Source of the DNA: Actinomyces succiniciruminis | Lineage (GTDB): Bacteria > Actinomycetota > Actinomycetes > Actinomycetales > Actinomycetaceae | DNA: 61,050 nt | Assembly (NCBI RefSeq): GCF_900002405.1 | Contig: NZ_LK995496.1 | Location: 7,026-68,075 of the forward strand | Reading direction: 5' to 3' | In this document: positions 1 through 61,050 of the stretch, one piece after another | Layout of the letters: each line of letters opens with the position of its first letter | Numbering within the stretch: the stretch's first letter is position 1 | The notes under the pieces: generated by a model | The model's database searches: none | Seen by the model: the letters and a program-made list of their open reading frames with translations, nothing else | Told to the model about the DNA's origin: nothing | Made by a program: the position numbers and the translations under genes

Positions 1-109
1 GGCCCGCCTCGATCAGTGCGTACTGCAGCTGCGGCGCGAGCGCGTCGGGATCCTCCGCCCGCTCGTCCCGCCGGCGGCTGCGGTGCTGGTTGGTGCCCAT
101 GGCCTCCAT
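1..109 (-). CDS. 5' end of an unrecognised gene, cut by the window edge
   Basis: On the minus strand a frame opens at an ATG at 109 and stays open to the window edge, giving about 36 residues that begin MEAMGTNQHRSRRRDERAED. A second ATG at 100 is possible, but the GGAGG before it sits only two bases away. The fragment is polar and arginine-rich, then more hydrophobic. It lies downstream of lipB on the same strand. No family is recognised. It could also be chance open frame in high-GC DNA, so the call is tentative. Confidence 0.3.
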   Translation of the reverse strand, partial: MEAMGTNQHRSRRRDERAEDPDALAPQLQYALIEAG

Positions 110-283
110 GTTCGCCGGAGCGGCGCCACGGCGCCAGGGTCAATGCGTCGCCTGTGGATAACCCGTCACACCTGCCACCGCCCACCCGCCAGGACCGGCG
201 CCGGCAACGCGCCCAGACCGGTCGAAGTCGCTGAGGCCGGCCGGGCGGGCGACCACGCCGACATCCACCGCCACGGCTCCGGG

Positions 284-979
284 CTAGGCGTCGGCCATGA
301 GTGGGGTCAGGTGAGTCTCCAGCGCCGCCATCACCGGATCGGCCAGTTCGGCCGCCGTGTAGTGGATGCCGGTCGCGGCTGTCAGCGAGGTGACCCCGGC
401 GTCGGTAATACCGCAGGGGATGATCCGGTCCAGGTCGAATGCGGCCAGGTCGGGGTCCACATTCAGGCCGATGCCGTGCATGGTGGTGCCGCGCGCCACC
501 CGCACCCCCAGGGCGCAGACCTTGCGCTCACGCGCCTCGCCGTGGCCCGATTGTGGGCCCGGCGGCACCCACACCCCCGAGCGCCCCGCCACGCGCATAG
601 TGGTTACGCCGTAGTCGGCGCATACGTCCATCACCGCCGCCTCCAGGGCGCGCACATACTTGATCACGTCGATCGGCTCGACCAGGCGGATGATCGGGTA
701 GACGGTCAATTGCCCGGGACCGTGCCAAGTCACCTTGCCGCCGCGGTCTACGTCCACCACCGGCACGCGCTCGGGCCCAGCCAGCGGGCCGGCCGGACGC
801 TCCCATGAGTGCGTGCGCCGCCCCACCGTGTAGACACTCTCGTGCTCGAGCAGCAGCACCGTCGCAGAACGGCGGCCTGCGGCGACGTCGGCGTGCACGG
901 CGCGCTGAAGCGCCCAGCCCTCGTCAAAGGGCACCAGGCGGGTCCCCAAGCCGACGTCGACGCGTTCCAATCCGTGCAC
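284..979 (-). CDS. lipB: Lipoyl(octanoyl) transferase LipB
   Basis: LipB transfers the octanoyl group from octanoyl-ACP to the lipoyl domains of 2-oxoacid dehydrogenases and the glycine cleavage H protein, the first step of lipoate assembly in the cytoplasm. The 231-residue protein has the family signatures: HGPGQLTVYPI near residue 85, the KVCALG segment with the catalytic lysine, HGIGLN, and IIPCG with the catalytic cysteine. The start is a GTG at 979 with only a weak ribosome binding site. It is divergent from lipA across 144 bp, so the two steps probably share a promoter region. Assignment is secure; the exact start is less so. Confidence 0.95.
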   Translation of the reverse strand: MHGLERVDVGLGTRLVPFDEGWALQRAVHADVAAGRRSATVLLLEHESVYTVGRRTHSWERPAGPLAGPERVPVVDVDRGGKVTWHGPGQLTVYPIIRLVEPIDVIKYVRALEAAVMDVCADYGVTTMRVAGRSGVWVPPGPQSGHGEARERKVCALGVRVARGTTMHGIGLNVDPDLAAFDLDRIIPCGITDAGVTSLTAATGIHYTAAELADPVMAALETHLTPLMADA

Positions 980-1123
980 CTCGCCAGCCTAGATGAGACC
1001 CGTGCGGCGGCGCGTTGCTCGTGCCGGTAGCGACGCGGGGTGGCGGATGAGTGACGACCGGGGCGGACCGCATAGACTACGGGCCGATGGTCCTACGCCA
1101 ATGGTCCTACGGGAGGAGTTCCA

Positions 1124-2203
1124 GTGCCCGACGCCGTCGCCCCTGAGGGCCGCCGCCTGCTGCGTGTGGAGGCCCGCAACGCCCAGACGCCGATCGAACG
1201 CAAGCCCGCCTGGCTGCGCACCCGCGCCGTGGTGACCGACACCTACCAGGATGTGCGCGGCCTGGTGCGCAGCCACGGCCTGCACACGGTCTGTGCCGAA
1301 GCCAACTGCCCCAACGTCTACGAGTGCTGGAACGACCGCGAGGCGTCCTTCCTCGTGGGCGGAAGCATCTGCACCCGCCGCTGCGACTTCTGCGACATCG
1401 CCACCGGCCGTCCCACCGAGTACGATCCGGACGAGCCGGCCCGGGTGGCCGCTTCGATCAGGGAGATGCGCCTGCGCTACGCCACCGTCACCGGGGTGAG
1501 CCGCGACGACCTGCCCGACGGCGGTGCCTGGCTGTACGCGGAGACCGCCCGCCAGGTGCATGAGCAAGTTCCCGGCTGCGGCATTGAGCTGCTGGTGCCC
1601 GATTTCAGGGGCCACCCGGAGTCGCTGCAGGAGGTCTTCTCCTCCCGCCCGGAGGTGTTCGCCCACAACCTGGAGACCGTGCCGCGCATCTTCAAGCAGA
1701 TCCGCCCCGCCTTCTCCTACGCCGGCAGCCTGGACGTCCTCGCGCGCGCGTCGCAGGCCGGACTGCTGACCAAATCGAATCTGATCCTGGGGATGGGCGA
1801 GACCCGCGAGGAGATCGAGCAGGCAATCGCGGACCTCATCTCGGTCGGTGTCAACATCCTGACCCTGACCCAGTACCTGCGCCCGTCCAAGCTGCACCAT
1901 CCGGTCGACCGGTGGGTCAAGCCGCAGGAGTTCCTCGAGCTGGCGGCGCTCGCGGAGGACCGGGGCATCGACGCGGTCATGAGCGGCCCCATGGTGCGCT
2001 CCTCCTACCGCTCGGGGATGCTGTGGGCGCGGGCGATGCGTGCCACGGGCCGGGAGATTCCCGCCAACATGCGCGACCTGGCCGAGCCGACTACGGCCCG
2101 CCAGGAGGCCGCCGCCCTGCTCGCCGCCGGCGCCGCCGGGACCGCCCCACGCTCCGCGGCCGACCGGGCGGCGCCGAGCCCGGTGGGCCGGGCCGCCTCC
2201 TGA
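1124..2203 (+). CDS. lipA: Lipoyl synthase LipA (radical SAM)
   Basis: LipA inserts two sulfurs into protein-bound octanoyl groups to make lipoyl cofactors, using S-adenosylmethionine and two iron-sulfur clusters. The auxiliary-cluster cysteines are in [12 protein letters not shown], and the radical SAM motif is CTRRCDFC. The C-terminal part has the usual [12 protein letters not shown] segment. The start is a GTG at 1124, preceded by GGGAGGAG at 1111-1118, which fixes the start well. Length (359 residues) is normal with a short Ala/Pro-rich tail. A small DUF4191 gene follows 36 bp downstream, the same order as in mycobacteria. Confidence 0.96.
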
Positions 2204-2239
2204 GGGACGGCGTGCGCCGTCGTCGGCTAAGGTGGGATC

Positions 2240-2962
2240 GTGAGCACAGCCCAGAGCGCCCAGCCGAAGAAGAAGCGGCGCCTCGCACAGGTCGCCCAGA
2301 ACGTCAAAGACTCCTACACGATCTCACGGCGCAGCTATCCGTGGATCGGCTGGGCCCTGCTCGGCATCCTGGTTGCCCTGGTGGCACTGGCCGTTGTGCT
2401 GTCAGCCGTCACGAGCCAGGCGCTGTGGTACTGGCTGCTGATGGGCGTGCTGCTGGCGCTAATGGCAGACATGGTGGTTCTCTCACTGGCCACCCGCCGT
2501 GCCTCCTACATGCAGATCGAAGGCCACCCCGGTGCGGTCAAGGCCGTGCTCGATCAGGCGGGCCGTGGCTGGTACGTGGAGTCGGATCCGGTCGCCTTCA
2601 GCCCCAAGGGCCAGGACTTCGTATGGCGCCTGGTGGGACGCCCGGGCATCGTGCTGGTGGCCGAAGGGGCGCCGGGTCGTACCCAGCGCCTGGTTGAGGA
2701 TGAGAAGAAGGTGCTGCGGCGCATCCTGTCCACGGTTCCGGTGCACGTGATCAGCGTGGGCACCGCAGAGGGACAGACACGCCTGATCCACCTCGAGCGC
2801 GAGTTGCGGCGCCTACCCACCAAGCCCACCAAGCTGACCAACACCGAGATCGACCGGGTCGCCAAGCGACTGTCGTCCCTGTCCTCCAAGGGCCTGCCCA
2901 TCCCGAAGTACATGGACCCGAACAACATTCGTCCGGACCGCCGCGCCATCCGCGGCCACTGA
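2240..2962 (+). CDS. DUF4191 family membrane protein
   Basis: The 240-residue protein starts with a lysine/arginine-rich stretch, then two closely spaced membrane helices at about residues 33-55 and 60-78, then a soluble domain of about 160 residues. The length, the two-helix hairpin and the position directly after lipA match the actinobacterial DUF4191 family, whose function is not known. The C-terminal half contains an RVAKRLSSLSSKGLPIPKYMDPNN segment typical of the family end. The start is a GTG at 2240. It is probably co-transcribed with lipA. No catalytic motif is visible. Confidence 0.85.
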   Translation: MSTAQSAQPKKKRRLAQVAQNVKDSYTISRRSYPWIGWALLGILVALVALAVVLSAVTSQALWYWLLMGVLLALMADMVVLSLATRRASYMQIEGHPGAVKAVLDQAGRGWYVESDPVAFSPKGQDFVWRLVGRPGIVLVAEGAPGRTQRLVEDEKKVLRRILSTVPVHVISVGTAEGQTRLIHLERELRRLPTKPTKLTNTEIDRVAKRLSSLSSKGLPIPKYMDPNNIRPDRRAIRGH

Positions 2963-3141
2963 ACCGCCGCCGCGCCCGCCCGAGGCCGGCGCGCCGCACG
3001 TCTGCGGACCGGCTCGGCCATGCAGCCGAAACACGGCGGACATATTCGCGGCACCGCCACGACACCACGCCCACCTAGCCTGCATACCCACGCCCGGAAA
3101 CTCTCGGGCAAACGACACGCACACCCTGACGGAGGGACCAC

Positions 3142-4566
3142 ATGTTCAGTGACGCTGCGGAAGCGCTGGCCTACATCGAGAAGGAGGATGTGCAGCTGGT
3201 TGATGTGCGCTTCTGCGACCTGCCCGGCGTGATGCAGCACTTCACCATTCCGGTTGCCGCCTTCAAGGATGAGGCGCTCACCGAGGGGCTCATGTTCGAC
3301 GGTTCCTCCATCCGCGGCTTCACCGCCATCCACGAGTCGGACATGAAGCTCATCCCGGACGTCACCACCGCCTTCCTGGACCCCTTCCGTGAGCAGCGCA
3401 CACTGGTAATCAACTTCTCAATCGTGGATCCCTTCACCGACGAGGTCTACGCCCGCGACCCCCGTTCGATCGCCGCCAAGGCAGAGGACTACCTGCGTTC
3501 CACCGGCATCGCCGACACCTGCTACATCGGTGCGGAGGCCGAGTTCTACCTGTTCGACTCCATCCAGTACGAGACCACACCCGCCTCCACGCGCTACCTG
3601 ATCGACTCCGCCGAGGCGGCCTGGAACACCGGCCGTGACGAGCCCGGCGGCAACAAGGGCTACAAGACCGCCTTCAAGGGCGGCTACTTCCCCGTATCGC
3701 CCAACGACCAGATGGCCGACATTCGCGATCGCATCGTGCGCACCTGCATTCAATCCGGCCTCGACATCGAGCGCGCCCACCACGAGGTCGGCACCGCCGG
3801 GCAGCAGGAGATCAACTACCGCTTCGCCTCCCTGCTCGCCGCCGGCGACGACATGATGAAGTTCAAGTACATCGTCAAGAACGAGGCCTGGCGCAACGGC
3901 AAGACCGCCACCTTCATGCCCAAGCCGATCTTCGGCGACAACGGTTCGGGCATGCACACGCACCACTCCCTGTGGAAGGACGGCAAGCCGCTGTTCTTCG
4001 ACGAGCGCGGCTACGGGCAGCTCTCCGACCTGGCCCGCTGGTACATCGGCGGCATCCTGCGTCACGCCCCCAGCCTGCTGGCCTTCACCAACCCCTCGGT
4101 CAACTCCTTCCACCGCCTGGTGCCGGGCTTCGAGGCGCCGGTGAACCTGGTCTACTCGGCGCGCAACCGCTCCGCCTGCATCCGCATCCCGGTGACCGGC
4201 TCCTCCCCCAAGGCCAAGCGGATCGAGTACCGCGTGCCCGACCCGTCGGCGAACCCCTACCTGGCCTTCGCCGCCACGCTCATGGCCGGCATCGACGGCA
4301 TCCGCAACCGCATCGAGCCGCGCGAGCCCGTGGACAAGGACCTGTACGAGCTGGCCCCCGAGGACTACCACGACATCGACAAGCTCCCGGGCACGCTGGA
4401 TGAGGCGCTGGAGGCGCTGGAGGCCGACCACGACTACCTGGGCGAGGGCGACGTCTTCACCCCCGACCTGATCGAGACCTGGGTGGACTACAAGCGCACC
4501 AACGAGATCGCCCCGATGCGCCAGCGCCCCCACCCCTACGAGTTCGAGCTGTACTACGACCTGTGA
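3142..4566 (+). CDS. glnA: Type I glutamine synthetase, adenylylatable (GlnA1)
   Basis: This enzyme makes glutamine from glutamate, ammonia and ATP as a cytoplasmic dodecamer. The 474-residue protein has the family landmarks: [10 protein letters not shown], the metal-site [27 protein letters not shown], and [10 protein letters not shown]. The adenylylation motif [10 protein letters not shown] is present with its tyrosine at residue 402, so activity should be controlled by GlnE encoded at 8182-11787. The start ATG follows ACGGAGGGACC. It is monocistronic or leads into the ABC importer that begins 98 bp downstream. This is the classical GSI-beta form. Confidence 0.97.
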
Positions 4567-4663
4567 GCGGCCTCTCGTGCCGGCCCGCCCCAACCATTTG
4601 CATATCTATGCTCTGATGTGGATATCCTGGCGGCGGCCGTAGTCCTCGATTCGAAGGAGCCGC

Positions 4664-5611
4664 ATGAGATCCGCACGCACCTTGAGCGCGCGCGTCGCCG
4701 CCGGGCTGTGCCTGGCGCTGACGGCGACGGTGCCGCTGACCGCCTGTACCGACGCCGCCGATTGGAAGGCCACCCAGACCGGCGACGCCGCCGCCTTCAC
4801 GGGCTATGACACCTCCGGCATCCAGGCACAGCAGGACATCATCGACATGCTCCCCGAAGGCGCCCTGGCCGACGGCGTGCTCGACGTGGCCGCCTCCACC
4901 GACTATGCGCCCGCCGAGTTCCTGGACACCGACGGCACCGCCATCGGCTACGACGTCGATCTGACCAAGGCCATCGCCGCCGTGCTGGGTGTCGACTCGA
5001 CCACGCACACGGCTGAGTTCGACTCCATCATCGCCGCCGTCGGCTCCAAGTACGACGCCGGCATCTCCTCCTTCACCGTCACCGCCGAGCGCGAGTCGGC
5101 CATGGACATGATCGCCTACATCAACGTCGGCTCCCGCTTCAACGTGGTCGCCGGCAATCCGGAGGGCGTGGACCCCTCCAACCACCTGAACCTGTGCGGC
5201 CTGACCATTGGCGTGCAGACGGGCACCGCCCAGGAGGAGGCCATGAACGCCGACTCCGCCGCCTGCACCGAGGCGGGCTTGCCGGCCATCTCCGTGCGTT
5301 CCTACTCGACCCAGTCGGAGGCGACCACCGGTCTGATGGGGCACGTGATCGACGCCGTCTACTCCGATTCGACCGTGGCCGGCTACGCCATCGAGCTGAC
5401 CGACGGCGGGGTGGAGACCGTCGGCGAGATCGAGGATGCACTCCCCCAGGCCATCGTCCTGACCAAGGACGATCCGCAGTTCAACGCCGCCATCCAGGCG
5501 GCCGTCCAGTACCTCATGGACTCCGGCACCTGGGAGGAGATCCTGGACGCCTGGGGCATTGAGGATGCCGCACTCACCACCGCCGAGCTGAACCCGAACG
5601 TGGAGCAGTGA
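4664..5611 (+). CDS. Amino-acid ABC transporter substrate-binding lipoprotein
   Basis: An extracytoplasmic solute-binding protein of the family-3 (polar amino acid) type. A signal peptide ends in the lipobox LTAC with the lipidated cysteine at residue 28. The remaining about 280 residues contain the family pattern of GVLDVAASTDYAPAEF, the IGYDVDLTKAIAAVLG ligand-lobe segment and ISSFTVTAERESAMD. A strong AAGGAG precedes the ATG. It overlaps the permease gene by four bases, so the three genes 4664-7436 form one translationally coupled operon. Substrate is inferred as glutamate, glutamine or a similar amino acid from the family and from the glnA neighbour; specificity cannot be read directly. 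Confidence 0.9.
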   Translation: MRSARTLSARVAAGLCLALTATVPLTACTDAADWKATQTGDAAAFTGYDTSGIQAQQDIIDMLPEGALADGVLDVAASTDYAPAEFLDTDGTAIGYDVDLTKAIAAVLGVDSTTHTAEFDSIIAAVGSKYDAGISSFTVTAERESAMDMIAYINVGSRFNVVAGNPEGVDPSNHLNLCGLTIGVQTGTAQEEAMNADSAACTEAGLPAISVRSYSTQSEATTGLMGHVIDAVYSDSTVAGYAIELTDGGVETVGEIEDALPQAIVLTKDDPQFNAAIQAAVQYLMDSGTWEEILDAWGIEDAALTTAELNPNVEQ

Positions 5612-6621
5612 TCACCACCATGAGACCCCCTCAGCCCACCCAACCCGCTTCTGCTGCGGCCGCCTCCGGCGCCGACCAATCGGTCCAGCTGAACCGGCCC
5701 AAGCCGGTTCCCCGGCCCGGCACCTGGATCAGCGCCACCATCGTCGCGATCCTCGGTGCGATGCTCATCCACGCCCTGCTCACCAATGAGAAGTTCCACT
5801 GGGGCACGGTCTGGTTCTTCTTCCGTGAGGTGCACGTGGTGCGGGCGGTCGGCTGGACGCTGCTGCTGACCTTCCTGGCGATGCTGATCGGCATCGTGCT
5901 GGCGGTGACGACGGCGGTCATGCGCCAGTCGTCGAACCCGGTGCTGCGCGGCGTGTCGCTGGCGTACCTGTGGTTCTTCCGCGGCACCCCGATCTACACG
6001 CAGCTGGTGTTCTGGGGGGCGCTGTCCGCCCTGTACCAGTACCTGAGCCTGGGCATTCCCTTCGGGCCGGAGCTGATCACCTTCCGCACCACGGCGGTGT
6101 TCACGCCTTTCGTCGCCGCCGTACTGGGGCTGGGCATCAACGAGGGCGCCTACCTGTCGGAGATCGTGCGCTCCGGCCTGGCCAGCGTGGATCCCGGCCA
6201 GACCGAGGCGGCCGGCGCACTGGGAATGAGCCGGGGGCAGATCCTGCGCCGCATCGTCCTGCCGCAGGCCATGCGCGTGATCGTGCCGCCCACCGGCAAC
6301 GAGACCATCTCCATGCTCAAGACCACCTCGCTGGTGCTGGCCGTCCCCTTCACGCTGGACCTCACCTTCGTCACCAACTCCTACGCCTCCTACACCTACC
6401 AGACGATCCCGCTGCTGATCGTGGCGGCCCTGTGGTACATCATCATCACGTCCATCCTGATGGTCGGCCAGCACTTCATTGAGCGCTACTACGGCCGCGG
6501 CTTCGACGGGTCCGCCGCCACCGCCGGGAACCGCACAGGCCGCGGCCTGTCAGCCCGTCAGCAGGCCATCCTCGACTCCCACACCACCAAGGACTCCCCC
6601 TTCCTGGAGGTCACCCCGTGA
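5608..6621 (+). CDS. Amino-acid ABC transporter permease (HisM/GlnP type)
   Basis: The 337-residue inner-membrane subunit starts with a proline/alanine-rich cytoplasmic extension of about 40 residues, followed by a single helix and then the five-helix core. The conserved ATPase-coupling loop is [22 protein letters not shown] near residues 198-219. [11 protein letters not shown] is the family opening motif. It starts at a GTG that overlaps the preceding stop (GTGA) and ends in the same kind of overlap with the ATPase gene. A single permease suggests that it works as a homodimer. Substrate as for the binding protein. Confidence 0.92.
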
Positions 6622-7436
6622 GCAGCACGAACTCGACCACCGCCCAGCCCGTCCCGCTGGGTACGCCAAAGGTCCGCATCGCCGGACTGCACAAGTTCTT
6701 CGGGGAGCTGCACGTACTCAAGGGCATCGACCTGATGGTCGAGCCCGGCTCCGTGACCGTGCTGGTGGGCCCGTCCGGATCCGGGAAGTCCACGCTGCTG
6801 CGGTGCATCAACGAACTGGAGACCATCGACGCCGGCCGCGTGTGGGTCGACGGCGAGCTGATCGGCATGCGGGAGGAGCAGCGCCCCGACGGCTCCGTAC
6901 GGCTGCACGCCCTGACGGACAAGCAGCGCGCCGCCCAGCGCTCCAAGATCGGCATGGTCTTCCAGCGCTTCAACCTGTTCCCGCACATGACCGCGCTGGA
7001 GAATGTCATTGAGGCGCCCGTCCACGTGCGTCACGTACCCAAGGACCAGGCCCGCGCACGCGGCATCCAGCTACTGGATCGGGTGGGGCTGGGCGACCGG
7101 CTTGACCACTACCCCTCGCAGCTGTCCGGCGGGCAGCAGCAGCGCGTGGCAATCGCCCGGGCGCTCGCCATGGACCCGGAGCTGATGCTCTTCGACGAGC
7201 CCACCTCCGCCCTGGACCCGGAACTGGTCGGAGAAGTGCTCCAGGTGATGAAGGACCTGGCCGCCGACGGCATGACCATGGTGGTGGTCACCCACGAGAT
7301 GGGCTTCGCCCGGGAGGTCGGCGATCAGCTGGTCTTCATGGACGGCGGCCTCGTGTGCGAGTCCGGCAACCCGGTCGAGGTACTGGACCATCCCACTCAG
7401 GAGCGCACCCGGGCCTTCCTGTCCTCCGTGCTGTAG
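6618..7436 (+). CDS. Amino-acid ABC transporter ATP-binding protein
   Basis: The 272-residue energising subunit carries Walker [10 protein letters not shown], the Q-loop at [12 protein letters not shown], signature [15 protein letters not shown], Walker [15 protein letters not shown] and the switch histidine in VVTHEMGF. This is the GlnQ/ArtP group of polar amino-acid importers. It carries an insertion of about 20 residues ([18 protein letters not shown]) before the Q-loop, a common feature of actinobacterial GluA/GlnQ proteins. It is the last gene of the operon and faces the histidine phosphatase gene across 47 bp. Confidence 0.93.
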
Positions 7437-7483
7437 CCGGCCGCGCGGCATAACCGCTGCTACGACACCTCCGGGCCGGCGCA

Positions 7484-8134
7484 CTAGCCGACGGCGTCGG
7501 CCCGCCAGGTGCCCTCGTCCCAGTCGACCAGCCGCCAGCCCGACTGCGGGTCGCCCTCGACCACGCTGACGGCCGTGTTGCGCATGGGGTGGTCCGCAAT
7601 CCAGGCGGGGTCCGCACCCCCGCCGACCGCCGCGGCCAGCGCCGTCCACAGGCGCAGGATGGTGCCGTGCGCCACCAGCAGAGCGGTGCCGCCGGCGCGG
7701 GTGGAGTTGTAGATCTCCTCCACCACGCCGTTGAAGCGCGCGAAGGTATCCGCACCGTCCTCGGGGCTGCCGGGGATGCGGGCGGCCGTGCGCCCCACCA
7801 TCCAGGAGCGGGTGGTGTCGGTGTAGCAGGCCACGGAGCGGATGTCGGTGTTCATCTCGATGTCGCCGGCCAGCACCTCGCGCAGGCCGGGGCGGATGCG
7901 GGCGGCCAGGCCGGTCGCCTGCTCAATGGGAGCGATCGTCTCCCGGGCCCGCTGGATCGGGGACACCCACAGCGAGGAGATGGCGTCCAAATCCCCGCTG
8001 GACGCCAGGCGACCCGGCAGCAGCGAGGCCTGCTCCACCCCGACGGCGTCCAGGGAGTTGCCGGGGAAGGCGGTATCCAGGGCGCCGGCGACGTTGGCAA
8101 TGGTGCGGCCGTGTCGGACTAGCAGAAGCTTCAC
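7484..8134 (-). CDS. Histidine phosphatase family protein (phosphoglycerate mutase-like)
   Basis: The 216-residue protein opens with LLVRHGRTIAN, the phosphohistidine RHG motif, and has the second catalytic histidine in LLVAHGTILRLW near residue 155. The arginine of SPIQRARET is also conserved. The family removes phosphate from metabolites or proteins; the substrate cannot be told from sequence. The gene lies between the ABC importer and glnE, transcribed in the same direction as glnE and 47 bp beyond its stop, so it may be the last gene of the glnA2-glnE unit. A paralogue is at 15430-16206. Confidence 0.85.
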   Translation of the reverse strand: MKLLLVRHGRTIANVAGALDTAFPGNSLDAVGVEQASLLPGRLASSGDLDAISSLWVSPIQRARETIAPIEQATGLAARIRPGLREVLAGDIEMNTDIRSVACYTDTTRSWMVGRTAARIPGSPEDGADTFARFNGVVEEIYNSTRAGGTALLVAHGTILRLWTALAAAVGGGADPAWIADHPMRNTAVSVVEGDPQSGWRLVDWDEGTWRADAVG

Positions 8135-8181
8135 GGGCCTATACTGTCAGGCTCGCGGGCCGAGGGCGACGTCAGGACCGT

Positions 8182-11100
8182 TCAGGACCAGGGGTAGGGG
8201 CCGGCGCCGCGGGGGCGTCTGGGGGGACGGGGCCTGACACTCCCGCCGCTGCCGGCGGCGCCGCTGGTGCCGCCCGTGCGTGCCTGTCCGTTCCCACGCG
8301 GACCCGCCGGGCGGGTGCCCGCGGCGGTCGTGGGCGGGGCCGGCCGCGCCGGGGCGGCGTCGCCGAAGACGACGTGCTCCACCACACGCCGGGCGTGCCG
8401 GGCGGTGCGGCGGTAGATGTCCTCCAGGTCCCGTTCCCTGCCGGCGGGCAGCCCCAGCAGCCGGCCGACCAGGCGGATCTCGCGCGGCTCCGTGGGCAGT
8501 ACCTCCACCCGGCTGGCACCCTCGCGGCCGGTTCCCAGCACGGTGGCGGCACGCACCCGGGAGGCCAGCACCCAGGCGGCGGTGAGCTTGCCGGCCTCAT
8601 CGACGCCGAGCAGGCCCGCCTGGGTGGCGGCGGACAGGGCCTCCAGCGTGGAGGTGGTGCGCAGTCCGGGCACCTGCGCCGCCCGGGTCAGTTGCAGCAC
8701 CTGCGCGGACCATTCGACGTCGGACAGGCCCCCGGGGCCGAGCTTGACGTGCCGGCTGGGGTCGGCGCCGCGCGGCAGCCGCTCTGCCTCCATGCGGGCC
8801 TTAAGGCGGCGGATCTCCCGCAGCCCGGCGTCGTCGAGCCCGTCCGGGCTCCAGCGCAGCGGGTCGATGAGCGCCTCGAAGCGCGCTCCCAGGTCGCGAT
8901 CGCCGGCGCAGGGCCGGGCGCGCAGCAGCGCCTGCCGCTCCCACACGGAGCCCCAGCGCTGGTAGTACTCGGCGTAGGAGTCCAGGGAGCGGGAGACCGG
9001 CCCCTGGCGCCCCTCGGGGCGCAGCCCGGTGTCCACCTCGAGCGGGTGGGGGCGCGCCTGGGCCAGCAGCCGGGTGACCCATTTCGCGACCGCCTCCGCC
9101 TCGGCGGCGGCCACGTCCGGGTCGGCGCCGGGCCGCGGCTCGTGTACGAACAGCACATCGGCGTCGGAGGTGTAGGTGATCTCCCGTCCGCCCAGGCGCC
9201 CCATAGCGATCAGCGCGTGACGGGCGGCGGCACCGGGCCAGGCGCCCTCGGCATCGGGGCCGGCGGCGACGGCGGCCGGCCCGTCCCGCTGCGCGATCAC
9301 CAAGCCGGTGGCCACCGTCAGGGCGGCCCCCAGGACCGCGTCGGTGGCGTCGCCGAGGATGCGGGCGGTGCGAGCGGGGTCCACGCCGTCGAGTGAGTCG
9401 GCCAGGGCGGCGCGGATCAGCTCACGCGTGCGCACCCCCATGACCGCGCGGATCGCCTCCGCGGCCTGCTGCTCGATGCCGGCAGGGTCCGTGGCGGTGA
9501 AGGAGCGGCGCCGCAGTACCCGTTCCGTCTCGGAGCAGATCGCGCCGGGCGGGCGGGCGGCCAGTTCGGCGTCGTCGTCGAGCCAGGCGATCGACTCCGG
9601 ACGCTCGGCGAGCCGGTCGGTGGTCCAGCGAGCACCGGATAGCACCTGGCACAGGCGGCGGGCGGCCACCGGAGAGTCCCGCAGCATGGCCAGGTACCAG
9701 TGGGAGCCGCCGATGGACTCCGACAGGCGGCGGAAGGACAGCAGGCCGTGGTCGGGGTCGGGGCCCTGCCCGATCCAGCCGATGATCACGGGCAGCAGCT
9801 GGCGCTGAATGGCGGCGCGGCGACTGACGCCTTCGGTGAGCGCCTGGATGTGGTGCAACGCGCCGTCGGGGTCGAGGTAGCCGAAGGCCGCCAGGCGTTC
9901 GCGCGCGGCGGCGGGGGTGAGACTCAGTTCCTCCGTGGTCAGGCTGGCGGCGGCGCTGAGCAGCGGCCGGTAGTAGATCTCCTCGTGCAGGGCCCGCACC
10001 CGGCGGCGCACCCGGTGGAAGAGCCTGCGCACCGCGTCGGCGTCCTTCAGCCGCCTGCGGTCGATGCCCCGCCCGATGCGGCGCAGGTCTGCGTCGGCGG
10101 CCGGCAGGTCGTGGGTACGGCGCATGCGCAGAAGTTGGGCGCGGTGCTCCAGCAGCCGCAGCATCCGGTAGCAGTCGGCCAGCTCGGCCGCGTCGGCGCG
10201 CCCCACGTAGCCGCCGGCGGAGAGCTGCTGAAGCCCATCCAGGGTTCCGCGCACGCGCAGGCGCGCGTCGGCACGGCCGTGCACCAGTTGCAGCAGCTGC
10301 ACGGTGAACTCCACGTCTCGCAGGCCGCCGGGGCCGAGTTTGATGCGGCGGTCGTCGGGACCCGGCTGTGCGGACTCGGACTCGACCCGGCGGCGCATGG
10401 CGCGCGCGTCGTCGACGAAGTTCTCCCGCTGGCTGGCCGACCACACCAGGGGTGCGACACCGGCCTCATAGGCGGCGCCGAGCTGCCGGTCGCCGGCGCA
10501 GGCGCGCGCCTTGAGCAGTGCCTGGAACTCCCACGAGGAGGCCCAGCGCTGGTAGTAGGCCAGGTGCGAGTCCAGGGTGCGCACCAGGGCGCCGTCCTTG
10601 CCCTCGGGGCGCAGCGCGGTGTCCAGCGGCCACAGCGGCGGCTCGGCGCCCGACGCGGAGGTGATGCGGGCGATCTCGGTGGCGATCTGTGCCCCCACCC
10701 GCAGGATGTTCTCCTCGTCCGCCGCGGCGTCGGAGTCCGCCGCACGCTCTATGCCGTCCCGGTGGGCGGGGCCGACGACGTAGACGACGTCGACGTCGGA
10801 GATGTAGTTCAGTTCGCGGGCGCCCGTCTTGCCCATGGCGATGATCGCCATGGCCACGTCCGCGGCGGCGGGTCCCACGACGGCGCGGGCGATGGTCAGG
10901 GCGGTCTCCAGGGCGGCGTCGGCCAGGTCTGACATGCGCCCGCCCACAGTAGGCAGGTGCGCCAGTGGGCTTGCGGCGGTCAGGTCGTCGGCGACCACGG
11001 CGAGCAGGCGGTCGCGGTAGGCCACGCGCAAGGCGCTTATGGCGCGGCCGGTAAACGCCTCGGGAAGGGGGGTGGGGGCGTCTACAAGCACGGCGGCAAC

Positions 11101-11787
11101 GGCGTCGTGCAGGCCGGTGGCGACGTCGGGGCGGCCGGGGGCGTCCCAGGCACGCGCGGGGGCGAGGGCGTCCAGGTGCTCGGGGTGGGAGATCAGGAAG
11201 TCGCCGAGCGCCTGGGAGGCGCCGAGCACCGCCAGCAGGCGGCTGCGGTGGCCGGTGAGTTCCTGCTCGGCGGAGTCGACGTCCGCCTCAGCGTCGGGGG
11301 CTCCCGTGTCTGTGTGCCCAGCCACTGGCTCCAGGCGCAGCAGCCGCGCGAGCGTGCGAGCGGGAGCGCCCACGCCGTCGGACTCGGCGTCGGCGGGCAC
11401 CGTATCCGGACCCGCAGTGGGCTCGGCGGCGGTTTCTGGGCCGCCGATGACCGTGCATGCCTCCGCCAGCCGGACCAGGGCGAGCAGGGCCAGGTCCGGG
11501 TCGGCGGTGCGGCCGAGCTCGTCCACCAGCCTTATGCGGGCCGGATCGAGGGCGGGCAGTTCCCCGATGTCGGCGTCGGGCGCCGGGGACACGGCGGGCA
11601 GCAGGGGGGACAGCGCCGGGTCGGTGAGCAGGCCGTAGGCGCGATCCACCTCGGTGAAGCCCGCCCACAGGAGCCGGGCGCGCGTGCTGGGCCACGGGCC
11701 GTGCCCGGTCAGGGCCGGGCCGCGACCGGTGGGCGTGTCGGGGCGCGCATTCCGATGCTGCTGCCCTGCTTCACGGTTGGTGGGCAC
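8182..11787 (-). CDS. glnE: Bifunctional glutamine synthetase adenylyltransferase/deadenylase GlnE
   Basis: GlnE adds AMP to, and removes it from, the regulatory tyrosine of glutamine synthetase in response to nitrogen status. The protein has two nucleotidyltransferase halves: GKTGARELNYISDVDVVYV in the N-terminal half and GRLGGREITYTSDADVLFV in the C-terminal half. Each is followed by an LRPEG segment (ALRPEGKDG, GLRPEGRQG) and a helical KLGPGGLRDVEF or KLGPGGLSDVEW segment. At 1201 residues it is longer than the roughly 1000 usual in mycobacteria and streptomycetes; extra material is an N-terminal tail, an Ala/Gly/Asp-rich insert near residues 115-140 and a Pro/Arg-rich C-terminus. The start is a GTG at 11787, six bases after the glnA2 stop, so the two are co-transcribed. 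Confidence 0.95.
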   Translation of the reverse strand: MPTNREAGQQHRNARPDTPTGRGPALTGHGPWPSTRARLLWAGFTEVDRAYGLLTDPALSPLLPAVSPAPDADIGELPALDPARIRLVDELGRTADPDLALLALVRLAEACTVIGGPETAAEPTAGPDTVPADAESDGVGAPARTLARLLRLEPVAGHTDTGAPDAEADVDSAEQELTGHRSRLLAVLGASQALGDFLISHPEHLDALAPARAWDAPGRPDVATGLHDAVAAVLVDAPTPLPEAFTGRAISALRVAYRDRLLAVVADDLTAASPLAHLPTVGGRMSDLADAALETALTIARAVVGPAAADVAMAIIAMGKTGARELNYISDVDVVYVVGPAHRDGIERAADSDAAADEENILRVGAQIATEIARITSASGAEPPLWPLDTALRPEGKDGALVRTLDSHLAYYQRWASSWEFQALLKARACAGDRQLGAAYEAGVAPLVWSASQRENFVDDARAMRRRVESESAQPGPDDRRIKLGPGGLRDVEFTVQLLQLVHGRADARLRVRGTLDGLQQLSAGGYVGRADAAELADCYRMLRLLEHRAQLLRMRRTHDLPAADADLRRIGRGIDRRRLKDADAVRRLFHRVRRRVRALHEEIYYRPLLSAAASLTTEELSLTPAAARERLAAFGYLDPDGALHHIQALTEGVSRRAAIQRQLLPVIIGWIGQGPDPDHGLLSFRRLSESIGGSHWYLAMLRDSPVAARRLCQVLSGARWTTDRLAERPESIAWLDDDAELAARPPGAICSETERVLRRRSFTATDPAGIEQQAAEAIRAVMGVRTRELIRAALADSLDGVDPARTARILGDATDAVLGAALTVATGLVIAQRDGPAAVAAGPDAEGAWPGAAARHALIAMGRLGGREITYTSDADVLFVHEPRPGADPDVAAAEAEAVAKWVTRLLAQARPHPLEVDTGLRPEGRQGPVSRSLDSYAEYYQRWGSVWERQALLRARPCAGDRDLGARFEALIDPLRWSPDGLDDAGLREIRRLKARMEAERLPRGADPSRHVKLGPGGLSDVEWSAQVLQLTRAAQVPGLRTTSTLEALSAATQAGLLGVDEAGKLTAAWVLASRVRAATVLGTGREGASRVEVLPTEPREIRLVGRLLGLPAGRERDLEDIYRRTARHARRVVEHVVFGDAAPARPAPPTTAAGTRPAGPRGNGQARTGGTSGAAGSGGSVRPRPPRRPRGAGPYPWS

Positions 11788-11793
11788 GAGTCA

Positions 11794-13125
11794 TCACAGT
11801 CTCGGGAAGAACTGGCTGAGTTCGAAGTCGGTCACCTGGGCGTCGTAGGCCAGGTACTCGCGACGCTTGTTGCGGCGGAAGAACTCAAAGGCGTCCTCCC
11901 CCAGTGTGTCGGCCACCAGGTCGGATTCGGCCATGGCGGCCACGGCGCTCTTCAGCGAGGTGGGCAGTGCCCCAATCCCCAGCGACTTGCGCTCCAACTC
12001 GGACAGGGCCCAGACGGTGTCCTCCGCCTCGGCGGGAAGCTCGTAGCCCTCTTCAATGCCCTTCATGCCCGCGGCGAGAATCACGGCGAAGGCCAGGTAG
12101 GGGTTGGCGGAGGAGTCGATGCCCCGGAACTCCACGCGGGCGGACTGGGCCTTGCCGGGCTTGTGCATGGGGACGCGCACCAGGGCCGAGCGGTTGTTGT
12201 GGCCCCAGCACACGTAGCTGGGGGCCTCGTCGCCGCCCCACAACCGCTTGTAGGAGTTCACGTGCTGGTTGGTGACCGCGCAGATCTCGGTGGCATGGTG
12301 CAGCAGACCGGCGACGAACGCGCGCCCGGTGGCGGACAGCTGGTACTGCCCGGACGGGTCGTGGAAGGCGTTGTGGTCGCCCTCGTACAGGGAGAAGTGC
12401 GTGTGCATGCCGCTTCCGGGCTGGCCGACGAAGGGCTTGGGCATGAACGTGGCCTCGCAGCCCTCCTGCAGGGCCACCTCCTGGACCACGGCGCGGAAGG
12501 TCATGATGTTGTCGGCCATGGACAGCGCGTCGGCGAAGCGCAGGTCGATCTCGTTCTGGCCGGGTCCGCCCTCGTGGTGGGAGAACTCCACCGAAATGCC
12601 CATCTGCTCGAGCATGAGAATGGCGTGGCGGCGGAACTCGTGCGCGGTGCCGCCGGGCACGTGGTCGAAGTAGCCGGCGTGGTCGGTGGGGACGATGCGA
12701 CCGTCACTGTCGCGACCCACCAGATAGAACTCGATCTCGGGGTGCACGTAGCAGGTGAAGCCGGCGTCGGCGACGCGGGCCAGCTGGCGTTCGAGCACGG
12801 CGCGCGGGTCGGTGCGAGCAGGCTCGCCATCCGGGGTGAGCACGTCGCAGAACATGCGGGCGACGCTGTTGACCTCCTCCCGCCACGGCAGCATCTGGAA
12901 GGTGGAGGGGTCCGGGGACAGCAGCATGTCCGACTCGTACACGCGGGTGAGTCCCTCAATGGCCGAGCCGTCGAAGCCGATGCCCTCCTCGAAGGCGCCC
13001 TCAACCTCGGCCGGCGCGATCGCCACCGACTTCAGCTGGCCGAGCACGTCGGTGAACCACAGGCGGATGAAGCGGATGTCGCGTTCCTCGATGGCGCGCA
13101 GTACGTATTCCTGCTGCTTGTCCAT
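11794..13125 (-). CDS. glnA2: Type I glutamine synthetase, non-adenylylated type (GlnA2)
   Basis: A second glutamine synthetase of 443 residues, or a relative acting on another amine. Family motifs are present: FDGSAIEG, the metal-site HPEIEFYLV, FMPKPFVGQPGSGMHTHFS and NNRSALVRVP. The KDLYEL adenylylation motif is absent, so GlnE probably does not act on it. The start is the ATG at 13125 (MDKQQEYVL), supported by AAGGAGG 13 bases upstream; a longer open frame reaches 13401 but its extra residues are low-complexity and lack family similarity. It is co-transcribed with glnE. Confidence 0.93.
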   Translation of the reverse strand: MDKQQEYVLRAIEERDIRFIRLWFTDVLGQLKSVAIAPAEVEGAFEEGIGFDGSAIEGLTRVYESDMLLSPDPSTFQMLPWREEVNSVARMFCDVLTPDGEPARTDPRAVLERQLARVADAGFTCYVHPEIEFYLVGRDSDGRIVPTDHAGYFDHVPGGTAHEFRRHAILMLEQMGISVEFSHHEGGPGQNEIDLRFADALSMADNIMTFRAVVQEVALQEGCEATFMPKPFVGQPGSGMHTHFSLYEGDHNAFHDPSGQYQLSATGRAFVAGLLHHATEICAVTNQHVNSYKRLWGGDEAPSYVCWGHNNRSALVRVPMHKPGKAQSARVEFRGIDSSANPYLAFAVILAAGMKGIEEGYELPAEAEDTVWALSELERKSLGIGALPTSLKSAVAAMAESDLVADTLGEDAFEFFRRNKRREYLAYDAQVTDFELSQFFPRL

Positions 13126-13745
13126 GATGCTGACGTTGCCTCCTTGCGCGGGCGGTGTGGACCGGTGCGGTGTGCGGGTCCGGCTACCGCGGGCTTCCTC
13201 GGCCAGCCTATCGGCTGAAGGAGTCCGCCGGGTTTCACGCGGCGGTGCGGCGGGCACGGCTGGGCAGGACCATTCACGGGTTATCGGCGCGGACGTGGTG
13301 CTATAGACCGGCGTGTTGCGGGGTGAGGGACCTAGTGAGCCTGCCGGTTCACTGCGCCGGACTTGTCTGCCGCCATCCCCCCTGCCCGGAAGCGGGGCCA
13401 TTTGCTATGCGACTTCGCCATCCACGACGTCTACAACGCCACTTCGGGGTTAACAACGCCGGTTAACGGTCTGCTGAAGGGCTCCGAGGTATACAGCAGA
13501 CCGTTAAGTAGCGTTGTTAACGCCGAACCGGCGTAGCAGACACACCGGTCCACTCACACGCCCGCCCCAGGCTCCCGACCGGCTCGTGGACACCACGCCC
13601 TCGAACCCGAAGACCCGAAGAGCCAGTTTGAGTGTGCAGACCTGAACCGTCACACCGACAGCAGCCTCGCCGCCGGGGCTCCGCTGCCGATCGTCGCCGT
13701 CAAGGAATCGGATTAGGAGCTCCGCCCGGCGAGTAGGCTCCGGAT
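13126..13745. other. Divergent intergenic region between glnA2 and panB
   Basis: This 620-bp stretch separates two divergent genes. No convincing coding frame is seen: a minus-strand frame of 89 codons (13504-13773) overlaps the panB start and has no ribosome binding site or known family. The half near glnA2 has a small hairpin around 13334-13351 (GTGAGCC, loop TGCC, GGTTCAC). The main content is a long inverted repeat at 13443-13527. The promoters of glnA2 and panB must both lie here. Confidence 0.6.
13443..13527. repeat. Long imperfect inverted repeat with GTTAAC boxes (family D)
   Basis: Two 34-nt arms at 13443-13476 and 13494-13527 are inverted copies with four mismatches, separated by a 17-nt loop. 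The core is GTTAACAACGC, and the arms end in GGTCTGCTG and CAGCAGACC. The left flank repeats ACAACGCC at 13433 and 13453, a 20-bp step. The arrangement resembles other palindromic clusters in this window (34248, 55705, 57083), although the sequence differs. It could be an operator cluster, a MITE-like element or a strong RNA hairpin. Confidence 0.8.
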
Positions 13746-14666
13746 ATGAGCACTTCCGCTTCCGACCAGTCATCCGCAGACGCCGCCACGGTAGGCGCCT
13801 CCCCCGCCGCCGACCGCTCTGCCGCCGCGGTCACCACCCCGGCCGCAGCGGGGCCGCAGATCTCACAGGTCAAGAAGGTGCGCGTGCACCACCTCCTGGG
13901 CGCGAAGCAGCGGGGCGAGAAGCTGACCATGCTCACCGCCTACGACGCGGTAACCGCACGCATCCTGGATGCGGCGGGCACCGACATGCTGCTGGTCGGC
14001 GACTCGCTGGGCAACGTCATGCTCGGCTACGACTCCACCGTGCCGGTCACCCTCGACGAGATGGTGGTGGCCACTCGCTCGGTGGCCCGCGGCACCAGCC
14101 GGGCCCTGGTGGTGGCGGATCTGCCCTTCGGAACCTATGAGGCCGGCCCCGAGCAGGCCCTGGCCAGTGCCGTGCGGCTCATGCGCGTGGGCGCCAACGC
14201 CGTCAAGCTCGAGGGCGGCCGCCCCCGGGCGGCAACGGTGCGCGCACTGTCCGACGCCGGCATCCCGGTGGTCGGCCACCTCGGCTTCACTCCCCAGTCG
14301 GTGAACAAGCTCGGCGGCTTCCGCGTGCAGGGCCGCGGCGATGACGCGCAGGAGGCCCTGCTGGCCGACGCCGCGGAGCTGGCCGACGCCGGCGTGATCG
14401 GGATGGTTCTGGAGATGGTGCCCGAGCCGGTGGCGGCGCGCATCACGCAGGCGGTGCCGGTGCCCACGATCGGTATCGGCGCCGGAGTCCACTGCGACGG
14501 CCAGGTGCTGGTGTGGACCGACATGGCCGGCATGGAGGAGTGGAAGCCGCGCTTCGCGCGGCAGTTCGGCCAAGTCGGTCAGGCGCTGCAGCAGGCCGCG
14601 CAGGACTACAACGCCGCGGTCCGCGACGCCTCATTCCCGGGGGCGGCGGAGAGCTTCGAGGCCTAG
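13746..14666 (+). CDS. panB: 3-methyl-2-oxobutanoate hydroxymethyltransferase PanB
   Basis: PanB makes ketopantoate from 2-oxoisovalerate and methylene-tetrahydrofolate, the first committed step to pantothenate and coenzyme A. The 306-residue protein has LTAYDAVTARILDAAG, the metal-site GDSLGNVMLGYDSTVPVTLDEM region, VKLEGG, and GHLGFTPQSVNKLGGFRVQG. About 40 Ala/Ser/Thr-rich residues precede the catalytic domain; an internal start nearer residue 40 would also give a full enzyme. The gene stands alone, divergent from glnA2. The glnE-glnA2-panB neighbourhood is also found in Mycobacterium. Confidence 0.95.
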   Translation: MSTSASDQSSADAATVGASPAADRSAAAVTTPAAAGPQISQVKKVRVHHLLGAKQRGEKLTMLTAYDAVTARILDAAGTDMLLVGDSLGNVMLGYDSTVPVTLDEMVVATRSVARGTSRALVVADLPFGTYEAGPEQALASAVRLMRVGANAVKLEGGRPRAATVRALSDAGIPVVGHLGFTPQSVNKLGGFRVQGRGDDAQEALLADAAELADAGVIGMVLEMVPEPVAARITQAVPVPTIGIGAGVHCDGQVLVWTDMAGMEEWKPRFARQFGQVGQALQQAAQDYNAAVRDASFPGAAESFEA

Positions 14667-14713
14667 GCTCGCGCCCGGCGCCAAGTGCTGCCCGACCTTG
14701 GTGATGCCCGCAC

Positions 14714-15433
14714 TTATACGCGGGCGTCGAAGGCCAGCTTCGCACCGAATCCGAGCAGCACTCCGCCGGTGACCCGGTCCGTCCAGCGCTCCAGCGCGGC
14801 CCCGGCACCAGACTCCAGCCGGGGCGCAATCCACGACGCCCCGATGGCGAGTGCGCCCATCCACACCACGCAGCACAGCCCATGCACGGCGGCGAGCAGC
14901 ACCCCCATCAGCAGTGGTGGCACCCCGACGGCCATGAACTGCGGAATGGTGGCGAGGTAGAAGACACCCGCCTTGGGGTTGAGCAGATCGGTCGCCAGCC
15001 CGGTGAGCCAGCCCCGCCACAGCGGAGCACCGCCGGCGTCAGCGGCACCTGCACCCGTTGTAAGCGGCGCTTCCGCCGACGCGGTCTCCGCCTGTGCCGC
15101 ACCCGTTCCCAGGTCTATGGCCGGCCGCCCACGGGAGGCCCGATGGAAGGAACGCAGCAGCATGCTGGCGCCCATACAAGCCAGATACAGGGCACCGGCC
15201 AGTGACAGGAGCCGGTAAGCCGTGCGGGAGGCGGCCAGCACCGCCGTCGCCCCGGCGCCGGCGGCTGCGCCCCAGATGACCAGACCGGTGAAGATGCCCG
15301 CAACCGTCGCCAGGCCGTAGCCGCGAGAATGGTTGAGTGCGCCCCGCAGCACGACCGCGGTGTCGAGTCCGGGCACCAGCGTAAGCACAACCACGATGGC
15401 CGCGAATCCGGCGAGCGCCTGCGGCAACGTCAT
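14714..15433 (-). CDS. LysE/RhtB family exporter
   Basis: A 239-residue membrane protein with six predicted helices. The N-terminal LVPGLDTAVVLRGAL and GIFTGLVIWGAAAG segments match the LysE/RhtB family, which exports amino acids such as lysine, threonine or homoserine; LLNPKAGVFYLATIPQF is the second family landmark. An alanine/glycine-rich cytoplasmic loop of about 45 residues separates helices 3 and 4. Its ATG overlaps the stop of the upstream phosphatase gene (ATGA), so the two are translationally coupled. The transported substrate is unknown. Confidence 0.87.
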   Translation of the reverse strand: MTLPQALAGFAAIVVVLTLVPGLDTAVVLRGALNHSRGYGLATVAGIFTGLVIWGAAAGAGATAVLAASRTAYRLLSLAGALYLACMGASMLLRSFHRASRGRPAIDLGTGAAQAETASAEAPLTTGAGAADAGGAPLWRGWLTGLATDLLNPKAGVFYLATIPQFMAVGVPPLLMGVLLAAVHGLCCVVWMGALAIGASWIAPRLESGAGAALERWTDRVTGGVLLGFGAKLAFDARV

Positions 15434-16206
15434 GCATTGCCCCTAACATCGCTCCCGACGGCGTCGGCCACGTCGGCCGCCAGCCCCTCCGGGTGTGTCC
15501 AGTCGATCGGAACGGGCACCACTCCCACGAAGGCGTCACTGAAGTCCCGCGCCGGGTAGGTGACTCCCTGGTGCCCCGGATCCGCGGCCCACGTAAGCAA
15601 GCGCGGCGCGCCGTCGACGGCGGTCGGAGTCACCTCCACCGTTGTCACTGCGCAGTTGGCCATCGGGGCCATGCCGTAGATCTGCGGCCCCACCCAGCGG
15701 GCCAGGATGGTCATAAGCGTCATGCCGTGGGAGACGACGAGCACATTGCCCTCTCCATGTCCGTTGTTCGCATCGGCGCGCATATCCGCCAGGACCCGCG
15801 CAATGGCGCCATCGACGTCGGCGAGGTAGTCGCGGGCGGTGATGCCGCCGGGGGCGCCGGGGTGCACGCCGGTCAGGACGGCGGGCAGGTGTTGCTCCGC
15901 CGGCAGGGCCGCGTGCATGACCGGATCGGGCCCACCGTCGTAGACGCCGTAGTTGTACTCGCGCAGGCCGGTCAGGTTCACCGGGGCGACGCCGGGGTGT
16001 GCCTGCAGCAGGATGCCGCCGGTCTCCTGCACGCGCCCCTGCGGGCTGAAGTAGGCGCGGGTGAAGCCGACGTCCGCCAGGTAGTCACGGCAGATCTCAG
16101 CGCCAACGCGTCCCTCGGGAGTCAGCGGCGAGTCCGAGCGTCCCTGGGTGCGGCGCTGCTCATTCAGGACGGTACGGCCGTGCCGCACGAAGTAGATCAT
16201 CGCCAT
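15430..16206 (-). CDS. Histidine phosphatase family protein
   Basis: From the ATG at 16206 the protein begins MAMIYFVRHGRTVLNEQRR, with the RHG phosphohistidine motif, and has the second histidine in VVSHGMTLMTILARW. An in-frame upstream start at 16257 would add 17 residues that do not fit the family. The length is about 258 residues. It is a branch-two-like or phosphoglycerate mutase-like phosphatase of unknown substrate. It is coupled to the LysE-type exporter gene by a four-base overlap, which suggests linked roles. It is a distant paralogue of the protein at 7484-8134. Confidence 0.82.
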   Translation of the reverse strand: MAMIYFVRHGRTVLNEQRRTQGRSDSPLTPEGRVGAEICRDYLADVGFTRAYFSPQGRVQETGGILLQAHPGVAPVNLTGLREYNYGVYDGGPDPVMHAALPAEQHLPAVLTGVHPGAPGGITARDYLADVDGAIARVLADMRADANNGHGEGNVLVVSHGMTLMTILARWVGPQIYGMAPMANCAVTTVEVTPTAVDGAPRLLTWAADPGHQGVTYPARDFSDAFVGVVPVPIDWTHPEGLAADVADAVGSDVRGNA

Positions 16207-16303
16207 GCGGTAATCGTATGGCAATGCTCTGCATACGGTGCGGCCGGTCGTCGGCACCCACCGGAGCCCAGTATTTTGGAGGCCCCGGCGGTTTGCCCAC
16301 GTT

Positions 16304-18199
16304 TCAGTCCCCCGGGTTCTCCCCGCCGGCGGCCGCCGCCCGCTGCAGCCGGTTGATCTCCTCGGAGAAGGTCCAGCGGTTGAGCAGGTGTTCGAAGCGC
16401 CGACCGTCGATGTAGACGACCGGGCTCGCGTCGTCCGTCAGTCCCTCGACGTCGCTGGCATCGGCGAGGACCTTCGCCTCATCGACCCCGGAGTCGATGC
16501 GCTCCCACATGGCGTGGGCATCGACTCCGGCATCCCTGGCCGCACGCGTGATCGAGTGGGAGGTGATCCCGCCGCGCAGCCCGGCCAGGGCATCGTGGAA
16601 GGCCCAGAGGCCCGGCTCGTCGTTTCCGGAGGCGGCCTCCAGCGCGAGCGCCGCCAGCAGGCTCCCGGGACCGGACAACTTGTGCCGCAGGATCAGGAGC
16701 ACCTCACCGGAGTCGATCAGCGGCTGCAGGCCATAAAGTGCCTCCGTCAGCCGCCACCGGTCCTCGTCGTCCATGTCGGCGTAGTTGATCAGCACATGCG
16801 GCGCGTCCATGCTGCCGAACGTCAGTTCGTGTTCCGGCGCGGGCGGGCGGCACAGGCGCATCCCCGTGGGCTCCGGCAGCGGGCAGAGCCGGTCGGTCAC
16901 CTGGAAGACGAGGGCGGCCAGCACCAGGGCCAGCAGCGAGGCGAGCAGTACTCCGAGGCGCGCCTGGTCGCGCAGAGTCTCGTCCTCCAGCGCGATGTTG
17001 GCCACCAGCAGGGAGATGGTGAAGCCCATGCCGGACAGGGCGCCAAGGCCCACGATCCGCGGCAGGTCCAGCCCCGGCATGCGGGAGGCGGGCACGAACC
17101 ACAGCACCAGCCCGGCCCCGAGGACGACGCCGATCAGTTTGCCAATCACCAGGCCGCCGATCACGGCCCACAGGATGCGGGAGGAGATGGCGGCGCCGAT
17201 GGTCTCGGCGCCGAGCGCCACTCCGGCGTTGGCCAGGGCGAACAGCGGCACCACCAGGAAGTTGACGTAGGGCGGCAGCAGGAAGGCCAAGCGCTGATTG
17301 AGCGGCATGGAGTAGTTCAGGGACTCCCGCAGCATCCGGGCGCTTCCTGGCGCCGGAGCCTGCCGGTACAGGGCGGCGAACTCCCCGGCGGCGTCGACGT
17401 CCTCGCTGCGCACGTTGTACACCGGCATGAGCAGGGCGATGAGCACGCCCGCGAGCGTGGCGTGCACGCCGGAACGGTAGACCGCGTACCAGATGACGAC
17501 GGCGAGCACCAGGTAGGGCGGCACGCGCCAGACCCCGCGACGCGCCATCAGCCACACCAGGATCAGTCCGACCGCCGCGACGGCCAGGGCGCCGAAGTTC
17601 AGCGACTCGGAGTAGAAGATGGCGATGACCGCCAGGGCGCCGATGTCGTCGATGACGGCGAAGGCCAGCAGGAACAGCCGCAGCCGCGGGGCGCGCTTGG
17701 GGCCCACCAGGGCGAGCATCCCCAGCGCAAAGGCCGTGTCAGTGGAGATCACCGATCCCCACGCGTGGGCCCCGTCCGAGCCACCCATAATGGCCAGGTA
17801 AATCAGCGCCGGCACCACCAGGCCGCCCACCGCGGCCGCCGTGGGCAGCAGCGCGCGTCCCGGCAGCCGCAGCTCGCCCAGTGTCAGTTCCCGGCGCACA
17901 TCCAACCCGACCATGAAGAAGAAGACCGCCATCAGGCCCTCATCCACCCACTCGTGCAGCGTCAGATCCACCGCGAACGGGCCAACCGTGATAGCCGCGG
18001 ATGTCTGCCAGAAATGGTGGTAGCTGTCGCCCACATTCGCCCAGATCAGGGCGACGATCGTTGCCACGGCGAGGGCGATCGCCGCATAGGTCTCATTGGT
18101 CTGCAACTCGAGCAGCCGCCCTCGGCGGCGCAGGTAACTGTCTACGACGTCACGGATGTGCCCCTGGTCACTGGCGGCACGAACGTCGGGAGTGCTCAT
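16304..18199 (-). CDS. nhaA: Na+/H+ antiporter NhaA fused to a thioredoxin-like domain
   Basis: Residues 1 to about 445 form an NhaA antiporter, exchanging protons for sodium across the membrane for pH and salt control. The key motifs are [28 protein letters not shown] and [10 protein letters not shown] with the ion-binding aspartates at residues 184 and 185. From about residue 455 there is a DsbA/thioredoxin-4-like domain ([50 protein letters not shown]). The redox CxxC is absent: the matching segment reads [10 protein letters not shown]. NhaA-thioredoxin fusions are known in actinobacteria. The gene is divergent from map across 247 bp. Confidence 0.93.
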
Positions 18200-18446
18200 T
18201 CAGTCTCCGTTTCCGAGCGAAATCACAGGAGGTAGTTTCCTCGCGCACGGTCAGCTGCCCGGTTACCTTGTCGACCGGCGGCACCGAATGCGAACGGCCC
18301 AGATCCCGACCCGTGGTAGCGAAGCAGAGCAGTACACGGGGCGCGGGACGGGCCGACGAACTGATGTCATTGTATTGGCCATTGTCAATCGCGTCCCGGC
18401 GGTGGCCGTGGGGTACCCGTGGTCGGTCGGCTCCTATGCTGACGCC

Positions 18447-19337
18447 ATGACTACACCGACGATCTCACTTGCGGACCGGGCTCCGCGCGGCACTCTCACC
18501 AAGGGCGTTCTCACCCCCGAGCGGCATGTGCCCGCCTCCATAGCCCGCCCCGAGTACATGTTCCACGACGGCCCGGAGCGCGTAACCGCGTCGGACGTCA
18601 AGGATGCCGAAACGGTTGAGCGGATCCGGGCAGCGGGGCGAATCGCGGCGCGGGCCATGGCGGAGGCCGCCAAGGCGATCGCGCCCGGGGTCACCACCGA
18701 CGAGCTGGACCGGATCGCCCACGAGTACATGTGCGACCATCACGCCTACCCCTCCTGCCTGGGCTACATGGGCTTCCCCAAGTCGATCTGCACCTCCATC
18801 AACGAGGTGATCTGCCACGGCATCCCGGACTCGACCGTGCTCAAGGAGGGGGACCTGATCAACCTGGACGTGACCGCCTACTTCGAAGGCGTTCATGGCG
18901 ACACCAACGCGACCTACCCGGTCGGCGAGGTGGACGAGGAGACGGCGCTGCTGATCGAGCGCACCCGCATCGCCATGGAGCGCGGGATCAAGACGGTCAA
19001 GCCGGGCCGGGAGGTCAATGTGATTGGCCGAGTCATTGAGAAGTACGCCACACGCTTCAACTACGGCGTGGTGCGCGACTACACCGGTCACGGGGTGGGC
19101 GAGGCCTTCCACTCGGGGCTGATCATCCCCCACTACGACTCCACCCCCCGGTTCGACGACGTCATGGAGGTGGGTATGGTCTTCACCATTGAGCCGATGC
19201 TCACCCTGGGGACCGAGGACTGGGAGCAGTGGGACGACGGCTGGACAGTAGTCACCAAGGATCGCTCGCGCACGGCCCAGTTCGAGCACACGCTGGTGGT
19301 CACGGAGGACGGCGCCGACATCCTCACGCTCCCCTGA
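18447..19337 (+). CDS. map: Type I methionine aminopeptidase
   Basis: It removes the N-terminal methionine from nascent proteins, using two divalent metals. Metal ligands are visible in order: [16 protein letters not shown] (two Asp), GHGVGEAFH (His), TIEPML (Glu) and QFEHTLVV (Glu). The substrate-pocket segment [20 protein letters not shown] is intact. The start is placed at the ATG at 18447, giving 296 residues with a proline-containing N-terminal extension of about 40 residues, as in the actinobacterial MetAP1c type. A longer frame to 18156 is open but has no family similarity. A TATGCT at 18435 could be part of an upstream promoter. Confidence 0.93.
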
Positions 19338-19494
19338 ACCACCGCATCAGGGGTAGTGCTACCCATCCCCCAGGCTAAGACGGATGCCCTGCAATCGCCG
19401 GTACGCGTGTACATTCACGCTTGTGATCCGTCCGCGACCGTTGTTCGCGGCATCGCGTGACAACAGCATCCCCACTTCCCGGAGGTATTGACTC

Positions 19495-20646
19495 ATGGCT
19501 CTGCGCTTCAACCCGCCACCGAACTGGCCGGCACCCCCCGAGGGCTTTACCCCGCCCCCGGGGTGGCAGCCCGATCCCGCCTGGGGCCCGGCCCCCGAGG
19601 GCTGGCAGCTGTGGGTCGAGGACTCTACCCCCGGCGCCTCCGCCGGCTCTGCCGCGCAGTCCGGTCCCGCCGAGGCCGGCTTGACTCCCGGCCAGGCCCC
19701 TTCCAGCCCATCTGCACCGGTTGCAGATCCGACCGGCCAGTCGGCGTCGGCGCCTTCCGGCGACTACGCCGGCGGCGCCAGTCCGTACGCGGCCAACATG
19801 GACTACGCCCAGTCCCCCACGCCGTACCACAACCAGCAGCCGGCACCGGGTGCCTCCCCGCAGGCCGCCGGCTGGCAGCCGATCGACGTCGGCCAGGGCG
19901 GCGCACCCGGTGGTAACAAGCCGGTGACCAAGCAGTGGTGGTTCTGGACCATCATCGCCGTCGTCGTGCTGGCGCTGGTGATCGGCCTCATCGTGGCGCT
20001 GACCGGCGGCGACGACGAGTCCGACACGCGCACGGGCACTACGACGTCCTCCCGCAGCAGCGACGACTCGCGCGACACCACCTCGAATGACACCAGCGGT
20101 GACGATACGTCGGATGACACCGACAGCGACGACGCCACGAGTGACGACGCGGACAACTCCGGTTCGTCATCGGACGTCGGCACCACTATGGACAACCCGG
20201 CCGATCCGGAGGCTGGGCCGATCACCTTCAAGGCCGGTGAGTATGAGGACGACCCGGACGCGTCCTTCGATGTCGAGTTCGGCTCGGTCGAGTGGGATGC
20301 CACCTCCGCTGTCGAGACCGAGGCCGGCAAGTACCGTTACGAGGACCCGGGCAACGGCAATGTCTACATGCGGGTGCCGGTGACGGTCACGTACCACGGC
20401 AAGGGCAAGATGGACTCGTACGACCTGACGGTCGACTTTGTCAAGGACGGCAACACCACCGAGGCGACCTCCCTGTACATCGACAGCGAGTTCGGCCAGC
20501 AGGACATGCCCCGCGACGGGGGCAGTGCCACGGGCTACTTCATGTTCATCCTCAGCGAGGAGGACGCCAAGGCCCAGCAGGGCGTATTCGCGGTCGAAGG
20601 CTACTGGGGCACCGACGAGCTGTACATGGAGGCCAAGTCCTTCTAA
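19495..20646 (+). CDS. Single-pass membrane protein with Pro-rich head and Asp/Ser-rich stalk
   Basis: The 383-residue protein has four parts. Residues 1-45 are a proline/tryptophan repeat (PNWPAPPEGF, PPPGWQPDPAWGPAPEGWQ) common at the N-terminus of actinobacterial membrane proteins. An Ala/Pro/Gln-rich linker reaches about residue 140. A membrane helix follows (WWFWTIIAVVVLALVIGLIV). After that comes an Asp/Ser/Thr-rich stalk of about 60 residues and an exported domain of about 140 residues. The head faces the cytoplasm and the last domain the outside. The role is unknown. GGAGG precedes the ATG. Strong hairpins follow at 20683-20768. Confidence 0.75.
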   Translation: MALRFNPPPNWPAPPEGFTPPPGWQPDPAWGPAPEGWQLWVEDSTPGASAGSAAQSGPAEAGLTPGQAPSSPSAPVADPTGQSASAPSGDYAGGASPYAANMDYAQSPTPYHNQQPAPGASPQAAGWQPIDVGQGGAPGGNKPVTKQWWFWTIIAVVVLALVIGLIVALTGGDDESDTRTGTTTSSRSSDDSRDTTSNDTSGDDTSDDTDSDDATSDDADNSGSSSDVGTTMDNPADPEAGPITFKAGEYEDDPDASFDVEFGSVEWDATSAVETEAGKYRYEDPGNGNVYMRVPVTVTYHGKGKMDSYDLTVDFVKDGNTTEATSLYIDSEFGQQDMPRDGGSATGYFMFILSEEDAKAQQGVFAVEGYWGTDELYMEAKSF

Positions 20647-20682
20647 GACCAGTTGACGGGCCCCGCGCCCACCGCTGCACCT

Positions 20683-20718
20683 CGACGGCGGCCCCGCAAT
20701 CCAGCGGGGCCGCCGTCG
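20683..20718. terminator. Perfect 15-bp hairpin after the membrane-protein gene
   Basis: Arms 20683-20697 and 20704-20718 (CGACGGCGGCCCCGC and its complement) pair perfectly across a 6-nt loop, AATCCA, starting 37 bp after the stop codon at 20646. There is no T-run, as is usual for actinobacterial terminators. It probably ends transcription of the 19495-20646 gene, and read from the other side may also stop rnpB transcripts. Confidence 0.75.
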
Positions 20719-20723
20719 GCGTA

Positions 20724-20768
20724 TACGGGGAGCGAGAACTGCACGCACCGCAGTCCTCGCTCCCCGTA
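20724..20768. terminator. 19-bp hairpin between rnpB and the membrane-protein gene
   Basis: Arms 20724-20742 and 20750-20768 (TACGGGGAGCGAG... and its complement) pair with a single mismatch over a 7-nt loop. It is 50 bp past the 3' end of rnpB in the direction of rnpB transcription, so it is most likely the rnpB terminator. Together with the hairpin at 20683 it separates two convergent transcription units. Confidence 0.7.
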
Positions 20769-20817
20769 GCTGCGAACGCACCGCCGTTGGCGCGCGGAAA
20801 CACCTGCGCGAATAGAG

Positions 20818-21213
20818 CGCGGACGAGCCGACCTGTACGCCGGGTTCTGTTGCCGCCCGCCGTTACCGGCCTGGCGGTGGCGACCATCCATCTTGGACCA
20901 CCGTTGCCGATGGCCTCACGCGACCTACCCGCAGGCTCGGGCGAGCAGCCCTTTCCGCCTTGCGGCGGGCACCTGCTGCGCGGTCTTGCTCCGGGCGGGG
21001 TTTACCTAGCCGTGGCGGTCACCCGTCACGCTGGTGGGCTCTTGCCCCACCGTTTCACCCTTACCGGCATCTGCCGGCGGTTTGCTTTCTGTGGCACTGT
21101 CCCGCGGGTCACCCCGGGTGGCTGTTAGCCACCGCCCTGCTCTGTGGAGCCCGGACGTTCCTCGACCCGCCGGTTCCCCGACGGTACCGCGGCCGCCCGG
21201 TCGGCTCGTCCGC
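20818..21213 (-). ncRNA. rnpB: RNase P RNA, bacterial type A
   Basis: The catalytic RNA of RNase P, which trims the 5' leader from tRNA precursors. On the minus strand the 5' part has the conserved GAGGAACGTCCGGGCTCC (complement of 21147-21164), then GTGCCACAGAAAGC, AAGGGTGAAACGGTGGGGC and AAACCCCGCCCGGAGCAAG. The terminal P1 helix pairs CGGACGAGCCGACC near 21212 with GGTCGGCTCGTCCG near 20820, which sets the ends to within a few bases. The length of about 396 nt is normal for actinobacteria. Confidence 0.95.
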
Positions 21214-21271
21214 AGCGGCGATTCTAAACGACCGGTGCGCCCATGGGGTAGCGCACCGGCGCACCTGATGC

Positions 21272-22006
21272 TCAGTCCTCCATGCGGACCACGATCACGT
21301 CGTTCTCCTCGGCGTGAATGACCCGGTCCTGCGGTGCTGCGGCGATCCGGGCGTACTCCTGCGGGCTGATCTCAACCCCGCCGCCTTCGACGCGGCGACC
21401 GTGCAGGGCCACCGCCCCCAAGCCGCCGGTGGACTTGCGCACCGCCTCATACTCGGCCAGCAGTGCGTCCCCAATCGCCGCGGCGAGGTCGTTCCGCTTC
21501 CCGCGGGCGTCCGCGATCTCGGCGTCGAGGCGGGCGAAGTCGGCGTCGCGGGCGGCCGTCAGCTCGCGTCCGCCGGCGCGGATCTCCTTCTCCTCCGCAG
21601 CGGCGGCGTCAACCTCGGTGCGCGCCGCCTCCAGCTGCTCCATGGCAGCGATCTGGGCCTCCTCCAACACCGCCTGGCGGCGCCCCAGCTGGTCGATCTC
21701 CGACTGAATGGCGGTGAGTTCACGTGCCGGCGCCGCACCGGAGGACAGGCGCTCGCGCAGCACCTGCGCACGGTGCACCACCTGGTCCACTTCCTCCTCG
21801 CGCGTCTTGGCGTTGGCCTGCGCCTCATCCAGGGCCGCCGCGGCTACAACCGCGCGCCGACGGTTGAGCTTCAACTGCTGCACCGTGGCCTCGATACGTT
21901 CCAGCACGGGCAGGTGCTTGCGCTCGTGGGTGAGGCGGGCGAGCTGCGAGTCGAGCCTCTGCAGGTCGATGAGCAGGCGCTGCTGGCTGAGGGGGGCGCT
22001 GGTCAC
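21272..22006 (-). CDS. Coiled-coil protein of the C4 zinc-ribbon family, without the cysteines
   Basis: The 244-residue protein begins with MTSAPLSQQRLLIDLQRLDSQ and has a long coiled coil (about residues 25-175), followed by a short C-terminal domain. This arrangement, and the position after a Nif3-like gene, match the actinobacterial zf-RING_7/HP0958-like family. Normal members end in a zinc ribbon with two CxxC pairs. This protein has no cysteine at all: the equivalent segments read GGGVEISPQEYARIAAAPQD and HAEENDVIV. So the metal site has been lost while the fold context (GVEISPQEYARI, DRVIHAEE) remains. Function is unknown; it is probably co-transcribed with the gene at 22073. Confidence 0.8.
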   Translation of the reverse strand: MTSAPLSQQRLLIDLQRLDSQLARLTHERKHLPVLERIEATVQQLKLNRRRAVVAAAALDEAQANAKTREEEVDQVVHRAQVLRERLSSGAAPARELTAIQSEIDQLGRRQAVLEEAQIAAMEQLEAARTEVDAAAAEEKEIRAGGRELTAARDADFARLDAEIADARGKRNDLAAAIGDALLAEYEAVRKSTGGLGAVALHGRRVEGGGVEISPQEYARIAAAPQDRVIHAEENDVIVVRMED

Positions 22007-22072
22007 GGCTTGATCCTTCGCTGGTCAGTCGGGGTGAGTATCGAATTCTTCAGGGCCGCATCCGCCGCCGGT

Positions 22073-22942
22073 TCAGCTACCGGTGCTCAGACGCAGTACC
22101 CACGGGTCGGTGACGGTCTGCGACACGTGTGTGGAGAGTCTATGCCCGCGCGCGTGCGCCGCCGCCTCGAGCCGGGCGGCCAGCGGCGGCAGCCCGACCC
22201 ACTCGGTCGCCCAGTGCGTGCCGCACAGCAGGTAGGGGCGACCGGCCTCGAGGTGCTCGCTGGCCGGATGGTGACGCAGGTCGGCGGTCAGGAATACGTC
22301 GGCGCCGGCGGCGCGAGCCGTCCCCAGCAGTGAGTCGCCGGCGCCGCCGGAGACCGCAACCGTCTCGACGACGGCGTCCAGTTCACCGCCCACGAGCAGG
22401 CCGGGGGCGGAGTCCGGCAGGGCGGCGGCGACGACGGCGGCGAAGTCCCGCAGCCGGGTGGGCGCCGGGAGCGCACCCACGCGCCCGATCCCCTGGGTCG
22501 GGTCCTCGGGGTTGGGCTGCAGGGGACGCGTGTCCAGCAGGCCGACGCGGTCGGCGAGCGCCGCGGCCACGCCCCCGTGGGCGGCGTCCAGCGTGGTGTG
22601 GGCGTTCGCCAGCGCAATCCCGGCGCGCACCAGGCGGTGCACGACCTTGCCCTTCGGGTCGGTCGCGGAAACATGATCGGTGCCGCGCAGGTACAGGGGG
22701 TGATGCGTGATGATCATGTCCGCACCCCGCGCCACGGCCTCGTCGACGACGACGCCGACCGGGTCGACGGCCAGCAGGATGCTGCGTACCGGCTCGTCCG
22801 GGTCGCCGCAGATCAACTGATTGGAGTCCCACGACTCCGCCAGCTGCGGTGGGGCGGCCGCGCGCAGCAGGGCCTCCACCTCCCCGACGGTCAGAGGCCG
22901 GGTGGTCGTGGCCGCCGCGGCGGCGTCGCAAGGATCGGTCAT
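22073..22942 (-). CDS. Nif3-like dinuclear metal centre protein (DUF34/YbgI)
   Basis: A 289-residue member of the Nif3/YbgI family, toroidal hexamers with a two-metal site. Metal-ligand segments are present: MIITHHPLYLRG near residue 78, and ALANAHTTLDAAHGGV. The C-terminal HWATEWVGLPPLAARL is the degenerate form of the family H-x3-E pair. VSGGAGDSLL and TADLRHHPASEH are also conserved. It acts in the cytoplasm; a GTP cyclohydrolase-like or metabolite-repair role has been proposed for the family but is not settled. It is followed 66 bp later by the coiled-coil gene, a common actinobacterial pair. Confidence 0.88.
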   Translation of the reverse strand: MTDPCDAAAAATTTRPLTVGEVEALLRAAAPPQLAESWDSNQLICGDPDEPVRSILLAVDPVGVVVDEAVARGADMIITHHPLYLRGTDHVSATDPKGKVVHRLVRAGIALANAHTTLDAAHGGVAAALADRVGLLDTRPLQPNPEDPTQGIGRVGALPAPTRLRDFAAVVAAALPDSAPGLLVGGELDAVVETVAVSGGAGDSLLGTARAAGADVFLTADLRHHPASEHLEAGRPYLLCGTHWATEWVGLPPLAARLEAAAHARGHRLSTHVSQTVTDPWVLRLSTGS

Positions 22943-22962
22943 GGGGCCAGGTTAGCGGCCGG

Positions 22963-23043
22963 TGCCCCTGGCGGGGATCGAACCCGCATGCCCTCAGGCA
23001 GCGACTTTTAAGGTCGCCGTGTCTACCGTTCCACCACAGGGGC
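22963..23043 (-). tRNA. tRNA-Leu (anticodon UAA)
   Basis: On the minus strand a class II tRNA of 81 nt starts GCCCCTGTGGTGGAACGG and ends with the T arm GCGGGTTCGATCCCCGC and the acceptor strand. The anticodon stem GCGAC/GTCGC encloses CTTAAAA, giving UAA, which reads UUA. The variable arm TGCCTGAGGGCA pairs. CCA is not encoded (ACC followed by G). UUA is the rarest leucine codon in high-GC actinobacteria; the matching tRNA is the bldA product in Streptomyces. It is 17 bp from the abnormal tRNA-Ile. Confidence 0.95.
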
Positions 23044-23060
23044 CAGCATCTGCAATCCGG

Positions 23061-23151
23061 TACCCCCTCTGGGATTCGAACCCAGGACCATGTGCTTATC
23101 AGGCACGGACGAGGTATAAGCTCGCTGCTCTAACCACTGAGCTAAGGGGGC
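23061..23151 (-). tRNA. Abnormal tRNA-Ile with two anticodon-like stem-loops (UAU and GAU)
   Basis: A 91-nt cloverleaf on the minus strand: acceptor GCCCCCT/AGGGGGT, D arm GCTCAGTGGTTAGAGC, T arm CTGGGTTCGAATCCCAG, discriminator A, no encoded CCA. Between D and T arms there are two hairpins. The first is GCGAG-CTTATAC-CTCGT, whose loop gives UAU. The second, GTGC-CTGATAA-GCAC, has a seven-base loop identical to that of tRNA-Ile(GAU) and is followed by a normal five-base variable region, TGGTC. Either it is tRNA-Ile(UAU) with a long extra arm, or tRNA-Ile(GAU) with an inserted arm. Both readings specify isoleucine. Confidence 0.8.
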
Positions 23152-23347
23152 GCGAGAAGGCGTCCCGGCGCGGGGGGCGACTTCGGCGTCGGTCGTGCGG
23201 CCGACGTGCTCACACTAGCAGGGGACACGGGTGGCGCATTTCCCATCCCGGCCCCCGTGTGTCATCTACTAGGAGGGGCTACCCTCACACCGCCGCTTGT
23301 CATGTTTCGCGCGCCCAGCCCGGCGCACACGTCTCGGGAAGAGAACC

Positions 23348-24520
23348 ATGAAGCCCGCGCAGCGCGCCACTTCCGCACCGCCATTCCACGCCATGAGTAT
23401 CGGTGCCCGCGCTCGCGAGATCGAGGCGCGCGGCGAGTCGGTGGCAAAACTCAGCCTGGGTGAGCCCAGCTTCGGCGCCCCGCCGGCGGTGCGCCAGGCG
23501 CTCAGCGTCGTAGCCGGGCAGGACCTGCCGTATACGCCCGCCGAGGGTCTGCTCGCGCTGCGCCAGGCGATCGTGGGCTTCTACCGGGAGCACCACGGCG
23601 TGGAGGTGGACCCGGAGCGCATTCTGATCACCTCCGGCGCCTCCTCCGCCCTGCTGCTCGCCACCGCCTTGACCGCCGAACCGGGCGACGACGTCGTGAT
23701 CGCCGACCCCTGCTATCCGTGCAACCGCGAACTGGTCGACTCCTTCGGCGGGCGCGTCGTGCTGGCCCCCACCTTCCCGGAGACCCGCTACCAGTTGAGC
23801 CTGGAGTCCATGGAGACCGCTTGGACGCCGTACACCAATGCCGTCCAGATGGCCACGCCGTCGAACCCCACAGGCACGTCCATCCCCCATGACGAGTTGG
23901 GGCGGCTGTGCGAGGCGGCACGCGCGCGGGGGGCCTGGCGGATCGTGGACGAGATCTACCTCGGCCTGGCGGACCCGGATGCGCAGGGGCGCCCGGCCCG
24001 CACCGTGCTGGCGACAGACCCGGATGCGATCGTGGTATCCAGCTTCTCGAAGTACTTCGGGATGACCGGCTGGCGGTTGGGTTGGCTGGTGGTGCCGGAG
24101 GAGCTGGTCGCTCCGGCCCGCAACCTGGCGGTCAACTACTTCCTGTGCGCCCCCACGCCGGCTCAACTCGCGGCCCTGGAGGCATTCACCCCCGATTCGC
24201 TCGCCCTGTGCGAGGAGCACCGAGTCGAGCTGGTTCAGCGACGCGGGATGACCCTCGATCGGCTGCGCGCGCTGGGGATGGAGGTGCCGGTGGAGCCCGA
24301 CGGCGCCTTCTACATCTACTTCGACGTCTCCCACACGGGCCTGTCCTCCTGGGACTTCTGCATGCGGGCGCTGGAGGAGGCGCATGTCGCGCTGACGCCG
24401 GGACGCGACTTCGGGGTGCGCACCGCGGAGACGCACGTGCGCCTGTCCTACGCCGCCGCGCGTGAGGAGATTACCGAGGGGCTGGATCGCCTGGGAGGCT
24501 TCCTGGACCGTCTGGGCTGA
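23348..24520 (+). CDS. Class I/II PLP-dependent aminotransferase
   Basis: A 390-residue fold-type I aminotransferase. It has LSLGEPSFGAP (the usual leading segment), PYTPAEGLLALRQAI, ITSGASSALLLATAL, ATPSNPTGT, VDEIYLGL and the PLP lysine in SSFSKYFGMTGWRLGWLV. The closing LSYAAAREEI carries the substrate arginine region. It is an aspartate/alanine-type enzyme; the exact amino donor cannot be read. The ATG at 23348 is preceded by GGGAAGAG. Its last 73 bases overlap the 3' end of the convergent YdcF-like gene. Confidence 0.88.
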   Translation: MKPAQRATSAPPFHAMSIGARAREIEARGESVAKLSLGEPSFGAPPAVRQALSVVAGQDLPYTPAEGLLALRQAIVGFYREHHGVEVDPERILITSGASSALLLATALTAEPGDDVVIADPCYPCNRELVDSFGGRVVLAPTFPETRYQLSLESMETAWTPYTNAVQMATPSNPTGTSIPHDELGRLCEAARARGAWRIVDEIYLGLADPDAQGRPARTVLATDPDAIVVSSFSKYFGMTGWRLGWLVVPEELVAPARNLAVNYFLCAPTPAQLAALEAFTPDSLALCEEHRVELVQRRGMTLDRLRALGMEVPVEPDGAFYIYFDVSHTGLSSWDFCMRALEEAHVALTPGRDFGVRTAETHVRLSYAAAREEITEGLDRLGGFLDRLG

Positions 24521-25185
24521 ACACCCGCGAGCAGGCGGCGCGCCCCGGCCAGGCCGGTGGCGGAGTTGCACGCCCAACCGGGCACCCATACCGACAGTCC
24601 CAGGTCCACCAGGCCCAGTGCCACCACGGCGGGCTTGTGCGGCAGGTCCTCCCCCGCCCGGTAATCGCGCGCCCGAGCCAGGCGGGCCGCCAGGTCGGGG
24701 CGCTGCCGCCGTAGGAACAGGCGGGCCTTGAGCGCATGCACGGGCTCGGAGACGATGATGATGCGACCGGCGTCCTCGATGATTGGGATCACGGCGGCGA
24801 TGTTCTCCCAGGTGGAACGGCTGGTGGTCTCCAGCTCCAGCGGACCGGCATAACCGAGGCGGTCGGTGGCGTATCGGGCCATGAGTTCGGCCTCCGGCAC
24901 AGCTCCGGCCACCGCCCCGCCGGAAAGGATCAGCCGGGAGTCGGGCAGCCGACGACTGCGCAGCCCGGCCCGCACGCGCCGACGATTGTCCCTGCCGGCG
25001 GTCGGGCCGGGGTCGGCGTGGCCGAGCACCACCACCGCCTCTCCCCCGGACGCGACCGCGGCGTCGTCGGCCTCACCGAGCAGGCAGTGAGAGGCGGCCC
25101 AGGAGACGGCCTCCGCGGCCGCCAGCACCCCGACGACGACGCCCACCGCCCGCAGGGAGCGCTTGGACTGGGGTAAGCGGGACAC
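24448..25185 (-). CDS. YdcF/ElyC-type DUF218 protein
   Basis: A 245-residue protein with an N-terminal hydrophobic helix (about residues 12-32), then the DUF218 domain: GGEAVVVLGHAD, RRVRAGLRSRR, SRLILSGGAV, LETTSRSTWENI and IIIVSEPVHALKARLFLRR. The family is found in envelope proteins such as ElyC and SanA; biochemical activity is not established. The C-terminus is arginine/serine-rich and overlaps the aminotransferase gene convergently. That last part could be non-functional tail. tRNA-Val lies just upstream, 26 bp away. Confidence 0.8.
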   Translation of the reverse strand: MSRLPQSKRSLRAVGVVVGVLAAAEAVSWAASHCLLGEADDAAVASGGEAVVVLGHADPGPTAGRDNRRRVRAGLRSRRLPDSRLILSGGAVAGAVPEAELMARYATDRLGYAGPLELETTSRSTWENIAAVIPIIEDAGRIIIVSEPVHALKARLFLRRQRPDLAARLARARDYRAGEDLPHKPAVVALGLVDLGLSVWVPGWACNSATGLAGARRLLAGVQPRRSRKPPRRSSPSVISSRAAA

Positions 25186-25211
25186 GGAAACTCCTGCAGA
25201 GCCTTAAGCAG

Positions 25212-25284
25212 TGGACCCGGCCGGGCTCGAACCGACGACCTACGCGGTGTAAACGCGTTGCTCTACCAGCTGAGCTACAGGTCC
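25212..25284 (-). tRNA. tRNA-Val (anticodon UAC)
   Basis: A 73-nt cloverleaf on the minus strand: GGACCTG acceptor, D arm GCTCAGCTGGTAGAGC, anticodon stem ACGCG/CGCGT with loop TTTACAC giving UAC, T arm with GGTTCGAGC, discriminator A. CCA is not encoded. It lies between the YdcF-like and DUF3052 genes, all on the minus strand. Confidence 0.95.
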
Positions 25285-25347
25285 ATTTGCGCCGCCGGCG
25301 CCCTTGCCGGTGGCGTGGGCACATACTCTACGCCAGCTGCGGCGCTC

Positions 25348-25752
25348 TCAGTGCCGCCGGCTCGAGACGCGGATGCCACTCCAATGCTCGCCCATGGAGG
25401 CGGCCGAGGTGGCGTGCATGCCGGCGGTGCGGGCCGCCTCCTCGATTTCGGTGGCGTCGACCGCGCCGGTGGTGCGCGCCTTGGGGGTGAGCACCCAAAC
25501 CAGGCCGTCGCCGTCGAGGTTGGTTTGGGCGTCGACCAGCAGGTCGGTCAGGTCGTCGATGTCGCCGTCGTCATCGCGCCACCAGATGATGGCGGAGTCG
25601 GCGACGTCCTCAAAGTCCTCGTCTACCAGTTCGGTACCGGTCTGCGCCTGGGCGGCCTGACGCAGGGTCTCGTCGACGTCGTCGTCGTATCCGAACTCCT
25701 GGATGATGAGACCGGGGGCGAAGCCGAAGGCTCCGGCCGCTGTACTCGTCAC
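25348..25752 (-). CDS. DUF3052 family protein
   Basis: A small acidic protein of about 134 residues. The first conserved segment, FAPGLIIQEFGYDDDVDETLR, and the following DVADSAIIWWRDDDGDIDDLTDLLVDA match DUF3052, found divergent to aceE across actinobacteria. The GTG at 25752 is preferred because GGAGAGGA lies just before it; an upstream ATG at 25767 would add five residues. The family function is unknown. It is divergent from aceE across about 300 bp. Confidence 0.85.
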   Translation of the reverse strand: MTSTAAGAFGFAPGLIIQEFGYDDDVDETLRQAAQAQTGTELVDEDFEDVADSAIIWWRDDDGDIDDLTDLLVDAQTNLDGDGLVWVLTPKARTTGAVDATEIEEAARTAGMHATSAASMGEHWSGIRVSSRRH

Positions 25753-25932
25753 TGTTGTCCTCTCCATTCCGTGCCTGGGCTGGATGGCCCGCTTCTCGGC
25801 TGCCGCTGTGACGCGCCGAAATGACTACGGGGATAGCCCATCGCACCGGACCCGCTCGGCGCAAGCGAACACGCCCGAACGGCTCGACTACCTTGCGCCT
25901 GCTGTCGCTCTTCTATGAATCCCCACGTATTA

Positions 25933-25956
25933 TGAGGTGTTCGACATCACGCCTCA
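25933..25956. promoter_or_regulatory. Inverted repeat in the aceE upstream region
   Basis: TGAGGTGT at 25933 and ACGCCTCA at 25949 form an inverted repeat with one mismatch and an 8-nt spacer, 94 bp before the aceE start. A repressor site is plausible because aceE is regulated in many actinobacteria, but the binding protein cannot be named. The rest of the DUF3052-aceE gap has no clear motif. Confidence 0.4.
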
Positions 25957-26049
25957 CCTGGGACCTTATTCCCGATTTGGGGTGTGCTGCGGGACGCGGA
26001 CCGCATAGATTAGCCCCGCTGGTCGCGGATACGAAGAAGGAGAATCTCC

Positions 26050-28803
26050 GTGAGCCCCACCAACGAAAACCCGCCCTTGATCGACGGTCTGCTGCACAAG
26101 GTCGCGGACAATGACCCGCAGGAGACCGCCGAGTGGCGAGACTCGCTAGATGCCCTCATCGAAGAGCGGGGCGGCCCCCGGGCCCGCTTCATCCTGCTGA
26201 ATCTGCTGGCGGAGGCGCGCCGCAAGAACGTGCGCGTGCCCGCCCAGACCACCACCCCGTACATCAACACCATCGACGTCATCGATGAGCCCTACTACCC
26301 GGGCGACGAGGACGTCGAGCGCACCTACCGCCGCTGGCTGCGGTGGAATGCCGCCGTCATGGTCACCCGCGCGCAGCGTCCCGGCATCGGCGTCGGCGGG
26401 CACATCTCCTCCTACGCCTCCACCGCCACCCTGTACGAGGTCGGCTTCAACCACTTCTTCCGCGGCAAGAACCACCCCGGGGGCGGCGACCACGTGTTCT
26501 TCCAGGGGCACGCCTCCCCCGGCAACTACGCCCGCGCGTTCCTGGAGGGCCGCCTGAGCGAGGCGGACCTGGACGGCTTCCGCCAGGAGGTCTCCCGCCC
26601 GGCGGGCGGACGCGGACTCCCCTCCTACCCGCACCCGCGGCGCATGGAGGACTTCTGGGAGTACCCGACTGTATCCATGGGCCTGGGGCCGGCGGAGGCC
26701 ATCTACCAGGCCTGGTTCGACCGCTACCTGCAGGGTGCCGGCATCAAGGACACCTCCTCCCAGCACACCTGGGCGTTCCTGGGCGACGGGGAAATGGACG
26801 AGCCCGAATCGCGCGGCATGCTGCAGCTGGCCGCCTCCCAGCAGCTGGACAACCTCACCTTCGTGGTCAACTGCAACCTCCAGCGCCTGGACGGCCCGGT
26901 GCGCGGAAACGGCAAGATCATTCAGGAGCTGGAGGCCTGCTTCAAGGGCGCCGGCTGGAACGTCATCAAGGTGATCTGGGGCCGCGGCTGGGACCGGCTG
27001 CTCGCGGCCGACAAGGACCATGCCCTGGAGCACCTGATGATGGAGACGCTCGACGGCGACTATCAGACCTTCAAGGCCAACGACGGCGCCTACGTGCGCG
27101 AGCACTTCTTCGGCCGCGACCCGCGCACCACCGCGCTGGTGGAGAACTGGACCGATGAGGAGATCTGGGCGCTGCAGCGGGGCGGCAACGACTACCACAA
27201 GATGTACGCCGCCTATAAGGCCGCCACCGAGCACAAGGGACAGCCCACGGTCATCCTGGCCCACACCGTCAAGGGCTACCTGCTGGGTTCCCACTTCGCC
27301 GGCCGCAACGCCACCCACCAGATGAAGAAGTTGAGCCTGGAGGACCTCAAGGGGCTGCGCGACCGCCTGCACATTCCCATCACCGACGCCCAGCTCGAGG
27401 CCGACCCGAAGCGGCCGCCCTACTACCGGCCCGAGCCCGACGACCCGGCGCTGGCCTACATGCTCGACCGACGGCGCAAGCTGGGCGGCTTCCTGCCCGA
27501 GCGCCGCGATCCGGGCACGCAGCTGCAGCTGCCGGACGAGGCCTCCTACGACATCCTCAAGGGCGGCTCCGGCAAGCAGCAGGTCGCCAGCACCATGGCC
27601 TTCGTGCGGCTGTTGAAGGAACTGATCAAGGACGAGCACATCGGGCGGCGCATCGTGCCGATCGTCCCGGACGAGTCGCGCACCTTCGGCCTGGAGTCGC
27701 TGTTCCCAACCCGCAAGATCTTCAACACGCAGGGACAGCACTACACGCCGGTGGATGCGGAAATGATGCTGTCCTACCGGGAGTCCACTGCCGGGCAGAT
27801 CATGCACACCGGCATCAATGAGGCCGGCTCCGCGGCCCTGTTCCAGGTGATCGGCACCAGTTACGCCACCCACGGCGAGCCGATGATACCCGTGTACATC
27901 TTCTACTCGATGTTCGGTTTCCAGCGCACCGCCGACCAGTTCTGGGCGGCCGGCGACCAGCTGACCCGCGGTTTCATCATCGGGGCGACCGCCGGCCGCA
28001 CCACGCTGACCGGTGAGGGCACCCAGCATATGGACGGGCACTCCCCGCTGCTGGCCGCCACCAACGAGGCGGTGGTCTCCTACGACCCGGCCTACGCCTA
28101 CGAGATCCGCCACATTGTGCGCGACGCGCTGCAGCGCTGGTACGGGCCGGAGACCGGCCGCAACCGGGACGTCATGTACTACCTGACGGTTTACAACGAG
28201 CCGATCGTGCAGCCCGCCGAACCGGACGGCGTCGACGTCGAGGGAATCCTGCGCGGCATCTACCGGCTGGACGATGCGCCCGACGGCGACGGGCCCGAGG
28301 TGCAGTTGCTCGCCTCCGGGGTGGCGGTGCCGTGGGTCCGTGAGGCCCGCCGCCTGCTGGCCGAGGACTGGGGCGTACGCGCAGGCGTGTGGTCGGTGAC
28401 CAGCTGGAACGAGCTGCGCCGCGAGGCCCTGGAGGCCGACCAGCACAACTTCCTGCACCCGGACCAGCCGGCGCGCACCCCGTACGTGACCGCCAAGCTG
28501 GCGGACGCCTCCGGGCCGTTCGTCGCCACCAGCGACTTCGACCACCTGGTGCCCGACCAGATCCGCGCCTGGGTGCCCGGCGACTTCCACACCCTCGGCG
28601 CGGACGGCTTCGGTTTCTCCGACACGCGCGCGGCCGCGCGCCGCCACTATCTGATCGACGCCGAATCCGTCGTCGTCAAGGCGCTGCAGGCGTTGGCCGA
28701 GCAGGGGCAGGTGGATCGGTCCGCGGTCGCCCAGGCGATCGCCCGCTACCGGCTCGAGGACGTCTCCGCGGGTCGCTCCGGCGCTCAGGGCGGGGAGGCC
28801 TGA
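26050..28803 (+). CDS. aceE: Pyruvate dehydrogenase E1 component, homodimeric
   Basis: AceE decarboxylates pyruvate with thiamine diphosphate and passes the acetyl group to the lipoyl domain of the E2 subunit. The 917-residue protein is typical of the single-chain homodimeric E1. It shows [21 protein letters not shown], the ThDP-binding [10 protein letters not shown] ... [17 protein letters not shown] motif, and the second-half segments [19 protein letters not shown] and [17 protein letters not shown] start at 26050 follows AAGGAG at 26037. It depends on LipA/LipB for E2 lipoylation. FasR-acpP-fabF lie downstream after aspA. Confidence 0.97.
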
Positions 28804-28873
28804 GCCGCTGCCCGTGGGGCGTGCGGCGGCGTCGGCGAGTCTCGGCTCGCCGACGCCGCCGCAGCTCCTTCAG

Positions 28874-30343
28874 TCAGTCTTCAGCCACGGCACGCACGTC
28901 GGGGTCGGTGCCGGAGTAGTAGTGCGCGTCCCGGTAGCGGGGGCGCATCAGGTTCTCCGGGCTGAGCAGTTCGTCGAGCGTGGCCTCGTCAAGCAGGCCC
29001 ATCTCCAGCACGACCTCGCGCACGTTGCGTCCGGAACGGGCGCATTCGCGACCCACCAGGTCGCCATTGTGGTGGCCGATCACCTCGTTCAAATAGGTGA
29101 CGATGCCGATGGAGTTCATGACGTTGCGGCGGCAGACCTCCGCGTTGGCCTGAATTCCCACCACGCACAGGTCCTTGAGCGTCACCAGCGCGTGGCGCAG
29201 CAGGCGGATGGACTCGAAGCAGGCCTGGGCGATCACCGGCTCCATCACGTTGAGCTGCAGCTGCCCGGCCTCCGCGGCCATCGTCACCGTCAGGTCGTTG
29301 CCGATCACCTTAAAGCAGACCTGGTTGACCACCTCGGGGATGACCGGGTTGACCTTGGCGGGCATGATCGAGGAGCCGGCCTGCCGCTCCGGCAGTCGGA
29401 TCTCGGCCAGCCCCGCCCGCGGCCCGGAGGACAGCAGCCGCAGGTCGTTGCAAATCTTGGACAGCTTCACGGCCAGGCGCTTGATGGCGGCGTGCATGGA
29501 CACGTAGGCGCCGGTGTCGCCGGTGGCCTCCAGCAGGTTGTGGGCGCCGGTGATCCGCAGCCCGGTGACTTCCGCCAGGTGGCGTACCACCGCCTCCCGG
29601 TAGCCGGGCGGGGTGTTCAGTCCGGTGCCGATCGCGGTGGCCCCCAGGTTGGCCTCCAGCAGCAGCGCCGAGTTGTTCATCAGCCGCGGGATCTCCTCGT
29701 CCAACAACTCGGCGAAGGCGCGGAACTCCGAACCCAGACTCATGGGGACGGCGTCCTGCAGCTGGGTGCGCCCCATCTTGAGCACGTCGGCGAACTCCTT
29801 GCCCTTGGCCAGCAGGGCGTCGATCAGGTCGCACAGGTCCATCTCCAGGGCGTTGACGGCCCGGTACATGCCCAGCCGGAAGCCGGTGGGGTAGGCGTCG
29901 TTGGTGGACTGGGACTTGTTGACGTGGTCGTTGGGGTTGACGATGTCGTAGCGGCCCTTGGCATAGCCCAGGTGCTCCAGGGCGAGGTTGGCGATGACCT
30001 CGTTGGTGTTCATGTTGACGCTGGTGCCGGCGCCGCCCTGGAAGACGTCGATCGGGAACTGGTCCAGGCAGCGGCCCGCCTTCAGCACCTGCTCGCAGGC
30101 CCACACGATCGCGTCGGCGATGTCCTCGGCGACGGTGCCCAGTTCCTTGTTGGTTAGGGCGGAGGCCTGCTTGACCTCCACCATGCCGCGCACGAACTCC
30201 TCCTGGTCCCCCACGGTCTCCTTGGAGATGCGGAAGTTCTCGGTGGCACGCAGGGTGTGGATCCCCCAGTAGGCGTCCAGGGGCACCTGCCGGGTGCCCA
30301 GCAGGTCCTCCTCGGTACGGGTGGCTGTGGTGGCTGGGGTCAT
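28874..30343 (-). CDS. aspA: Aspartate ammonia-lyase
   Basis: AspA splits aspartate into fumarate and ammonia in the cytoplasm, as a homotetramer of the fumarase/aspartase family. The 489-residue protein has [37 protein letters not shown], and the signature loop [11 protein letters not shown]. It is convergent with aceE and divergent from the FasR-like regulator. In mycobacteria aceE is followed directly by the regulator, so aspA appears inserted here. Confidence 0.95.
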
Positions 30344-30519
30344 GATTCCTCCGTCCGCGCCGCGGGGCGCTCACCGCCGTCGGCCGGGGTGCCCCGCGGG
30401 GAGTCGACGGCGCCTGCCCCGCACCCTGCCGACCTTACCGGCCCGCGCGCCTGCGGGTGCCGCGCAGCGCCGTCCGCCGGCATTCCGTCCCCGGCGGCAA
30501 GGGCCGCTAGCATCGGCGC

Positions 30520-31701
30520 ATGGACCAGCTCAGCGCCCCGGCCGTCACGGCCCTGCGGGAGGCGCAGAACACGCTCATCGAGCATTCCCTGGACCGCATC
30601 AGCGCGGCCCTCCCCTGGTATCACACGCTGTCATCCGCCTCGCGCGACCAGATTCAGAAGGTGGCACGGGTGGGCGTGACCATGTTCGTGGACTCGGTGG
30701 GTGAGCGGGGCGCGGAGGTGGACCCCTCAGGCATCTTCAACGTCGCCCCGGTTGCGCTGACCGGCGCCGTGACGCTGGAGCAGACCCTGGATCTGGTGCG
30801 CACCGTCGTCGACGTCGTCGAGGAGGAGGCCCCCAACGTCGTCCCGGCCGCCGGGCATGACGCCGTCCGGGTGCGGGTACTCACCTTCGGCCGCGACGTC
30901 GGCTTCGCCGCGGCGAAGGTGTACGCCCGCGTGGCCGAGGCCCGCGGCGCCTGGGACGCCCGTCTGGAGTCGGTGGCGGTCGACGCGATGCTGCACGACT
31001 CCGCCGACGACGCCGCCACCCGCGCCGGCGCCGCCGGCTGGCGCGGCACCGGGCCCGTCGTCGCCATCGTGGCGCGCACGGTGCTGGATGCCCTGGCCAC
31101 TTCCCGGCTGCGGCACGAGTGCCGCCAGTGGGCGCAGGACTGCCTGGTCTCGGTGCACAGCGACTCGGTGATCGTGGTACTCGGCGGCGATTCCGCCGAT
31201 GAGCCGACCGATGCCGCGGCGCAACGGACACAGCTGCTCGCCGCCGCCGACCGCATCGCCGCGGAACTGGACGGGGCGGTGGTGATCGGGCCGGTGGTCG
31301 ACGGCGTCGCCCAGGCCGGCCGGTCCCTGCGCTCGGCGCTGGCGGGGCTGCGTGCGCTGCCCGGCTGGGCCGAGGCCCCCAACCCGGTGCGCGCCGACGA
31401 CCTGCTGCCCGAACGCCTACTCGACGGCGACCCGCTGGCGGTCGAACAGATTCGGGCGCTGGTAACCGAACCGCTGCGGGAGATGGGCGAGCTCTACGAG
31501 GAGACCGTCGCCACCTACCTGGCACTGGGCCGGAGCCTGGAGATGACGGCGCGTACTCTGTTCGTCCACGCCAACACCGTCCGCTACCGGCTGGGGCGAG
31601 TCAGCAAGCAGACCGGTTGGGACGCGACCGACGCCCGCGACGGCCTGGTGCTGCACCTGGCGGTGATCGTCGGCCGGCTCGCCGCCGGCAACGCGCACTA
31701 G
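30520..31701 (+). CDS. PucR/CdaR-type regulator, FasR-like
   Basis: A 393-residue transcriptional regulator. The C-terminal segment (EMTARTLFVHANTVRYRLGRV, about residues 345-366) is the PucR-type helix-turn-helix, and the middle part is the GGDEF-like sensing region of the CdaR group. The position before acpP and fabF matches Streptomyces fasR and the M. tuberculosis regulator between aceE and fabD, both linked to fatty acid synthesis genes. So control of acpP-fabF is inferred. Start is ATG at 30520, with no strong ribosome binding site. Confidence 0.85.
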   Translation: MDQLSAPAVTALREAQNTLIEHSLDRISAALPWYHTLSSASRDQIQKVARVGVTMFVDSVGERGAEVDPSGIFNVAPVALTGAVTLEQTLDLVRTVVDVVEEEAPNVVPAAGHDAVRVRVLTFGRDVGFAAAKVYARVAEARGAWDARLESVAVDAMLHDSADDAATRAGAAGWRGTGPVVAIVARTVLDALATSRLRHECRQWAQDCLVSVHSDSVIVVLGGDSADEPTDAAAQRTQLLAAADRIAAELDGAVVIGPVVDGVAQAGRSLRSALAGLRALPGWAEAPNPVRADDLLPERLLDGDPLAVEQIRALVTEPLREMGELYEETVATYLALGRSLEMTARTLFVHANTVRYRLGRVSKQTGWDATDARDGLVLHLAVIVGRLAAGNAH

Positions 31702-31776
31702 CCGCCCGGACCGGCCCCAACACCACCGATCCTTCACAACCAAGCCCATCAGCACGAAAACATCAAGGAGAACGCC

Positions 31777-32025
31777 ATGGCCGACGCCCCCACCGATATC
31801 CTCGCCGCCGTTACCGAAATCGTCGCGGAAGAGGCCGACGTGGACACCACACTGGTCTCGCCGGAGACCCGTTTCGCCGACGACCTCGACATCGACTCCC
31901 TGGGGCTGCTGACCATCGCCACCCAGGTGGAGGAACGCTTCGGCATCACACTCGACGACGCGCTCATTCCTACCGTGAAAACCGTTGGCGCACTCGTGGA
32001 CCTCGTGGGCGCTCAGAAGCGCTGA
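31777..32025 (+). CDS. acpP: Acyl carrier protein
   Basis: An 82-residue acidic carrier protein. The phosphopantetheine attachment serine is in DLDIDSLGLLTIA, matching the conserved DSL. AAGGAG precedes the ATG. It holds growing acyl chains as thioesters for FabF and other enzymes. It sits between the FasR-like gene and fabF. Confidence 0.95.
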   Translation: MADAPTDILAAVTEIVAEEADVDTTLVSPETRFADDLDIDSLGLLTIATQVEERFGITLDDALIPTVKTVGALVDLVGAQKR

Positions 32026-32060
32026 CGCTCTCCGTCCCTCTCGACGTCCCCGAGCAGCCC

Positions 32061-33311
32061 GTGTCGCCCGCATCCGCCCTCGATCCACGCGCCGTCGTCG
32101 TAACCGGGCTGGGAAGCACCAACCCGCTGGCCGGAGACGCGCCCGGCACGTGGCGGGCGCTGCACGCCGGCCGCTCGGCGGTGCACGCACTGGAATCCGA
32201 CTGGGCGGGCGACCTGCCCGTGCGGATCGCCGCAGCGCTCGCCGTCGACCCCGCCACGCAGCTGTCCGCCCGGCAGCGGCGTCGGCTGGACCGGTCCAGC
32301 CAATGCGCGCTGGTGGCCGCCCGCGAGGCGTGGGCGGCCGCCGGTGCCCCGGAGGCGGATCCCGAGCGGCTGGCGGTGTCCGTGTCGCCCGGCATCGGGC
32401 CGGTGCTGTCCGTCATGGGTACCTGGGACGCCCTGCGCGAGCAGGGGCCGCGGCGGGTGCCGCCGACGGCCATTCCGGCGCTCATGCCCAATGCGCCGGC
32501 CGCCGCGGTGGGGCTGGAGCTGGGGGCGCAGGCCGGCGTGCACGCGCCGGTATCGGCGTGCGCGTCTGGGGCGGAGGCGATCGCCTACGGGGCCGACCTG
32601 ATCGCCCTGGGCCGCGCCGACGTCGTCGTCGCCGGCGGCACGGACGCCGCCCTGCACCCGATGGTGATGGCGGCCTTCGCCGCCATGCGCGCCCTGTCCA
32701 CCCGCAATGACGACCCGGCCGGCGCCTCGCGCCCATTCGCTCCGGATCGGGACGGCTTCGTGCTGGGTGAGGGGGCCGGCGTGCTGGTGCTGGAGGCGGC
32801 CGAGCATGCGGCCGCGCGGGGCGCGCGTGCGCTGGCGGTCCTGGCCGGGAGCGCGGTCACGGCCGACGCCTACGACGCCGTGCGCCCGGAGCCAGGCGGT
32901 GCCCAGCAGGAGCGGGCGCTGCGCCTGGCCTTGCAGCGCGCCGGGCTGGAGGCCGCACAGGTCGGGCACGTCAACGCCCACGCCACCTCCACGCTCGCGG
33001 GCGACGCGGTGGAGGCGGCGGTGCTGGCGCGGACCGTGCCCGGGGCGGGCGTGTCGGCGACCAAGTCCGCCACCGGGCATCTGCTCGGCGGGGCGGGTGG
33101 CCTGGAGGCGGTGCTGACGGTGATGGCGCTGTACGAGCGTCGGCTGCCGCCGACGCTGCTGCCCGGTGGCGTCGACCCAGCCATCACGGGACTCGGCCTG
33201 GATGTGGTGGGGCCGGAGGGACGGGATGCCCACGGGCTGGAGGCGGCCGTGAGCACGTCCTTCGGCTTCGGCGGCCACAACGTGGCGCTCGCCTTCACCC
33301 GCCTTCCCTAG
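32061..33311 (+). CDS. fabF: 3-oxoacyl-ACP synthase II (FabF)
   Basis: This condensing enzyme elongates acyl-ACP with malonyl-ACP. The 416-residue protein has the complete catalytic triad: cysteine in APVSACASGAEAI, histidine in NAHATSTLAGDAVE and histidine in KSATGHLLGGAGGLE. GGLEAVLTV and STSFGFGGHNVALAF close the fold. The GTG at 32061, 35 bp after acpP, is the best start; an upstream open frame has no family similarity. No fabD or fabH is present beside it. The gene ends before repeat array 33324-33415. Confidence 0.94.
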   Translation: MSPASALDPRAVVVTGLGSTNPLAGDAPGTWRALHAGRSAVHALESDWAGDLPVRIAAALAVDPATQLSARQRRRLDRSSQCALVAAREAWAAAGAPEADPERLAVSVSPGIGPVLSVMGTWDALREQGPRRVPPTAIPALMPNAPAAAVGLELGAQAGVHAPVSACASGAEAIAYGADLIALGRADVVVAGGTDAALHPMVMAAFAAMRALSTRNDDPAGASRPFAPDRDGFVLGEGAGVLVLEAAEHAAARGARALAVLAGSAVTADAYDAVRPEPGGAQQERALRLALQRAGLEAAQVGHVNAHATSTLAGDAVEAAVLARTVPGAGVSATKSATGHLLGGAGGLEAVLTVMALYERRLPPTLLPGGVDPAITGLGLDVVGPEGRDAHGLEAAVSTSFGFGGHNVALAFTRLP

Positions 33312-33323
33312 CTTCCCAAGTCA

Positions 33324-33415
33324 CCAAGACCGGTGGGCCCGCCCGCCCCAAGACCGGTGGCCAAAACCACCGAGGTCGGTTGATCTTACGTACCGAGGTC
33401 GGTAGAAGTGGCGGG
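33324..33415. repeat. Family A repeat array, four units
   Basis: Between convergent fabF and DUF3145. Units start at 33324, 33348, 33370 and 33393, a step of 22-24 bp. The first two read CCAAGACCGGTGG and the last two CCGAGGTCGG, the third followed by TTGATCTTACGTA. The same 23-bp element recurs at 48943, 52312 and 53478. Confidence 0.85.
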
Positions 33416-33453
33416 CGGAGCGCTGGGGCTGCAAGGCGGCCGGTCGCGGAGGC

Positions 33454-33954
33454 TCAGCCGACTCGGTGCAGCCAGCGCACGGGGGCACCGGCGCCGGCGT
33501 AGCGGAAGGGCTCGAGTTCGTCGTCCCAGGCCTGCCCGAGGGCGAGGTCGAGCTGGCGGCGCATGACCGCGGGCTGGTCGGCGTGGGCCAGGGCGGCACG
33601 CACCCGGTCCTCGGGAACCACGACGTTGCCGTGCACGTCGGTTTGCGCGTGGAAGATACCCAGGTCGGGGGTGTGCGACCAGCGTCCGCCGTCGTAACCG
33701 GGCGACGCCTCCTCCGTGACCTCGTAGCGGAGGTTCGCCCAGCCGCGCAGGGCACTGGTGAGTTGGGCGCCGGTGCCGACGCGTCCGACCCAGCTGGTCT
33801 CGGCGCGCATCATCCCGGGTGCGGCGGGCTGTTCGGTCCACTCGAAGTGGACGCGGCTACCCAGCACCTCGGCCACGGCCCACTCGATGTGCGGGCACAG
33901 GGCGCGGGGCGCGGAGTGCACGAAAAGTACACCGCGGGTGTAGGCACCGTTCAC
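33454..33954 (-). CDS. DUF3145 family protein
   Basis: A 166-residue cytoplasmic protein. The opening TRGVLFVHSAPRALCPHIEWAV and the later GTGAQLTSALRGWANLRYEVTEE, HTPDLGIFHAQTDVHGN and ALGQAWDDELEPFRYAG segments match DUF3145, an actinobacteria-specific family of unknown function. Length is as usual. It has its own promoter region and is convergent with fabF, separated by the repeat array. Confidence 0.9.
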   Translation of the reverse strand: MNGAYTRGVLFVHSAPRALCPHIEWAVAEVLGSRVHFEWTEQPAAPGMMRAETSWVGRVGTGAQLTSALRGWANLRYEVTEEASPGYDGGRWSHTPDLGIFHAQTDVHGNVVVPEDRVRAALAHADQPAVMRRQLDLALGQAWDDELEPFRYAGAGAPVRWLHRVG

Positions 33955-34471
33955 GGGGATCGCCTCCTGGTTGTTCCGAGATTCGTCTTCCCCAACGTTC
34001 TCGAATCATCCGGGCGCTTCGCGTGACGCACGCGGCGTGCGGCTTCATGATGCCAGAGCCGAAGGCGCAATGCCAGCCGCCGGGCCGACATCACCGCATC
34101 CGAAGACGTGCCACCCGTCTCAGGCCGCGCCGGTGCCGCGGCGGGCGCGGATCACGGCGTGTGGTCCAGCATCGCCAGGACCGTGTACCTACTGGGCAAG
34201 CGCTCAGGGGCCGGCGGGTCCTGCAGGCGCAGGGAGGGATGCGCCTAGTTGGACCGCGTTCCTCCAGTTGGACCCCTGTCCCCCCGTTGGACCGCCGTAG
34301 CCGCCGGTTACAGCGGTCCAACGGAGCGTGGGCGGTCCAAGCAGGGACAGGCCGCCACTTGCACACCGCCGACCCGTGGCGCCGGCGGTGTCCTCAGGAT
34401 GCCCACCGGTACACCAGCCCTCCGCCGCACGCTTGGCGATCAGCCGTCCGCTTGCCTCTACGATCACGGGC
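33955..34471. other. Divergent intergenic region between DUF3145 and the K+ channel gene
   Basis: A 517-bp gap between divergent genes. No coding frame is convincing. The only clear structure is the 19-bp-step repeat cluster at 34248-34341, about 130 bp before the channel start. The rest has no obvious promoter, RNA or operator. Confidence 0.55.
34248..34341. repeat. GTTGGACC cluster, 19-bp step, tandem then inverted (family B)
   Basis: GTTGGACC occurs at 34248, 34267 and 34286, exactly 19 bp apart. Its complement GGTCCAA occurs at 34315 and 34334, again 19 bp apart. The inner pair makes a 37-nt near-palindrome at 34286-34322, with one mismatch and one G-U pair in 18 possible pairs. It resembles an operator cluster or a strong RNA hairpin. 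Confidence 0.85.
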
Positions 34472-35323
34472 ATGCCAGCTGAAACGAAGGACTCTTCTCG
34501 ACGTCTGCAGTTGTGGGAGCACGTCACCGAGTGGCCGCTCATCGTCGCCGCCGTCCTCTTCCTCACCGCCTATGCCTGGGAGGTGATCGCGGACCTTCAG
34601 GGTTCTGCCCGGCGTCTCCCCGAGGCGGTGATGAACGTCGTTTGGGTCGTGTTCGCCGTGGACTACGGTGCCCGTCTCGCCCTGGCCTCCGATCGTCGCC
34701 ACTGGTTCACCCACCACCTGCTGGACCTCGCCATGGTGGCGCTGCCCATGTTGCGGCCGCTTCGGCTGGTACGGCTGTTGGCCCTGGTCGGCGTCCTTCA
34801 GCGCAGCGCCGGGACCGCCCTGCGAGGACGGATCACCGCCTACACGGCAGGTAGCGTGGCACTGCTCTCCCTCGTGGCTTCGTTGGCGGTATTGGACGCC
34901 GAACGCGGAGCACCGGGAGCCTCCATAACCAGCTTTCCGGACGCGCTGTGGTGGTCGCTGGTCACCATCACCACCGTCGGTTACGGTGACCTCGCACCCG
35001 TCACGACCGTCGGCCGAGCCACCGCAATACTGCTCATGATTGGCGGCGTAGCGCTGATCGGCGTGGTGACCGCCACACTCGCCTCCTGGATCATCTCCCT
35101 GGTCACCGAGGAGAACGCCGAACAGGAGGCGGCTACGCGCGCTCAGGTCGCAGACCTACAAGGTGAGATCGCCGCACTCTCCGAGCAGATCCAGCGCCTT
35201 ACGGAGCCACGCGCCGCAGTCGCGGACGCCGCGCTGGTTGAAGACGACAAAAGCCCCGCCCGTGAGGGCGAGGCCGACGTTCGGCTCCCGCGGTTGGACT
35301 CGAACCAACAACCCTCCGATTAA
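34472..35323 (+). CDS. Voltage-gated-type K+ channel
   Basis: A 283-residue six-helix channel. Helices S1 to S4 lie in the first half; S4 has the regular arginines of RPLRLVRLLALV. The pore has the K+ filter TTVGYGD (near residue 168) and S6 follows. A coiled coil (about residues 205-235) closes the cytoplasmic side. The start is the ATG at 34472. The final 13 codons and the stop (35321-35323) lie inside the tRNA-Asn gene on the other strand and read RLDSNQQPS, a tail produced by antisense tRNA sequence. The original stop was probably earlier. Potassium transport across the inner membrane is inferred from the filter. Confidence 0.87.
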   Translation: MPAETKDSSRRLQLWEHVTEWPLIVAAVLFLTAYAWEVIADLQGSARRLPEAVMNVVWVVFAVDYGARLALASDRRHWFTHHLLDLAMVALPMLRPLRLVRLLALVGVLQRSAGTALRGRITAYTAGSVALLSLVASLAVLDAERGAPGASITSFPDALWWSLVTITTVGYGDLAPVTTVGRATAILLMIGGVALIGVVTATLASWIISLVTEENAEQEAATRAQVADLQGEIAALSEQIQRLTEPRAAVADAALVEDDKSPAREGEADVRLPRLDSNQQPSD

Positions 35324-35356
35324 CAGTCGGATGCTCTGCCATTGAGCTACGCGGGA
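35285..35356 (-). tRNA. tRNA-Asn (anticodon GUU)
   Basis: A 72-nt cloverleaf on the minus strand: acceptor TCCCGCG, D arm GCTCAATGGCAGAGC, anticodon stem with loop CTGTTAA giving GUU, T arm TTGGTTCGAGTCCAA, discriminator G, no encoded CCA. The 3' 39 bases overlap the end of the channel gene in antisense. Confidence 0.95.
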
Positions 35357-35447
35357 TCGCGCTTGGCGCGGGTGGAACTTTAGCAAGCCGCGGGCGCCGA
35401 CGTCGAATCGGCCCCGCCGCTCAACCTGGCGCCAGCCCACCGGAAAG

Positions 35448-36059
35448 TCAGTCTGTGGGCAGTCCCACACCGTCGCGGGCGCGCCGGATGAGCTCCTCCA
35501 GGGCCGCGCCGTCGGCCTCGTCCAGTGCCGCTGCGTCATCGCCCGACAGGTCGGAGGCCGTGTACAAGCGACCATCCGAGTCGCGGCGCACACTGACGGT
35601 TACACGTCGACCACCCGGCAGCTGCCCGGTGACCGCGTACACCAGGGCCGACTCGACCCCCTGCCGCAGCGCGCGGGCGAACGGGGCGACATCCACCGCC
35701 ACGGCCTTCTCCCCGCGGCTGACCGCCTCGGGCACCGTCAGCACCAGCGGCCGGCGGGTCGCATCCGTCCAGGTGAGGGTGAAGGTGGCGGCCTGGGCGT
35801 CCCAGCGGCCGCGCTCAACCTCATGCCAGCCCCGCCGCAGTTCGACCCCGCCGTGGCCGACAACCGTCAGGTAGTTGGCGGTGGCCGCGGCCCAGCGGGA
35901 GTCGTCCGCAACCAGTGGCACCGCCCCGAGCAGGGGGCCGTCGTCGGGCACCATTGCCGCCAGAACGGGTGGGATCGCGGCGCGGCGACGCAGGCGCGCG
36001 GCAACGCCGGAGCGCCATGCGGGCCGGGCGGAAGAGGCTTTACGGATCGGCGCCATCAT
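35448..36059 (-). CDS. Conserved hypothetical protein next to def
   Basis: A protein of about 203 residues, from an ATG at 36059 with GAGGGG just before it; an in-frame GTG at 36080 would add seven residues. The N-terminus is arginine/alanine-rich. The rest has a beta-rich look ([45 protein letters not shown]) and ends in an acidic helix. No membrane helix or signal peptide is seen and no family is recognised. It is divergent from def. Its placement beside def suggests only a neighbourhood, not a function. Confidence 0.6.
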
Positions 36060-36137
36060 GCCCCTCAGGCTAGCCGCCACCGACGGCGACGCGCACCCGA
36101 GTGCGAGACGCGCCCCGGAACGTGCGAGGATGGCCCC

Positions 36138-36629
36138 ATGGCATACCGCGACATCCGCATTATCGGCGACCCGGTGCTGCGCACCGTGTGCGACCCGATC
36201 ACCGATATCGACGACTCCGTCAAGTCACTGGTGGAGGACCTGCTCGAGACCGTCAACGAGGACGGCCGCGCGGGCCTGGCCGCCAACCAGATCGGCGTCA
36301 GCCTGCGCGCCTTCTCCTGGCACATCGACGGCGAGATCGGCTACATCCTCAACCCGCGGATCGTCGAGCTCTCCAAGGACGAGTTCCAGGACGGCGAGGA
36401 GGGCTGCCTGTCGGTGCCCGGCCTGTGGTACCCGACGGAGCGCGCCTGGTACGCGCGCGCCGAGGGCATCGACCTGGACGGCAAGAAGGTGGTCGTCGAG
36501 GGCGAGGAGCTCATGGGACGTTGCATCCAGCACGAATGCGACCACCTGGACGGACACCTGTACCTGGACCGCCTGTCGCGCAAGAACCGGGCCAAGGCCA
36601 TGCGCGAGCTGCGCGAACGCGGGCTGTAA
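36138..36629 (+). CDS. def: Peptide deformylase
   Basis: Removes the formyl group from the initiator methionine of new proteins, before methionine aminopeptidase acts. The 163-residue protein has the three motifs [15 protein letters not shown] and QHECDHLDG, giving the cysteine and two histidines of the metal site and the catalytic glutamate. The ATG at 36138 starts [15 protein letters not shown]. Length is normal. It is convergent with dnaG. Confidence 0.96.
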
Positions 36630-36704
36630 CCCCCGCGCCGGCCGGGCCACTGCTCGCCGACCTGCTCCGAGCGATCCTCGCGGTCTGCTCGCAGCCTAAC
36701 CGGT

Positions 36705-38738
36705 TCAGGCCCCGCGGGCCATCTGCATGCGCCGGTTCTCCAGGCCGACGATCTCCTCGAACAGCTCCCGGTAGCCGTCCTCATCCGGGCTCATGCGCCG
36801 TTGCCGTGAGCGCAGCTCCGTAAGTCGCCGGTTGATGCCCGTGCGGGCCAGCGAGGACAGCACGCCCGAGGCATAGCGCTCGACGGCGTCCGGATCCGGT
36901 TCGGCCTCGCGGTTGCCCCGCGGGGCGGGCAGCGGAAGCGGGGCGACGGCGAGCTCGGTCACCGCGGCGGCGATCGGCCCAATGGCACCCGCACGCACCT
37001 GCTCCAGCCAGTGCGTGGTGGCGCGCTTGACCGCGTCGGGTCCCGTTAGTCCCGCCGCCTGCGCCTGCTGCACGAGCCCGTCCACCTCGGCCGCTCCCCC
37101 GGCCGCTTCGATCGCCTCGAAGACCGCGCGATGGACCGGCACGGAGAAGGCCACCGCGTTGATGTCATCCGCACCCACGCGGGCCGCCACCTGTGGTGCC
37201 TGCACGATGACCTCCAGCGCCTGCCGTTCAAGCTTCTCCACCGGATCGGTCACCGGCGGCAGGCCGGGCCGCTCGACCGGGCCCGCTGTGGTGAACTCAT
37301 CGGGCGGCCCGAACTGGCTGTTCTGGCTGTACGGTCCCGGCCCGCCGGCGGGGTTGGCGGCGTGCCCACCGCGGCGCTCGTAGGCGCGCACGGCGCCCAC
37401 CGCCTCGGACTCCGGCAGTCCCAGCCAGCCGGCCAGGCGCCGGGTGTATTCGCGCTTGAGCGCCCGGTCGCGGATACCGGCGACGACGGGCGCGGCCGAG
37501 CGCAGGCCCTGTACGCGCCCCTCGGCGGTGTCCAGGTTGAGGTTGGCCAGGGAGGCGCGAATGACGAACTCGAACAGGGGCACGCGCCGGCTCAGCAGGC
37601 GGGGAATCGCATCCGGGCCCTCCTCCATGCGCAGGTCGCACGGATCCAGGCCGCGCGGCTCGACGGCGACGAAGGTCTGGGCGGCGAAGTGCTGGTCCTC
37701 CCCATAGGCGCGCAGGGCGGCCTTCTGGCCGGCGGCGTCGCCGTCGAAGGTGAAGATGATCTCCCCGCCGCGGGTCCGGTTGCCGGCGATCACCCCGGCG
37801 GAGGGGTCGGCGGCGTCCCCGAGCAGGCGGCGCACGATGCGCACGTGGTCCGGGCCGAAGGCGGTGCCGCAGGTGGCCACGGCCGTGGTCACCCCGGACA
37901 GGTGGGCGGCCATCACGTCCGTGTAGCCCTCGACGACGACGATCTTGTGGGAGCGGGCGATCTCCGCCTTGGCCAGGTCCAGGCCGTAAAGGACCTGGCC
38001 CTTGTGGTAGATGGCGGTCTCGGGGGTGTTGAGGTACTTGGGGACGGTCTTGTCCGCGTCCGACAGGCGCCGCCCGCCGAAGCCGACCGTGGCGCCGGTG
38101 ACATCCCGAATGGGCCACATCAGCCGGTCGCGGAAGCGGTCGTAGATGCGCCCGGAGCTGCCGCGCCCGCACAGTCCGGACTCCACCAGTTCCCGCTCGG
38201 TGAAGCCGTGGGAGCGCAGCACGCCCGCCAGATTGTCCCAGCCCTCCGGGGCGTAGCCCACCCCGAAGTGGGCGGCGGTGTTGCGGTCGAAACCACGACC
38301 GGTCAGGAAGTCCCGTCCGGTCTGGGCGGCCGGTGTGGCCAGCTGCTCCTGGAACCAGGACTCGGCCAGGCGGTTGGCCTCCAACAGCCGCTGGCGAGTG
38401 CCCGGCTCGACGCCGCGTTTGACCGTCCCGCCCTCCTCGTAGCGCAGTTGCACGCCCACGCGGCCGGCCAGGTACTCCACCGCCTCCGTGAAGGACAGGT
38501 GATTGATCTTCTGCACGAAGTCGATGACGTCGCCGCCCTCGCCGCAGCCGAAGCAGTGCCACAGCCCCAGCTGGGGGCGGACGTTGAAGGAGGGGGTGCG
38601 CTCGTCGTGAAAGGGACACAGGCCCTTCAGGGAGCCCACTCCCCCGCTTTTGAGCGTGACGTGTTCGCCGACGACGTCCTCGATTTTGGCGCGCTCGCGC
38701 ACCGCGTCGATGTCCTCGCGCTTGATCAGTCCCGCCAT
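36705..38738 (-). CDS. dnaG: DNA primase DnaG
   Basis: DnaG makes RNA primers for DNA replication. The 677-residue protein begins with the CHC2 zinc finger (CPFHDE ... HCFGCGEGG), then the Toprim catalytic core (VVEGYTDVMAAH; FTFDGDAAGQKA), then a C-terminal helical region that binds the helicase in other bacteria. Start is the ATG at 38738. A dgt gene lies upstream on the same strand, 126 bp away, the same pair as in mycobacteria. Confidence 0.96.
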   Translation of the reverse strand: MAGLIKREDIDAVRERAKIEDVVGEHVTLKSGGVGSLKGLCPFHDERTPSFNVRPQLGLWHCFGCGEGGDVIDFVQKINHLSFTEAVEYLAGRVGVQLRYEEGGTVKRGVEPGTRQRLLEANRLAESWFQEQLATPAAQTGRDFLTGRGFDRNTAAHFGVGYAPEGWDNLAGVLRSHGFTERELVESGLCGRGSSGRIYDRFRDRLMWPIRDVTGATVGFGGRRLSDADKTVPKYLNTPETAIYHKGQVLYGLDLAKAEIARSHKIVVVEGYTDVMAAHLSGVTTAVATCGTAFGPDHVRIVRRLLGDAADPSAGVIAGNRTRGGEIIFTFDGDAAGQKAALRAYGEDQHFAAQTFVAVEPRGLDPCDLRMEEGPDAIPRLLSRRVPLFEFVIRASLANLNLDTAEGRVQGLRSAAPVVAGIRDRALKREYTRRLAGWLGLPESEAVGAVRAYERRGGHAANPAGGPGPYSQNSQFGPPDEFTTAGPVERPGLPPVTDPVEKLERQALEVIVQAPQVAARVGADDINAVAFSVPVHRAVFEAIEAAGGAAEVDGLVQQAQAAGLTGPDAVKRATTHWLEQVRAGAIGPIAAAVTELAVAPLPLPAPRGNREAEPDPDAVERYASGVLSSLARTGINRRLTELRSRQRRMSPDEDGYRELFEEIVGLENRRMQMARGA

Positions 38739-38864
38739 GCCCTCATCCTAGGCGAGGGGTGCGACAGGAATGGACGGCGAACACCTTCGGCCGATGCCGC
38801 CTCCGCACCGCCCGGACGACTCCGCCCAGGGCCGGGCAGTAATGGCTTGCACCGCGGGAACCGC

Positions 38865-40202
38865 TCACACCGCGGACAGCAACCCGCACAGGCGGGCATG
38901 CCAGGCCTGCGCGGAGGTGTCGGTCAGGGAGGCGATCTGGTCCACCACGGCCCGGAGGCGCCCGGCGTCGTCGGCTGCCTCGTGCCAGGCGGCCGCGAAG
39001 ATGGGCTCCAGGTGTTCGCCGTTGCTCTCAAGCAGGGCGTCGGCGAGGTCGAACAGTTCGGTGCGCTGGCGCAGGTAGACGGGCTCATGCTCGCGGGGTG
39101 CCATCACATAGCGCACGGCCGCACCCTTGAGCACCAGGATCTCGGCGGCGGTCTCTTCGGGAATGACCAGGTCGGCGTCGTAGCGGGTCAGGGGCCCCTC
39201 CCCGAAGACCTCCCGGGTGGCGCGCGCGACTGCGGAGACGAAGCGGCCGATGAGCTGGCTGGTGAGGTTCTTCAGCTGTGCCGCGTCCGCCAGCGCCCCC
39301 GTGTAACTGTGTATCCAGAACGGTTGCGCGGCCAGGCGCTCCCAGGCGGCGCCGAGCGCGTCGGCGCTCATGCGCCCGCCGTACCAGGCACGGGTGGCGT
39401 CGACGACGGTGACGACCTCGGCGGGGTCGGCGAGCCGGGCGGGGTCCATCTTGAACAGGGCGATGGCGTCCTCGACGTCGTGCACGGAGTAGCCGACGTC
39501 GTCGGAGAAGTCCATGATCTGGGCCTCCAGGCAGCGGCGGTTGGCGGGGGCGCCGGCACGCATCCAGGAGAAGATCTCGCGGTCGTCGTCGTAGCAGCAG
39601 TACTTGACCGCGGAGCGACCACCGGGGCCGCCCGGCCCCTCGCCCTTGGCCCAGGGGTACTTGGCGACCGCGTCCAGGCTGGCGCGGGTGAGGTTCACGC
39701 CCACGCCGCGCCCGTGGCCGTCCACGGTCTTGGGCTCCAGGCGCGTGAGGATGCGGAAGGTCTGCGCATTGCCCTCGAAGCCGCCGATGGACTCGGCCAC
39801 CACGTTCAGGGCCTGCTCCCCGTTGTGCCCATAGGGCGGGTGGCCCAGGTCGTGGGACAGGCAGGCCGCGTCGACGACGTCGGGATCACAACCCAGCGCC
39901 TGCCCCAGGGCGCGACCCACCTGGGCGACCTCCAGGGAGTGAGTCAGCCGGGTGCGCACGAAGTCGTCCGCGGAGGGCCCCAGCACCTGGGTCTTGGCGC
40001 CCAGGCGGCGCAGGGCGGAGGAGTGCAGCACCCGGGCGCGATCGCGCTCGAAGGGCGTGCGCTGCGGATTCTTGGGCGGCTCGGGCAAGAAGCGCGCCAC
40101 ATCGTCGGCGTCGTAGCCCACCAGGTCACCGGTGTCCTCGCCCATGACGCCGCCTGCCTCCGGCGCGGCGGCGGCCGGTGAGTGCGGATGTGAGATGGAC
40201 AT
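38865..40202 (-). CDS. dgt: Deoxyguanosinetriphosphate triphosphohydrolase-like protein
   Basis: The HD-domain dNTP triphosphohydrolase family splits dNTPs to nucleosides and triphosphate. Metal ligands are in RLTHSLEVAQVGR, CLSHDLGHPPYGHNGE, and the later MDFSDDVGYSVHDVED. The ATG at 40202 (MSISHPHSP) is preferred; an upstream start at 40265 adds 21 residues without similarity. Length about 445 residues is usual. Substrate preference is not readable. It is followed by dnaG. Confidence 0.92.
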   Translation of the reverse strand: MSISHPHSPAAAAPEAGGVMGEDTGDLVGYDADDVARFLPEPPKNPQRTPFERDRARVLHSSALRRLGAKTQVLGPSADDFVRTRLTHSLEVAQVGRALGQALGCDPDVVDAACLSHDLGHPPYGHNGEQALNVVAESIGGFEGNAQTFRILTRLEPKTVDGHGRGVGVNLTRASLDAVAKYPWAKGEGPGGPGGRSAVKYCCYDDDREIFSWMRAGAPANRRCLEAQIMDFSDDVGYSVHDVEDAIALFKMDPARLADPAEVVTVVDATRAWYGGRMSADALGAAWERLAAQPFWIHSYTGALADAAQLKNLTSQLIGRFVSAVARATREVFGEGPLTRYDADLVIPEETAAEILVLKGAAVRYVMAPREHEPVYLRQRTELFDLADALLESNGEHLEPIFAAAWHEAADDAGRLRAVVDQIASLTDTSAQAWHARLCGLLSAV

Positions 40203-40380
40203 GAGTCCAACGTATCGCAGCACTTGTGGCAGCGGCGTTCCTGACGGCGGGTTACTATGAGTCACGCTCTAGCCGAATGGCTTAGCAGGATGTCTTGTCA
40301 TCGGGCAGCGCCCGTGCCCGTGCGGGCCCGGGTCAGCCCGCAGGTCCGGGGCACAACCCGGCGGAAGGGAGCCAGTTGCC

Positions 40381-41763
40381 GTGAGCACCACGACGACGCT
40401 CATCCACCGCGCATACGCCGGCCCGGTCGAGTGGTGGCGCGACACGCTCGTATACGAGGTCGCCTCCCCCGAACTCGGGGCTGAGCAGCTGGGCGATCTG
40501 GGCAATGTCTGCGAGCATGTCGTCTCCCTCGGCTTCGGGGCCATACTGATACGCCCTTCCCGTCTGGCTACCAGCACCGACATCGCCGAGTTCCGCCGCT
40601 TCGCCGAACGCGCCCACGAGCAGGGTCTACGCGTAATCGTGCGCATCTCCGGCGCACTGGGGCCGGTGACCGGCCCCCACGCCCATGAGGCCAATCCGAT
40701 TCTGGTCGGCGAGGAACGCGGTTTCGAAGGCCTGGTGGAAAGGGCCGGCTGCTTCCTTGCCGCCGGCGCCGACGGTGTGGATCTGGGCACAATCATCCCG
40801 CCCGAGGTGTGGGACCAGTCGGACCTGCAACGGCTCAGCGACTATTTCACACTGATGCAGTCCCTGCTGGCGCAGCACGTGCCCGATGGGACGCTGGGGG
40901 CGGACGTTTCCGCCAGCTATCCCGACGCACTGCGCCATCACCTCCAGGACGACTGGCTGCACCACCTGCGCGACGACCGGCTCATGCTCTCGCGCTGGGA
41001 CCCCCAGTCGCTCACCGACGCCATCACTCATTCCCTGCGTGAGCACGACCGCTTCGGAGCCGCCCCCGTGTGGCGCTTCCTACCCGGCTACCGGCTGGTG
41101 GATCGGGCCAACCCCGGTGACGGCAGCCGCTGGTTCGAGACCGCGCCCGACCCGGAGCTGCGGCGGCGTGCGCTGGCACTGCAGGCGTTGGTACTGGCGC
41201 TGCCCGGCTCCGTCTACCTGCGCCAGGGTGATGAGATCGGTCTGCCCGACGCAGACAAGCCCACCGACCCGCTGGCGCTGGCCGAGTTGGTGCAGACACA
41301 GGCCGCTTCTCAGGGCACCCAGTTCGGCTCACCGCTGGCCACCGTTCGCCATGCCACCTATGTACGCCACGAGCACCATCTTGCAGCGGCGCCCTTCGCC
41401 TTCGTGCAGGGCCTGGACTGGTCTCCACGGGACGTGCTGACGGCGCTGACGCGGGACGTGCTGGTGCTGGTCAACACCTCCTCACGGGCGCTCTTGTTGC
41501 CGGAGCACGCCGAGGTGCTGTTGTCCTCCGCGCAGCTCGGGCAAGACGGCGACAACCTGGTCGTGCCCCCCGGCGACGACGGTCTGGGCGGCCGCGGCGA
41601 CTGTTGCCTAGGGCACTTTTCTGCAACAACTTTGCAGCAAGACCCCCTTCTCCTTGCATGGCTTGCACAGGCGCGTTACATTTTTTGCCGTCAACCGTCA
41701 GTTCCCATCCGATTCGAAGGAGAATCACGGTGTCCCTCAATCGCCGGTCGTTCCTCTCTATGA
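40381..41763 (+). CDS. GH13-like protein lacking catalytic residues
   Basis: A 460-residue protein that resembles an alpha-glucosidase (GH13) in outline. WWRDTLVYEVASPEL matches the WWR-D-x-VIYQVY opening, LGDLGNVCEHVVSLGFGAILIRPSRL matches beta-strand 2, and LVLALPGSVYLRQGDEIGLPDADKP matches the late landmark. But the catalytic signatures are missing. Region I VDxVxNH is replaced by VRISGALGPV, region II with the nucleophile Asp by GVDLGTII, and no NHDxxR is visible. It is probably non-catalytic, perhaps a sugar-binding or regulatory protein. Start is a GTG after GGAAGGGAG. Its last 34 bases overlap the malE start. Confidence 0.75.
   Translation: MSTTTTLIHRAYAGPVEWWRDTLVYEVASPELGAEQLGDLGNVCEHVVSLGFGAILIRPSRLATSTDIAEFRRFAERAHEQGLRVIVRISGALGPVTGPHAHEANPILVGEERGFEGLVERAGCFLAAGADGVDLGTIIPPEVWDQSDLQRLSDYFTLMQSLLAQHVPDGTLGADVSASYPDALRHHLQDDWLHHLRDDRLMLSRWDPQSLTDAITHSLREHDRFGAAPVWRFLPGYRLVDRANPGDGSRWFETAPDPELRRRALALQALVLALPGSVYLRQGDEIGLPDADKPTDPLALAELVQTQAASQGTQFGSPLATVRHATYVRHEHHLAAAPFAFVQGLDWSPRDVLTALTRDVLVLVNTSSRALLLPEHAEVLLSSAQLGQDGDNLVVPPGDDGLGGRGDCCLGHFSATTLQQDPLLLAWLAQARYIFCRQPSVPIRFEGESRCPSIAGRSSL
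41621..41637. promoter_or_regulatory. LacI-type operator candidate before malE
   Basis: CTGCAA and TTGCAG form a perfect inverted repeat with a 5-nt spacer, 93 bp before the malE start. A second cluster, CTTGCA-TGG-CTTGCA at about 41653-41667, follows. Such CTTGCA/TTGCAG sites fit the LacI/MalR group, and a LacI regulator closes this locus. The site lies inside the 3' part of the preceding coding region. Confidence 0.6.
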
Positions 41764-43019
41764 CCGCTATCGCCACCACCCTCGCCGCCGCTGCCGCTTG
41801 TGGCTCCGACGACACCTCCACCGCCACCGCCACCTCCGAGGCCCCAGACGAGGCCACCGACGGCTCCACCGACGAGCAGGTCGTCCGCGACGCAAACGCC
41901 GACCTGGTCATCTGGACCGACGAGGTCAAGGCGGGCGCCCTCAAGGACGTCGCCCAGCAGTGGGGAGATGATCAGGGCATCACCGTGGCGGTGCAGATCG
42001 TCGCCGATGACCTCCAGGGCAACTTCATCGCCGCCAACCAGGCCGGCAACGGCCCGGACGTGGTCGTGGCCGCACACGACTGGATCGGCAACCTGGTGCA
42101 GAACGGCTCCATCTCCCCCATCACTCTCGACTCCGCCGCCGAGTCCAACTACAGCCAGGTCGCCCTGGACGCCGTGACCTATGACGGCCAGTACTACGGC
42201 GTGCCCTACTGCGTGGAGACGCTGGGCCTGTTCGTCAACAAGGACCTCACCGACGTCACCGAGCCCGCCACCATCGAGGAGCTCGTCGAGGCCGGACAGG
42301 CCTCCGGCGCCGACGTCGTGCTCTCCCTGCCCGTGGGCGAGTCCGGCGACGCCTACCACATGGAACCGCTGTACACCTCCGGTGGCGGCTACCTGTTCGG
42401 CACCAAGAGCGACGGCTCCCTGGACGCCACCGACGTCGGCGTCGGCGGCGAGGGCTCCATCGCCGCCGCCGAGAAGATCGGCGGACTGGGCGAGCAGGGT
42501 GTGCTGGCGACCTCCGTCACCGGCGACAACGCCATCTCCCTGTTCACCGAGGGCAAGGCCGCCTACCTGATCTCCGGCCCTTGGGCACTGGGCGACATCA
42601 ACACCGCCGGCATCAACTTCGAGCTGTCCAAGATCCCCGGCTTCGAGGGCATGGACGACGCCCGCCCCTTCGCCGGCGTCAACGCCTTCTACGTGGCCGC
42701 CGGCGGCGCCAACAAGGCCTTCGCGGAGACCTTCGTGGCCGACGTCGCCAAGGACTCCACCATCGCGGAGGCCATGTACGCCATCAACCCGCTGCCGCCG
42801 GTCCAAGAGGACCTGGCCAGCAAGCTGGAGTCGAGCGACGCCAACATGGTCAAGTTCATGGAGTTCGCGGAGAATGCCGACCCGATGCCGGCCATCCCCG
42901 AGATGTCCGCCATCTGGGGCCCGCTGGGTATGGCCGAGGCCAACATCGTCGGTGGTTCGGACCCCGAGTCCACCATGACCAGCGCCGGAGACGAGATCCG
43001 CTCCACGCTCGGACTGTAA
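41730..43019 (+). CDS. malE: Maltose/maltodextrin-binding lipoprotein (MalE-like)
   Basis: A 429-residue solute-binding protein. The GTG at 41730 follows AAGGAG at 41717. The signal has a twin-arginine-type start (NRRSFLSM) and a lipobox ending in C (AAAAACGSDD). After an Asp/Ser/Thr-rich linker come DLVIWTDEVKAGALKDVAQQW, GPDVVVAAHDWIGNLVQNG, YYGVPYCVETLGLFVNKDL and AYLISGPWALGDI, the MalE pattern. It delivers malto-oligosaccharides to MalFG on the outside of the membrane. Next gene in the operon is malF. Confidence 0.93.
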   Translation: MSLNRRSFLSMTAIATTLAAAAACGSDDTSTATATSEAPDEATDGSTDEQVVRDANADLVIWTDEVKAGALKDVAQQWGDDQGITVAVQIVADDLQGNFIAANQAGNGPDVVVAAHDWIGNLVQNGSISPITLDSAAESNYSQVALDAVTYDGQYYGVPYCVETLGLFVNKDLTDVTEPATIEELVEAGQASGADVVLSLPVGESGDAYHMEPLYTSGGGYLFGTKSDGSLDATDVGVGGEGSIAAAEKIGGLGEQGVLATSVTGDNAISLFTEGKAAYLISGPWALGDINTAGINFELSKIPGFEGMDDARPFAGVNAFYVAAGGANKAFAETFVADVAKDSTIAEAMYAINPLPPVQEDLASKLESSDANMVKFMEFAENADPMPAIPEMSAIWGPLGMAEANIVGGSDPESTMTSAGDEIRSTLGL

Positions 43020-43024
43020 ACGGC

Positions 43025-43061
43025 GGGTGAGGGCCGGCGGCTGAGCCGCCGGCCCTCACCC
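43025..43061 (+). promoter_or_regulatory. Perfect 17-bp hairpin between malE and malF
   Basis: Arms 43025-43041 and 43045-43061 (GGGTGAGGGCCGGCGGC and its complement) pair without mismatch across a 3-nt loop TGA, just after the malE stop. It probably acts as a partial terminator or RNA-stabilising stem that gives more MalE than MalFG, as known for binding-protein operons. A pyrimidine-rich stretch of about 100 bases follows before malF. Confidence 0.75.
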
Positions 43062-43221
43062 ATGACCGCGACCGCGCCTCCCAGCCGTCGCCCGCCGGCC
43101 CCCTGACCCGCCCCGGCCGCTCCCCCAAGTCGGCCGGACACTCGCTCTGCCTGTTTTCTTCATATCCGTTTTCACGCCTGTCTTTTCAACCTCTTTCAGC
43201 ATTGTGAAAGGTCCTTCGACG

Positions 43222-44853
43222 ATGACGTCCCCAACCGCCCACAAAGGCGGCGCCCACGCCGCCACAGGCGCGGACCAACCCGAATCCTCCCGGCGCACGG
43301 CGCGGGAGCGGACCACGACGATCCGCTCCGTGCTCGGACGAGTGCTCGTCCTCGGTGCTGCCCTGGCCCTGGCCGCCTACCTGGTGCCGCTGCTCATCGC
43401 CGCGCACATGTGGCTATGGCTGTTCATCGTGGTGACGGCCACCGTCGCCATCTTCGTGCTGTACTCCACTCACCGGTTCATCCCGGGCAAATACTTCTTC
43501 CCCGGCACCTTCTTCCTGGCGGTATTCCTGATCGTCCCGATCGTGATGACGATCCAAACCGCCTTCACGAACTTCGGTGACGGCTTCCGCGGCACCAAGG
43601 AAGACGCCATCACCACCATCACCAACAACTCCGTGGTCCAGGCCGCCGACTCTCCGCTGTACAACCTGTCGGTAGCGACCACCGGCAGTGCCGAGGAGGG
43701 CCCCTTCACCCTGTTCCTGGTGGACGAAGAAACCGACGAGGTGCTTTACGGGGCCGACGGCGAGACGGTCCAGCCCGCCACCGACGTGGACCTGACGGTC
43801 ACCGACGGCTTCGTCACCGCCGCCGACGGCTACACCATCCTTACCGGCAAGCAGATCAACACCGCCTACGACACCATCTCCAACCTGACCCTGTCGGTCT
43901 CTGACACCAGTGCCATCAAGGTTCAGGGCGTGCGCTCCGCCTTCGAGGGCACCAAGACGATGGTGTACGACGAAGCAGCCGACTCCATCACGAATGTCCA
44001 GACGGGAGACGTCTACACGGTGCAGAAGGTCGGCAACTCCGACTACTTCGTCAACGCCAACGGCGACAAGCTCGCCCAGTCCTGGAAGCAGAACATCGGC
44101 CTGGCCAACTTCCAGCGCCTATTCGGCAACCAGAGCCTGCTCAAGCAGCTGGGCGGCGCCTTCGCCTGGACCCTGGTCTTCGCCGGCGGCTCCATGCTGC
44201 TGACCTTCCTGCTCGGCTACTTCCTGGCGCTCACCCTCAACGACGACCGCATTCGCGGCAAGAAGCTGTACCGCTCCTTCCTGCTGCTGCCCTATGCGGT
44301 GCCCGGCTTCATCTCGCTGCTGATCTGGTCCAACTTCTACAACCGCGACTTCGGCCTGATCAACGAGATGCTAAATCTGCACATCAACTGGTTGGGCGAC
44401 CCGAACTGGGCGAAGGTGGCCGTGCTACTGACCAACTTGTGGATGGGCTTCCCCTACATGTTCATCGTGTGCACCGGCGCCCTTCAGTCGATCCCCGACG
44501 ACCTGAAGGAGGCCGCCCGTATCGACGGCGCCTCCGGCTGGCAGACCACCACCCGAGTGATCACCCCGCTGCTGCTGGTCTCGGTGGCGCCGCTGCTGGT
44601 GAGCACCTTCGCCTTCAACTTCAACAACTTCAACGCCATCCAGCTGCTCACCGAGGGCGGACCCTTTGCCGCCGGCGAGTACACGCGCGGCGGCACCGAC
44701 ATCCTCATCTCGATGGTCTACCGCATCGCCTTCGGCGGGTCGGGGGCCGACTACGGCTTCGCCTCCGCTGTCTCCGTCGTCCTGTTCGTCATCACCGGCG
44801 TCCTGGCCGCGGCGCAATTCACCGCCACCCGCCGCCTCGAGGACATCAACTGA
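43222..44853 (+). CDS. malF: Maltose ABC transporter permease MalF, with large extracytoplasmic loop
   Basis: A 543-residue permease. Three helices near residues 40-115 come before a long extracytoplasmic segment (about residues 120-290), similar in place to the P2 loop of E. coli MalF. Five further helices follow. The coupling motif is KEAARIDGASGWQTTTRVITPLLL near residue 437. The start is the ATG at 43222 (MTSPTAHKGG); a GTG at 43204 is also in frame. No MalK ATPase gene lies in the locus. It is followed by malG. Confidence 0.92.
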   Translation: MTSPTAHKGGAHAATGADQPESSRRTARERTTTIRSVLGRVLVLGAALALAAYLVPLLIAAHMWLWLFIVVTATVAIFVLYSTHRFIPGKYFFPGTFFLAVFLIVPIVMTIQTAFTNFGDGFRGTKEDAITTITNNSVVQAADSPLYNLSVATTGSAEEGPFTLFLVDEETDEVLYGADGETVQPATDVDLTVTDGFVTAADGYTILTGKQINTAYDTISNLTLSVSDTSAIKVQGVRSAFEGTKTMVYDEAADSITNVQTGDVYTVQKVGNSDYFVNANGDKLAQSWKQNIGLANFQRLFGNQSLLKQLGGAFAWTLVFAGGSMLLTFLLGYFLALTLNDDRIRGKKLYRSFLLLPYAVPGFISLLIWSNFYNRDFGLINEMLNLHINWLGDPNWAKVAVLLTNLWMGFPYMFIVCTGALQSIPDDLKEAARIDGASGWQTTTRVITPLLLVSVAPLLVSTFAFNFNNFNAIQLLTEGGPFAAGEYTRGGTDILISMVYRIAFGGSGADYGFASAVSVVLFVITGVLAAAQFTATRRLEDIN

Positions 44854-44878
44854 AAGCGCCGGAAGGGACTGATTGAAA

Positions 44879-45814
44879 ATGACTGAAGCAAAAACCGCCG
44901 CTACTTCTGCGGCCCCCCGCCCCGCCGGCGCCCCCGAGGCGGCACCGAAACAGAACCGGATGCCTTTCAGCCGGTGGTTCCGCGAGATCGGCTGGCGTCA
45001 CGTCGTCGGCGTGCTGGCGCTCGTGTTCGCCGCCTTCCCGATCTTGTACGTCATCTCCGCCTCGCTCAACCCCCTGGGCACCGTGGCCTCCACCTCGCTG
45101 ATCCCCACCCGGGTAAGCCTGGTTAACTACCAGACACTGCTGGGCGGCGACAAGGGGCCGTTCACCCGCTGGTACCTGAACACCATGATCGTGTGCGCGG
45201 TCGTGGCCGCGGCACAGATCTTCTTCTCCGTGCTGGCCGCTTACGCCTTCAGCCGCTTCCGTTTCAAGGGGCGCCGCGGCGGCCTGCTGGCGCTGCTGCT
45301 GATCATGATGTTCCCCACCACCCTGTCGATGATCGCCATCTACAACATGATCTCCGGCATCGGCGACGTGCTGCCCAGCATCGGCCTGAACACGCTGCTG
45401 GGATACTGCCTGGCGCTGATGGGCGGCGCCCTGGGCCAGGTGTGGCTGATCAAGGGCACCTTCGACACCATTCCCAAGGAGCTCGACGAGGCCGCCATCC
45501 TCGACGGCTGCACCCACTGGCAGGTCTTCTACCGCATTCTGCTGCCCTCCCTGAAGCCGATCCTGGCGACCACCTTCCTGCTGGCCTTCGTCGGCATCAT
45601 CTCCGAGTTCCTGCTGGGCTCGATCTTCCTGACCGACGACTCCAAGAAGACCCTCGCCGTCGGCCTGTACGGCATGCTCTCCGGCGACCGCTCCAACAAC
45701 CTCGGCATCTTCGCCGCCGGCTCGGTCATGACGATGGTGCCGGTAATCGCCCTGTTCCAGTACCTGCAGAAGTACATCGTCGGCGGCGCCACCGCCGGCG
45801 CCGTCAAGGGCTGA
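44879..45814 (+). CDS. malG: Maltose ABC transporter permease MalG
   Basis: A 311-residue permease of six helices. It has the coupling motif KELDEAAILDGCTHWQVFYRILLPSLKP. N-terminal residues 1-30 are Ala/Pro-rich. The ATG at 44879 follows GGAAGGGA. It pairs with MalF in the membrane. It ends 34 bp before the GH13 gene. Confidence 0.93.
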   Translation: MTEAKTAATSAAPRPAGAPEAAPKQNRMPFSRWFREIGWRHVVGVLALVFAAFPILYVISASLNPLGTVASTSLIPTRVSLVNYQTLLGGDKGPFTRWYLNTMIVCAVVAAAQIFFSVLAAYAFSRFRFKGRRGGLLALLLIMMFPTTLSMIAIYNMISGIGDVLPSIGLNTLLGYCLALMGGALGQVWLIKGTFDTIPKELDEAAILDGCTHWQVFYRILLPSLKPILATTFLLAFVGIISEFLLGSIFLTDDSKKTLAVGLYGMLSGDRSNNLGIFAAGSVMTMVPVIALFQYLQKYIVGGATAGAVKG

Positions 45815-45848
45815 CCCCGACCGTAATAGCCATACCAAGAACCGATCG

Positions 45849-47807
45849 ATGACCTGTCTTAACACCACGCACTATCTGAACCAGCCCCATCATGACACCG
45901 GGCCCGCCTACCTGCTGGGCACGCGCCGTCCCGGCGCCGAACTCACCGCCAGACTGTGGGTGCCCGCCCCCTGGCAACCCGAGCGCATCATCCTGCGCCA
46001 GGTGGTCGACGGCGAGCCGGCCCTGTCCGCCGCCCAGCTGGTGGCTCGCACCGATGCCGGGGCCTGGTGGGAGGCGACCGTCCGGCTCGTCAACCCCACC
46101 AACCACTACCGGTTCCTGCTGCTGACGCCGGACTCCGACCGCCCCTACGTCTGGTTCCACGCCGCCGGCCTGGCCGACCACGACGTCCCCGACGCCACGG
46201 ACTTCCGGGTCCTGGCCGACGACGACGCGCCCGACTGGGTGCTCGACGCCGTGTGCTACCAGATCTTCCCGGACCGCTTCTCCGCCCATACCCCGCCGCG
46301 TGAGCGCACCGCCCCCGCCTGGGCGCAGGCACACGCGTGGCTCGACGAGCCGCCGGTCGCGGGAGACCCCAGCGGAGCGGCCTGGTACGGCGGCGATCTG
46401 GATGGAATCGTCGATCATCTGGACTACCTGCAAGAGCTGGGCGTCAACACCGTCTACCTGACTCCGGTCTTCCCGGCCGGCTCCGTCCACCGCTACGACT
46501 CCACCAGCTTCGACCATGTGGACGCGTTGCTCGGCGGCGACGCGGCGCTGGCCCGGCTGACTCAGGCCCTGCACGACCGCGACATGCGGCTGGTGCTGGA
46601 CCTGACCACCAACCACACGGGCGTCACCCACGACTGGTTCCGGCGGGCCATCACCGATGCGGACTCCCCCGAGGCCGGCTTCTACTCGTTCAATCACTAC
46701 CCCGACCAGTACGTCAGCTGGATGAATGTGGAGTCTATGCCCAAGCTCGACCACCGCAGCGAGGCGATGCGCGACCGGCTGGTGCGTGGCCCCGAGTCGG
46801 TGACGGCGCACTGGCTGCGCCCGCCCTACAACGCGGACGGCTGGCGCACGGACGTGGCGAATATGACGGGCCGCGCCGGCATGGTCGACCTGGCCCACCA
46901 GGCCGCGGCGGACATGCGCGCCACCATGCGACAGGTGCAGGCCGACACCGGACGCCAGCTGTGGCTGGTGGCCGAGCACGGGCACGACGCCTCCGGCGAC
47001 CTGACCGGGGCCGGCTGGCAGGGCACCATGAACTATCACGGGTTCACCCGGCCGCTGTGGTCCTGGCTGTCCCACCCCGACCCGGCCGACGGCCTGAACT
47101 GGCTGGGTATCCCCACCGGGATTCCGCGCCTTCCCGGCGGGACGATCTCCCAGGGGGTGCGCGAGTACACCGCGCACATGCCGGCCACCTCCATCACCCA
47201 CTCCATGAACCTGCTGGGCTCGCACGACACGCCGCGCATCCGCACCGTCGTCGGCTCCCGGGAGGCACAACTGGTGGCGGCCACGGCCCTGTTCACCGCA
47301 CCGGGCGTACCGACGGTGTTCTCCGGCGATGAGCTCGGAGCCACGGGCCGCACCGGCGAGCACTCCCGCACCACCATGCCGTGGACCGCCCCGCCGGGCG
47401 CCGACCCCACCGACGAGCTCGGCCCCGACGGCGCTTGGGGCCCTGTGGACCGCGTCACCCTGGGGCGCTACCGGCAGTTGAGCCGACTGCGGCATGAGCT
47501 GCCGGCGCTGCGCCGCGGCGGCATGCGCTGGGTGTACGCCGACGACGACTTGCTGGTGTGGCTGCGCACTCACCCGGATGGCGACGTGCTGGTGGCGCTG
47601 GCCCGGGCGGCCGGTGCCGAGATGGACCTGCCGCTGGCGTGCCTGCCCGCCGGGGCGGTGGACGACGTGCATGCGATGGACGGCGTCGACGTCACCGTGA
47701 TCGGCGGCGCGGACGGCCACTTGACCGTGAACGCCACCGGGCCCGGTTCAGCCGTCGTCACGCTGAAAGCGGCGCTTCCCCGCACCGATAAGATCTGCAC
47801 GCACTAG
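45849..47807 (+). CDS. GH13 alpha-amylase family enzyme (maltogenic amylase/neopullulanase type)
   Basis: A 652-residue cytoplasmic glycosidase. An N-terminal beta domain (about residues 1-125) resembles the CBM34-like domain of cyclomaltodextrinases. The barrel starts at VCYQIFPDRFSAH. Catalytic residues are in place: the nucleophile D335 (DGWRTDVA), the acid/base E376 (VAEHGHD) and D460 (LGSHDTPR). LDLTTNHTG is region I. The C-terminal domain is small. It probably cuts imported malto-oligosaccharides to glucose and maltose. No signal peptide is seen. It is the fourth gene after malE in the operon. Confidence 0.93.
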   Translation: MTCLNTTHYLNQPHHDTGPAYLLGTRRPGAELTARLWVPAPWQPERIILRQVVDGEPALSAAQLVARTDAGAWWEATVRLVNPTNHYRFLLLTPDSDRPYVWFHAAGLADHDVPDATDFRVLADDDAPDWVLDAVCYQIFPDRFSAHTPPRERTAPAWAQAHAWLDEPPVAGDPSGAAWYGGDLDGIVDHLDYLQELGVNTVYLTPVFPAGSVHRYDSTSFDHVDALLGGDAALARLTQALHDRDMRLVLDLTTNHTGVTHDWFRRAITDADSPEAGFYSFNHYPDQYVSWMNVESMPKLDHRSEAMRDRLVRGPESVTAHWLRPPYNADGWRTDVANMTGRAGMVDLAHQAAADMRATMRQVQADTGRQLWLVAEHGHDASGDLTGAGWQGTMNYHGFTRPLWSWLSHPDPADGLNWLGIPTGIPRLPGGTISQGVREYTAHMPATSITHSMNLLGSHDTPRIRTVVGSREAQLVAATALFTAPGVPTVFSGDELGATGRTGEHSRTTMPWTAPPGADPTDELGPDGAWGPVDRVTLGRYRQLSRLRHELPALRRGGMRWVYADDDLLVWLRTHPDGDVLVALARAAGAEMDLPLACLPAGAVDDVHAMDGVDVTVIGGADGHLTVNATGPGSAVVTLKAALPRTDKICTH

Positions 47808-47884
47808 GCGCGGTATGCATGGCTCGTCTCAACCCGTACCAAGTACCGCCGCGTGGCGGCAGTATCAGTTGGTTTCCCTTTAGG

Positions 47885-48916
47885 ATGGGCATCGTGCAAC
47901 AGCGCATCACCCTCGCCGACATCGCCGAGCAGGCGGGCGTCTCGACGGCGACCGTGTCACGGGTTCTCAACGGCAAGTCGAACGTAGCCGAAGCGACCCG
48001 GCGTCAGGTGCTCGTCGCCCTCGACCTGCTCGGCTACGAACGCCCGGAGTCACTCCGCCAGACCTCGAAGGGACTGGTGGGGCTGATCGTCCCCGAGCTC
48101 ACCAACCCGATCTTCCCCCTGTACGCCCAGGAGATCGAGCAGTTGCTCGCCCCCAGCGGGCACACCCCGCTGCTGTGCACCCAGACGCCGGGTGGCACCA
48201 GCGAGGACGAGTACATTGAGATGCTCGTGGACCGGGGCGTGGCCGGCATCATCTTCGTCTCCGGCCGCCACTCCGACACCGGTGGCGACGTCACCCGCTA
48301 CCAGCGGCTGCGGGACCGGGGCGTGCCCCTGGTAACCGTCAACGGCAACGCATCCACCATCAAGGTGCCCGGATTCGCCACCGATGATCGGGCCGCGGCC
48401 CGCATGGCGGTAGACCACCTGGCCAGCCTGGGGCACACCCGCATCGGTCTGGCGACCGGCCCCGGGCGAATGGTGCCCGCACAGCGCAAGACCGCCGGCT
48501 ACGAGGACGGCATGCGCGCCAACCTGCCCGACCAGCCCCTGCGCATCGTGGAGACGCTGTACACCTATGAGGGCGGTGCCAGCGCCGCAGGCAGGCTGTT
48601 GGAGCAGGACTGCACCGGCATCATCTGCGGGTCGGACATTATGGCGCTCGGCGTCATCTCCGGGGTGCGCGCCGCCGGCAAGCACGTCCCGCAGGACGTG
48701 TCCGTCATCGGCTACGACGACTCCCCGCTGATTCCCATGATGAATCCGCCGCTGACCACGGTGCGTCAGCCGGTGGCCGCGATCTGCCGGGCGGCGGTAA
48801 CCACACTGCTGTCCGCCATCGCCGGCGAGCATCCGGCCGACACGGAACTCCTGTTCAAGCCCGACCTGATTGTGCGCGGCTCCACGGCCCCCGCCCCGCA
48901 CACCATGGTCTCCTGA
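47885..48916 (+). CDS. LacI family transcriptional regulator of the maltose locus
   Basis: A 343-residue repressor. The DNA-binding helix-turn-helix is ITLADIAEQAGVSTATVSRVLNG, and the rest is a periplasmic-binding-like sugar-sensing domain ending in SVIGYDDSPLIPMM and PLTTVRQP. It probably represses malEFG in the absence of maltose-type sugar via the sites near 41621. The ATG at 47885 or the GTG at 47894 could be the start. A longer frame from 47819 has no ribosome binding site or similarity. A small hairpin CCGCC-GCGT-GGCGG lies just upstream. Confidence 0.9.
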   Translation: MGIVQQRITLADIAEQAGVSTATVSRVLNGKSNVAEATRRQVLVALDLLGYERPESLRQTSKGLVGLIVPELTNPIFPLYAQEIEQLLAPSGHTPLLCTQTPGGTSEDEYIEMLVDRGVAGIIFVSGRHSDTGGDVTRYQRLRDRGVPLVTVNGNASTIKVPGFATDDRAAARMAVDHLASLGHTRIGLATGPGRMVPAQRKTAGYEDGMRANLPDQPLRIVETLYTYEGGASAAGRLLEQDCTGIICGSDIMALGVISGVRAAGKHVPQDVSVIGYDDSPLIPMMNPPLTTVRQPVAAICRAAVTTLLSAIAGEHPADTELLFKPDLIVRGSTAPAPHTMVS

Positions 48917-48942
48917 TCTCTTCCCCCCGGCCCCAAATCCCG

Positions 48943-49000
48943 CCGAGGTCGGTGGTAGTTACGTGCCGAGGTCGGTGGTAGTTACGTGCCGAGGTCGGTG
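48943..49000. repeat. Family A repeat array, 2.5 units of 23 bp
   Basis: Two identical 23-bp units at 48943 and 48966 (CCGAGGTCGGTGGTAGTTACGTG would be 23 bases; its core is CCGAGGTCGG) and a half-unit at 48989-49000. It lies between the convergent LacI and glycerate kinase genes. Confidence 0.9.
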
Positions 49001-49008
49001 CGAGGCTC

Positions 49009-50199
49009 TCAGCGGGACCAGGTGCGGGCCAGCCGCGCGCCGATCGCCTCCAACCGCGCGCCCACTGCCACCGCCCCGCCGGCATTCCACGCCTGGTCTT
49101 CCACTGTGCGCGGCTGTTCAAGCGAGTACGCCGACACGATGCCCGCCTCCGCGAGTTCACCGCGCGGCACGGCCAACCGGCCCGCCACCAGCACTGTCGG
49201 CAGGGCCCAGGCCCCAGCCGCCTCACCGACCACCGCCGTCACGGAGTCGGCGACGACGTCGTAGGCCTCGCCGGTGGCGGTCACCACCAGATCCTGCCCG
49301 GCCACGGAATCCTCCAGCCCCAGCAGCAGCGCCAAGACGCGAGGGCCGGGCAGGGCGCGGGCGCCGAGGGCCCGCAACACCAGCGCCGCTCCCCCGCCGG
49401 CCCCCGTGCCCCGGGCGGTGGTCGATAGCAACTGTGCCTGCGTGGGCTCGCCGCCGACCACCGGGAGCGAGTCCGGCCGGGGCACGGCGGCCCGGGCCGC
49501 GATCTGCGACGCCGCGGCGCAGGCCCGCCGGTTCAGCGCCTGCGCACGCGCGCTCGGCAGGCTGGTTAGGTCGGTCAGGCTCTGGCCGGCACCGGACACA
49601 CCCCCCAGCGGCGTGTCGTCGGCCAGGGCGAGCAGCAGCTCACGTCCGTCGCAGAGTCCCCGGGCGGCTTCCAGTCCGCCCATGCCGTCCAGCACGCCCG
49701 CTCCGCCGTCGTGGACGGCTGTGGATGCCAGGGTCACGATCAGCGTGTCACCGGGAGCGGTAGCACCGAGGGCCGCGGCCAGCGCCTGTCCGAGCCCCAG
49801 CGTCGTCCCGGCCTCGGCCTCGCGGGCCGCCTCATCGCGGCCGGACGGCAGACCGACCAGCCGAGCGGCGTCCAGCAGCCAGGTGGCTCCCGTCGCGCCC
49901 GCGCGGGGCGCGACCGCCGGCCGCAGGCGCAGCAGGTCCACCTCGCGGACTTGTCCCAGCGGCCCACGGGCGTGCAGCACCGCTCGGGAGATGACCGCCG
50001 CGGCGGAGATCGCCTGGGCCGTGCCGGGGCCGCCGTCGGGAAGCGGCAGCAGCGTGAGGACGTCGTCGGGGCGCTCGCCCGCCCAACCGGAGGCGAGTGC
50101 GTCGGCGACGGCGGGCGCAGCCAGGCCGGTTTCCGGGGTCACCAGCGGGACACCGCCCGGCTCGGGGTACATGGGGCCGGGCGCCAGAAGTACGCGCAT
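49009..50199 (-). CDS. Glycerate kinase
   Basis: A 396-residue protein. The start MRVLLAPGPMYPEPGG at the ATG at 50199 matches the GlxK/GckA family, in which glycerate is phosphorylated by ATP. Family segments are TLIVTLASTAVHDGGAGVLDGMGG, LALADDTPLGGVSGAG and GLEDSVAGQDLVVTATGEAYD. An in-frame upstream start at 50346 adds 49 residues of low similarity. The family sequence GSATNDGG is changed to TAVHDGG, so the substrate may differ. It is 22 bp after the M20 peptidase. Confidence 0.83.
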   Translation of the reverse strand: MRVLLAPGPMYPEPGGVPLVTPETGLAAPAVADALASGWAGERPDDVLTLLPLPDGGPGTAQAISAAAVISRAVLHARGPLGQVREVDLLRLRPAVAPRAGATGATWLLDAARLVGLPSGRDEAAREAEAGTTLGLGQALAAALGATAPGDTLIVTLASTAVHDGGAGVLDGMGGLEAARGLCDGRELLLALADDTPLGGVSGAGQSLTDLTSLPSARAQALNRRACAAASQIAARAAVPRPDSLPVVGGEPTQAQLLSTTARGTGAGGGAALVLRALGARALPGPRVLALLLGLEDSVAGQDLVVTATGEAYDVVADSVTAVVGEAAGAWALPTVLVAGRLAVPRGELAEAGIVSAYSLEQPRTVEDQAWNAGGAVAVGARLEAIGARLARTWSR

Positions 50200-50221
50200 A
50201 TACGTGTCCGCCTGCGCGAGG

Positions 50222-51607
50222 TCAGTCGGCGGCCGCCACGCCGCCGAGGCGCGCGAGCAGCAGGACATCCGCGGCGACGATGCGCTCGAGGTCGCCCAGG
50301 TGCATGGACTCGTCCTCGCTGTGGGCGCGCGTGTCCGGGTCCTCAATGCCGGTGACCAGTACCTGGGCGTCCGGGAAGGTCTGCTTCAGCGTGGCGATGA
50401 AGGGGATGGAGCCACCCTGGCCGATGTTGACCGCCTCGGTGCCGAAGGCCTCGGTCAGCGCCCAGTGGGCGGCGCGGGCAGCCGGGCTGTCGGCACCACC
50501 GTCGAAGGCGGGGCCCATCTCGCCCGCACTGACCGTCACCCGCGCCCCGAAGGGCGCATGGGTCTCCAGATGAGTGCTCAGGGCCGCCAGTGCGGCGGCC
50601 GGGTCCTGCCCGGGGGCGATGCGCATCGAGAGTCGAGCGGTGCAGGAGGGGGCGAGCACGTTGCCCGCCACCCGCAGCGGCGTCACGTCCATGCCGATGA
50701 CGGACAGCGCCGGCTTGGTCCACAGCCGGGCGGTCAGTTCACCGCTGCCCGCCAGCCTCACGCCATCCAGCACGCCGGCGTCGGCGCGGAAGTCGGCGTC
50801 GGAGTAGTCCGGAGCGCCGGCCGCCACGGGCCGGGAGACGAGACCGGGCACGGCCACATCGCCGGCGTCGTCGTGCAGGGTCGCCACCAGCCGGCACATG
50901 GCGGTAACGGCGTCGATGATCGGACCGCCGTACTGGCCGGAGTGGAGGGCGTGGTCGAGCACGTCCAGACGCACATCCACCTGGATCACCCCACGCAGGG
51001 AGGTGGTCAGTGCGGGCACCCCCACCCGCCAGTTGGAGGAGTCGGCCACCACGATCACGTCGGCCTCCAGCTGCTCGCGGTAGGCGTCCAGGAACGCCTC
51101 GAAGGACGGCGACCCGACTTCCTCCTCCCCCTCGATGAACACGGTCACCGAGCAGGGCAGCTGGCCGTCGTTCAGCTCGGACGCCAACCGCAGGGCGTGC
51201 ACCAGGGAGATGACACCGGCGCCGTCGTCGGCGGTGCCCCGCCCGTACAGCCGCTCGCCGCGCCGCTCTGCGGTGAAGGGGTCGGACTGGCGCCACTTGG
51301 AGGGGTCGCCGACCGGCTGCACATCGTGGTGGGCGTACAGCAGCACGCGCGGGGAGCCGACCGGGCCGTCCCGGTGGGCCAGCACCGCCGGACGACCGGG
51401 GCCGTCGGGGCCGGGCACCGAGGTGATGCGGGCCTCCAGGCCGGCGTCGCGCAGCAGGGCAGCCACGTGCTCCGCGGAGCGCTCCACCTGGGCGGGGTCG
51501 TGCCCGGATGCGGAGACGGAGGGGATGGCCACCAATTCGGTCAGGTCGCGGACAACCCGGTCGAAGGAGTCGTGGACGGCGGCGGAAACGGCGTCGGCAT
51601 TGATCAT
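50222..51607 (-). CDS. M20 family dipeptidase/peptidase
   Basis: A 461-residue metallopeptidase of the M20/dipeptidase type. Metal-site residues are in LLYAHHDVQPVG, the activating YGRGTADDGAG, the glutamate pair in FIEGEEEVGSPS and the aspartate in VVADSSNW. The middle part is the dimerisation lid. It cleaves small peptides in the cytoplasm; the substrate is unknown. It is co-transcribed with the glycerate kinase. Confidence 0.9.
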   Translation of the reverse strand: MINADAVSAAVHDSFDRVVRDLTELVAIPSVSASGHDPAQVERSAEHVAALLRDAGLEARITSVPGPDGPGRPAVLAHRDGPVGSPRVLLYAHHDVQPVGDPSKWRQSDPFTAERRGERLYGRGTADDGAGVISLVHALRLASELNDGQLPCSVTVFIEGEEEVGSPSFEAFLDAYREQLEADVIVVADSSNWRVGVPALTTSLRGVIQVDVRLDVLDHALHSGQYGGPIIDAVTAMCRLVATLHDDAGDVAVPGLVSRPVAAGAPDYSDADFRADAGVLDGVRLAGSGELTARLWTKPALSVIGMDVTPLRVAGNVLAPSCTARLSMRIAPGQDPAAALAALSTHLETHAPFGARVTVSAGEMGPAFDGGADSPAARAAHWALTEAFGTEAVNIGQGGSIPFIATLKQTFPDAQVLVTGIEDPDTRAHSEDESMHLGDLERIVAADVLLLARLGGVAAAD

Positions 51608-51648
51608 GAGTTGCAGGGTAGCGCGGTTGAGCCGCTAACCTGTGGCCC

Positions 51649-52269
51649 GTGAGTCTGTTAGAGAAGCTGCCGTTCATCAAGCGCGACCGGTCCGGCGACG
51701 CCGCCGAGGCCGCCACGGCCGCCCCCGCCAAGACCTCCGGTAAGAAGGGCCGCCCCACCCCCAAGCGCAAGGATGCGCAGGCCCGCAACGTGCACCCGAT
51801 CGTGCCCGCGGACCGCAAGGCGGCCAAGCGGGAGGCCCGCGCCAGGCAGGATGCGGCCTGGGAGCGCCAGCGCCAGGCCATGCAGACCGGCGACGAGCGC
51901 TACCTGCCCGCCCGCGACAAGGGTCCGATCAAGCGTTATATCCGCGACTACATCGACGCCCGCTACTCGCTGGGTGAGCTGTTCATCCCCTTCAGCTTCC
52001 TGCTGATCATCGTGTTCATCGGCTTCTCCTCGCGGAACACGCTGCTCAGCTATTACTTCATGCTGGCGGTCTACCTGTTCCTGTTCATCGCGATGATCGA
52101 CGCCGTGATCTGCTGGCGGCTGCTGCGGCGGCGGCTGTACGCCAAGTTCGGCCAGGAGAAGGTCCAGTCGCAGGGGCACATTTTCTGGTACATCTTCTCC
52201 CGCTGCTTCAACCTGCGGCGCTGGCGCCAGCCCGCCCCCCAGGTGGCGCGCCGCCAGTACCCCGAATGA
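51649..52269 (+). CDS. DUF3043 family membrane protein
   Basis: A 206-residue protein. The first 100 residues are rich in lysine, arginine and alanine (KKGRPTPKRKDAQARNVHP is a family landmark), then GPIKRYIRDYIDARYSLGELFIPFSF, two membrane helices and a basic tail. This is DUF3043, found across actinobacteria; function is not known. A GTG at 51649 starts it, 41 bp from the divergent peptidase gene. Confidence 0.88.
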   Translation: MSLLEKLPFIKRDRSGDAAEAATAAPAKTSGKKGRPTPKRKDAQARNVHPIVPADRKAAKREARARQDAAWERQRQAMQTGDERYLPARDKGPIKRYIRDYIDARYSLGELFIPFSFLLIIVFIGFSSRNTLLSYYFMLAVYLFLFIAMIDAVICWRLLRRRLYAKFGQEKVQSQGHIFWYIFSRCFNLRRWRQPAPQVARRQYPE

Positions 52270-52311
52270 GCGAATAAGCGCCTGAGTGGCCGAGCGCCCC
52301 TCCCCCCCTCG

Positions 52312-52380
52312 CCGAGGTCGGTTGATGTTACGTGCCGAGGTCGGTTGATGTTACGTGCCGAGGTCGGTTGATATGACGTC
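52312..52380. repeat. Family A repeat array, three units of 23 bp
   Basis: Units at 52312, 52335 and 52358. The first two are identical and the third differs at the end (TTGATATGACGTC in place of TTGATGTTACGTG). The core is CCGAGGTCGG. The array lies between tandem genes DUF3043 and the aldo/keto reductase. Confidence 0.92.
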
Positions 52381-52435
52381 CCGCAGATCGCGCGGGATTG
52401 TTCCATGGAGGTACTTACCGGTCTAGGCTGGTGTC

Positions 52436-53443
52436 ATGGTCGCATATCGTCATCTCGGCAGCTCCGGACTCAAGATCACCGAAATCACCTACGGCAACTG
52501 GCTCACCCACGGCTCCCAGGTGGAGGCCGACACCGCCATTGACTGCGTGCACACGGCACTCGACCTGGGCATCACCAGCTTCGACACCGCGGACGTGTAC
52601 GCGAACACCGTCGCGGAGGAGGTGCTGGGCCAGGCGCTGAAGGGGCAGCGGCGCGAATCCCTGGAGATCTTCACCAAGGTGTACTGGCCCGTCGGCCCCA
52701 AGGGCCCCAACGACGTCGGCCTGTCCCGCAAGCACATCATGGAGGGCATCGACGGTTCGTTGCGCCGCCTGGGCATGGACTACGTCGACCTCTACCAGGC
52801 GCACCGCTACGACTACGCCACGCCGCTGGAGGAGACCATGCAGGCCTTCGCGGACGTGGTGCGCGCCGGCAAGGCCCTGTACATCGGCGTCTCGGAGTGG
52901 ACCGCTGAGCAGATCCGGGCCGGCCAGGAGCTCGCCACCCAGATGGGCTTCCGACTGGTGTCCAACCAGCCGCAGTACTCCGCCCTGTGGCGCGTCATCG
53001 AGGACAAGGTCGTGCCGACCTCGACTGAGCTCGGCATGGGCCAGATCGTCTGGTCGCCGATGGCCGAGGGGGTCCTGTCCGGCAAGTACCTGCCCGGGCA
53101 GCAGCCGCCTGCCGGCTCGCGCGCCACCGACGAGAAGGGCGGCAAGGAGATGATCAGCCGCTGGATGCGCGACGACGTGCTCACCGCGGTGCAGCAGCTG
53201 AAGCCGATTGCCGACGACGCCGGGCTGTCCATGCCGCAGCTGGCCATCGCCTGGGTGCTCCAGCACGACTTCATCTCCGCGGCGCTGGTGGGCGCCTCGC
53301 GGCCGGAGCAGCTGGTCGAGAACGTCAAGGCCTCCGGTGTGAAGCTGGGCGACGACGTCATGGCCGCAATCGATGCGGCTCTGGGCGACGTCGTCGAGCG
53401 CGATCCGGCCCTGACCCGCTCCCCCGAGCAGCGTCCGGCCTGA
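52436..53443 (+). CDS. Aldo/keto reductase, Kv-beta-like
   Basis: A 335-residue NADPH-dependent oxidoreductase. The active-site tetrad is visible: Asp and Tyr in DTADVYANTVAEE, Lys in IFTKVYWPVG and His in YQAHRYDYA. The opening YRHLGSSGLKITEITYGNWLTHG and the cofactor region SVEWTAEQI are those of the YajO/YghZ/Kv-beta group. The substrate is unknown. It stands alone between two repeat arrays. Confidence 0.9.
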   Translation: MVAYRHLGSSGLKITEITYGNWLTHGSQVEADTAIDCVHTALDLGITSFDTADVYANTVAEEVLGQALKGQRRESLEIFTKVYWPVGPKGPNDVGLSRKHIMEGIDGSLRRLGMDYVDLYQAHRYDYATPLEETMQAFADVVRAGKALYIGVSEWTAEQIRAGQELATQMGFRLVSNQPQYSALWRVIEDKVVPTSTELGMGQIVWSPMAEGVLSGKYLPGQQPPAGSRATDEKGGKEMISRWMRDDVLTAVQQLKPIADDAGLSMPQLAIAWVLQHDFISAALVGASRPEQLVENVKASGVKLGDDVMAAIDAALGDVVERDPALTRSPEQRPA

Positions 53444-53477
53444 CGCACGCTGTTTGGTCAACCAAGTACCCGAATAG

Positions 53478-53566
53478 CCGAGACCGGTCGGATGGCACGC
53501 ACCATTTCGACCGGTCTCGGTGCGTATCTTCCACCGATCTGGGTACGTAAGATCAGCCGACCTCGG
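53478..53566. repeat. Family A repeat array in inverted orientation with terminal hairpin
   Basis: On the minus strand three 23-bp units, 53544-53566, 53521-53543 and 53498-53520, begin CCGAGGTCGG, CCCAGATCGG and CCGAGACCGG. A partial inverted copy at 53478-53495 pairs with the last unit to give an 18-bp hairpin with one bulge. It lies between the convergent aldo/keto reductase and pyrD genes and probably acts as a terminator for both. Confidence 0.87.
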
Positions 53567-53585
53567 TGATGGGAGCGAGACGGGG

Positions 53586-54635
53586 TCAGCGCAGGTGACG
53601 CGGGCTGGTCGCCAGGGCGCGGTTGATGCGGCCGGGCCAGGCCGGGCCGTTGTAGATGAACGCCGTGTAGGCCTGCAGCAGGTCGGCGCCGGCGTCGAGC
53701 ATGAGTTCGGCGTCCATGATGGAGGAGATCCCGCCGACGCCGATGATCGTGGGGCCCTCCCCCATCCGGTTGCGCAGACGACGCACCACCTGTAGTGAGC
53801 GCGGCAGCAGGGGCGCCCCGGACAGGCCGCCCTCCCCCAGGTCGTGGTCGATAGTGGTGTTGGTGGCGACGACCCCGTCCAGCTTCATGTCAAGGACCAG
53901 GTCCGCGACGGCGTCGATGTCCTCGTCGGCCAGGTCGGGGGCGATCTTGACCAGTAGCGGCACGTGCCTGTGAGCGGCGGCGTCGGCGGCCTCGCGCACG
54001 GCGGTGAGGATCGGCCGCAGCGACTCGACCTCTTGCAGGCTGCGCAGCCCGGGGGTGTTGGGACTGGAGACGTTGACGACCAGGTAGTCGACCCAGCGTG
54101 CGACCTTCGAGGCGGAGTAGGCGTAGTCATCCGCGGCCTGCTCCAGCGGCGTGGTCTTGGTCTTACCGATGTTGGCGCCGACGACGATGGAGCGGCCCCG
54201 CACGGTGGAGCGCAAATGCCGCAGCCGCGCGGCGGCCTCGTCGGCACCGGAGTTGTTGAAGCCCATGCGGTTGCGTACGGCGCGGATGGTCGGGTAACGC
54301 CACATGCGCGGCTTGTCGTTGCCGGGCTGAGGACGGGCGGTGAAGGTACCCACCTCCACAAAGCCGAAGCCGAGCATGTCCATGCCCTCCACGGCCTGTC
54401 CCTCCTTGTCCATGCCGGCGGCCAGGCCGAGGATCCCGGGGACTGGGCGGACGAATGGGCCGCCCTGGTTCGCGGACGGCACGGGGAAGGCGGGGCGCCG
54501 CCCCACGGCTTGCCGGACGACGTCGCGCACAAGCGGCACCTTGCTGGTGGCCTCGATCGCCTCCATGCAGACGTCGTGGATGGTCTCGGGGTCGATGCGG
54601 GCGAAGACGGTCTTGTACAGCAGGTCGTACAGCAC
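53586..54635 (-). CDS. pyrD: Dihydroorotate dehydrogenase (quinone), class 2
   Basis: PyrD oxidises dihydroorotate to orotate, in pyrimidine synthesis, passing electrons to the quinone pool at the membrane. The 349-residue protein starts at a GTG at 54635 ([20 protein letters not shown]). It shows [39 protein letters not shown], the catalytic [11 protein letters not shown] and IIGVGGISS. The N-terminal helix pair is class-2 specific. A longer upstream frame is without similarity. It is divergent from the metallopeptidase gene. Confidence 0.95.
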
Positions 54636-54763
54636 GGCTCCAGGGTACTCGTGGTGGGGGCGACGGCGCACCGATGCGTCACCGGGATCCGCCGTGTCCG
54701 CTAGCCTTGGGCGCAGACCGCAAACAATCAGCGCAGCGACGCCCCGGCAATGAGGTGGGTTCC

Positions 54764-55666
54764 GTGTCATTCAACCGCAACATCAAGCTCGATCCCAACC
54801 GGGTGCAGACGCGCTCCGGTGGCCGTGGCGCCGTCATTGGGGGCGGCTCCGTGCTGGCCGTATTGGCGGTCTTCCTGCTTTCGCAGGTGACCGGAGTGGA
54901 CCTGTCCGGTCTGCTGGGCGGGCAGGACGCGGCCTCCGGCACCTCCACCTCCTCCACCATCGACACCTCCGTGTGCACCAGTGGTCAGGCCGCCAACCAG
55001 TACACCCAGTGCCGCATGATCGCCACCGCGGAGTCGCTGGACGCGGTGTGGGATGAGCAGCTGCCCGGCCAGGCCGGCACCGCCTATGCCGAGCCGGGCT
55101 TCATCCTGTGGGACGGGCAGTCGGTGTCGACGGCGTGCGGCTCGGCCACCAGCGCCGTCGGCCCCTTCTACTGCCCGGGTGACTCCAACGTGTACCTGGA
55201 CATGAGTTTCTTCTCCGACATGGAGTCCACACTGGGCGCCCAGGACACGCCGCTGGCGGAGGAGTACATCGTCGCCCACGAGTTCGGCCACCACATCCAG
55301 AACCTGCTGGGCGTCATGGGTTCCACGGACCGCTCGGGCACGGGCGCGGACTCCGACTCGGTGCGCACCGAGTTGCAGGCCGACTGCTATGCGGGCGTGT
55401 GGGTGCACTATGCCGCTTCGACGGTGGATCCCGACACGGGCACCGCCTTCCTGGTCGAACCCACCCAGGCCGAAATCGCCACCGCCATCAACGCCGCCGA
55501 GTCGGTGGGGGACGACCACATTCAGCAGCGCTCCAGCGGGACCGTCAACTCCGACACCTGGACGCACGGCTCCTCCGAGCAGCGGGTGCGCTGGTTCACC
55601 ACCGGCATGGAGTCGGGCTCCCTGGAGCAGTGCGACACCTTCGCCGTGGCCGGCTCCCGGCTCTGA
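54764..55666 (+). CDS. Neutral zinc metallopeptidase, YpfJ family
   Basis: A 300-residue membrane-anchored protein. After an N-terminal MSFNRNIKLDPNRVQTRSGG segment comes one membrane helix (GAVIGGGSVLAVLAVFLLSQV), then an exported domain with the zinc motif HEFGHHIQNLLGV and QADCYAGVWVHY (third ligand region). The family is DUF2342-like neutral zinc metallopeptidase; activity is inferred from the motif. The GTG at 54764 (reads V for the first residue) is the best start. It ends just before family C repeat 55705. Confidence 0.9.
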   Translation: MSFNRNIKLDPNRVQTRSGGRGAVIGGGSVLAVLAVFLLSQVTGVDLSGLLGGQDAASGTSTSSTIDTSVCTSGQAANQYTQCRMIATAESLDAVWDEQLPGQAGTAYAEPGFILWDGQSVSTACGSATSAVGPFYCPGDSNVYLDMSFFSDMESTLGAQDTPLAEEYIVAHEFGHHIQNLLGVMGSTDRSGTGADSDSVRTELQADCYAGVWVHYAASTVDPDTGTAFLVEPTQAEIATAINAAESVGDDHIQQRSSGTVNSDTWTHGSSEQRVRWFTTGMESGSLEQCDTFAVAGSRL

Positions 55667-55704
55667 GCCTTCCGGATGCGGCTTGGCCCCGCCGCGGCAG
55701 CGGC

Positions 55705-56979
<1,275 letters not shown>

Positions 56980-57082
56980 CTAACTCCGGACGCACAGTTC
57001 GATGAGTTGTGGCTCGACTCGGAGTTTCTTCACCGCCGTTGCGGCTTCCAGCGGTGTCCCGTCCCGGCGCGAATCGGGCCGA

Positions 57083-57196
57083 GCTCCATCGCACGTACGC
57101 GTTCGCCTCTCACGTACGCGTTTTGGAGGTTTCCCCGTGTCGGGACGTCGAATATCTCCATAACGCGTACGTGTGACGAGGAGTCGTATGTCAGGC
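57083..57196. repeat. 114-bp direct repeat C2 with palindrome, upstream of gap
   Basis: Same layout as C1: CACGTACGCGTT at 57092 and 57111 (19 bp apart), its complement at 57162, a loop with GTTTCCCCGTGTCGGGA. Eight mismatches separate it from C1, about 93% identity. It is in the same orientation as C1. Confidence 0.9.
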
Positions 57197-57278
57197 ACTG
57201 CCCGACCGGGGCTGTCGACCGCGGCCACGAGTCACCCGGCCCGGTGACGGCAGGGCCGTGGACGCCTACGGTGGTGCC

Positions 57279-57704
57279 ATGTGCCCCGCCTCCGGCCCCG
57301 TCGTCCCGTCCGCCGCCCTGCCCTGTTCCGACGCCGTCGTCCTGAAGGGGGTGCGTGAGACTCCGGCGCCCGACGACGGCCTGCGGGTGCTCGTGGACCG
57401 GCTGTGGCCGCGGGGAGTGAGCAAGCAGCGGGCCGCGCTGGACGACTGGGCGAAGGACGCCACCCCCACGACGACGCTGCGCAAGGCATTCCATTCCGGC
57501 GAGCTGGACTGGCCGCGGTTCGTCGACGCCTACCGCGCCGAACTCGCCGAGCGGCCCGAGGCGGCCGCAGCCGTGGCGGAGCTGCGCCGTCGCGCCCTGG
57601 CCGGCCGGGTGACGCTGCTGTTCGCCGGCCACGACCACGTACACACCCACGCCCGCGTGCTGCGCGAGGCCGTCCTGGGTGCCCAGGACCCGGACCTGCC
57701 CTGA
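57279..57704 (+). CDS. DUF488 family protein
   Basis: A protein of about 141 residues. LRVLVDRLWPRGVSKQRAALDDWAKD, and RVTLLFAGHDHVHTHARVLREAV are the DUF488 (YeaO-like) signatures; the family is small, cytoplasmic and of unknown function. The ATG at 57279 is a possible start and a GTG at 57258 another. It is followed by the MerR regulator gene, 42 bp later. Confidence 0.82.
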   Translation: MCPASGPVVPSAALPCSDAVVLKGVRETPAPDDGLRVLVDRLWPRGVSKQRAALDDWAKDATPTTTLRKAFHSGELDWPRFVDAYRAELAERPEAAAAVAELRRRALAGRVTLLFAGHDHVHTHARVLREAVLGAQDPDLP

Positions 57705-57746
57705 GCCGGGGCGCCTGGACTCGACCGAAGGAGAAAGCCCCCTCCC

Positions 57747-58541
57747 ATGCGCGTCGCCGAAATTGCCCGACTCACCGGCACCACGGTCCGCACCGTGCGC
57801 TACTACCACAAGCAGGGTCTTCTGCCCGTGCCCGAAGAGCGCGGCGGCTGGCGCGACTACGACATAAGCCATGTGGCTCGCCTGTCACGCATCCGCTGGC
57901 TGGTCCAGGCCGGCGTCCCGCTGAAGTCCATCGCCCGCATCCTGGACTCCCCCACCGACGAAGTGGTCTCCACGGACGCCGCCGTGCTCGACGACCTGTC
58001 CGGAGCCCTGGCCGTGATTGAGGAGCATCTGACGGAGGTGACCCGCCAGCGCGACATGCTCGCCTCCCTGCTGGAGCGCGCGCGAGAGGGCTTGGCCGTC
58101 TCCCCCATGCCGCCGCGCATGGTCGCCTTCTTCGACCGGCTGGAGGCGGAGGCCCCCGATGAGCGGACACGGGCGGCCGTGCGCCGCGACCGTGACCTGG
58201 TCGATGTGGCCTGCTACAGCGGGCACATGCCGCCCGAGGCAGAGTACCTGTTCCCCGGACCGAACGACGGCGAGGACGCCGACGCGCTGGTGACCTACGG
58301 TCAGGACACCGAGGATCTGACCGACGCCCAGGTCGAGGAGCGGGCCGCAAAGAACATTGCGCGGTTCGAGCGCACGCTCGGCCCAAGGCGCTGCCGTGAA
58401 CTCGCCGATAGCGTCGATGCCGCTGCCATTGCGCCCCTGTTCAAGCTGTTTGCACACCTTGGAGCCGGTGGCGCCAGATTGGCCGGCGAAATGGAACGGC
58501 AACTAACAGAGGCGATCACCCGCTGGCGCGCAACACCTTGA
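57747..58541 (+). CDS. MerR family transcriptional regulator
   Basis: A 264-residue regulator. The N-terminal MRVAEIARLTGTTVRTVRYYHKQGLLPVPEER is the MerR winged helix-turn-helix, followed by a coiled coil, and a C-terminal domain of about 140 residues with no cysteines typical of metal sensors. It is probably a drug or stress sensor that controls the ABC exporter directly after it. GAAGGAG lies before the ATG. Confidence 0.87.
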   Translation: MRVAEIARLTGTTVRTVRYYHKQGLLPVPEERGGWRDYDISHVARLSRIRWLVQAGVPLKSIARILDSPTDEVVSTDAAVLDDLSGALAVIEEHLTEVTRQRDMLASLLERAREGLAVSPMPPRMVAFFDRLEAEAPDERTRAAVRRDRDLVDVACYSGHMPPEAEYLFPGPNDGEDADALVTYGQDTEDLTDAQVEERAAKNIARFERTLGPRRCRELADSVDAAAIAPLFKLFAHLGAGGARLAGEMERQLTEAITRWRATP

Positions 58542-59516
58542 GTGCGACGCGACGTCGCACCCGAACCTGGGCGCATGACACCCACGGTTACCGCCATCAG
58601 GTCCGCCCCCGTCGATTCACCAATCCAGGAACCGGCAATCGAGGTTGCCGGACTGGTCAAGACCTTTAGCCGCCTGCGCGCAGTGGACGGCCTGAACCTG
58701 CGCGTGCGCCGCGGTCAGGTCCACGGCTTCCTCGGCCCTAACGGCGCCGGCAAGTCCACCACGATTCGCGTGCTGCTGGGCATGTACCGTCGCGATTCCG
58801 GCGAGGTGCGGGTGCTGGGCCGTGATCCGGTGCAGGAGGCGGGCGCCATTACCCGTCGCACCGCCTATGTGCCCGGGGATGTGGCGCTGTGGCCGAGTCT
58901 GACCGGGGCGCAGACGCTCGATGCCTTCGCCGCGCTGCGCGGCCGCCGCGATCGACGCCGTGAGGCGGAGCTGATCGAGGCATTCAGCCTGGATCCCTCC
59001 AAGCCGGTGCGCAGCTACTCCAAGGGCAACCGGCAGAAGGTGGCCCTGATCGCGGCCCTGGCGGCGCCCTGCGAGCTGCTCATCCTGGATGAGCCCACCA
59101 CCGGGCTCGACCCGCTCCAGGAGGAGGTCTTCCAGACCTGTGTGCGCGAGGCGGCCACCGGGGGCCGCACGGTGCTGCTGTCCAGCCATCTGCTGGACGA
59201 GGTCGACCGCGTATGCGACGCAGTCACCATCATCAAGGACGGGCACACCGTGGAGACCGGCACGCTGGCCGCCCTGCGGCACCTGCGCAACTCGACCATT
59301 ACCTGCCGCCTCCCCGACGGCGCCGCTCCCGCTCTCCCCCGAGGCTCGAACGCTCCGCCACCGGGAACCGATGGTGTGACGCGGATGTCGGTTCCCGCTG
59401 CCGAGGTTCGGGAGACATTGAGCGCCCTCATTGCCGCGGGTGCCCAGGGAATCACCTGCACCCCGGCGTCCCTGGAGGACCTGTTCCTGCGTCACTACGA
59501 GGGCCAGGCCCGATGA
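58542..59516 (+). CDS. ABC exporter ATP-binding protein
   Basis: A 324-residue ATPase. Walker A is GPNGAGKST, the signature is SYSKGNRQKVALIAALA, Walker B is LLILDEPTTGLDP, and the switch histidine is in LLSSHLLDEVDR. It starts at a GTG that follows the MerR stop directly; an ATG at 58575 is an alternative. It overlaps the permease gene by four bases. It probably exports a drug, antibiotic or lipid. The last 70 residues form a C-terminal accessory domain. Confidence 0.9.
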   Translation: MRRDVAPEPGRMTPTVTAIRSAPVDSPIQEPAIEVAGLVKTFSRLRAVDGLNLRVRRGQVHGFLGPNGAGKSTTIRVLLGMYRRDSGEVRVLGRDPVQEAGAITRRTAYVPGDVALWPSLTGAQTLDAFAALRGRRDRRREAELIEAFSLDPSKPVRSYSKGNRQKVALIAALAAPCELLILDEPTTGLDPLQEEVFQTCVREAATGGRTVLLSSHLLDEVDRVCDAVTIIKDGHTVETGTLAALRHLRNSTITCRLPDGAAPALPRGSNAPPPGTDGVTRMSVPAAEVRETLSALIAAGAQGITCTPASLEDLFLRHYEGQAR

Positions 59517-61050
59517 TCACGCGGCCGACATTCATGCGACCCGCCCTGCGCACCGCCCGCATCATCGCCCGGGAGGAACGCGCCTGGCTGCTGGCCCTGC
59601 CGACGGCGGTCGCCCTGCTGACCGGTCTACTCGCCCCGAACTACGCGATCACCTACGCCACAGCCGCCGATCTGGCGCGTGCCGTGGCGATGAGCAGGAT
59701 ATCCAAGTCGTTAACGGCCCTTTACGGTGAGCTGCCCGAGGGCGCCGACGCCGTGCAGCTCGCGGTCTGGGAACTCGGGGCGCTGACCTGCCTGCTGCTG
59801 GGAGTCGTGGTGGTGCTGCGCGCGGTCGCGGTCTCGCGCGGCCAGGAGGACGGTGGGCGCTCGGAGATGCTGCGCGGCGGTGGCGTCGGTCCGGTCGGTG
59901 AGCTGGTCGGCGTCGGCCTGATGCTCGGAGCGCAGTGTGTGCTGCTCGGCATCGGCGCGGGCGTTGGGATCCTCCCGTTGGAGGGCGCCGGGGCGGCGGA
60001 TGCGACCGCCTATGGGATCGCCGTGGCCGGAACCTGTGCCCTGCTGGCGGCAGTCACGGTCCTGCTCGCGCAGCTGACCAGCGACGCCACCGGCGCGCGT
60101 GGCGCCGGGCTCGCAGCACTGGCTGCGCTGTATGCGGGGCACGGGGCGTGGGCCGCCCAGGGGTGGAGGTGGGCGGGTGCCTGGTCGCCGTTCGCGCTGC
60201 GCAGCGCGATCGATCCCGGCGGGACGAACAACTGGCAGCCCGCAGCGATCGCGGGCGCCGCCGTGGTGATTCAGCTTGCCGCGACGGCGGGCGCCGCGCG
60301 CCGCCGGGACCTGGGGGCCGGGCTGATCCGCATCGGGCCGGGACGGCGCCGTCCACTGCGGGTTCGCGGACCGATGACGCTCGCGCTGCGGCGCTCGCGC
60401 GGCCAGCTGCTGGCGTGGGCGCTAGCCGCCGCCGCCATCGCCGGGGTGCTCACGGCCATGGGCGAGAACATGGTTGAGCTGGCCCGGCAGGGAGCGGTGG
60501 ACGGCGGCACGTTCGGCTCGCTGCTGGGCGGTGGCGATCCAGGCGCGGGATTCCTGGGTTACATCGGCGTGCTGGTGGCGGCCCTGGCCTGCACGCAATC
60601 GGTGGCGTTGACGGGACGCTTCGCGGCCGAGGAGGGCTCCGGATTGGTTGAGGCGCAGCGCTCCACCGGCACCGGACCGGCGCGGCTGCTAATCGGTCAG
60701 TGTCTGGTCGCCCTGCTCGCAGCGGGGCTCACGCTCGGAGCGGCCGCTCTGGTCGCGGGGCTGGTGGGACACGCGCTGCTGGACACCACCGCCGATGACG
60801 CGCTGCGGCTGGTCGCCGGCCAGTGGCCCGCCGCAGCGGCCTGCACCGGCGTCACCGCGCTGCTGGGTGGCGCCTGGCCGCGGATACGGTGGCTGGCATG
60901 GGCACCATTGCTCGCCGGGCTCGGAATTGCCCAACTCGGCCCCAGCCTCGACCTGCCGCAGTCGATGATTGACGCAGGGCTGTTCGCTCAGGCGGGCGAT
61001 CCAACAATGGTCTGGCTGGTCCTGGTCGGCGCGATGGGGACAATGGCGGG
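59513..61050 (+). CDS. ABC-2 type exporter permease, 3' end outside the window
   Basis: From the ATG at 59513 the frame is open to the window end, 512 codons. It begins MITRPTFMRPALRTARIIAR and has repeated membrane helices (TCLLLGVVVVLRAVAV, LVGVGLMLGAQCVLLG and more), in two sets joined by RRRDLGAGLIRIGPGRRRPLRVRG, like the two-lobed antibiotic-type exporters. The early part contains the rare codons ATA (59699) and TTA (59711), four codons apart. It is co-translated with the ATPase. Confidence 0.85.
   Translation, partial: MITRPTFMRPALRTARIIAREERAWLLALPTAVALLTGLLAPNYAITYATAADLARAVAMSRISKSLTALYGELPEGADAVQLAVWELGALTCLLLGVVVVLRAVAVSRGQEDGGRSEMLRGGGVGPVGELVGVGLMLGAQCVLLGIGAGVGILPLEGAGAADATAYGIAVAGTCALLAAVTVLLAQLTSDATGARGAGLAALAALYAGHGAWAAQGWRWAGAWSPFALRSAIDPGGTNNWQPAAIAGAAVVIQLAATAGAARRRDLGAGLIRIGPGRRRPLRVRGPMTLALRRSRGQLLAWALAAAAIAGVLTAMGENMVELARQGAVDGGTFGSLLGGGDPGAGFLGYIGVLVAALACTQSVALTGRFAAEEGSGLVEAQRSTGTGPARLLIGQCLVALLAAGLTLGAAALVAGLVGHALLDTTADDALRLVAGQWPAAAACTGVTALLGGAWPRIRWLAWAPLLAGLGIAQLGPSLDLPQSMIDAGLFAQAGDPTMVWLVLVGAMGTMA

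Follow-up and report, generated by a model that had tools for sequence, protein, structure and literature searches.

A tRNA-Ile gene of Actinomyces succiniciruminis encodes two anticodon-like arms, UAU followed by GAU, and tRNAs of the same design occur across the genus and in phages. We consider it likely that the GAU arm is a mimic of the identity element recognized by IleRS and that decoding of AUA falls to the UAU arm, with no need of TilS. The broader reading, which we favor on balance though less firmly, is that tRNAs with two anticodons form a class of their own, which is fixed in Actinomyces and widespread among phages; one of their arms would serve the ribosome and the other the synthetase.

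The gene lies in the window, i.e., the whole 61,050-nt stretch of DNA analyzed, which originates from a 3.33-Mb draft genome with a completeness of 99.7%; all window coordinates given here are on the minus strand. ARAGORN called a tRNA-Ile(tat) at 23059-23151, and the Rfam tRNA model (RF00005) matched 23061-23151 with 61.3 bits, above the gathering score of 29. The whole tRNA (23061..23151; ARAGORN, Rfam) is 91 nt long without CCA, which is not encoded: after the 91 nt, the DNA reads CC and then G. The 5′ strand of the acceptor stem, GCCCCCU (23145..23151; Rfam), pairs with 23062-23068, and two of its pairs show compensatory change within the genus, as does one pair of the T arm CUGGG-UUCGAAU-CCCAG (23069..23085; Rfam). 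Acceptor and T stems comprise 7 bp and 5 bp, respectively, and the tRNA has A73. A G1.U72 pair at the acceptor end is common to tRNA-Lys(CUU), tRNA-Glu(UUC), and the CAA tRNA of the same genome.

The first anticodon arm, GCGAG-CUUAUAC-CUCGU (23109..23125; ARAGORN, Rfam), holds UAU at 23116-23118; its stem has 5 bp and its loop both U33 and A37, as is typical of a bacterial tRNA-Ile(UAU), and it is the proposed decoding arm. Two nucleotides, CC, separate it from the second arm, GUGC-CUGAUAA-GCAC (23092..23106), which carries GAU at 23098-23100 on a 4-bp stem and is the proposed synthetase-recognition arm. Its loop is letter-identical to the anticodon loop of the tRNA-Ile(GAU) of the same genome. 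It is followed by AUGGUC (23086..23091), so that 10 nt lie between the second loop and the T stem, the same distance as for a genuine anticodon arm. With 23 nt between the first arm and the T stem there is no class I variable loop, and the variable arm has class II length (at least 10 nt). The two tandem stem-loops reported in an earlier note on this DNA are thus borne out by ARAGORN, Rfam, and sequence reading, and the acceptor, D, and T arms are as it described. A tRNA-Leu(UAA) adjoins the gene (22963..23043; ARAGORN, Rfam); it is outside the device and served as a control for variable (V) arm variability. The window also contains a class A RNase P RNA at 20820-21208 (RF00010, 263.8 bits), less than 2 kb from the tRNA pair.

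Copies of 91-92 nt with 91-100% identity were found in all 36 other genomes of the genus in a first search, and a covariance model then recovered the 91-92 nt form at 115-120 bits in 49/49 genus genomes. These copies exclude an assembly error, which the earlier note had raised, and the gene bears no mark of a pseudogene. Among 164 family genomes belonging to 35 other genera, the covariance model found the two-arm form in none; the best matches listed there were ordinary tRNAs of 73-74 nt with at most 65 bits, and every best E-value outside the genus was far weaker. Thirty-two named records carried the pattern, of which 28 were Actinomyces, and three of the remaining four were no tRNA according to ARAGORN. 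The exact pattern, which would miss other D stems, was absent from 395 other genomes of the phylum (1/396, the one being the own genome), and a plasmid search for the two-arm tRNA gave no match.

Within the genus, the second stem is paired in 19/19 distinct sequences, with one compensatory C-G to U-A change in two of them, and pairing is preserved wherever the stems of the acceptor, T arm, and second arm have changed. The loop CUGAUAA and the entire first arm do not vary across 37 genomes. The adjoining tRNA-Leu(UAA), called in 24 of these 37 loci, has 13 different V regions, so the second loop seems to be held much more strongly than V arms usually are here, and a chance origin of the second arm is unlikely. 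A class II V loop is expected to be free to vary and mostly short, whereas this one has 7 nt and is invariant in the 37 genomes. The removable insert suggested in the earlier note finds no support at the DNA level.

Energy folding gave a less uniform picture. For the window tRNA folded alone, an alternative V-arm hairpin was 0.4 kcal/mol better than the second arm, and of 12 sequences folded, several adopted other structures. Some members of the genus, however, cannot form the competing hairpin intact. Folding of the lone RNA is thus ambiguous for several sequences, that of the window included, and the fact that the second arm is not favored in every sequence counts against the mimic reading.

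The own genome has 49 tRNAs, including one normal tRNA-Ile(GAU). Its CAU tRNAs are of two kinds only, initiator and elongator, and the single elongator must therefore be tRNA-Met. No tRNA-Ile2(CAU) was seen in this genome or in the 49 genus genomes by tRNA calls and an elongator CAU pattern, which matched exactly once, always in the same Met-like sequence, in 49/49. A different, Ile2-like CAU tRNA was present in 66 of the 164 other family genomes, a figure counted and interpreted by hand from matches to a pattern that misses other D stems. TilS (TIGR02432) came near the cut-off in 0/49 genus genomes, with weak matches of about 24 bits in 14 and none in 35; the weak match of the own genome we take to be a GuaA-like ORF from its motifs. 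Matches to TIGR02432 occurred in 159 of the 164 other family genomes, 155 of them above the cut-off, the five genomes without any match being G077, G156, G164, G202, and G219, and in 21 of 22 relatives from the order outside the family, 20 above the cut-off. Since neither TilS nor tRNA-Ile2(CAU) was found in the genus, the two-arm tRNA-Ile(UAU) is the only predicted AUA reader in Actinomyces, and the locus appears to take the place of both. tilS is called essential in an abstract from the literature.

Two further observations concern tRNA complements. One family genome without a TilS match (G077, genus g23, 99% complete) has an Ile2-like CAU tRNA, and the five other g23 genomes have TilS. In the own genome, L064 (G000:C80:70258-70331) combines a CAA anticodon with a variable loop that is short, in which it differs from the remaining tRNA-Leu genes; copies 93-100% alike are present in 35 of the 36 other genus genomes. 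L064 is probably not special to Actinomyces, because tRNAs 82-89% alike in overall sequence occur in other families.

A scan of viral contigs that required GAU in the second loop yielded eight tRNAs of the same design, one of which (L208) has a first arm identical to that of the window tRNA and is 81/97 alike overall. Two-arm tRNAs are present in Vibrio phages Luma and henriette 12B8 and in Acinetobacter phage vB_AbaS_qsb1, with the second loop CAGAUAA, and in Synechococcus phage SynMITS9220M01, with CAGAUUA; the records of all four label the gene only as "tRNA-Ile". Uncultured phages also carry the design. The last of the 32 named records with the pattern, a contig binned as a Thorarchaeota MAG and possibly a virus contig, holds a tRNA array (L122:979-1155) in which a tRNA-Ile(GAU) adjoins a long tRNA-Ile(UAU) with CUGAUAA, whose second stem needs a bulge.

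A second scan was blind to the V arm, as it sought UAU tRNAs with any long insert of unspecified content. Among the matches listed, 119 places were read, giving 110 whole tRNAs, of which 75 were distinct. GAU occupied the anticodon position of a 7-nt second loop in 64/75 of these listed matches, or in 61/75 under a strict rule admitting Watson-Crick pairs only. Applied to tRNAs of the same viral loci, the strict rule found GAU in 0/66 Leu, 1/60 Ser, and 0/18 Tyr V arms (1/144 in total); phage Leu, Ser, and Tyr V loops mostly have 3-6 nt. The Leu control leaves out L441, a tRNA that ARAGORN called Leu(taa), because it has CUUAUAA as its first loop and GAU within its second; with it, the control would read 1/67. 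In wider viral sets, which mix GAU-requiring scans with others whereas the set of 75 comes from the V-arm-blind scan only, GAU was found in 66/81 UAU tRNAs by the strict rule, and a GAU arm in 71 of 82 long-arm UAU tRNAs. An earlier hairpin finder, which preferred stems extended by G-U pairs, had given 53/81 and was superseded by the fixed 7-nt test.

Eleven of the 75 listed tRNAs failed the GAU test, having GAC (four), AGC (three), GUA, CAC, UUU, or no hairpin (one each), and these count against the mimic reading. L371 is among them, with the loop CAGAUUA and a mismatched stem. The four with GAC, a valine anticodon, central in the second 7-nt loop are L400, L404, L425, and L472. Other viral long-arm UAU tRNAs without GAU (L375, L460, L379, L380, L445, and L447) have loops such as CUAGCAA and CUCACAA, and some of them may be Leu-like or of another virus kind.

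The association was also examined in reverse, leaving the first anticodon open and requiring CWGAUWA as the second loop (119 of 120 stretches used). The first loop carried UAU in 60 of 61 distinct matches listed, and in 30/31 within loci not previously fetched; the single exception is a plain tRNA-Ile(GAU) that matched by accident. ARAGORN called 54 of these 60 listed matches Ile(tat); a shifted loop led it to call one Leu(taa), and it did not call five as whole tRNAs, one of which, L540, may be a chance match. An earlier reverse test over all viral loci, many fetched by UAU patterns, had given 61/62. Among the matches listed, the GAU second arm thus goes with a UAU first arm. For one viral two-arm tRNA (L581), the ARAGORN call is Ile(gat), based on the second arm, despite UAU in the first. 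The active two-arm tRNA entertained in the earlier note, as opposed to a pseudogene, accordingly finds sequence-based support in conservation, loss of the usual AUA system, and recurrence in phages.

The strongest competing explanation is that the V arm is only structural, that IleRS, perhaps adapted, reads UAU directly, and that GAU is what remains of a duplicated arm. When phage UAU tRNAs were scanned for with no constraint on the variable region, a short loop was seen at 110 of the 114 sites that were classed among the matches listed; the other four were long-arm and all had GAU, and four further sites were unclassed. Short variable loops thus prevail among phage UAU tRNAs, so the second arm is not always needed, and Mycoplasma mobile is described as using a tRNA-Ile(UAU) without tilS (PMC4013482). 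ileS is single-copy in each of 30 genomes, and a comparison of IleRS from 12 Actinomyces with 18 relatives gave 13 genus-specific columns, which also agrees with this explanation. Remodeling of IleRS was considered as the answer itself and set aside, as none of the 13 columns stands out as that answer; some adaptation of the Actinomyces IleRS to U34 may exist. A purely structural arm would not readily account for GAU being kept while the stems and loop positions 32, 33, 37, and 38 vary: the second-arm stems of the phage tRNAs are diverse (18 kinds in a first count), and of 37 clusters formed by single linkage at 80%, 27 have GAU in all members (matches listed). The drifting V arm of the neighboring tRNA-Leu also argues against it, and we regard this explanation as improbable, although it is the one to be taken most seriously.

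Position 38 counts towards tRNA-Ile identity in E. coli, and U34 is a poor signal for a typical bacterial IleRS. The discriminator and the anticodon are given as strong IleRS determinants, and position 37 also counts in E. coli (PMC9976931). IleRS would, given the strength of these two determinants, be the obvious reader of the second arm. In phages, the second loop is variable at positions 37 and 38, which counts against the mimic reading in view of their place in E. coli tRNA-Ile identity. Under the mimic reading, one tRNA-Ile would split the two jobs of the anticodon between two arms. On the ribosome, the first arm (UAU) would pair with AUA codons. The second, located where a long variable arm would be but spaced like a genuine anticodon arm, would present the GAU loop of an ordinary tRNA-Ile to IleRS, allowing isoleucine charging despite U34 and without lysidine. 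We infer that IleRS binds the second arm and that both arms are present in the mature RNA.

The details of the phage loops bear on which partner would read the second arm. U33 makes the turn needed for decoding. It is present in the first loop of 70 of the 71 phage two-arm tRNAs, whereas 62 lack it in the second loop, where 61 have A at position 33 and nine have U. Between the second loop and the T stem lie 10 nt in 50 of the 71 and 9 nt in 21, which is real anticodon-arm spacing with a 5- or 4-nt variable loop; on the 5′ side, the spacing runs from 4 to 10. Loss of U33 together with canonical T-arm spacing is expected if the reader needs the GAU arm in place and the ribosome does not. The alternative that either arm enters the A site, so that one tRNA reads AUA as well as AUC/AUU, draws on the fair cloverleaf that each loop forms with the rest of the molecule and on U33, which the Actinomyces second loop keeps. 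It is very doubtful given the 62 of 71 phage second loops without U33 and the separate tRNA-Ile(GAU) present both in the own genome and, beside the two-arm tRNA, in phage Luma. For the same reasons, the statement of the earlier note that both loops decode isoleucine is unlikely to hold.

The meaning of AUA was assessed in about 128,000 aligned codons from five Actinomyces species, only 1,776 of them from one species. AUA occurs at 0 to 2.4 per thousand in these species. At 112 sites in conserved contexts, giving 206 pairs, its partners were Ile (119), Val (41), Leu (21), and Met (12). Isoleucine is clearly the first partner, so AUA appears still to mean isoleucine in Actinomyces, and a reassignment is not supported. 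The Ile share of AUA (58%) is lower than those of ATT (71%) and ATC (70%), which counts against the mimic reading. Charging by LeuRS or SerRS, with the V arm conferring another identity and AUA read as another amino acid, would fit the class II length and the nematode nev-tRNA-Ile(UAU), which is reported to be charged with leucine in vitro (PMC4300185). The 119/206 alignments of AUA with isoleucine and the near absence of a 7-nt GAU loop from phage Leu and Ser V arms speak against it, and we give it little credence. That the second arm is a decoy, e.g., against host nucleases cutting the tRNA-Ile anticodon loop, is most unlikely. A design common in phages would suit it, but in a bacterial genus where TilS was not found no other tRNA is predicted to read AUA, and the GAU arm comes with a UAU first arm in nearly all matches listed.

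The two-arm tRNA is far more diverse in phages than among its closely similar Actinomyces copies. Because of this greater diversity, which is the one argument for the direction, the gene may have passed from a phage to an Actinomyces ancestor, where the phage-derived gene would then have allowed the loss of TilS and tRNA-Ile2. Co-transfer with a phage tRNA-Leu(UAA) was considered and rejected: seven of eight phage loci carry both genes, but the Leu genes are only 55/86 alike, and family genome G123 has a tRNA-Leu(UAA) that is 77% alike to the window neighbor.

The reading of AUA as isoleucine is shared with the tRNA-Ile2(CAU)/TilS system of most bacteria, from which Actinomyces differs in that the gene encodes UAU instead of CAU, TilS was not found, and the tRNA has an extra arm. 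The tRNA-Ile(UAU) of M. mobile and Lactobacillus plantarum has a short variable loop. UAU is shared with these two, the latter known from a title cited in PMC9976931, and the absence of tilS with M. mobile; unlike in Actinomyces, no second anticodon-like arm is mentioned in the portions of these sources consulted. The nematode nev-tRNA-Ile(UAU) shares both UAU and a variable arm but is described as Leu-like, whereas in Actinomyces the arm ends in a GAU loop of 7 nt and isoleucine is the main partner of AUA in alignments. Allo-tRNAs share the long variable arm, and UAU is frequent in their 8/4 group, but their acceptor/T stems are described as 8/4 (PMC7609411) or, in an abstract on another form, 9/3, and not 7/5. 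The proposed mimic also has a parallel in anticodon mimics in mRNA, those of yeast HisRS and the E. coli ThrRS operator, where an anticodon-like hairpin recruits a synthetase (PMC6542539); these are regulatory mRNA sites, whereas the proposed Actinomyces mimic sits inside the tRNA to be charged.

No report of a two-arm tRNA, and no counterpart to the parting of anticodon identity from decoding, was found in the non-preprint open-access literature searched. To our knowledge, in tRNAs whose anticodon is read by the synthetase, the same loop serves charging and decoding. The RNA itself is a tRNA-Ile(UAU), and the part that would be new in kind is the division of labor. If this reading is true, a separate identity loop permits charging and decoding to be uncoupled, and a simple design rule would allow codons to be allotted to amino acids with no modification enzyme involved; in that case, valine could be brought to AUA by the four phage tRNAs whose second loop has GAC. 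It would also provide phages and a bacterial genus with TilS-free reading of AUA, and would explain how tilS could be lost.
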